DNA of 28,071 bases from a virus: positions 1 through 28,071 of IMG/VR virus record IMGVR_UViG_3300025138_000258; one strand, given 5' to 3'. The notes beneath the pieces were generated by a model. The model saw only the letters and a list, made by a program, of their open reading frames with translations, searched no databases and was not told where the DNA came from. Shown here one piece after another: positions 1-28,071 of the stretch. The translations under genes and the position numbers were made by a program. How positions within the stretch are numbered: the stretch's first letter is position 1; each line of letters starts with the position of its first letter.

Positions 1-2
1 TG

Positions 3-125
3 CGCGATTTAATTGCAGACTTAAAAGAAGCGCACCCAAAAATTTCAAAAATTTCTGGGCACAATGAATGGTCGAACAAGGCTTGCCCCTGCTTCGACGT
101 TGAAGACTGGTTGATAGGAGACTGA
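3..125 (+). CDS. C-terminal end of a phage amidase endolysin (partial)
   Basis: This is an open frame entering from the left edge and ending at TGA 123-125; only about 40 residues are visible. The tail contains GHNEWSNKACPCFDVEDW. A lysine-alanine-cysteine-proline-x-phenylalanine-aspartate motif close to the C-terminus is typical of T7-lysozyme-like N-acetylmuramoyl-L-alanine amidases, where the cysteine/histidine region holds the zinc. The family cleaves the amide bond between N-acetylmuramic acid and the stem peptide to release virions. The start lies outside the window. The next gene is a small membrane protein in the same direction, as expected in a lysis cassette. A D-Ala-D-Ala peptidase with a similar tail is the alternative. 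Confidence 0.65.
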   Translation, partial: RDLIADLKEAHPKISKISGHNEWSNKACPCFDVEDWLIGD

Positions 126-138
126 CAAAGGCTAAGTC

Positions 139-573
139 GTGGAACCTATATCAGTCGCAGTCGCAGCGTTCGCTGCGATTAAGTCTGGTGTGAAGCTGGG
201 CAAGGATGCCCACTCAATGATGGGCGACATCGGTAAGATGTGGGGAGCCATCGACGAAGTCAGGGACGGTCACAAAAAAAAGCGGAAGCGGTCTGGCAAG
301 TCGGTCAACGAGGAAGCTCTCGAAACTTACGCGGCTCAACAAAAGTGCAACGACTTAGAGATCGAACTAAAAAAAGCTGTGATCGCTAGTCGCGGTTTCT
401 ATGCGTGGGACGCTTTGCTCAAAGTGAGGGGCGAGATCAAGAAGAAAAGAATATTAGAAGAAAAACTACGGCGAGAAGAATTGCAACACAAAATAGAGAT
501 GACATGTGCTGTCGTCCTGTTCCTTGTCTTAGTCGCGGGTATGTTTACAGGGGTGTGGCTCTGGCTCGGTTAG
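139..573 (+). CDS. small membrane protein next to the endolysin
   Basis: This 144-residue protein starts at GTG 139 behind AAAGG. It has a weakly hydrophobic Ala-rich N-terminus (about 4-20), a basic region near 46-53, a charged helical region rich in Lys/Glu (about 70-118) that could form a coiled coil, and one clear membrane segment at about 121-143 ending the protein. Proteins of this layout (an MEPIS-like start, basic middle, C-terminal membrane anchor) occur next to lysis or structural genes in marine phages, as far as I recall, but I know no proven function. Its position just after the amidase suggests a holin- or spanin-like lysis helper; this is inference. It ends directly against the stop of the leftward kinase gene. 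Confidence 0.75.
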   Translation: MEPISVAVAAFAAIKSGVKLGKDAHSMMGDIGKMWGAIDEVRDGHKKKRKRSGKSVNEEALETYAAQQKCNDLEIELKKAVIASRGFYAWDALLKVRGEIKKKRILEEKLRREELQHKIEMTCAVVLFLVLVAGMFTGVWLWLG

Positions 574-1116
574 CTACTTCATAATCCCTTGCGTTAAAAA
601 ATAATCCAAAGCTTTGTGCAGTGAATTATCACCGGGATTATAGATAGTCATGTCTACGTCGAAGTCGTATTGCTCAGAGCTATGTCTTGCGGCGGTTCCT
701 GTCGAGTGGCTGTCCGGCGGTATCACTCGCACCACCATCCCGCCCATTGACTGCACCCGCTCGGCCTCGTTCTGAAATCGACAGTCGTCTGTCACGACTG
801 ACTGTGTCAACAGAAGTTGCTTGGCGTGGTGCGCCCACACGTTTCCCCATAGGTTCGGGCTTATATGATCTCGCCCCCATTCTACGCCCAAGGTCTGCAT
901 CGCCCATCGTGGTGTCCTTCCGTCTAGTATGTCACAAGGCTGCTCTTTGAGAGCACCTTCTAAGTGTTCGTCTGTCAGGCCCAGTTCCATGAGCATACGC
1001 TTGAGCGGGGCAGCAAACTTAACCTTAGTATAGCCATAAAAATTACATAAGTAATCCGCACATACGGTCTTACCGCTACCGATTGGCCCTGCGAAAGCAA
1101 CTAATCTATGCGTCAT
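574..1116 (-). CDS. deoxynucleoside monophosphate kinase
   Basis: This 180-residue protein has a P-loop at residues 10-17 (GPIGSGKT) right after a short beta strand. A conserved-looking core follows, with WAMQTLGVEWGRD near 71-83 and VVTDDCRFQNEAE near 107-119. This is the layout of phage T4 gp1-type dNMP kinases, which phosphorylate dNMPs to dNDPs to feed phage DNA synthesis. The start ATG at 1116 has AGGTGAT upstream and overlaps the end of the preceding coiled-coil gene by 11 bases, suggesting translational coupling. It is the last gene of the leftward recombination/nucleotide operon. The nucleoside specificity cannot be read from sequence. Confidence 0.88.
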   Translation of the reverse strand: MTHRLVAFAGPIGSGKTVCADYLCNFYGYTKVKFAAPLKRMLMELGLTDEHLEGALKEQPCDILDGRTPRWAMQTLGVEWGRDHISPNLWGNVWAHHAKQLLLTQSVVTDDCRFQNEAERVQSMGGMVVRVIPPDSHSTGTAARHSSEQYDFDVDMTIYNPGDNSLHKALDYFLTQGIMK

Positions 1117-1330
1117 CGTCGATCACCTGTTTGGTTAAGTCAGCGATCTCTCGACGAATGTGTTTAAGCTTGTCGTAAGCTTTCCGGCGGTCGCTTAGTT
1201 CTTGTTCTTCGCTGCTCGGTCGGTCGTTGCCGTAAGCGATCATAAATTCTAAATCTTTTATTCTCGTTTGTACGCTGTCGGCTTGGTGCTCTAGCTCAAC
1301 GATCTGTTTCTTTTTTGCTCTCAGTCTCAT
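1106..1330 (-). CDS. small coiled-coil protein
   Basis: This 74-residue, highly charged protein is predicted to be almost entirely helical (Lys/Glu/Gln heptads, for example KKKQIVELEHQADSVQTRI). The chosen ATG at 1330 forms an ATGA overlap with the TGA of the upstream nuclease gene, a junction repeated all through this window; an in-frame start at 1366 would add 12 residues but bury 40 bases in the nuclease gene. It sits between the PD-(D/E)XK nuclease and the dNMP kinase. I recognise no family. A structural or oligomerising partner of the nuclease is possible but only by position. Confidence 0.7.
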   Translation of the reverse strand: MRLRAKKKQIVELEHQADSVQTRIKDLEFMIAYGNDRPSSEEQELSDRRKAYDKLKHIRREIADLTKQVIDDDA

Positions 1331-2112
1331 CGCTGCCTCGGTTCGTAGATTTTCCAGTTGGTGCAAGTCAGCCCGTCACATTCTGTGCAATGCAACTGGC
1401 CCATGTTGTCGGCTCGACTATTTCCACATGTACGCATAGATTTTTCTGGCGGCTCGTCGCCTCTCCAACAAGCATCACGCTTGAAGCATCCCTTGCAACG
1501 CCAATCGCTTTGGTCTGTGGCGATGCGCGTGGCTCTATTGTTAAGCACGTCTTCGATCTTGGTCGTAAGGTACGCCCATCTGAAGTCGTCAAAGTCTACA
1601 TACTCATGGTGATACGCGGAATTGTTTTTGTTGTATGCAACGATCACAAATCGACGTATGCCAGACAGGCCCATCATACATTGCATCTGGTCGTAGTAGC
1701 TAGGGTGGCTGCCCTTGACGCCCTTCTTTAAAAACTCTTGATGCTTCGCCATGTTCATCGACTTAATCTCGACCCCAATAAGCTCACCGTCTATCTCCAT
1801 CAGGCCATCTGCGTTGCCCATCACAAGGCCGCCGTACCCCGTCCAACGCCACTGCTTACCTGTCAGCGGGTCAGTCTCCATGACGTGCAGCCCCGCCTTA
1901 CGCATGTCCTTGACCACGTCGTATTCGATCTTATGACCGTCACGAAAGATGCGTTTGAGTTGTGGCTCTGGTGCAGTCTCAGGGTATCCGCGATACGAGT
2001 ACGCGATACTGGCTAGACATTGCTGCCCTATTCCACTGGCCCCTATGTACTGCCGTGGCTTACCGCGCTTCTCTTTAGCGTAAGCATCCGTAATGAGCGC
2101 GGTAATATCCAT
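1327..2112 (-). CDS. Cas4/RecB-like PD-(D/E)XK nuclease with Fe-S type cysteines
   Basis: This 261-residue protein has a nuclease core with Asp102 in GNADG, the E115-x-K117 pair in GVEIKSMN, and a Gln motif near 142 (YYDQMQ), matching the PD-(D/E)XK order of Cas4/AddB/RecB-type exonucleases. Cys32 sits in the N-terminal helix, and a C-x2-C-x5-C triplet follows at 206, 209 and 215. This one-plus-three arrangement is the 4Fe-4S ligand pattern of Cas4 and AddB. A further cysteine group (229, 242, 245, 250) could bind zinc. Such phage nucleases process DNA ends for recombination. It is leftward, in the operon with the SSB-like protein and the Sak4-like ATPase, preceded by a structured gap. Exonuclease polarity is unknown. 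Confidence 0.82.
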   Translation of the reverse strand: MDITALITDAYAKEKRGKPRQYIGASGIGQQCLASIAYSYRGYPETAPEPQLKRIFRDGHKIEYDVVKDMRKAGLHVMETDPLTGKQWRWTGYGGLVMGNADGLMEIDGELIGVEIKSMNMAKHQEFLKKGVKGSHPSYYDQMQCMMGLSGIRRFVIVAYNKNNSAYHHEYVDFDDFRWAYLTTKIEDVLNNRATRIATDQSDWRCKGCFKRDACWRGDEPPEKSMRTCGNSRADNMGQLHCTECDGLTCTNWKIYEPRQR

Positions 2113-2123
2113 AGTCGTTCCTC

Positions 2124-2198
2124 AAAAAAGGGGGTGAGCTACCAAATTCCGAGCGCGGCAACCATCAAGGTTGGGCATAATCACAGGCTCTCACCCCC
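2124..2198 (-). ncRNA. candidate structured RNA / attenuator in the SSB-nuclease gap
   Basis: On the minus strand a 9-bp stem (GGGGGTGAG, 2138-2130 side, pairing 2190-2198) closes about 50 bases. It extends by a short internal loop into GCC/GGT. Inside are a 5-bp hairpin CAACC-TTGAT-GGTTG (2159-2173) and a small CCG-CGCT-CGG hairpin. The 3' strand of the closing stem is followed directly by six T residues (2129-2124) and then by GAGGAAC, the ribosome site of the nuclease gene. This resembles either a small structured RNA with its own terminator or a cis element gating the downstream nuclease. No family is recognised. Confidence 0.4.
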
Positions 2199-2222
2199 AG
2201 TTCGACATCCATTCTGGGAGGA

Positions 2223-2708
2223 TTAAAATGGGATGTCGTCATCCGGCACGATGGGAGTTGGTGAAGATTGGGGTGCCGAATTAGTCTGCTCGAAGCCTTT
2301 GGGAGAGAAGAAACCACCGACTGCCGAGCCAGTACGAGTTTGACCATCCTTCTGATAAGTCTCTGACACGATCAGCACGCCAGCCTTGAGGCCGTTGATC
2401 GACTGGATGCCAGCAGACCCGATGTTGTCAGGGTCACGGTGTCCACCATGCGTCAACAAGGCTTTTAACTGCTCACGCCCAATGCGTGTAGCTTGCTCAG
2501 AGTGCGGTACGTGTACGTTTAGAAAGCCACGGATACTGTTTCCGCTTGCTGTATCCTCAAGCTCTACCTCAATCATTTTGCCACCGCTCTTGGTGTCCTT
2601 GAGCTTGGCGTTCTTAGCCGTGCATACATAGCGACCGGGCTTGAGCATGTTAGACGCCGACGAAATCTCTACGCCGGATAGATTTAGTTTATCAAATGAG
2701 AAGCTCAT
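2223..2708 (-). CDS. SSB-like protein, DUF669 type
   Basis: This 161-residue protein has a beta-rich core (about 1-125; for example GRYVCTAKNAKLKDTKSGGKM is spaced like DUF669 proteins). A low-complexity Ser/Pro linker follows, and the end is acidic, PDDDIPF. An acidic tail ending in DDDIPF is the hallmark of bacterial single-stranded DNA-binding proteins, where it recruits repair partners. DUF669 proteins are commonly encoded next to AAA_24/Sak4-like ATPases in phages, as here: the upstream ATPase gene overlaps it by four bases (ATGA). The start ATG 2708 has AGGAG upstream. It is likely the phage SSB that coats single strands during replication and annealing. The family call is from motif and context. 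Confidence 0.78.
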   Translation of the reverse strand: MSFSFDKLNLSGVEISSASNMLKPGRYVCTAKNAKLKDTKSGGKMIEVELEDTASGNSIRGFLNVHVPHSEQATRIGREQLKALLTHGGHRDPDNIGSAGIQSINGLKAGVLIVSETYQKDGQTRTGSAVGGFFSPKGFEQTNSAPQSSPTPIVPDDDIPF

Positions 2709-3511
2709 TGGCTTTTCTCCTGTTTGTTCTGGTATTTTTTGAAGTCTTCGTCGCTCAATTCCATGCGCTTAAACAAGTCCACAACCGAACCAGTCTGTTC
2801 GATTGCAGCAAGCCTACGCTTCTCGTCGCGCACCTTACCCTTCCACCCACGCACATCGTCCGTGATGATGTATCGCACGACACTTTGTTTTTCGTTGTCG
2901 CCCGACGAAGCTCTCACCCCAGCAAAAACGCAGTCAAAAATTCCGGGCAACTTTTCGATTGTCGACTTGCCATCGACCATAGGCCAATGCTCTGTGCTAC
3001 CATTCTCATCTTGACTAGATTTAGCGAGGGCTGTGCAAAGAAAGTGCATCGGCATGTCGCGTATTGCCTTACACGCCCCGACTAGCTGCGCCGAGTGTAT
3101 GCCCCACGCCTCAAACCCATTGGGCTTTTTGCCCAGCTTTTCTGCCTCGTCCTTGCAGTGCTTTTCGGCAGACCGAAGTGAGTGAGACGATAACTCTGTG
3201 AGGCTATCCAGCCCGACCCACTTGTAGTTGCGCTCTCGGAAGTCAGGCGTCTTCATCCAACGAAATATATCAACAAATGAGTATTCGTTGTTGGATGGAT
3301 CGCTGCGCTTATCCCAAGACGAGAAGGGAAGGTAGTCGATACCAGCAGATCGAATAGAACTAAGCCCACTCTCCCCACTAATAATAAACCCTTTACCGTA
3401 GTGCTCCTGCATGTGGGCCATGTTCGTAGTCTTGCCCCACCCTGCATCTCCAAACAGTACGGTCTTGAGGTACGACGTGCTGTGGTCGATTGTATTTGCG
3501 GGCTTAAACAT
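2705..3511 (-). CDS. AAA_24 / Sak4-like recombination ATPase
   Basis: The protein is about 268 residues from ATG 3511, with an in-frame GTG at 3517 as an alternative. It has a Walker A motif at about 21-29 (GDAGWGKTT) and a Walker B strand ending in Asp at about 102 (WVGLDSL), in a single RecA-like ATPase domain. This is the pattern of the phage Sak4/AAA_24 group, short RecA-related ATPases that act with phage SSBs in homologous recombination or annealing. It overlaps the SSB-like gene downstream by four bases and the end of the 3504-3923 gene upstream by eight, so the three form one translationally coupled unit. The C-terminus is charged and probably flexible. Confidence 0.8.
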   Translation of the reverse strand: MFKPANTIDHSTSYLKTVLFGDAGWGKTTNMAHMQEHYGKGFIISGESGLSSIRSAGIDYLPFSSWDKRSDPSNNEYSFVDIFRWMKTPDFRERNYKWVGLDSLTELSSHSLRSAEKHCKDEAEKLGKKPNGFEAWGIHSAQLVGACKAIRDMPMHFLCTALAKSSQDENGSTEHWPMVDGKSTIEKLPGIFDCVFAGVRASSGDNEKQSVVRYIITDDVRGWKGKVRDEKRRLAAIEQTGSVVDLFKRMELSDEDFKKYQNKQEKSQ

Positions 3512-3923
3512 CGGCACTAACCTTTATCACTTTGACTTTTGCTGGCCCCGGCGTTCTCGTCAAAGCTGGCAGCAAAACTTGCTTCACGTCATCGTCAAGA
3601 TGCTGAAACAATCGTTTGTTTACGGTTAGTCTTTTCTTTATGTGGTCAGGCAGCTCGTCAGCCGAGGCAAATAAATCTTCAAGTAACTCGTTGTCCCAAG
3701 TCCACCGCTCAGTGCGAGCACAAGTAACGGTCATACCGTTTACGTCGATAGCCTGTTCGCCAGACATGATTGGAAATTCTGCGGCAATAGTTTCAAGCAG
3801 CCCTTCGTGCTGATCTTTCAAAGATTGTAGCGTCTCATCAATCCGCTGGTATTCAGTCACAGCGGCGATAAGTGCAGGGCTTGAGTTGTTGATTGGTTCG
3901 GGCGTCGTGTCCCAGTCAGACAT
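3504..3923 (-). CDS. unknown protein upstream of the Sak4-like ATPase
   Basis: This 139-residue protein starts at ATG 3923 with a strong AAAGGAG site. An N-terminal helical, partly coiled region (about 15-50) is followed by a mixed part with WTWDNELLEDLF and a basic end containing PGPAKVKVIKV. It is the first gene of the leftward recombination operon, so it is probably made early. Proteins of similar size are common just before Sak4-type ATPases in phages, but I do not recognise a named family and assign no activity. A role with the ATPase/SSB pair is inferred from order and overlap only. Confidence 0.75.
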   Translation of the reverse strand: MSDWDTTPEPINNSSPALIAAVTEYQRIDETLQSLKDQHEGLLETIAAEFPIMSGEQAIDVNGMTVTCARTERWTWDNELLEDLFASADELPDHIKKRLTVNKRLFQHLDDDVKQVLLPALTRTPGPAKVKVIKVSADV

Positions 3924-4081
3924 TGAATGTCTCCTTTGTAGAGGTTGAAGTAACCCGCTCTACCTACCTGTAATCATAAATATAAACAACTAGATGTTAG
4001 TCTACTTTGTGTCACTAACGTCACAGATGTGTGTACGGTGTACGTTTATACATCTATGTGGGCATTATAAAGGAGACAAAT
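3924..4081. promoter_or_regulatory. divergent promoter region with operator-like repeats
   Basis: This 158-base gap separates the leftward recombination operon from the rightward replication operon. It is AT-rich near 3970-4000. It contains two same-direction GTCAC half-sites (4011 and 4020) and CACAGATGTGTG (4022-4033), the exact core of the palindrome at 12269-12286. A TTATAA box at 4065-4070 lies just before the AAAGGAG site of the Cro-like gene. I expect promoters in both directions under phage repressor control, but clear -35/-10 pairs cannot be fixed by eye. Confidence 0.5.
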
Positions 4082-4300
4082 ATGGCAATAAAATTCAACG
4101 CTTCACGCTTGGTTCACGACTGCGGTGGCGTTTCTACGGTGGCTAAGCTGCTCGGTAACACCCGCACCGCTCCCTACAGGGCCATGAGGACGGGCTACCT
4201 CGGCACGCCAACACTTGCCTTGCTGCTAGAGCACAACCCCAATCTCAACATCAATTCATACTTCGAGGATACACCGAATGACAGGCAACAAACTGACTGA
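4082..4300 (+). CDS. Cro/C1-like small DNA-binding regulator
   Basis: This 72-residue protein starts at ATG 4082 with AAAGGAG upstream; the longer frame from 4031 has no ribosome site and lies in the promoter region. Residues about 14-50 read as a helix-turn-helix: a helix around CGGVSTVAKLLG, a turn, then a recognition-type helix RTAPYRAMRTGYLGTPTLA. The end is NSYFED. Size, position as first gene after a divergent control region, and the operator-like repeats just upstream fit a Cro-type early regulator. It overlaps the primase gene by 23 bases. Domain identity is by pattern only. Confidence 0.72.
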   Translation: MAIKFNASRLVHDCGGVSTVAKLLGNTRTAPYRAMRTGYLGTPTLALLLEHNPNLNINSYFEDTPNDRQQTD

Positions 4301-6269
4301 GCACGACCTAGATAAATGGAAGTCCCGCTGCTACACCGCTGCGCTTGAGGCGCATGATCGCGGTTGGAATATCATGCCGCTCTCTCTCTCAAGCAAGACG
4401 CCTTTGCTTGGCTGGATCGACTGGCAAACGAACCGCGTGACCGACGACATGATAGACGATTGGTTCACCGAGGGGGTGAAGACTAAGTCGGGCCATATCG
4501 TGAAGTATTTTAACATCGGCCTAATCACTGGCGAGCTATCAGGCGTGGTCGCTGTCGACTGCGATAACGAGGACGCCATTAAGTACGCAGAGAAGCACGG
4601 TCTAGCCAGTCCTTATAGGGTGAGCACTCAGAAGGGCGCACACTTTTACTTCAAGCACCCACGAGAGGGCGCACGGTTTGCTAACAAGGTAGGCAGCAAT
4701 GCGCGTGACTGGCCCCAAGTCGAGGGATTAGATTTCCGAGGTGACGGCGGGTTCGTTGTCATGCCGCCTAGCATTAAGGTGAAAGATGATGTTGTCGAAC
4801 ATGAGTATGCGTTCGACACAACCGCTGACTTCGACGACATAGACTTACACGTTTGGAAGGGTGCCGTCTCTGAGCGCACCGACGACGAGTTCAGCTTTGA
4901 TACGCTCGACCTGTCAGGCGTGAGCCTTCACAATCCCGACGAACATGTGAGCATTTGGGATCAGACGAAGGTGCGTGTCGCACACTTGGGCCGCAAGCTA
5001 GAGGATGGCGATGGCACGGATGCGCTCATGGTCAGGTATGTCGGGCAGAAGGTGCGACAAGGCCAAACAGGCGATGACTTAGTCGGCATGGCTAAAGGTT
5101 TCTACGACGAGTTTTTTAATCCGGCAGCCTACACAGAGGATGAAACCGCAAGGTGGATCGCTACCAAAATTCGCAGCGCAGTCGACATGGATCGACGCAA
5201 CTACCCCACTGACTATGATGCTAATGGCGAGCGGATCAAGGTCGAGAAGGAACAGATACGACTGGGCAGGCTCAAGCCCATCCACTCATCAGACATTGAT
5301 CGACTGATCGACAGCATAGGTGATACAGAATACTACGCTGACCCGCTCATCCCTGCGGCCACGATCACGCAAGTCGTAGGTTACAATGGTCACGGCAAGT
5401 CTTTCTTCTTGCAAGCCCTGCTGACCTCAATGGCTGCGGGCAAAGAATTGTTTGGCCCGTACCAAACCAAGCCCGCAAAAATTCTGTATCTCGACTACGA
5501 TAATCCCAGCCGTACTATCCTGTATCGTTTTAAAAATTTCGTGAAGATGTTTGGCGACACCTCTGACAAATTTAACATGTGGTCGCCAGCCCTAATCAGT
5601 GCCGAGGATGGTGGGGAGATGAGCCTTGCGACTGAGGACGGCTTTCGGCTGCTAGGCGAATGGCTAGAAGCGATCAAGCCAGACGTAGTCGTGATCGACA
5701 CCGTGCGTAATGCTTTCGGTGGGCTGGAAGAAGCGAGTGCAAGCGAGTGGTTCAAAGTCAATCACGTAGCCAAGTCGATCCGCAATAAGTTCAACGCATC
5801 CGTGATCATGGTGCATCACAGAAACAAACCCGGCGAGGGTGGCATGGGTCGAGAGGCTGGCTCGACTGCCCAGCTTACAGACATCGACACGCAGATCATG
5901 GTCACGCAAGTGTTCCGGCACAAGGCCGAGGCGAAAGCCAAGGCTGGGTTGCTCGACGCAGAGATAGAGATGTACGACATGACGGGGGCAGCACACACGC
6001 CCTTTGGCTATCTTGATAAACGACTGCGACCCGACAGCCGCTTACGCATGGTCAGCCAGATAAGTTTCGGCAAGGTCAGACAGACCACAGAACTTCACGA
6101 GACACATTATATTGGATGGGCTGAGAGCCTACTCGACGGTTCGCAGTACGTCGTAAGCACAGCAAGCCTCAAGCAAAAAGCCGCGCACTACGCTGGTACT
6201 GGAATGTCGGTTGATGACGTGAGCCGCAAGCTAAATCTCCCAGCCTACGAGGTGCGGCGATGGGTGTGA
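4278..6269 (+). CDS. primase-polymerase / RepA-like helicase fusion
   Basis: This 663-residue replication protein has a bifunctional primase-polymerase (Prim-Pol) domain at about 15-190. The acidic pair D94 and D96 is in VAVDCDN, His122 is in the STQKGAHFYF strand, and DFRGDGGFVVMPPS follows at 152-165, all in the usual order. A RecA-like (AAA_25/RepA) ATPase spans about 340-590, with Walker A at 368-375 (GYNGHGKS), Walker B Asp474 in VVVIDT and a VHHRNK sensor strand. The last 25 residues read as a small HTH. Together these would prime and unwind phage DNA. The start overlaps the Cro-like gene. The end overlaps the ATG at 6260. Confidence 0.88.
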   Translation: MTGNKLTEHDLDKWKSRCYTAALEAHDRGWNIMPLSLSSKTPLLGWIDWQTNRVTDDMIDDWFTEGVKTKSGHIVKYFNIGLITGELSGVVAVDCDNEDAIKYAEKHGLASPYRVSTQKGAHFYFKHPREGARFANKVGSNARDWPQVEGLDFRGDGGFVVMPPSIKVKDDVVEHEYAFDTTADFDDIDLHVWKGAVSERTDDEFSFDTLDLSGVSLHNPDEHVSIWDQTKVRVAHLGRKLEDGDGTDALMVRYVGQKVRQGQTGDDLVGMAKGFYDEFFNPAAYTEDETARWIATKIRSAVDMDRRNYPTDYDANGERIKVEKEQIRLGRLKPIHSSDIDRLIDSIGDTEYYADPLIPAATITQVVGYNGHGKSFFLQALLTSMAAGKELFGPYQTKPAKILYLDYDNPSRTILYRFKNFVKMFGDTSDKFNMWSPALISAEDGGEMSLATEDGFRLLGEWLEAIKPDVVVIDTVRNAFGGLEEASASEWFKVNHVAKSIRNKFNASVIMVHHRNKPGEGGMGREAGSTAQLTDIDTQIMVTQVFRHKAEAKAKAGLLDAEIEMYDMTGAAHTPFGYLDKRLRPDSRLRMVSQISFGKVRQTTELHETHYIGWAESLLDGSQYVVSTASLKQKAAHYAGTGMSVDDVSRKLNLPAYEVRRWV

Positions 6270-6826
6270 TCAGACCTATTAGTAGAATAAGTAGGTTAGC
6301 TCCTATGCCGACCGACAGTGCCGAAAGGCAACTGTCGCTCTTTGAACTAGTAGAACTAGTAGGTGAAGAACGCTGCGCGAGTATACACATACCCCCTGAC
6401 CCCCCGTCAATCCACTTTTGTGCGCCTTACGCACGCCCCAAAGAGGCCACCCCCCCTTGTGAGGGGGGTGTCTTTTGCAAACACGCGGTCGAGGAAACGC
6501 GAATGACAGTACGCAACCCACTGACAGAGGGGCAGCGCGACTTGTTAGAGTGGATGCTCCACAACGACTACTCGTATCGTGCAATGGCCCGTCGCTTTGA
6601 CATAAGTAGCGACACCCTCAAGCGCATACTTATCCGTGAAGGATTGGCCGAGTTCGATGGTGCCAAGTACGCCATAGTCTCGCAGGAAATCGAGAACCTA
6701 GATTTGTGGGATCGCCCTTGCCTCAAGTGCAAGTCGTGCGAACCTCGCCCCCGTTGGCAGTACGTCTGCAACAACTGCAAGCCACTCGAAAGCGTCGGAC
6801 TGCCTGACGATTGGTTGGTAGACTAG
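6260..6826 (+). CDS. HTH and zinc-ribbon protein; N-terminal extension uncertain
   Basis: The frame gives 188 residues from ATG 6260, overlapping the primase end. The secure part starts at ATG 6503 (107 residues), which has GAGGAAA upstream. It holds an HTH (SYRAMARRFDISSDTLKRIL) and a C-terminal zinc ribbon with CLKCKSC and CNNC. The extra 81 residues contain QLSLF at residues 24-28, an exact match to the bacterial beta-clamp-binding pentapeptide, but the DNA there also forms two hairpins (6313-6337 and 6448-6470), so it may be partly non-coding. The core looks like a regulator or DNA-targeting protein of the replication operon. A start at ATG 6305 is also possible. Confidence 0.65.
   Translation: MGVIRPISRISRLAPMPTDSAERQLSLFELVELVGEERCASIHIPPDPPSIHFCAPYARPKEATPPCEGGVFCKHAVEETRMTVRNPLTEGQRDLLEWMLHNDYSYRAMARRFDISSDTLKRILIREGLAEFDGAKYAIVSQEIENLDLWDRPCLKCKSCEPRPRWQYVCNNCKPLESVGLPDDWLVD
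6313..6337 (+). other. GNRA-capped hairpin
   Basis: CGACAGT-GCC pairs with GGC-(A bulge)-ACTGTCG across a GAAA tetraloop, giving about ten base pairs. GAAA is a stable GNRA loop. It lies just after the primase stop and overlaps the QLSLF codons. It could be an mRNA processing or translation-control element, or a by-product of coding sequence. Confidence 0.4.
6448..6476 (+). terminator. intrinsic terminator-like hairpin inside the 6260 frame
   Basis: CACCCCCC (6448-6455) pairs perfectly with GGGGGGTG (6463-6470) around a 7-base loop, followed by TCTTTT. This is the form of a rho-independent terminator in the rightward direction. It lies between the primase stop and the well-supported start at 6503, so it could attenuate transcription from the replication genes into the downstream small-gene cluster. 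Confidence 0.55.
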
Positions 6827-6835
6827 GAGAAAGAC

Positions 6836-7324
6836 TTGAGCAAACAGAAACGCAAGGGCGACGGATACGAACGCGAGTTAGCCAAGTGGCTAGACGCTCG
6901 ACTATTCGGCAGCCAAGGAAAAATCACACGCGCACCCCTGTCAGGTGGTGGCTCGTACATAACTGGCGGTGGCCGCGCCGACTTACTTGGCACCCCCGAC
7001 TTATGGATAGAGGCCAAGCGCACCGAACGCTTCGTGCCGTATGCAGCTATGGCCCAAGCCGAGACTGGTATCCACAAGTCTGACACACCTGAGATGCCTG
7101 TCGTCATACAACGTCGCAACCAGATGAAGACACAGGATAGCTTAGTCGTGATGCGCCTCAACGACTTCGCCTTTATCTACGAGGGCTACCTCAACCAGTA
7201 TGGGTGGGCGACTATGGACAGCGAGTTCGACGAAGCCCCAAGTGAGGAAGCATCATCTGCGGAAATCGTTACACTGTTTTCTGTAATGAACGGAGACGAA
7301 GATGACGAAGGGAAGGGTGAGTAA
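6836..7324 (+). CDS. PD-(D/E)XK nuclease, Holliday-junction-resolvase/VRR-NUC-like
   Basis: This 162-residue protein starts at TTG 6836, chosen because AGGAGAAAGAC lies directly upstream and no ATG fits. The order of an N-terminal GDGYERELAKWL helix with Glu12/Glu14, then GRADLLGTPDLWIEAKR with Asp55, Glu59 and Lys61, is the PD-(D/E)XK core seen in Hjc-type resolvases and VRR-NUC enzymes. The C-terminal third is acidic and probably disordered. In the replication operon it could resolve branched DNA before packaging. The exact subfamily is not settled. It is distinct from the Fe-S type nuclease at 1327-2112. Confidence 0.75.
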   Translation: MSKQKRKGDGYERELAKWLDARLFGSQGKITRAPLSGGGSYITGGGRADLLGTPDLWIEAKRTERFVPYAAMAQAETGIHKSDTPEMPVVIQRRNQMKTQDSLVVMRLNDFAFIYEGYLNQYGWATMDSEFDEAPSEEASSAEIVTLFSVMNGDEDDEGKGE

Positions 7325-7556
7325 GGATTGCAAAGGCAAGTCGCTGAACAAGCCGTGGAAAACTCCAAGCGGCCCGAAGAAGCGGTCAGTCTGCGTGAAG
7401 AAAGGTTCCTCGACTATCAAAGTTTCCTTTGGCGACCCGAACATGACCATAAAAAAATCCAACCCCGGTCGTCGCAAGTCTTTCCGTGCTCGCCACAACT
7501 GCGCCAGCCCCGGCCCCAAGACTAAGGCACGATACTGGTCGTGTAAGCAGTGGTGA
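7302..7556 (+). CDS. small basic protein, DUF6321-like
   Basis: This 84-residue, strongly basic protein begins at ATG 7302 behind GGAG and overlaps the nuclease gene by 23 bases. Residues about 42-84 carry a distinctive block, with FGDPNM, RRKSFRARHNC, SPGPK and ARYWSC in order. I recall this block from phage and algal-virus proteins classed as DUF6321, of unknown function; the name needs checking. Three cysteines in the end half and many Arg/Lys suggest nucleic-acid binding, possibly with a metal. It is in the rightward operon between the nuclease and a 68-residue unknown. Confidence 0.75.
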   Translation: MTKGRVSKDCKGKSLNKPWKTPSGPKKRSVCVKKGSSTIKVSFGDPNMTIKKSNPGRRKSFRARHNCASPGPKTKARYWSCKQW

Positions 7557-7557
7557 T

Positions 7558-7764
7558 ATGGAAGTATGGGTCTTACATTTCTGGATTATTTTTGCCAACG
7601 GGCAGCAAGTCCTCGGAGAAAACAACGACCGCTTCACGACTAAGTCATCATGCTACCTAGTCGCATACGAAAAAGCACAAGGTTTGCAGATGGAACTTTG
7701 GAAAACTACAGGGATGCCAGTGCAAGTTAGGCATCGCTGCATACGAGACGACACCCCAACTTAG
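7558..7764 (+). CDS. unknown small protein
   Basis: This 68-residue protein runs from ATG 7558, one base after the upstream stop. A longer in-frame opening from 7486 would overlap the previous gene by 71 bases and is less likely. The N-terminus is aromatic and hydrophobic (MEVWVLHFWIIFANG), probably a beta strand rather than a membrane helix, since a polar part with FTTKSSCYLVAYEKAQ follows. Upstream sequence lacks a strong ribosome site, so it is probably coupled to the preceding gene. No family recognised. Confidence 0.65.
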   Translation: MEVWVLHFWIIFANGQQVLGENNDRFTTKSSCYLVAYEKAQGLQMELWKTTGMPVQVRHRCIRDDTPT

Positions 7765-7775
7765 GAGAAAGACTA

Positions 7776-7931
7776 ATGCCAACCGTCGCAGGAAAAAAAT
7801 TCCCATACACAGCCGCAGGGCAAGCAGCCGCCGCAGCCTACAAAAAAAGGATGGCAGCAAAAAAGAAAAAGACTAGCGGTACACAGACCGCATCCAAGCC
7901 TAGCACTGCACGAGGATCGCGGTATTCGTAG
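7776..7931 (+). CDS. Lys/Ala-rich small basic protein
   Basis: This 51-residue protein starts at ATG 7776 with AGGAGAAAGACTA upstream and ends at TAG 7931. It opens MPTVAGKKFPYTAAGQAAAA and continues with a lysine cluster (MAAKKKKTSG) and a Ser/Thr-rich end. Tiny proteins with the KKFPYTxxG start and Lys/Ala repeats are frequent in marine phage genomes in my recollection, without a known role. The composition suggests DNA or RNA binding or a disordered packaging aid. The next gene starts within the stop (TAGTG). Confidence 0.7.
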   Translation: MPTVAGKKFPYTAAGQAAAAAYKKRMAAKKKKTSGTQTASKPSTARGSRYS

Positions 7932-8185
7932 TGGCAGAAATTCCAAAATATTCTGTGATTGCAAAGGGCAGCGTTCTCGTCGCAGAGGTCGACGAGACGT
8001 GTGCCACGCATATCATTCCAGAGATTACCATTTCCAACTCTGGCAATATGATCTTGACCCTTGGCAGCGGGTCTTTTTTCCTCAGTCACGAAGGTGCTAT
8101 GTGCCTCGCAGACATGTTGGCCGAGGCCGCAATGCTGGGTGAGGGGGTAGACCCCGCCACGTTTAGGGATGGAGCCTATCAGTGA
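7931..8185 (+). CDS. unknown small protein
   Basis: This 84-residue protein begins at GTG 7931, overlapping the last base of the preceding TAG. It is mixed beta/alpha: strands around YSVIAKGSVLVAEV and ISNSGNMILTLGSGSFFL, then a helix with GAMCLADMLAEAAML. It is moderately acidic with no signal peptide. It shares the operon of small genes downstream of the nuclease. No family recognised; the coding call rests on the overlaps and the steady frame. Confidence 0.7.
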   Translation: MAEIPKYSVIAKGSVLVAEVDETCATHIIPEITISNSGNMILTLGSGSFFLSHEGAMCLADMLAEAAMLGEGVDPATFRDGAYQ

Positions 8186-8340
8186 TAACACGACAAATCT
8201 TTGAGCAAATGCTTGAAGCTGAAAAAATTTTTGAGAAAAATTTGAAAACACTTGAGCGCGAGAACGCCTCGCTTCGCGCATACATACGCGATCTTGAAGA
8301 TAACACAGTCGAGTACGCAAAAAAATGGGGCAACGCTTAA
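8182..8340 (+). CDS. small coiled-coil protein, last gene of the rightward operon
   Basis: This 52-residue protein runs from GTG 8182 to TAA 8340. The start overlaps the previous stop (GTGA), and GGAG lies ten bases upstream. It is almost wholly helical with heptad-like Leu/Ile/Phe spacing (EKIFEKNLKTLERENASLRA), consistent with a short coiled-coil dimer. It is the final rightward gene before the convergent hairpin at 8346-8386. Function unknown. Confidence 0.6.
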   Translation: MITRQIFEQMLEAEKIFEKNLKTLERENASLRAYIRDLEDNTVEYAKKWGNA

Positions 8341-8345
8341 CGCCG

Positions 8346-8386
8346 CCCCACTACCAGATCACCCGATGAGGGAAGATCAGGTGGGG
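8346..8386. terminator. interrupted stem-loop between convergent genes
   Basis: CCCCAC (8346-8351) pairs with GTGGGG (8381-8386), GATC (8357-8360) with GATC (8375-8378), and CCC with GGG, around a GATGA loop. It sits between the rightward operon end (8340) and the leftward repressor-like stop (8428). Position suggests a bidirectional transcription end, but there is no T-tract on either side, so it may act by structure or as an RNA end-stabiliser. Confidence 0.5.
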
Positions 8387-8427
8387 AATGCTGGAAAACC
8401 ACCCAATCCACAAGGAGCACCGTGGCT

Positions 8428-8682
8428 CTAGCTGTCGGTGTTATTAGCCCCACCTCCGACTGGGGTAATGATAACGTCATAGCCCAGCGCATTGCACGCA
8501 GCGGTAAACGTATTCAGATTAGGCGATGTGTTGTGTTGCCATCGTATGATTGTGGCTCTGTTCAAACCCGCATCATGTGCGATTAGGTCATATGAACGTG
8601 CGTCACTCTGCACGATCTCAAAAAATCTACGGATGACAGGTGCCACCCGTAGGAGTTGGGGTTCAGCTTTTGCTTTTGGCAT
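8428..8682 (-). CDS. XRE-family HTH regulator
   Basis: This 84-residue protein runs from ATG 8682 (MPKAKAEPQLLR), which overlaps the upstream gene by 20 bases; the longer frame to 8730 lacks support. Residues about 27-66 form a Cro/C1-type helix-turn-helix: YDLIAHDAGLNRATIIRWQ with the following helix LNTFTAACNALGYDVII, the usual XRE end. It could be a lysogeny repressor or an antitoxin-like regulator. It is coupled to the 8663-9016 HTH gene, and both lie downstream of a promoter overlapped by a palindromic operator. Ligand-free, single-domain. Confidence 0.8.
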   Translation of the reverse strand: MPKAKAEPQLLRVAPVIRRFFEIVQSDARSYDLIAHDAGLNRATIIRWQHNTSPNLNTFTAACNALGYDVIITPVGGGANNTDS

Positions 8683-9016
8683 TGATGTTGCCGCCAATAA
8701 GACTGCGCTCTCGCGCAACCAGTGCGTCAACTACTTGCTGACGAGTGATGTTATGCACCATGCTCAAGCCAGTTATGAACTGATGTGCTTCATCGCTAAC
8801 GTAGCCCTTTGACACGCTTGGTTTCACAACCTCTACGACCTCTTTGGCCTGAAGCTTACCCGCCTTTATCGCCAGCCTAGTCGGCCTCACAATATCGCAA
8901 GCAGTTTTATAACAAACCCGATATTCTTTGGCGAGTTGAACGGGGTTCTTCCCATTCATAAAGTCGCTGATCAGCGACCGACGCTGTGGTTTGGTTAAGT
9001 GGATTTTTTCTTTCAT
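8663..9016 (-). CDS. HTH DNA-binding protein, possible repressor
   Basis: This 117-residue protein starts at ATG 9016 with GAGG upstream. Residues 7-45 contain a resolvase/transposase-like helix-turn-helix (LTKPQRRSLISDFMNGKNPV then LAKEYRVCYKTACDIVR). The remainder is a Lys/Val-rich linker and a helical C-terminal part that may dimerise. It is the first gene after a promoter whose -10 region is covered by an 18-bp palindrome (9040-9057), so autoregulation is likely. The pair with the XRE gene resembles a lysogeny-control unit. No named family recognised. Confidence 0.75.
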   Translation of the reverse strand: MKEKIHLTKPQRRSLISDFMNGKNPVQLAKEYRVCYKTACDIVRPTRLAIKAGKLQAKEVVEVVKPSVSKGYVSDEAHQFITGLSMVHNITRQQVVDALVARERSLIGGNINAKSKS

Positions 9017-9039
9017 CTGCTACCTCATATCGATTTAGA

Positions 9040-9075
9040 TGTCACTTATATGTGACAACGGTTTGCCTATGTCAA
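9040..9075 (-). promoter_or_regulatory. leftward promoter overlapped by a palindromic operator
   Basis: A perfect TTGACA on the minus strand (9075-9070) is followed by a CATATA/TATAAG region 17-19 bases on. That region lies in the centre of the palindrome TGTCACTTATATGTGACA (9040-9057, 6-bp arms). The start of the HTH gene is 24 bases downstream of the palindrome. Binding there would block RNA polymerase, the usual arrangement of an autoregulated phage repressor. Confidence 0.6.
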
Positions 9076-9210
9076 CGCATCGGACACCTCTGGCCTTGCC
9101 AAATACCTGTCATTTGGCCTTCTCAGACGCATTGATAGGCACCATTTTAAACATGATAAGCTCTTGTTTTTACAACGAAATGTATTGGTAGATGTGTACT
9201 AGATGCTAGA

Positions 9211-9233
9211 ATGGTGCCGTGTGGGGGCACCAT
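9211..9233. repeat. perfect inverted repeat ATGGTGCC/GGCACCAT
   Basis: Two perfect 8-base arms surround a 7-base spacer (GTGTGGG). The same GGCACCAT half-site recurs at 9138-9145. It could be an integrase/excisionase or regulator site, or a transcript end for the convergent direction; no T-tract follows it. Confidence 0.55.
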
Positions 9234-9381
9234 CTCACTAAATAGTTTCGTTTGTTTACAGAAGCTTATCATTTTTTTTAATTTAATCTTGTCAGTAGTT
9301 TGTCACACACATCGGTCGTACATCTGTCGTACATCCGACTACACTATTGTAACTAAAAGACTAATCGAAACACAGCGTATG

Positions 9382-10446
9382 TCAAGCGGCTGCCGATTGG
9401 CCTCGTAAATTAGTTACGAAAGTCCTCGCTCTACTCTGAATAAACCCACGGTATCGCATTGTCTGGGTCACATCTGCATGGCCCATCAGATATTGGAGGT
9501 CGCCAAGATCAGCCCCCGTACTGGCCGTAAGGTACGCAAACGTGTGACGCAGATCATGGCATCTTATCGCCTCGCTGCCCTTGTACGGCAAGCTTACCGC
9601 CTTACACGCTTCCTTCAAGTGCTTGCCAAGCGCACCACTTGCGCTGCCGGGGCTGTGCCACGGCCCGTTGTAACCTTGGAACACTGGTATATGTGCGGGC
9701 AGTCCTTGTGCAGCCACGGCTATCTCCTTCATGGCGTCAGTCATTGGTACATCCCTAGCCAAAGTCTTAGTCTTAGCTCCTGTGTGCGCCTTGCGTATCA
9801 TTGTCACCTGTTTGGTGAGACTAAAACTCCTTGACGTGATCGCCACCAACTCTTGCATCCGTACACCTGTGTCTATCATGGCTACGAAGTGCGGGTAGAA
9901 GTAATCGTTGTGCTTACGCACCCAATCAAGCAACCTATTGGCCTCTTCGGCTTCAAGGTGAACCGTTCGCATGTCATTTGCTGCTGGCCTCGTGATCTTT
10001 GGCGCAGCGAACGCTTTGATCCTTCGCTCGGCGTAGTTCAGCACCGCAATGAAGTCGTTAAGGTATCGACGAACAGCACTCGGCGTGAGGTGCGTCCAGT
10101 GCGTAGTAATGTATGCGGCTACGACACCATCGTTGATCTCGTTCAATGGCATCGCGCCAAAGTATTCGCACATCTTCATCAGTTTGTTCTCTTGCCGCAT
10201 GTCGTTGTTGCCCTCGACCTTCTTCCAGAGCAGATACTCTCTCGCAGCCTCACCGAAAGTCTCGGTGACGACTGGCACGCCGAAGGCTGCATCAGCGATG
10301 GCGCGTTCAAGTTGAACACGCATCTTCTCAGCCATCGGCTTAGTCTTTTGAGTGGCCCGCAGGCCCGTCGTACGACGAACCCGCTCACTCATAAACGTAC
10401 CCCTGATATGCCAGTGGCCGTTGTCCCTCATTACCCGAAGCGTCAT
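9382..10446 (-). CDS. int: tyrosine recombinase (phage integrase)
   Basis: This 354-residue protein has an N-terminal arm/core-binding part (about 1-160) and a catalytic domain. Arg196 is in DTGVRMQEL, the lysine region near 225-228 is in HTGAKTKT, His297 and Arg300 are in CHDLRH, His323 is in LMGHAD and the nucleophile Tyr332 is in TMRYRGF. All tyrosine-recombinase residues are present, so it should be active. It would insert and excise the phage genome at an attachment site. It follows the LuxR-type gene by three bases, so the two are co-transcribed. The repeat-rich gap just past its stop (9017-9381) is a candidate attP. Confidence 0.93.
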   Translation of the reverse strand: MTLRVMRDNGHWHIRGTFMSERVRRTTGLRATQKTKPMAEKMRVQLERAIADAAFGVPVVTETFGEAAREYLLWKKVEGNNDMRQENKLMKMCEYFGAMPLNEINDGVVAAYITTHWTHLTPSAVRRYLNDFIAVLNYAERRIKAFAAPKITRPAANDMRTVHLEAEEANRLLDWVRKHNDYFYPHFVAMIDTGVRMQELVAITSRSFSLTKQVTMIRKAHTGAKTKTLARDVPMTDAMKEIAVAAQGLPAHIPVFQGYNGPWHSPGSASGALGKHLKEACKAVSLPYKGSEAIRCHDLRHTFAYLTASTGADLGDLQYLMGHADVTQTMRYRGFIQSRARTFVTNLRGQSAAA

Positions 10447-10449
10447 GTG

Positions 10450-10911
10450 TTATCTCGCTTTCTGTTTTAACATGGTTGTTGTTTGCGGGTATCGAAATGG
10501 GTCTTCGGCCCAATCGATCTCCACCTCAGTCAGTTCGTAGTGTTCTTCCGCGCTCATGCCCTGAACCAATTTCTTGTAATGCGAGGCGGCCTTGTGCCTA
10601 GTCGTGCTCTGGCTCTTACGCATGTACCCCCTGATGTGAACCTTGGCTGTGCTCTCCGCGCAGTCTAGTGCGTCGCCCATCTCAACGGTGGATCGACCCA
10701 GACATACCATTTGAATTGTGGCTATCTGTTTGGCACTGAAGCTGCCAAGCAATATCTTACGACTGAAGTTGTCAGCTTCTTGAGGTGGCCCTGTGGGGTT
10801 GGTATTACTCCCGTAGTTCGTGGAGTGGCTCGCCCCCACGAGCGTCCTCGCTAACAGGTCGACTTGCGCTTCCAGCGCAGCAACCCGCTTCTCCAAATCT
10901 TGTGTGCTCAT
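10450..10911 (-). CDS. LuxR/GerE-type HTH regulator upstream of the integrase
   Basis: This 153-residue protein runs from ATG 10911 (AAGGAAA eight bases upstream); an in-frame GTG at 10917 is too close to the ribosome site. It has an N-terminal short coiled coil (about 4-27), a Gly/Asn/Pro-rich linker, then a LuxR-type HTH at about 58-112 (FSAKQIATIQMVCLGRSTVE, then CAESTAKVHI). It has no receiver or autoinducer domain. It is co-transcribed with the integrase, so it may control integration or excision timing. A sigma-region-4-like fold is the alternative. Confidence 0.75.
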   Translation of the reverse strand: MSTQDLEKRVAALEAQVDLLARTLVGASHSTNYGSNTNPTGPPQEADNFSRKILLGSFSAKQIATIQMVCLGRSTVEMGDALDCAESTAKVHIRGYMRKSQSTTRHKAASHYKKLVQGMSAEEHYELTEVEIDWAEDPFRYPQTTTMLKQKAR

Positions 10912-10946
10912 AGTCACTTTCCTTGAGTTAATATTTGAATTTACTT

Positions 10947-10986
10947 CACGACGCTCGTGCGTTATGTGTCACGCGAGCACGTCGTG
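10947..10986 (-). terminator. long hairpin upstream of the LuxR-type gene
   Basis: CACGACG (10947-10953) pairs with CGTCGTG (10980-10986), and the stem continues through CTCG/CGAG pairs with a 2-base bulge. On the minus strand an AT-rich stretch follows. It lies between the 10994-11251 gene and the regulator-integrase operon and may end or dampen read-through from the large leftward cluster. Confidence 0.4.
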
Positions 10987-10993
10987 GTGCTCA

Positions 10994-11251
10994 TCATGTG
11001 TGTGTGTCGATGAGGACAACGTCTTCATCGGCACTCCCATTCTCCTTTAATATTTGCAGCACTCGACTACGCGCCTTACGCATTAGTCTGTCTGTCCATT
11101 CCTCATTCTCTAACGCCCATGTCAGTCCCAATGCTAGAAGCTGCGACGCCTCTATCGTTTGGCCCAGTCGAGCGTATGTCTCGACAGAAAGGTCACGCTT
11201 AACAACGATGGCACAGTCTCCATCATCCACGTTCAATTTAATTTTCTGCAT
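10994..11251 (-). CDS. unknown small protein
   Basis: This 85-residue protein starts at ATG 11251, sharing one base with the TGA of the upstream gene (TGATG). A short beta part (KIKLNVDDGDCAIVVKRDL) is followed by helices (TIEASQLLALGLTWALENEE, then LMRKARSRVLQILKENG). The acidic end is DEDVVLIDTHT. It is the last gene of the large leftward cluster before the hairpin at 10947-10986. No family recognised. Confidence 0.7.
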   Translation of the reverse strand: MQKIKLNVDDGDCAIVVKRDLSVETYARLGQTIEASQLLALGLTWALENEEWTDRLMRKARSRVLQILKENGSADEDVVLIDTHT

Positions 11252-11805
11252 CAGTCTCTAACCACGATGGGTACATACGCACCCTCGTTTAGTTGCTTGC
11301 AGTGCGTACTCAACCACACACTGATCAAAGTTTTGAGTGTATCAATCGACGCACCCCCATTCACGATGAACCCTGCTTGCTCCACGCAGTTCAGCATGTC
11401 ACTGGCGATTACGCCCACCATGTTCTCGAAATCTTTGGTCTTGATTACCGCCTCGTTTGTCGTGCGGAAGTCAACGACCATGTCTCGCATCCTCTCTAGC
11501 TCTACGAGCACGCTGTCCTTCTCCCATGTCCCGACCTTGGGATCGACAGGGACAGCATGTCTACTTGTCAGCGGCGTCTTAGTCTTACGTGCGCCGTCGA
11601 TCATTCGCTTGCCGTGATAGGTTGCCCATATCTGTGCGCTTGCGGCCTCGGCAGCTTTCGCTGCGTCATTGCCACCATCATATTCGCGCTTAACCCTCAC
11701 GTTTGGGGTAGTCGTAGGCTCTGCGTCCTTAACGACTGGCGCGTCAACCACGCCTAAATCCTGTAGTACCCCGTCTGTTATAGTCTGTGTAATGTTATCA
11801 GTCAT
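11251..11805 (-). CDS. unknown protein of the CobS/CobT-like cluster
   Basis: This 184-residue protein runs from ATG 11805. The open frame extends to 11952 but would overlap the upstream gene by 131 bases, and ATG 11805 shows the CACACATG context common to starts in this cluster. A disordered acidic N-terminus (about 1-40) is followed by an Ala-rich part (AAKAAEAASAQIWATYHGKR) and a helical C-terminal half (WEKDSVLVELERMRDMVVDF onward). No enzyme motif seen. It overlaps the 85-residue gene by one base. Confidence 0.7.
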   Translation of the reverse strand: MTDNITQTITDGVLQDLGVVDAPVVKDAEPTTTPNVRVKREYDGGNDAAKAAEAASAQIWATYHGKRMIDGARKTKTPLTSRHAVPVDPKVGTWEKDSVLVELERMRDMVVDFRTTNEAVIKTKDFENMVGVIASDMLNCVEQAGFIVNGGASIDTLKTLISVWLSTHCKQLNEGAYVPIVVRD

Positions 11806-11821
11806 GTGTGTGTTCCATCCA

Positions 11822-12127
11822 TTAGATATTGTTGTGTTCAAGCTCAACGATGCGGGTCGTGACCACATGCCGAGTAGTATCTTCCGTTCGTATCTCGGTA
11901 CTATCACCGTGATCCTTGGCAAACGTGACGTTGTAGATAATGTTACCGTCACTCAGCGTGACCGTGACATCCAAGTCGCACATGTTACACAAACAACTGG
12001 CGCTGTGTGTAACTTGGCTCAGTTCGATAAGAGCCTGTGCTATCTCTGGTGGGCCTTGAGGGGCGTTTGTCCATACTGTTGTTGCGCCCGTTGCCGCTAC
12101 TGCTGGTGTGTTTGTTTGTGATGACAT
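11822..12127 (-). CDS. unknown small protein with a CLCNMC cysteine cluster
   Basis: This 101-residue protein starts at ATG 12127 with GAGAGAGA upstream. A low-complexity Thr/Ala-rich start is followed by a helix (PEIAQALIELSQVT) and CLCNMC at about 45-50, which could hold a metal with other residues. A beta-rich end follows (VTVTLSDGNIIYNVTFAKD). Function unknown. A 45-residue frame at 12097-12234 overlaps its start. Confidence 0.7.
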   Translation of the reverse strand: MSSQTNTPAVAATGATTVWTNAPQGPPEIAQALIELSQVTHSASCLCNMCDLDVTVTLSDGNIIYNVTFAKDHGDSTEIRTEDTTRHVVTTRIVELEHNNI

Positions 12128-12234
12128 GATATTCTCTCTCTACTTGGTGGGCCTTGCGGTGGGTCAGCCCAAGTTTCTTGCATGTCCCCAACGCTGGGGG
12201 TGTCTACACTTTGGATGAGGATCAACCCCTCCAT
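12097..12234 (-). CDS. possible 45-residue protein overlapping the 12127 start
   Basis: The frame runs from ATG 12234 to a TAG at 12097, starting MEGLILIQSVDTPSVG. A strong AAAGGAG lies seven bases before the ATG, better than that of the next gene. It is polar and probably disordered with many Pro/Arg/Gln. It could be a real tiny gene or a leader peptide whose translation opens the start of the 12127 gene (31-base overlap). The DNA also contains a CCCCA-ACGC-TGGGG hairpin (12187-12200). Confidence 0.45.
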   Translation of the reverse strand: MEGLILIQSVDTPSVGDMQETWADPPQGPPSRERISCHHKQTHQQ

Positions 12235-12268
12235 TGAACTATCTCCTTTGTTGTTAATCCCATGATGT

Positions 12269-12286
12269 TGTCACAGATGTGTGACA
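12269..12286. promoter_or_regulatory. perfect 18-bp palindrome, operator-like
   Basis: TGTCACAGATGTGTGACA has two perfect 7-bp arms around GATG. It overlaps the last codons of the 60-residue gene and lies upstream of the 12234/12127 starts. Its core recurs at 4022-4033, and a related palindrome with the same GATG spacer is at 20794-20809. It is probably a binding site of a phage regulator controlling leftward transcription. Confidence 0.55.
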
Positions 12287-12453
12287 TGCGCAAGCCGTCG
12301 CATGACAGATTGCACTTTTAGTTTGTCGGACTTACGAATACCTAACCGCCGACACTCCCAGTACACCCTCACATACCAGCTTAGTCGGTGCGACTTATCG
12401 CACCAACCGAACCAGTAGCTAGGCACTCGTGCTACTTTCTTGCCTCTCTTCAT
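12271..12453 (-). CDS. small basic protein after the CobT-like gene
   Basis: This 60-residue, strongly basic and aromatic protein (MKRGKKVARVPSYWFGW start) runs from ATG 12453 in an ATGA overlap with the CobT-like stop, so it is translationally coupled to it. It contains WCDKSHRLSWYVRVYWECRR and ends HVTHL. Many Arg/Lys/Trp suggest nucleic-acid binding or packing against an acidic partner such as the CobT-like linker; the latter is speculation. Its last codons carry the 12269-12286 palindrome. Confidence 0.6.
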   Translation of the reverse strand: MKRGKKVARVPSYWFGWCDKSHRLSWYVRVYWECRRLGIRKSDKLKVQSVMRRLAHVTHL

Positions 12454-15137
12454 ATGCTAGAGTTACGTTTCGTTGTGCTGTTGATCAGTATGCTTTGATC
12501 TGGCAACGCCCGACCCAACATCAACTTGACGACCTCGTCGATGTAAGTCTTGCCGAACTGATCCATGTCATCGACTGTCACGTACTTGGGGTAGTATTGC
12601 TTGACGCTATCGTCGAGCATACCAAGGCCCATCACGTCAATGCCACGGAACAAGCACCACTCCACTGCATCGCGTGTGTATTGATGCACGCAACGTGTAT
12701 CACTGTGATACGCTGGCTGCCCGTCAGACAAGACGAACAGTATCTTCTTCTCTTCCTCACGCTGATACAAACGCTTGCCTGCCCACAAGATCGCGTCACC
12801 ATCGGCATTGGCACCGCCACCACGACGTTCAATCGTACCCATGCTTGAGCGACATGCGCCCATGCTGTCATCGAAGTCTTTGAACTGCCACATCCAGATC
12901 GGATTGTACCTACCATACTGCGTGGCCCCCCGCACGACGTGCTCACTGTGCGGCTGGTCGTGAACCCACACAGTGTGATGACCCAAGACCTCAAGCGGCA
13001 CACCGACTGGCGCAAGTGCCTCTGCCACAGCAATCGTGATCTGCTGCGCCATCGTGTCCTTGCCGCCACCCATGCTGCCTGACATGTCGATCAAGATAGA
13101 CAACGCCGTGTTCAAGTTTAGCTCGTCGACCTTGTTCCTGAACACGTTGTTCTTGAGGTTGACGATCTTGGACACGTTACGTCGCACGTCCAGCTTGCCA
13201 GTGCGCTTGCTGTTTTCCCAGTATGTACGTGACATGGCCGTGACCACACGCTCTAGCTTACGTCGCACAGTGCCGACGCTTGCAGACACGGCGTTCTTGC
13301 TCTCGTTGTACCACACCCTGCCGTACCGCTTAGTCTCCGCATCATCCGTAATCTCCCTGCGTGATACCCATTTGTCTGCACTAGGGTCGAGGATAATGTA
13401 GCCTCGGCCACCATTCTGCTGCTTCATCTCGTTGACCTCGCGCTCCATCGCTTCTTGTAGACCCGGTTCGATTGGCTCTGGCTGCTTGATCGACTTAGGA
13501 TCGAACGGCTTAGGGTCTGGCCCTACGTCTGCTCGTCCTGTGAGGTCGTCGTCGTCGTCGTCTGGGCCGTCGGTGTCACGACCGCCGTCGTTTCTCTGCA
13601 TTTCGTGATTGCTCTCGTTGGGTTCGTCCGAGCCATCGCCATCGTCGCCTTCGCCATCGGGGCCATCTGTTTTACCTTCGTCGTCGACACCCTCATCCAC
13701 TCCATCGTCGTCTCCATCGTCTACATCTCCCTCAGTATCTTCATTGCCTTCTTCACTTCCCTCGTCGTCACCCCCAGCGTCTTCGCCATCGTCTGCATCT
13801 TCCTCTCCTGTATCTGCTTGTGCATCGCCATCATCTTCTGATGTGTCTTGCCCCCCATCATTACCCTGTTCATCGCTTTCGTCGCCGTCTTCGTCGACTT
13901 CTTCGTCGTCGTTAGTCGCCCCTGGATTGTCACCGTCCCCTTCTTCACCGACATTTTTGCCATCCCCTTGATTTGATTCATCTTCTTCATCCCCGGCGTC
14001 GTTTCCGGGTTCTACCGGGTCGTCGGTTCCGTCGTCCGGGGAGCCTTCATCCCCTTCGTCGTCGCCTTTGTCGTCCTCTCCGTCTGTATCGCTATCGCTA
14101 TCGCTATCGCCTGCACCATCCTCTCCGTCTGGTTCATCTTCGCCATCTCCCTCACCGTCAGACCCGTCGCCTTCGCCTTCGCCCTTGGGATTGTCTTCGT
14201 CTCGCTGCTGCTCATCTGTTCCCTCGCTGTCGCTGTCGTCGTCGTCCTTGTCGTCACCTTTGCCCTTGCCATCACCATCCTCACACGGTGGGCCGTCACC
14301 TTCGATAATGATTTCGATTTCTTGCTCTTGCTGCGGCCCCTGTGGTGGCTGCGGTGGCAGAGGTGGGTTCTCTTTCTCCCACTCGTCGCGCTTGATGCGA
14401 ATGACCGTCTTCATGTAGGCGTTGGCAATCTTCTGCGCCAACTTGAACGCTTCGATGCTGCCATTGTACGCCACGTACTTGTCGACCTTGCCCAAGTCCG
14501 TAACACCGTGCGGTATGTTCATCACCTGATCGACTATCTTCTCGACCTTGTTCCGTACCTTCTTGGGCAACAGGTCCAGTGCTTCCTCGTTGCTGGGGTC
14601 GGGGTAGCCCAACCGACGACGACCTTCCCATGTAATCGCAACTGGGCCGACCTTGCCAAAGTCGTTCACGATGTCGGGGTTGGCCGGATACACCTCGTCG
14701 ATGAACTTGCGTGTCACCTCACGCGCAGTCTTGTCTATCGACTGTGCGATGCCACCGTACAGTACCGTGCCACCGTGTTCGATACGCACGTCTTCCATAC
14801 CATTAGCGAGTGAAGTCGTGAGCCACTTGTTGTCTATCTTGGCCTGCTCGAACAACGGTTGCAGACGGTTGAAGTCTGACAATTGCTTGTGCAACGCCTC
14901 GTGTCCGGCGTAGCCTGCAAGTACCAGTGCCGCACGCTTAGTCACCTTGGCATCCATAGGGATAGACGGAAGGTTCACGTCGCTGCCGTTGGTGAACGCA
15001 CCCTCACCCGCAAACGTGACACGAGTAGCGAAGTCAGTCGACACGGCCTTGACCGCAAGCGACGTGGCTTCCATAAGCTCTTCGCCTGTCATCACTACGT
15101 CGGCAAGGTCTGCTGTTTCTGAGATATATTTAGTCAT
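12450..15137 (-). CDS. cobT: CobT-like VWA protein with a giant acidic linker
   Basis: In this 895-residue protein the N-terminal part (1-250) has HEALH at 79-83, an HExxH motif, and NGMEDVRIE at 112-120, both typical of CobT-type proteins. A linker at about 272-545 is mostly Asp, Glu, Gly and Ser. The C-terminal VWA domain has the MIDAS start DMSGSM at 684-689, NADGDAILWA near 777 and LSDGQP near 803, the same order as cobaltochelatase CobT. In cobalamin synthesis CobT with CobS and CobN inserts cobalt; no CobN is present here. The family partner, a CobS-like AAA+ protein, is three genes upstream. The linker is much longer than usual. The start ATG 15137 has GAGGAG. Confidence 0.85.
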   Translation of the reverse strand: MTKYISETADLADVVMTGEELMEATSLAVKAVSTDFATRVTFAGEGAFTNGSDVNLPSIPMDAKVTKRAALVLAGYAGHEALHKQLSDFNRLQPLFEQAKIDNKWLTTSLANGMEDVRIEHGGTVLYGGIAQSIDKTAREVTRKFIDEVYPANPDIVNDFGKVGPVAITWEGRRRLGYPDPSNEEALDLLPKKVRNKVEKIVDQVMNIPHGVTDLGKVDKYVAYNGSIEAFKLAQKIANAYMKTVIRIKRDEWEKENPPLPPQPPQGPQQEQEIEIIIEGDGPPCEDGDGKGKGDDKDDDDSDSEGTDEQQRDEDNPKGEGEGDGSDGEGDGEDEPDGEDGAGDSDSDSDTDGEDDKGDDEGDEGSPDDGTDDPVEPGNDAGDEEDESNQGDGKNVGEEGDGDNPGATNDDEEVDEDGDESDEQGNDGGQDTSEDDGDAQADTGEEDADDGEDAGGDDEGSEEGNEDTEGDVDDGDDDGVDEGVDDEGKTDGPDGEGDDGDGSDEPNESNHEMQRNDGGRDTDGPDDDDDDLTGRADVGPDPKPFDPKSIKQPEPIEPGLQEAMEREVNEMKQQNGGRGYIILDPSADKWVSRREITDDAETKRYGRVWYNESKNAVSASVGTVRRKLERVVTAMSRTYWENSKRTGKLDVRRNVSKIVNLKNNVFRNKVDELNLNTALSILIDMSGSMGGGKDTMAQQITIAVAEALAPVGVPLEVLGHHTVWVHDQPHSEHVVRGATQYGRYNPIWMWQFKDFDDSMGACRSSMGTIERRGGGANADGDAILWAGKRLYQREEEKKILFVLSDGQPAYHSDTRCVHQYTRDAVEWCLFRGIDVMGLGMLDDSVKQYYPKYVTVDDMDQFGKTYIDEVVKLMLGRALPDQSILINSTTKRNSSI
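13520..14310 (-). repeat. low-complexity DNA encoding the acidic linker
   Basis: The coding strand is a long run of GAY/GAR/GGY/AGY codons giving mostly Asp/Glu/Gly/Ser, with short imperfect units such as GATAGC GATAGC GATAGC (near 14093-14110). Long open frames appear on several strands here because of the composition, but only the CobT-like frame continues into conserved domains. Such tracts are prone to slippage-driven length change. Confidence 0.8.
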
Positions 15138-15477
15138 ATTCTATGTTCTCCTCGATTTCGTGGGTTTTTTGTTCAGTGATCTCGGCCTCGGCCAGCACGA
15201 ACAGTTCGTGTGCCTTCTCCTCGGCGCTGCCTTCGTCGAGCGCAAACACCGAGATCGTTGAAGTGACCTCGGCAACAATGCAGACATCGTACTGTTTGGG
15301 AGGGTAGGTTTCAGTCACCTCGTAACTCACAGAAAACTGGCAATCGTTGTCACCGTGGTTTAAAGTCTCGTCCCATATGTACTCGTTACACGCTACGTCT
15401 TTGGCATCATCGACGCTGGCTGCCTTAACGTCGTTGAGCACGGCGATCTGCTTTACTATCACTTGGTAGTTCGGCAT
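15130..15477 (-). CDS. tandem DpnD/PcfM-like small protein
   Basis: This 115-residue protein starts at ATG 15477 (AAGGAG upstream, TGATG junction with the previous gene) and overlaps the CobT-like start by eight bases. It reads as two copies of one fold: YQVIVKQIAVLNDVKAASVD (from about residue 4) and YDVCIVAEVTSTISVFALDE (from about 62). Each has a strand pair, then a helix with a regular Ala pattern, then a short strand. This pattern resembles the DpnD/PcfM family of small phage/plasmid proteins, whose role is unknown. It is placed between the CobS-like and CobT-like genes. Confidence 0.72.
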   Translation of the reverse strand: MPNYQVIVKQIAVLNDVKAASVDDAKDVACNEYIWDETLNHGDNDCQFSVSYEVTETYPPKQYDVCIVAEVTSTISVFALDEGSAEEKAHELFVLAEAEITEQKTHEIEENIEYD

Positions 15478-15674
15478 CAGTAAAACTCCTTGTTAGTGTC
15501 CTCGACGTGAAAGAACCGTGGCGATAGTTCGTTGCGGTCGAGCAATTCCATGACCACCTCTGGCGTTTGGTAGAGGAAGCAATCGACTAGATGCTTATTG
15601 GTCACGCCCCTCTCACGCAGTTCGTCGATCCACTCTGCAACGCCGTCTGTTGTGCGCGTGCTTATCGTTTCCAT
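15477..15674 (-). CDS. unknown small protein between CobS- and CobT-like genes
   Basis: This 65-residue protein starts at ATG 15674 (METISTRTTDG), overlapping the upstream TGA by one base and preceded by AGGAGGAA; the longer frame to 15719 is less likely. It is helical, with DGVAEWIDELRERGVTNKHL and VVMELLDRNELSPRFFHVED. No metal or catalytic motif. Tight coupling on both sides suggests it is made in step with its neighbours of the CobS/CobT-like set. Confidence 0.68.
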   Translation of the reverse strand: METISTRTTDGVAEWIDELRERGVTNKHLVDCFLYQTPEVVMELLDRNELSPRFFHVEDTNKEFY

Positions 15675-16123
15675 CAGTATTCCTCCTTCTCGACTATGAA
15701 AGTTTGTTCGTGGTTGCATACGGCGTCTGCCATTCGGAAACGCTCGCGTGCCAATGCTTGTGCGCTCTCTTCGCTGAAGGCTCTAACCTTCGTCCACTTG
15801 TAGTAGGTGCCTTCGACTAAGACGTTGTAGTCGATCAATGAAACCTCTTGGTCGTCCTGATCCATGTGATCTGGCCGAAAGCGTCCGACGCTCCACGACA
15901 CAACGCTGCCGAAGCCAAGGCTGTCTTGATGATCCCACTTGCCGAGCGTGTAGCCGTAGTTGTCCCGTAACGCAGCGACAAACTCACCCGCTTCACCGAG
16001 GCACTCGGCACTGATGGCTATGCCTTCGTGAAAGCCCCGACCCTTGTATGGTCCGTAGAATTTGAGGGTGTCAGTTCCCCAGCCCCCTGCGATGCCTTTG
16101 AACTCTTCGATTGTTGGTAACAT
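15674..16123 (-). CDS. unknown protein with a C-terminal DpnD/PcfM-like fold
   Basis: This 149-residue protein runs from ATG 16123, which has a strong AAAGGAG site; an in-frame ATG at 16165 overlapping the CobS-like stop (ATGA) would add 14 residues. Residues 1-95 are an aromatic, Gly-rich beta domain (KFYGPYKGRGFHEGIAIS). Residues 99-149 (YNVLVEGTYYKWTKVRAFSE onward) match the two repeats of the 15130-15477 protein. First gene after the CobS-like ATPase. No function known. Confidence 0.7.
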   Translation of the reverse strand: MLPTIEEFKGIAGGWGTDTLKFYGPYKGRGFHEGIAISAECLGEAGEFVAALRDNYGYTLGKWDHQDSLGFGSVVSWSVGRFRPDHMDQDDQEVSLIDYNVLVEGTYYKWTKVRAFSEESAQALARERFRMADAVCNHEQTFIVEKEEY

Positions 16124-16161
16124 TATGTATCTCCTTTGGGTTTCGTTTGTTGGGTTGTCGC

Positions 16162-18204
16162 TCATAGCCCACCCCCGAATACAGTGCGGGCTAGTTCGTC
16201 GATGCGCTGCTGATTGTCAGCGGGCGCAGCGTCAGACACACACGTCTCGACTACCTCTTTCCATGCAGCGTTGTGCGTAAGGAAGGCAGTGAAGTGCATG
16301 TAGTATTGAGCCATCGCGTGCAGATTGCGGGGCGATATAGTCTGGCTCAGTTCACCGTTGATGAACGAGTTGCGAACCATCTGTGCGAAGGCCGCCATCT
16401 GGTCTGCCATCGTTGGGTTGAGGTCGGGATAGGCATCCTTGAGAAATTGTTTCTCGTCGTCTTCGTCGAGGTATCCCACCTCAATGAACGCGCCAAAGCG
16501 ATTGAGGAACGCAAGGTTCATAGGTCGCACGCCCTGATACCAACCGTGTTCGTCGCCCTGACCACGAGAGTTAGCCGTGCCTGCAAACATGAACAACGGG
16601 TGAGGCTTGACCAGTCGACCGCCATCCTCGGTCAAGGTCAGACCCTTGTTCTCCAAGGCACGTTGCAAGACGAACAACATGTCGGGACGACCCGCATCTA
16701 TCTCGTCAAGCAAGAACACCATCGGCTGCACCATAGCTTTAGGCAACATACCCTCAGAGAACTGCGACTTGGGCGCACCGTTCTCGACAACGATGTCCAC
16801 CGCACCAACGATGTCGGCACGCTCCATGTTGCTGTCCAGATTGAGACGTTCCATCGGGAAGCCAAGGCGTGCCTCGACTTGCTCGACGAACGAAGTCTTA
16901 CCTGTACCAGTGTGGCCGTGCATCCAGACGTGTTGACCGAACACCTTGGCAGTAAGGTACTTGATCAGATGGTGCATACGGAACTTGTATGTATGGTCAA
17001 TGTCTGGACACGAGGGGTGACGCACGATGTTGCTACTGTCGTCACGCCATACCAACGTAGGCACATCGAACTTCAGCTTGTTAGACTTGCGACCGTGTGC
17101 ATCGGTGAACAGGTTCCTCGCAGACTGCATCACGACTTCGTAGGTGAGGGTGCTACCGTCCACGTTGGCAGAGCCAGTGTGTCCGGCGATTGGCATGGAC
17201 GCTAGCTTCTCACGAGTGCGCTTAATCTCTGCGATGGCTTCGTGATACGCAGCGTTGACCTTGCGGAACTTGTCGACGTAACTACCCACGCCAGTGATGC
17301 TACCCGAACTGGCCTGTTGGATGAGAGCGTCAACCGCAGGCGACAGGCTAGGGTCAAGCGGCTCCGGCTCGTCGAACCGTTCGTACCCATCATCGTCGGC
17401 TGCCTCGACTACGGGTTCCGGGTCGGCTACCGGGGCCGCCACTTCAGGCTTTGCTTGGCCTGACATCACGGCAGTAACGAGGTTGCGAATATCCTCTGGG
17501 GCATCAGCATAGTTGAGATCAGGTGCGTCGATGTCCATGCGGTCAAGCAGCGTGTCGACTACAGGGTAAACCTCGTGGAAAAGAACGCCTGAGTATTTGC
17601 ACACCAACCTAGTAGCTTCGTCGAAGCCATGCGGAGTGTTTTGCGACTTCAGTCTTCCGTATGCTTCGAGATCGCCTATGAAGTGGTGATCCTTGTCAGC
17701 ATCATCATGGGTACTGTGCGAGTACCACATCACACGGCCCAGCAAGTATGCAGCGTGGCCTAAGTCTTGTATGCTGTGCTCGGTCAGCAGTCCTCGGATA
17801 GCAGCAGTGACCTCTGGCCCATCCAACATGTGAATGTGAAAGCCACGGCTTACGCCGCTGCCACGTTGAGCAGGCCGACATTTGTCGTCGTGTATGAACG
17901 CCGTCAACAACTGGTTCATCACGTTGCCTAGTCGATAGCCCTCGCTTGGCCGCGTGACCTCGCCAATAGCGTGAAGGATTACGTTGACGAGCACAGGCCA
18001 GAAGACCATGTCGGTGAGACGATTGACCGTCACGCCTGCCTTGTCTCGGAACTTCGCCTTGTCGTCGTCGGTGAAGCATTTCTCAATGACGTATCGAAAC
18101 TTCTTCTTGTACTCCTTCCTCGCTTCGTTCGCGTCTGCCATTGCTTGCAAGTTGATCATATCGTCGAGCATAACTTCGGCTTGTTTCGTGGTTAATTTAT
18201 ACAT
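16162..18204 (-). CDS. cobS: CobS-like AAA+ (MoxR-related) ATPase
   Basis: This 680-residue protein runs from ATG 18204 (AAGGAG 11 bases upstream). Walker A is at 430-437 (GHTGTGKT), followed by ERLNLDSNMERADIVG. Walker B is at 495-505 (MVFLLDEIDAG), then RPDMLFVLQRALE and FAGTANSRGQGD, with candidate arginine fingers near 569 in LNRFG. The order and spacing match cobaltochelatase CobS, which with CobT forms a chaperone-like ATPase ring. Typical CobS has about 330 residues; here about 400 extra N-terminal residues, partly acidic and disordered, precede the ATPase. Its likely partner is the CobT-like VWA protein three genes downstream. Confidence 0.87.
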   Translation of the reverse strand: MYKLTTKQAEVMLDDMINLQAMADANEARKEYKKKFRYVIEKCFTDDDKAKFRDKAGVTVNRLTDMVFWPVLVNVILHAIGEVTRPSEGYRLGNVMNQLLTAFIHDDKCRPAQRGSGVSRGFHIHMLDGPEVTAAIRGLLTEHSIQDLGHAAYLLGRVMWYSHSTHDDADKDHHFIGDLEAYGRLKSQNTPHGFDEATRLVCKYSGVLFHEVYPVVDTLLDRMDIDAPDLNYADAPEDIRNLVTAVMSGQAKPEVAAPVADPEPVVEAADDDGYERFDEPEPLDPSLSPAVDALIQQASSGSITGVGSYVDKFRKVNAAYHEAIAEIKRTREKLASMPIAGHTGSANVDGSTLTYEVVMQSARNLFTDAHGRKSNKLKFDVPTLVWRDDSSNIVRHPSCPDIDHTYKFRMHHLIKYLTAKVFGQHVWMHGHTGTGKTSFVEQVEARLGFPMERLNLDSNMERADIVGAVDIVVENGAPKSQFSEGMLPKAMVQPMVFLLDEIDAGRPDMLFVLQRALENKGLTLTEDGGRLVKPHPLFMFAGTANSRGQGDEHGWYQGVRPMNLAFLNRFGAFIEVGYLDEDDEKQFLKDAYPDLNPTMADQMAAFAQMVRNSFINGELSQTISPRNLHAMAQYYMHFTAFLTHNAAWKEVVETCVSDAAPADNQQRIDELARTVFGGGL

Positions 18205-18259
18205 GTGTGTGTGCTCCTTGTGTTGCACGTTGGGGCTGCCAAAATCAGCAGCCAAAGGA

Positions 18260-18305
18260 CTATCCCCCCATCCCCCTTTGGGGGATGATCTTGGTGGGGA
18301 ATAGC
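18260..18305 (-). other. nested GC-rich hairpin in the CobS-like leader
   Basis: ATCCCCC-TTT-GGGGGAT (18270-18286, plus-strand reading) forms a perfect 7-bp hairpin. Outer CTAT-CCCC and GGGG-A-ATAG segments can close around it. A second small hairpin, GGCAGC/GCTGCC, lies at about 18236-18254. They occupy the 117-base gap between the 18322 stop and the CobS-like start. A close sequence relative is at 23071-23094. Possible transcription attenuator or RNA-stability element; the T-tract is weak. Confidence 0.45.
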
Positions 18306-18321
18306 GATGTCGTGGTGGTTG

Positions 18322-18504
18322 TTATTCGTTGTGCGAGCGTCGCACTTTGGCGATGGCATCCATCGGGTCAGTCGCACGAATGTCTATCATGCAAGGCACG
18401 CCATCCTTCTCGAAGGTCACGGTGTGCAGCACCTCCTTCATCATGTCTGTCTCTGGCGTGTTGGGTTGCGAGACATACGCGGTGTAGTCTGTGTGCTCAG
18501 TCAT
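18322..18504 (-). CDS. small DpnD/PcfM-like protein
   Basis: This 60-residue protein starts at ATG 18504 with GGGAG upstream; it overlaps the preceding stop by eight bases. Much longer in-frame openings up to 18735 sit inside the neighbouring gene and are rejected. After a polar start it has VLHTVTFEKDGVPCMIDIRA and a helix (DPMDAIAKVRRS), the strand-strand-helix order of the DpnD/PcfM-like copies at 15130-16123. It is the last gene before the leader of the CobS-like gene. Confidence 0.65.
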   Translation of the reverse strand: MTEHTDYTAYVSQPNTPETDMMKEVLHTVTFEKDGVPCMIDIRATDPMDAIAKVRRSHNE

Positions 18505-18796
18505 CGTGGCTCTCCCATTTTTCCTCAGTCCATCTTTCCTGTTCAAGCTCCCACGCTCTTTCAAAGCTCTCGTTAAATGTGTGGAAGTTTGCGTCCTCGA
18601 AGGCGGCTCGTGCTGCCTCGAAGATTGCTTGCCCATCCCACCCCAAGTGTTGTGAGATGAGTACGCCCAACGCCTCTGCGTCCTTGACCTTGGCGGGTTC
18701 GGTGAACGCATTGTGTTTGTATGTGTCCAGCGCACAGTCGAACTCTGCCTTGGCCCTGTCGACCTCGTCGTATCTCGACGGCTCAGTGTTACTCAT
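18497..18796 (-). CDS. unknown acidic helical protein
   Basis: This 99-residue protein runs from ATG 18796, overlapping the end of the upstream gene by eight bases. The frame is open to 18904 but that part lies within the neighbour. It is almost wholly helical and aromatic (LGWDGQAIFEAARAAFEDAN, then FERAWELEQERWTEEKWE), with no cysteine or catalytic motif. In the leftward cluster; no family recognised. Confidence 0.68.
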   Translation of the reverse strand: MSNTEPSRYDEVDRAKAEFDCALDTYKHNAFTEPAKVKDAEALGVLISQHLGWDGQAIFEAARAAFEDANFHTFNESFERAWELEQERWTEEKWESHDD

Positions 18797-19277
18797 CGTC
18801 GCCATCCAATATGCAGAAGTCTTCGTCCTCAATGAATGTGATGGTGGCTGTTGCGATGCGGCCATCTTCGTTACGTGTAACGTGGACAGGATACCTTCCG
18901 TCACCGTACCCAGACGTTACGACTACGGCGTGACCCAAACCTAGCTCACCGCATTGGGCATCGCTGAGTGTGGCCTGACACGCGCCGTTGTAGCTGTACT
19001 CTCCGCTTGGTTTGTGTTTGATTTCCACGAAGCGTCCCGCTGCTTTCAAGGCGTTCATGTCGAGGCCGTACTTGGGGATCACGGTGCTGTACATTCTGAA
19101 GTCGCGGGGATATTGCAGTACGGTGTCGTCGCCGTCGTCTGTGCAACGCCACTCAGTAACTATGTGGTACTCGTTGCCTCCCCAGACGTGCAGATAACAG
19201 GGGTCGCCCAGCATAATCTGGCCGCTGTCTACATGTGCGTAACCGACATGCTCGACTTTGTTTACTGTGTCTTTCAT
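18789..19277 (-). CDS. DUF4241-like phage protein
   Basis: This 162-residue protein starts at ATG 19277 with TAAGGAG. It reads as a beta-rich protein opening with VDSGQIMLGDPCYL and later GLGHAVVVTSGYGDGRYPVH and EDGRIATATITF. The SGQI-GDPCYL and GYGDGxYPV blocks in this order are those I associate with DUF4241 proteins of phages and bacteria; their role is not established. The acidic end is DEDFCILDGDDE. It is coupled to the 368-residue gene upstream (4-base overlap) and to the 99-residue gene downstream. Confidence 0.75.
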   Translation of the reverse strand: MKDTVNKVEHVGYAHVDSGQIMLGDPCYLHVWGGNEYHIVTEWRCTDDGDDTVLQYPRDFRMYSTVIPKYGLDMNALKAAGRFVEIKHKPSGEYSYNGACQATLSDAQCGELGLGHAVVVTSGYGDGRYPVHVTRNEDGRIATATITFIEDEDFCILDGDDE

Positions 19278-20380
19278 GCTCTTTGCTCCTTAGATTTGAG
19301 GTTGTAGTCGTGTGTAATGGTGCCAAGCTCTTTCGAGCCGACCCATTGCTCCCCGATCCAGCGCGTAGAAATCGTGCCATCTCGGTGTTTGAAACGCCGC
19401 CAGTGTCCACGTCGGACATGTCTGCGCTTCTTGCCGCCGCCACCAGCGAACATGCGCTCGTAACGGGTAGTGCCTCGTGGTTTTGGTAGGTCTATCTCAA
19501 GAACCTTGACCTCGTTGCGTGGCACTCGCTTGCCCCACATCAAACGAGGTGGTGTCGCCTCATGTGTGCGCTCGACTACGGTGTGCGGGTAGTTGAGCAA
19601 CGCAATCACAGCTATGAGAAAGCGCATGTCACCCGTCACCATGAGCGCAGACCTCTTGGTAAGGCCCGCTTGCTTATCTGCGGGTATCCGTTTGGGTAAC
19701 ATCATGTTGCCTGAGTTGCAGATCGTCGGGTTCATTCGGTAGTATAACTCCCGAAGGTCATCCTCATGTTCCGACCAATGGTCGACGTAGAAATTACCAA
19801 GCAGTAACCTACCCAGATTGGCTTGTTGTTCGTGTCGCTGGCTCGTCTCCAACTCGCCTACGCTACGCCAGTCTCCCCCTGTGACCTTGTGCTTGAACTC
19901 TGTGACATCAAACTCTCGGTCGCACATCAAGCCGACTGCCATTGGTGGACACATGATCATTTTCTCAGCGAAGGAGAAGTTTGCGTAAGAGTAGTACGAC
20001 TGAACGTCAGCCGTGATGTGGTAGCCTACGTCCTCGGCCCAGTCACGTTGCTCCCAGTCGTAATCCGCAGGGAACACGCCCAGTCTCGTGCCGTGCTTGA
20101 TCAACGTCTTCATGCGCGTGTGCTCGTTCCACTCAACCCACATGTTGTTGAAGGGTGGTACAGCACACTCGCACATTTCGAGCAGGGTACGTGGTGGGCT
20201 GAAGCTTGCGGCAACTGCGTGCTCAAGTAAGCTATCGCACACGACGAACTTTTGTGAGCCGATGAGCGTTCGTTGCAAACTTCTCCGGCTCTCGTCGCTG
20301 TACTTGTTGTGGTTGTACGAGTGGATGCCTTTACGTGGCCGCGCAAGCGCGGCCAACACAGTGTTGAAGAGGTCACTCAT
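19274..20380 (-). CDS. large unknown phage protein with a conserved RGHWR-type C-terminus
   Basis: This 368-residue protein starts at ATG 20380 (AAAGGGG upstream). No ATPase, nuclease or membrane motif is evident. The C-terminal 50 residues hold a Gly/Lys/Arg-rich hinge (GGGGKKRRHVRRGHWRRF) followed by WIGEQWVGSKELGTITHDY. I recall a VRGHWR...W...G...G.v...Y block at the end of several large unknown phage/prophage proteins. The N-terminal 250 residues are mixed with aromatic stretches. The basic hinge suggests nucleic-acid contact. It overlaps the genes on both sides by four bases, indicating coupled translation. Confidence 0.75.
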   Translation of the reverse strand: MSDLFNTVLAALARPRKGIHSYNHNKYSDESRRSLQRTLIGSQKFVVCDSLLEHAVAASFSPPRTLLEMCECAVPPFNNMWVEWNEHTRMKTLIKHGTRLGVFPADYDWEQRDWAEDVGYHITADVQSYYSYANFSFAEKMIMCPPMAVGLMCDREFDVTEFKHKVTGGDWRSVGELETSQRHEQQANLGRLLLGNFYVDHWSEHEDDLRELYYRMNPTICNSGNMMLPKRIPADKQAGLTKRSALMVTGDMRFLIAVIALLNYPHTVVERTHEATPPRLMWGKRVPRNEVKVLEIDLPKPRGTTRYERMFAGGGGKKRRHVRRGHWRRFKHRDGTISTRWIGEQWVGSKELGTITHDYNLKSKEQRA

Positions 20381-20520
20381 CGTGCGACCCCTTTGTTCAT
20401 GTACTCAGCACGAAGCAGTGCTCGCCATTTCCTGACGAAGACCTCGACGTACTCACCAGTGGTGATGTCACGCACGGCGAAGCCTCGTCGACATGAGACG
20501 ACATGGTACTTGCCGTCCAT
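20377..20520 (-). CDS. small basic unknown protein
   Basis: This 47-residue protein runs from ATG 20520 (MDGKYHVVSCRRGFAVRD), one base overlapping the upstream TGA (TGATG), the junction style of this cluster. An earlier in-frame ATG at 20577 would give 66 residues but overlap the membrane-protein gene by 58 bases. Two short beta strands and a basic C-terminal helix (VFVRKWRALLRAEYMNKG). Function unknown. Confidence 0.6.
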   Translation of the reverse strand: MDGKYHVVSCRRGFAVRDITTGEYVEVFVRKWRALLRAEYMNKGVAR

Positions 20521-20765
20521 CACCACGTACCTGAGACTGGTGTGTATGGTATGAACACGCACGGCAACGTCTGCCATGTGCCGTTGTGCATGTTGTACTC
20601 AACCTCACCGCAGCCTGCGATAGTCTCGACAATCATTACGCCAAGCAGCACGCCGACAAAGGCAGCCCCGCAGCATCCGATCACCAAGTCGCGTAGTTCG
20701 TACATTAACTTGGTGCGTTGTTGTGACTGGCGTCGTGAGCGCAGTCGTTTCAGTAAGATACTCAT
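20520..20765 (-). CDS. small single-pass membrane protein
   Basis: This 81-residue protein runs from ATG 20765 with GGAGG upstream; the longer frame to 20819 crosses the promoter palindrome and is rejected. A basic N-terminus (LLKRLRSRRQSQQRTK) is followed by one membrane segment at about 27-50 (LVIGCCGAAFVGVLLGVMIV) and a short Cys-containing outer part. By charge, the N-terminus should stay in the cytoplasm. First gene after the 20794-20819 promoter/operator region. Function unknown. Confidence 0.68.
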   Translation of the reverse strand: MSILLKRLRSRRQSQQRTKLMYELRDLVIGCCGAAFVGVLLGVMIVETIAGCGEVEYNMHNGTWQTLPCVFIPYTPVSGTW

Positions 20766-20793
20766 GTGTGTAACCTCCGATGTGTTACATTGC

Positions 20794-20819
20794 GTGACAG
20801 ATGTGTCACAAGATGTCAA
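20794..20819 (-). promoter_or_regulatory. leftward promoter element with palindromic operator
   Basis: TTGACA on the minus strand (20819-20814) is followed four bases later by the palindrome GTGACAGATGTGTCAC (20794-20809, 6-bp arms, GATG spacer). The spacer and half-sites match the palindrome at 12269-12286, with arms in swapped order. It lies 29 bases before the ATG of the membrane-protein gene. A clear -10 box is not obvious. Confidence 0.5.
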
Positions 20820-20824
20820 TAAGA

Positions 20825-21025
20825 TTAGTCGCGCCGATTGTTATGAGGCATCTGCATGAAGCCGAGGACGCATCCAGTCAGGCCGTCTCCGGCGTGTAGA
20901 CCAGTGTCGTGAGGCGCGAGGCTTCCCTCGTGTGTGTCACGCTCGGCGTGCTCAAGACGAAGGCCGAGGTTCATGCGACGAATGTCGCGGCGTGCAGCTT
21001 CCATGTTCTGTAAGAGTGTAGGCAT
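20825..21025 (-). CDS. unknown small protein
   Basis: This 66-residue protein runs from ATG 21025 with GGGAA upstream in a context shared with the 21566 start. The open frame to 21115 crosses a clear terminator and is rejected. Helical and basic start (MPTLLQNMEAARRDIRRMNL), then a His/Gly-rich polar end (HDTGLHAGDGLTGCV). It stands between the terminator at 21071-21097 and the promoter at 20794-20819, so it may be a separate transcript. No family recognised. Confidence 0.58.
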   Translation of the reverse strand: MPTLLQNMEAARRDIRRMNLGLRLEHAERDTHEGSLAPHDTGLHAGDGLTGCVLGFMQMPHNNRRD

Positions 21026-21070
21026 GTCGTGGTTCCCTTCATGTGTTGGGGTTTGCGTGTCGTCAGACAC

Positions 21071-21097
21071 AAAAAAACCCACGCTGAATTGCGTGGG
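21071..21097 (-). terminator. rho-independent terminator
   Basis: On the minus strand a perfect 7-bp stem (CCCACGC with GCGTGGG, 6-base loop) is followed directly by seven T residues. It lies 46-72 bases past the stop of the 21143-21436 gene, in the right direction. This is the clearest intrinsic terminator in the window. Confidence 0.85.
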
Positions 21098-21109
21098 CTT
21101 ATCGGTGTC

Positions 21110-21132
21110 CCTCACCCCGACACAGGGTGAGG
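21110..21132 (-). other. perfect 8-bp hairpin before the terminator
   Basis: CCTCACCC and GGGTGAGG surround a 7-base loop, between the 21143 stop and the terminator. No T-tract of its own. Possibly a transcript-end stabiliser or operator. Confidence 0.5.
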
Positions 21133-21142
21133 ATAGTGTTGG

Positions 21143-21436
21143 CTAGTGTGCGACGTGCGAAACTTTCACGCCAGCAATGTCGGACAAGTTCACGTCGTCC
21201 TTCCACTTGATGTCGTACTCGCCAACCTTGTACTTTACGCAGAAATACTGAGCGAGAAGCTCGGCACTACGCAAGCATGGCAGTTCGAGTAAACTGTCTA
21301 CGTCTTTGGCTTCGCTTCCACAGTCGCACAAGTAGGTGACTACCACGTTGTATTCGGTAGCCGTACACTCGCATGAAGCCATCTCGTAGCTGTCATAACC
21401 AATGGAATTGAGAGGGAAGACTGTTACCTCATACAT
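21143..21436 (-). CDS. unknown Cys-rich small protein
   Basis: This 97-residue protein starts at ATG 21436 (MYEVTVFPLNSIGYDSYEMA), overlapping the end of the 45-residue gene by eight bases; AAGG lies upstream. Six cysteines, including CEC and CDC pairs, could bind metal. Beta-rich start, then a helix (LRSAELLAQYFCVKY) and a beta end; the order is loosely like the DpnD/PcfM-like copies but this is uncertain. The gene is followed by a hairpin and the terminator at 21071-21097. Confidence 0.62.
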   Translation of the reverse strand: MYEVTVFPLNSIGYDSYEMASCECTATEYNVVVTYLCDCGSEAKDVDSLLELPCLRSAELLAQYFCVKYKVGEYDIKWKDDVNLSDIAGVKVSHVAH

Positions 21437-21566
21437 TGGCTTGTGCCTTGCGAACTGAGCGAGGATTGCTAGTCGCAAACTGCTTGCGACGTGCGGCACG
21501 GTTCAGTGCAAACACAGGCAGTGGGGCTTCTGCCTTGGCGACTTTCGTGTAGGGTTGTTGTTTCAT
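21429..21566 (-). CDS. very small basic protein
   Basis: This 45-residue protein runs from ATG 21566 (MKQQPYTKVAKAEAPLPV) to a TGA overlapping the next start. GGGAA lies about seven bases upstream. The second half is Arg/Ala-rich (NRAARRKQFATSNPRSVRK), suggesting nucleic-acid binding or disorder. It was found by reading the strand between larger frames; the double overlap supports it. Function unknown. Confidence 0.55.
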   Translation of the reverse strand: MKQQPYTKVAKAEAPLPVFALNRAARRKQFATSNPRSVRKAQANV

Positions 21567-21594
21567 GTCGTGTTCCCATCATGTTAAGGGTGGT

Positions 21595-21610
21595 AGTGTG
21601 CAAAACACAC
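21595..21610. repeat. AGTGTGCAAAACACAC repeat, copy 1
   Basis: This 16-base element, a GTGTG-CAAAA-CACAC inverted repeat, is identical to the copy at 21951-21966. On the minus strand both copies directly follow a GC-rich hairpin (here CAGCATC-GT-GATGCTG near 21617-21632) and precede a gene start. Confidence 0.6.
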
Positions 21611-21646
21611 CGCGAAACAGCATCGTGATGCTGCTTGCCGGTAGGT

Positions 21647-21925
21647 TCAGTCCCAGAGGTCGTGGAAGTGCGCCGCCACGAATAACATGGCGTCGTCGAC
21701 ACGCTTGTTCACTTGCGCATCAGCGAACGGGGTTTCCCATTCGTCGTAGCTTTTTATGTATTCGTTGAGTGCATCGCTTGCTGTTATCAACTCAGACTTC
21801 CAGTCGTCGCGCTCCATGCTCATTGGGTAACTGGTGTATTCTTTCGCCATGTAAGCGAGCCGAGGTGCCAAGAACTTTGCAAGTGCAAGGTTCAAGTTGA
21901 TGCAATCGTTGTTCAAGTCTTTCAC
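21647..21925 (-). CDS. unknown small helical protein
   Basis: This 92-residue protein runs from GTG 21925, chosen because AGGAGA lies seven bases upstream; the in-frame opening to 21964 overlaps the repeat element. Mostly helical (LNLALAKFLAPRLAYMAKEY, ITASDALNEYIKSYDEW, DDAMLFVAAHFHDLWD). No catalytic motif. It sits between the two copies of the AGTGTGCAAAACACAC element and is probably a separate unit within the leftward cluster. Confidence 0.65.
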   Translation of the reverse strand: MKDLNNDCINLNLALAKFLAPRLAYMAKEYTSYPMSMERDDWKSELITASDALNEYIKSYDEWETPFADAQVNKRVDDAMLFVAAHFHDLWD

Positions 21926-21950
21926 GTAAACTCTCCTGTGTTGGGGTTTC

Positions 21951-21966
21951 AGTGTGCAAAACACAC
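21951..21966. repeat. AGTGTGCAAAACACAC repeat, copy 2
   Basis: Identical to copy 1 at 21595-21610. On the minus strand it follows a GACGGCG/CGCCGTC hairpin (about 21972-21997) and is followed by AAACCCCAACACA, a 13-base sequence also present before the 21025 start (21042-21054). Confidence 0.6.
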
Positions 21967-22010
21967 ATTGAGACGGCGCGTCTCCGAACCACGCCGTCCT
22001 ATGTGGGTTC

Positions 22011-22439
22011 TTAGAAGATCAGTTCGTCGTCACCGCTTGATGCGTGCGCGGCCAAGATGGTTTGAGCAAGCGGATCGCTCAGTGCAGCAGCCATTTCTTC
22101 AGCGGCAGGCATTTCGTCGTCGAAGCGTGGATCATCGTCGTGTTCCAATATTTCCGCTTCAGTCGCTCTTGTCATTAACGCTGGGTGATTAGGCTCAAGC
22201 TTGGACGCTGATGCCATCATCGTTTCGATGCGAACGTCTTCCGCAATGTTGGCTTGGTCTTTGTGCGCCAATACGAGACGGTCAAGAGCCTCGTCCTTGA
22301 TGCGTTGCACGTAGTTCTCAGCGGTTTCGTCATCGGTCTGAACGAGAGCGAAACTCGCCATGCCCAGAGCACGCTCAAGTTGGCCTTCGAGAAGCGTGGT
22401 AAGCACCAGCATCTCAGCGTCTAATTTACATATATCCAT
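22011..22439 (-). CDS. unknown acidic protein
   Basis: This 142-residue protein starts at ATG 22439 with AAGGAG ahead and the CACACATG context. The N-terminal half is helical (MLVLTTLLEGQLERALGMAS onward) and the C-terminal third is very acidic and Ala-rich (EILEHDDDPRFDDEMPAAEE), ending GDDELIF, an SSB-like style of acidic tip. It could mimic or bind a basic or DNA-binding partner, but no family is recognised. It lies between a terminator-like hairpin upstream and the repeat element downstream. Confidence 0.7.
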   Translation of the reverse strand: MDICKLDAEMLVLTTLLEGQLERALGMASFALVQTDDETAENYVQRIKDEALDRLVLAHKDQANIAEDVRIETMMASASKLEPNHPALMTRATEAEILEHDDDPRFDDEMPAAEEMAAALSDPLAQTILAAHASSGDDELIF

Positions 22440-22480
22440 GTGTGAACTCCTTGTTTCACGGGTTAGATACGACGAAGCCG

Positions 22481-22516
22481 CATCCCAAAATGGCTACGCA
22501 TAGCCACTTAGGGATG
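22481..22516 (-). terminator. nested hairpin terminator candidate
   Basis: On the minus strand GGCTA-TGCG-TAGCC is followed by ATTTT. The outer CATCCC/GGGATG arms (22481-22486, 22511-22516) can close around it. It is past the stop of the 22554-23003 gene, in the right orientation for ending that first leftward transcript. Confidence 0.55.
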
Positions 22517-22553
22517 AGGTCAGGACGCAACAGCGATGCTGCGCCCCGAAGTC

Positions 22554-23003
22554 TTACGAACGTGCTACGAGGGTGTTCACCGTAGCGGTGAGCGTAAGCA
22601 CCATTGCAGTGAGGTCTTCGAGAGAAGCAGCAGCGACAGTGCCGTTGGGTTGAGCAACAACACGAGGCTTAGTCGGTGCAGGAGCTTCAGCTTTGGGAGT
22701 GTGAAACGCTTTGCGCCAAGTCTTGAACAGAGCCAACGCTTTTGCGGCGTTCTGACGGTTCTTGTCGTTGCGCTTTGGGTCGTCGATGATGTCGTTGAGG
22801 TCATCGAACAACGCTCTGCCGATGATTTGAGCTTCGTCGTGACCCAATTCGCCGTTGATACGACGGTTAGCGAAAGCTTTGACACAGGTCACTTTGCCGA
22901 GTTTCTGTGTTGCCGGAAGACCAGCGTTGATGTTGACGATCATTTGGTTGAGCTGCTTGTTAGCGTCGGCAGCAGTGATCTTCGTAAATGTGAACAGTTC
23001 CAT
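22554..23003 (-). CDS. unknown first protein of the leftward cluster
   Basis: This 149-residue protein starts at ATG 23003 with AAGGAG. The N-terminal 100 residues are helical and basic (KQLNQMIVNINAGLPATQKL, then AFANRRINGELGHDEAQIIG). A Pro/Ala-rich linker (PKAEAPAPTKPRVVAQPNG) follows, with a short Thr/Leu-rich end helix that may oligomerise. First gene transcribed leftward from the divergent control region and followed by its own terminator candidate, so probably an abundant early product. No family recognised. Confidence 0.7.
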   Translation of the reverse strand: MELFTFTKITAADANKQLNQMIVNINAGLPATQKLGKVTCVKAFANRRINGELGHDEAQIIGRALFDDLNDIIDDPKRNDKNRQNAAKALALFKTWRKAFHTPKAEAPAPTKPRVVAQPNGTVAAASLEDLTAMVLTLTATVNTLVARS

Positions 23004-23070
23004 ACTGTTATACTCCTTGAGTGAGGTTAGTCGAACTGCCGATCCGACTGTCGAACCGGCAAATTCACAT

Positions 23071-23094
23071 TCCCCCCACCCCCCTTTAGGGGGT
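23071..23094 (-). other. GC-rich hairpin in the leader of the leftward cluster
   Basis: ACCCCCC-TTTA-GGGGGT preceded by CCCCCC. The same build (six C, A, C-run, TTT, G-run) occurs at 18263-18286 before the CobS-like gene. On the minus strand the transcript would carry a hairpin and then a second G-run, which could also favour a G-quadruplex. Confidence 0.5.
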
Positions 23095-23252
23095 TAGGAC
23101 GACTTGAGAGGTAAGTATTTGATATGACTAGGTCAGACTAAATAACCGTAATGAATTGATGAGATGAGACTAAATACTGATAACTACAGACCAAGAATGT
23201 CCCTCGGTAGGACTAGAAACTACAGTAATTACAATGACTTACAGTGGAAACA

Positions 23253-23274
23253 CGACACTGACTTGTCAGTGTCG
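23253..23274. promoter_or_regulatory. perfect 22-bp inverted repeat (operator or hairpin)
   Basis: Arms CGACACTGAC and GTCAGTGTCG flank TT. It lies 124 bases before the first packaging gene and 70 bases after the possible rightward promoter. The arm GACACTGAC differs from the TGTCACA-type operators elsewhere, so another protein may bind it. Confidence 0.55.
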
Positions 23275-23288
23275 AGGTCGAGAAAGGC

Positions 23289-23314
23289 CGAAAGGGGGGG
23301 TAGACCCCCTTTCG
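23289..23314 (+). terminator. strong hairpin in the late leader
   Basis: CGAAAGGGGG (23289-23298) pairs with CCCCCTTTCG (23305-23314) around GGTAGA. CCGTTTGG follows, so the T-tract is weak. It lies between the control region and the packaging genes and could act as an attenuator or antitermination target for late expression. Confidence 0.45.
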
Positions 23315-23397
23315 CCGTTTGGTTTCGCGTATTCCCATCTCCGGCACTTTGAATTTTCGCACCATAAAATGAAACCGCAGTCACGGATATGTAACAC

Positions 23398-23787
23398 ATG
23401 GCAACCTATCGTAAACAAGTGAGCACTACACACGGCACTGGCGGCTTGGCACCTGTCACACCTATCGAAGTAGACCGCGTTCGACGCTCTGTACTTGACG
23501 TAGTTAGAAAGCAAATACCATCTGTGCGACTTGTATTAGAAGGCGACAAACAGTGGAACAACTCACAGGTTCGACTATTCGGCATGATGCTCAACAAAGT
23601 CATGCCCGACCTACACCACTCCTTCAACGAGCACGCGATTGAAAACAAAGACGCCCATGAGCTTACCTTTGACGAGCTACAGGCAATAGCTGCTCAAGCA
23701 AACATCCCTATAGAGGACGACAACGATGGCATTGACACCACAACAAGCGGCGAAACGATTACTGTTAATAACGAAAGCGAGGGATAG
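23398..23787 (+). CDS. candidate small terminase subunit
   Basis: This 129-residue protein starts at ATG 23398; its upstream sequence lacks a clear ribosome site, which is odd for a first gene. A polar N-terminus with THGTGGLAPVT is followed by helices (VRRSVLDVVRKQIPSVRLVL, VRLFGMMLNKVMPDLHHSFN) and an acidic, Thr/Ser-rich tail. Placed directly before the large terminase and overlapping it by 62 bases, it is most simply TerS, which recognises phage DNA and starts packaging. TerS sequences are very diverse and no firm motif is visible, so the call rests on position. Confidence 0.65.
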   Translation: MATYRKQVSTTHGTGGLAPVTPIEVDRVRRSVLDVVRKQIPSVRLVLEGDKQWNNSQVRLFGMMLNKVMPDLHHSFNEHAIENKDAHELTFDELQAIAAQANIPIEDDNDGIDTTTSGETITVNNESEG

Positions 23788-25345
23788 TTTTCATGGGTTT
23801 GTCACTGCTTTATATCCAGACTTCACGCTCGCTGGCTTCCAAGAAGAACTCATTGAAACTCTGGATCAGCTTGAGAAAGATACACTTGGCGGCAACCGTC
23901 TTCTCATTACAATGCCGCCTCGCCACGGCAAGTCGTGGTTGGCGTCGACGCTATTCCCGGTTTACTACTTGGCTCGTAAAGCCAATCGTAATGTGCTGGC
24001 GACATCTTACAACCAAGACTTAGCCAAGACTTTTGGCCGACAGACCCGCGACCACGCCCGCGAACTCATAGTTCCACAAGCTTTTCCAGACTTTAGCATG
24101 TCAGACGAGAGTAAAGCCGTCGACGATTGGCGCACAACGCTGGGCGGCGGCTACTACGCCACTGGTTTAGGCGGCTCGACCACTGGTCGCGCAGCCACAT
24201 TGCTCTTAATAGATGACCCGATCAAAGCCCGTGAGGAAGCAGATAGCGCAACACAACGAAACAAGACGTGGTCGTATTATGTCTCAGCCTTATCCACACG
24301 TAAGCAGCCAGAGCCGGATGGCACGCCCCCTATCGAAGTCGTGATCCTAACTCGTTGGCACCCCGACGACCTAGCTGGCCGCCTAATGGAGACAGAAGAT
24401 TGGAAAGAGGGTGCATGGAAGCACATAAACTTCCCTGCTATTCGTCGCGTTAAGTCTGATGTGCGTTCGTCGGTAGTCTCTCTGCCTGAAGATGATCCCA
24501 GACACGTCCCTAAAAACAAACTCAGCACAGTTGGCCCATCCAAACGCTACTTTTTTGAAGAAACCGAGGAAGCATTATGGCCTGACCGCTTCCCCCTAGA
24601 AGAATTACGCAAGCGAGAACGCCTAGACGAACGCGAATTTGCCTCTCTCTATCAGCAAACTCCCTACATCAAAGGCGGCAATCTCATCAAAGCAGGCTGG
24701 TGGCGCAAGACTAACGACGTACCCAAGTGTAGCACGGTCATAATTGCGGCAGACACAGCCTTTAAAAAAACTGAAACCGCTGACTATTCCGTAATGATGG
24801 TGCTTGGTATGGACGACTTGAGCGACATCCACATCCTCGACGTAGTCCGAGACAAGTACGACTTCCCAGAACTTAAACGCGCAGCGATAACCCTCAACGC
24901 CAAGTGGCGGGGGCGCGGCCTACGCGGCCTATACATAGAAGACAAGGCCAGCGGTCAGTCGCTCATACAGGAGCTTCGCAACCAGTCGGGCATGTCCGTC
25001 CTTCCCGTCAAAGTCGGCAGCGACAAAGTCTCTCGCCTCAATGCCGTACTACCGCTTGTAGAGGGGGGACGAGTTTACTTGCCAAATGAGGCATTATGGC
25101 TCGACGCCTTTATGGACGAAGCTCAGTCTTTTCCGTCAGGCAAGCACGATGACCAGATTGACGCCCTCTCTATGGGCTTAGAGGCGATTGCAAAAATGGG
25201 TGGAGCAGCCAGCGAACTAATGAACGGCCCGATAAACATGGCTTCGTCGCTCTCATCTCAGTTCCAGCAGGCCGAGAACAACAAGCAGTGGTGGACCGCA
25301 GACTTAAAGGTTCAGCCTCAGTTTAAAGGTTGGGGAGAACTATAA
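23726..25345 (+). CDS. terL: large terminase subunit
   Basis: This 539-residue protein has a Walker A at 63-71 (MPPRHGKSW), the adenine-binding start near FQEELI and a Walker B with D163/D164 (LLLIDDP). The coupling motif region is LTRWHPDDLAGR at 209-219. The C-terminal nuclease has D343 (IIAADTAF), E405 (LYIEDKASG) and D476/D479 (HDDQIDAL). All packaging-motor and headful-nuclease residues are present. It resembles the psiM2-ORF9/Terminase_6 type. It pumps phage DNA into the prohead and cuts it. The start ATG 23726 has GAGG upstream. The stop overlaps the portal ATG by one base. Confidence 0.95.
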   Translation: MALTPQQAAKRLLLITKARDSFHGFVTALYPDFTLAGFQEELIETLDQLEKDTLGGNRLLITMPPRHGKSWLASTLFPVYYLARKANRNVLATSYNQDLAKTFGRQTRDHARELIVPQAFPDFSMSDESKAVDDWRTTLGGGYYATGLGGSTTGRAATLLLIDDPIKAREEADSATQRNKTWSYYVSALSTRKQPEPDGTPPIEVVILTRWHPDDLAGRLMETEDWKEGAWKHINFPAIRRVKSDVRSSVVSLPEDDPRHVPKNKLSTVGPSKRYFFEETEEALWPDRFPLEELRKRERLDEREFASLYQQTPYIKGGNLIKAGWWRKTNDVPKCSTVIIAADTAFKKTETADYSVMMVLGMDDLSDIHILDVVRDKYDFPELKRAAITLNAKWRGRGLRGLYIEDKASGQSLIQELRNQSGMSVLPVKVGSDKVSRLNAVLPLVEGGRVYLPNEALWLDAFMDEAQSFPSGKHDDQIDALSMGLEAIAKMGGAASELMNGPINMASSLSSQFQQAENNKQWWTADLKVQPQFKGWGEL

Positions 25346-27228
25346 TGCGTTACAAGAACCAGCCTTACTTGCAGGAGCAAGATGTCGTCGTAGACTTGTC
25401 GGAGCACGTCAACGCTCTTATGGGCTACGAAGACATTTCGGACATGCTCACCGACGATCAAGAAACCAAACTGATCGACTACATTCGCGCTTGCACCAAG
25501 ATGTCTCACGAGCGCATACGACGCCGTCACCAGCACTGGCAGGACGCCGACAGGGCGCACGACGTGTGGGTGCCAGCAGACAGTACCAAGTTCCGAGAGA
25601 AGGCCGTAGTGGCTGACACACGCGCTATCAGCGACACTGTACTCACCTACCTGATGGCAGCCCTGACAGGCCGCAATCCGATGTTCCAATTGGAAGGATT
25701 GAACCGCAAGTCCCGCAAGTCCAGCCAAATCCTAGAACGCCTTTTGCACCAGCACATGCGCCGTACATCAGGCGAAGCCCGCCTAGCCCAAATGCTATTA
25801 GACAGCATACGTTATGGCTTTGCCCCGACCAAATGCGTGTGGAACCCCAAGACTAAAACCAATGATATAGTAAACTTCGACCCACGCCGCTGCTTCCCTG
25901 ACCCCCGCGTCAACTGGGGCGACTGGGATCGTATGCAGTTCATTGTATTCACAGACCATATGTCCACATCAGCCCTCATTGGCACTGGCCTGTACCCCAA
26001 AGTGTCCAAGTATCCGGGCCTCAGACGCAAGGAAACAGGCAGGCACTCATGGGACGCGCACGGCTGGTTCCGCGAAGAGGGGCGTGGCCTCTCTATCAAC
26101 CCCGACGACCCACGCGGGCAAGAGAACGGCTACCATTTTACCCTTGAAGATAGCCGTATAGTCGACGAAGCATGGGTACGGTTCAACGGATACGAGATAG
26201 GCATACCCAGCATAGAGCAAGTCTGGATGTTGGTATCTATTCTCGACGAAGATGCCGTCATAAACTGTCGTCTAAACCCCTACGGTCGCCAGTTCCCAGT
26301 CGTAATTGGCGGTATGTACCACGACAGCCACAAGACTTACGCCCAATCCCTCTACGATCTCCTGCTTCCCCTGCACGACATCAGCACATGGCTGCTCCGC
26401 AGCCGCATCGACAACGTACAGGCCGCCCTGAACAACCTGATCTTCGTCGATCCCACCTCAGTCTCCGTTCCAGACCTCATAGATCGCAACCCTTGGGGCT
26501 TAGTCCGTACTCTCCCCGGCACAAAACCCGGCGATGGCGTGTTCATAGCCGAGATACCCGACGTAACTAGGGGCCACTGGAACGACATCGGGGCTATGTC
26601 AGACTTAAAGCAGCGTGTGTCTGCCGCCAGTGACGCCCAGCAGGGTATGCCGACCGCCGATGGTATCCGTTCTGCGACTGAGATACAGCGACTAACCCAA
26701 CTTGGTTCTCAGCGACTAGGCGTTATCTCACGTATTATGTCTTCGACTACCATTCGCCCCCTGGTCAGGATGATGGTCGGCAACCTTCAGGACGCCCTCG
26801 ACTACGAAGGTTCTCTCCGCGTTATGGGAACAGACAGCCCCGGCGAACTCACCAATATGATCCAAGACGACTATCTCGACTTCGACATATCCATGCTGCA
26901 AGGCGAAGTCGACTACCTCATAGTCGACGGAACTCTGCCTATAGAACCTACACGTTCAGCCGAGACGTGGATGAACATGCTTCAGGTAATGAACCAAACT
27001 GGCCTTAACATGGAATACAAGGTCGGCAAGATTGCAGAGGAAGCAATCCGATCTATGGGCGTGACCGACCTAGATCAGTTCAAGATCACTGAGAAAGAAG
27101 CAGCTAAGGGCATGTCTCCCAGTCAGCAGCAGATGCAGATGGAGCGTATGCGCGGTGCCAGTGTCATGCCCCAAGAGCAGATGCAGCAAGAAATCCAAGC
27201 TGGCAACCTAAAGCGTCAAGGAGAGTAG
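25345..27228 (+). CDS. portal protein (podovirus/P22-like)
   Basis: This 627-residue protein runs from ATG 25345 with GGGGAG upstream. The pattern is that of large portals following TerL: an N-terminal helical part (about 20-110), a central clip/wing-like part with GFAPTKCVWNPKTKTND and FDPRRCFPDPR, and later GMYHDSHKTYAQSLYDLLLP, DNVQAALNNLIFVDP and a long Met/Gln-rich tail (MSPSQQQMQMERMRGASVM). Twelve copies form the vertex channel through which TerL packs DNA. The order terL-portal confirms the packaging module. The Met/Gln-rich tail is probably flexible. Confidence 0.88.
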   Translation: MRYKNQPYLQEQDVVVDLSEHVNALMGYEDISDMLTDDQETKLIDYIRACTKMSHERIRRRHQHWQDADRAHDVWVPADSTKFREKAVVADTRAISDTVLTYLMAALTGRNPMFQLEGLNRKSRKSSQILERLLHQHMRRTSGEARLAQMLLDSIRYGFAPTKCVWNPKTKTNDIVNFDPRRCFPDPRVNWGDWDRMQFIVFTDHMSTSALIGTGLYPKVSKYPGLRRKETGRHSWDAHGWFREEGRGLSINPDDPRGQENGYHFTLEDSRIVDEAWVRFNGYEIGIPSIEQVWMLVSILDEDAVINCRLNPYGRQFPVVIGGMYHDSHKTYAQSLYDLLLPLHDISTWLLRSRIDNVQAALNNLIFVDPTSVSVPDLIDRNPWGLVRTLPGTKPGDGVFIAEIPDVTRGHWNDIGAMSDLKQRVSAASDAQQGMPTADGIRSATEIQRLTQLGSQRLGVISRIMSSTTIRPLVRMMVGNLQDALDYEGSLRVMGTDSPGELTNMIQDDYLDFDISMLQGEVDYLIVDGTLPIEPTRSAETWMNMLQVMNQTGLNMEYKVGKIAEEAIRSMGVTDLDQFKITEKEAAKGMSPSQQQMQMERMRGASVMPQEQMQQEIQAGNLKRQGE

Positions 27229-27229
27229 G

Positions 27230-27508
27230 ATGAATAAACCAACAGCCGCCAGCATAGAGGCTTCGACGAAACTTACGGGCTTGCAACGTCAGTACATCAA
27301 GGCAGTCGCAGAGGAAGCAGCTAAGGAAGCTGTTGCAACGGTGCGAGACGACCTTGTCAGACTTTTTGATATGAACGACCAGTACAATCAAATCGACTTA
27401 AACAGTCGCCTCTCGCACTTAGAGGGCCGCTACAAAGAAGACGACAAGTTTGCTCTGACAAAACCCAAACTTATAGACCTAATGAAAAAGTTGGGGATGG
27501 AAGAGTGA
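27230..27508 (+). CDS. unknown small protein after the portal
   Basis: This 92-residue protein starts at ATG 27230, two bases after the portal stop, with AAGGAGAG upstream. Helical throughout (LQRQYIKAVAEEAAKEAVAT, then LVRLFDMNDQYNQIDLNSRL) with a likely coiled-coil middle. It could be a scaffold-like or portal-associated virion protein, but no motif proves this. A 57-base gap to the tail-fibre gene contains GGACGACTTG, also found at 23097-23106. Confidence 0.75.
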   Translation: MNKPTAASIEASTKLTGLQRQYIKAVAEEAAKEAVATVRDDLVRLFDMNDQYNQIDLNSRLSHLEGRYKEDDKFALTKPKLIDLMKKLGMEE

Positions 27509-27565
27509 GGACGACTTGCTGCCTTAACTCAACTAAAATGTGTGTAGACATAGGTAAGGTTTAAC

Positions 27566-28071
27566 ATGGCGTTTACGAAACCAACCGGCGAACAGATTAG
27601 CTTCCGCTCTGCCAAGACAGGAACTCACAACCTCGACACTTATCTTGAAGCGTGCGAGAAGGGTACATCTACGCTTCCTTCAATGCTCGACGGCTTGTTT
27701 GGTTCTTCGGGTCAATTAAATCCGAACGCTCTTCAGTTCCGCGTTTCTACCAGTTCTGGCACCCCAGTCTTTCAAGCTCGCTTCGGCACCTACAGCGACG
27801 CTACGTCTGGTTGGTTTGACACTGACCAGAGCTTCTTCCACTGGCGTGGCAACTACGCTTCTGGCACGGCCTATAAACGCCTCGACATGGTTCGCCTCAC
27901 GACGAACGAAAGCATTTATATTTGCACTGTGGCGCACACTTCCACGTCCACGTTAGACACTTCCAAGTTCCAAGAGTTTTTCGACGGGGCAAACATCACC
28001 GCCGTCGTCGGCTCTTTGACTAATATAAACACGTTGGCTAACAGTATCTCCGGCGTGAACACACTTGGCCC
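27566..28071 (+). CDS. tail-fibre/adhesin-like protein, N-terminal part (runs off the window)
   Basis: About 168 residues are visible from ATG 27566. The start MAFTKPTGEQISFRSAKTG is followed by a beta-rich part and a block like carbohydrate-binding modules: FFHWRGNYASGTAYKRLDMV and SIYICTVAHTSTST (W-G-Y-x-G-x-x-Y and Y-x-C-x-x-x-H-T spacing). This block is common in tail fibres and adhesins that bind host surfaces. Finding it directly after the portal, before any capsid gene in view, is unusual. The end is outside the window, so length and trimer parts cannot be judged. Confidence 0.75.
   Translation, partial: MAFTKPTGEQISFRSAKTGTHNLDTYLEACEKGTSTLPSMLDGLFGSSGQLNPNALQFRVSTSSGTPVFQARFGTYSDATSGWFDTDQSFFHWRGNYASGTAYKRLDMVRLTTNESIYICTVAHTSTSTLDTSKFQEFFDGANITAVVGSLTNINTLANSISGVNTLG

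Follow-up and report, generated by a model that had tools for sequence, protein, structure and literature searches.

We analysed a 28-kb phage fragment, the 28,071-base virus record IMGVR_UViG_3300025138_000258 (hereafter, the window, meaning the whole stretch), which encodes integrase, prim-pol/AAA, terminase and portal genes, together with a dNMP kinase, a Cas4-type exonuclease, a Sak4-like protein and a LuxR-type regulator. Roseobacter phage CRP-810 yielded matches to 11 window proteins in corresponding order, and the window is therefore a CRP-810-like phage. The CRP-810 family (PMC11288001) has cobS-cobT, LuxR, integrase, prim-pol, Cas4-type nuclease and AAA ATPase genes in corresponding places, and by this shared gene set and order the window is a CRP-810-type phage, although identity in the CobS-like and CobT-like proteins was only 32-34%. 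The gene for the CobS-like protein (S) is followed by three small genes (sC, sB and sA), the gene for the CobT-like protein (T) and the gene for a basic protein (U; Table 1). The pair originally predicted here proved real, with both S and T matched by Pfam, PHROGs and NCBIfam models.

Table 1 Features of the S-T-U locus and a nearby gene, in window coordinates.
Feature	Position	Strand	Evidence or remark
U, basic 60-aa protein	12271-12453	-	ATGA overlap with T stop; conserved third gene
T, CobT-like, 895 aa	12450-15137	-	CobT_C, CobT, phrog_1576; both domains homologous to those of solved CobT
VWA MIDAS DMSGSM, T residues 684-689	13071-13088	-	Alignments
T N-terminal domain, predicted helix-strand-helix	14370-15137	-	AlphaFold2 pLDDT 95.3, pTM 0.91
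NGMEDVRIE, T residues 112-120, candidate third metal ligand	14778-14804	-	E115, D116, E120 invariant
HEALH, T residues 79-83, zinc-peptidase-like motif	14889-14903	-	H79, E80, H83 invariant
sA, 115 aa	15130-15477	-	Partial relative in L001, weak in L147
sB, 65 aa	15477-15674	-	Corrected start; own Shine-Dalgarno GAAGGAGG...TGATG
sC	15674-16165	-	Not conserved between S and T; homologues elsewhere in other phages
S, CobS-like MoxR-clade AAA+ ATPase, 680 aa	16162-18204	-	TIGR01650, phrog_249, AAA_5, 10-way alignment
S Walker A GHTGTGKT, residues 430-437	16894-16917	-	10-way S alignment
DUF4241-like protein	18789-19277		C-terminus vs DUF4241 2.1e-6, phrog_5209; weak relatives L004, L009/L010

The CobS-like ATPase and the CobT-like protein

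S matched the CobS model TIGR01650 (E = 5.8e-50), phrog_249 (2.5e-58) and AAA_5 (1.7e-15), and its structure matches included NorQ and CbbQ. It has the Walker A, Walker B and sensor motifs of the MoxR/CobS clade (G430, H431, T432, G435, K436 and T437 being invariant, among the Walker A/B residues, in a 10-way alignment), and the LLDEID and TANSRGQGD motifs were confirmed, but its TIGR01650 score (170 bits) lay far below the NCBIfam equivalog cut-off of 559. The long N-terminal extension that had been noticed is present, although its excess over solved CobS is approximately 355-360 residues rather than 400 (in the alignment, residue 399 of S falls opposite residue 40 of a chain of 328 aa). The first 400 residues were predicted to fold at a pLDDT of 63, and a fold search with them returned no match in the PDB. 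The extension also contains a C-x-P-xx-RGSGVS-x-GYH-like stretch (residues ~107-124, window positions ~17833-17886) that is conserved, by alignment, in the closest S proteins.

T comprises an N-terminal domain (residues 1-256), an acidic linker (~260-600) and a C-terminal VWA domain with a MIDAS, and it matched CobT_C (7.1e-29), the CobT N-terminal family PF06213 (5.7e-6) and phrog_1576 (1.4e-47). Its score against the CobT equivalog model TIGR01651 was 80 bits, versus an NCBIfam cut-off of 759. A VWA protein with a MIDAS is thus linked to the ATPase, the arrangement of a MoxR AAA+/VWA pair, and the T profile also matched NorD. All of the sequence blocks initially named in S and T are present (in T: GHEALH, EDVRIE, DMSGSM, DGDAILWA and LSDG), but one of them, HExxH, turned out not to belong to the bacterial CobT core. 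Relatives of the pair were collected through S, a scan of IMG/VR with T as a single protein having returned no match.

In the AlphaFold2 model of the N-terminal domain, HExxH is placed on a helix spanning residues 67-86, preceded by three short strands, and EDxRxE on a second helix (residues 105-126). Pfam CobT was matched by all 46 members of a viral N-domain set. A Foldseek search of the PDB gave no significant match to a solved structure (several M32 carboxypeptidases were in the top 50, all with E > 1), leaving a zincin fold putative for this domain. In BFVD, a cyanophage 'Metallopeptidase' was matched weakly, and all further matches were to other viral CobT/VWA proteins; Pfam peptidase families did not match the domain, and no member of the DUF2201_N metallopeptidase-VWA family reached threshold among 120 Pseudomonadota genomes searched for profile comparison.

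A putative metal site distinguishes phage CobT-like proteins

A search of 249 genomes yielded 30 bona fide CobTs that passed the TIGR01651 cut-off, and the 22 remaining after dereplication were aligned with 55 dereplicated viral CobT-like proteins. HExxH was present in 53 of the 55 viral proteins, and HExxH together with ED in 52, versus none of the 22 bona fide CobTs in either case. The latter mostly have S-M-A-L-K/R and EQ at the corresponding places, with Gln or Ala at the D116 position in every one (22 of 22). Among the 46 viral N-domains, whose identity to that of the window fell to as low as 22%, H79, E80, H83, E115, D116 and E120 were among only 15 invariant columns, and HExxH with a downstream glutamate on another helix (E115 or E120) is the arrangement of the gluzincins. 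The N-domain of a solved CobT (9uka) is homologous to that of T (profile alignment, i-Evalue 9.5e-9) and has no HExxH at the equivalent place. In these alignments, it is HExxH/ED that sets phage CobT-like proteins apart from true CobT, and its conservation strongly suggests a putative zinc site in T. We judge a metal site in T to be likely and peptidase activity to be plausible, if somewhat short of probable.

HExxH is missing in two phage relatives, nickie and BUCTxx99, and the phage ICP2 lacks the E of ED. In a tree of the VWA region, canonical CobT was split from all other proteins (support 1.0), and nickie fell within a motif-bearing clade (support 0.96), so the HExxH site can also be lost independently. 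Because the tree is unrooted, loss of the site in CobT, as opposed to gain by the others, would be an inference.

A conserved third gene, U, follows T

Homologues of U lay directly after T in 58 loci (by iterated profile), and in 37 of 49 whole records U occurred once per genome; among the CRP-810-type records without U, three end before or inside T. When U was used as bait in IMG/VR (with two sub-alignments), 15 loci were recovered, and T was immediately upstream in all 15. The U proteins have a median pI of 10.7, with no match in Pfam; the best PHROGs match, obtained for 2 of the 22 members, reached just 0.0047. CRP-810 itself (GenBank OR671924, our L011) has an unannotated U homologue at positions 5635-5817, the end of which is overlapped by gp08, annotated from position 5804. 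The conserved unit in the CRP-810-type phage group is thus S-T-U, and the conserved small partner gene adjoins the pair after T, not between S and T.

CobN, ribonucleotide reductase and genomic context

The absence of CobN was confirmed for the window record, itself a fragment, and extended to related virus records (0 of 48, comprising 9 named phage accessions plus IMG/VR contigs, many of them fragmentary), but it is not a new oddity, phage cobST without cobN having already been described (PMC8651126). That study proposed that viral CobST makes use of the host's CobN and raises cobalamin synthesis, and called the 'peptidase' annotation of cyanophage cobT mistaken; on our conservation data, the annotation may be nearer the truth. 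No ribonucleotide reductase was found in the window or in the CRP-810-type records tested (7 of 49 records had one, none of them CRP-810-type), and a rationale based on B12-dependent ribonucleotide reductase is therefore without support there. Genes for DNA polymerase, primase, ligase, gp46 or the clamp neighbour the pair in isolate phages. On an SSU5-like E. coli phage-plasmid, a T with HEVAH and NALEDVFIE is encoded close to dnaE, and CobN had no match in an E. coli control genome. We regard a non-cobalamin function of the S/T pair as quite probable. Separately, the cobT of CRP-810 has been described (PMC11288001) as if it worked like an unrelated CobT, the lower-ligand phosphoribosyltransferase, a name collision between two CobT proteins.

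Compared with CobS and CobT of the aerobic cobaltochelatase (TIGR01650/TIGR01651; PDB 9uka series, 21vt and 21vu), the window pair has in common the AAA+ core, the CobT N-domain, the acidic linker and the MIDAS-type VWA blocks. It differs in the HExxH/ED residues of T, the extension of S (~355 aa), the extra gene U, the lack of a detected CobN and scores far below the equivalog cut-offs. NorQ/NorD, RavA/ViaA and other MoxR-VWA chaperones share the combination of AAA+ and VWA proteins, and the same ring-and-partner mechanics are expected, but the N-domain of T, with its HExxH, is different. The same linked pair is found in other phage cobST loci (CRP-810 type, the 'peptidase' plus cobS of T4-like cyanophages, SSU5-type phage-plasmids and haloarchaeal tailed viruses), which were previously read as auxiliary metabolic genes (PMC8651126).

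A proposed S-T-U machine and its alternatives

On balance, and with restrained confidence, we favour a reading of the sequences and models in which S, T and U would form an ATP-driven MoxR AAA+/VWA machine that has a zincin-like domain and acts on protein clients, not a cobaltochelatase. By analogy with CobS, MoxR and NorQ, S would assemble into an AAA+ ring, on which T would dock via its VWA/MIDAS domain and acidic linker, with mechanics like those of NorQ/NorD (PMC13036017) and the cobaltochelatase structures. The N-domain of T may use H79, H83 and one glutamate of the EDxRxE helix to bind a metal ion and would most likely cleave peptides engaged by S/T. U, translated from the T stop codon, is probably an adaptor or a substrate. 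Because the pair is near replication genes in other phages, a replication or DNA-processing protein would be a first guess at the client. The initial preference for a phage AAA+/VWA machine over a cobaltochelatase has held up, on the absence of CobN from 48 related records, many of them fragments, and of ribonucleotide reductase from the CRP-810-type records tested, and on the zinc-peptidase-like site in T. Only tentatively do we extend this to the broader proposal that phage 'CobST' could be a widespread, unrecognised ATP-dependent metalloprotease (an AAA+ ring, a VWA domain for recognition and, for catalysis, a zincin-like domain), that U could be its dedicated small partner in phages of the CRP-810 type and that CobT could be a relative whose catalytic site was lost.

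MoxR/VWA pairs are established as remodelling and metal-insertion chaperones (PMC13036017, PMC7159879), and S/T could, like NorQ/NorD or RavA/ViaA, be a chaperone without proteolytic activity, in which the HExxH metal could be structural or regulatory, or destined for insertion into a client. The matches of S to NorQ/CbbQ structures and of the T profile to NorD are consistent with such a role, as is retention of the pair in the two relatives without HExxH. We nevertheless consider it rather unlikely, in view of the catalytic-type residue E80, which does not vary among the 46 aligned viral N-domains and would be dispensable for mere metal binding.

Marine roseobacters often make vitamin B12, and S/T are homologous to CobS/CobT over all domains, the N-domain included, with the NxDG and SDG blocks of the VWA domain common to T and CobT. 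These points favour the proposal, already in print, that viral CobST acts as an auxiliary metabolic gene pair, supplying an AAA+ motor to host CobN and thereby raising cobalamin synthesis (PMC8651126). Against it, the scores with the CobS/CobT equivalog models are only weak, HExxH/ED is conserved in phages and occurs in none of the 22 bona fide CobTs, an E. coli phage-plasmid carries a T of this type whereas the E. coli control is without CobN, and the window and the CRP-810-type records tested have no ribonucleotide reductase. We accordingly give cobalamin synthesis a low probability, well below that of the S-T-U machine.

Small genes between S and T

The original prediction also placed the three small genes within the machine. 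They exist and overlap (S/sC by ATGA, sC/sB and sB/sA by TGATG, and sA/T by 8 nt), although the start of sB is most likely at 15674 rather than 15719, giving 65 and not 80 residues. Same-strand neighbours in the window genome overlap or are at most 2 nt apart in 17 of 29 pairs; with overlapping starts the rule, coupling at the S-to-T junctions says little by itself. Across 75 viral loci with S followed by T (a set that includes near-identical contigs), the gap between the two genes had a median of 57 nt and in 55 loci was at most 100 nt, which leaves no room for three genes, while the 1,028 nt of the window was the largest; compared with the other phage cobST pairs, the window has three extra small genes there. 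Relatives of sC were found near terminase genes and, in two contigs, upstream of S; sA had a partial relative between S and T in one locus (L001) and a weak relative in another (L147); and sB had none among the fetched loci. The five-gene order thus gave way, on synteny, to conservation of U after T, which had been overlooked. In related phages, where absence of the small genes and unlinking of S and T had both been named as outcomes that would count against the prediction, the small genes are absent in nearly all, but S and T are still linked. By these comparisons, sC, sB and sA look like an insertion rather than a conserved core, and a single complex of S, sC, sB, sA and T is highly improbable despite the overlap at every junction, with synteny counting against the three small proteins as subunits. 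DpnD-PcfM-like assignments for sA and sC (E = 0.58 and 0.051, respectively) did not reach the Pfam cut-off and were rejected.

Significance and further observations

Many phage surveys count cobS, and the adjoining cobT, as vitamin B12 genes, and cobS is a cyanophage core gene without an established function. If the zinc-peptidase site of T works, such auxiliary metabolic gene counts would be wrong, and phages would possess an AAA+ machine for proteolysis or remodelling that is as yet unstudied. The reading makes a sharp prediction at the level of residues (E80, H79 and H83), and the hidden gene U could provide a handle on the client.

Bacterial contigs added several observations. S-T pairs without HExxH were present on Brachymonas, Burkholderiales and Parashewanella contigs (L024, L025 and L026), with CobN not found in those assemblies; these are perhaps another non-cobalamin CobST lineage. 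In three further bacterial loci (L028, L029 and L031), a T with HExxH lies 2-5 kb from S, and CobN is encoded elsewhere in two of the three genomes. Finally, a contig in a Neomarinimicrobiota metagenome-assembled genome (L021) and an IMG/VR contig (L056) appear to represent almost the same phage, and that assembled genome therefore probably contains phage sequence.
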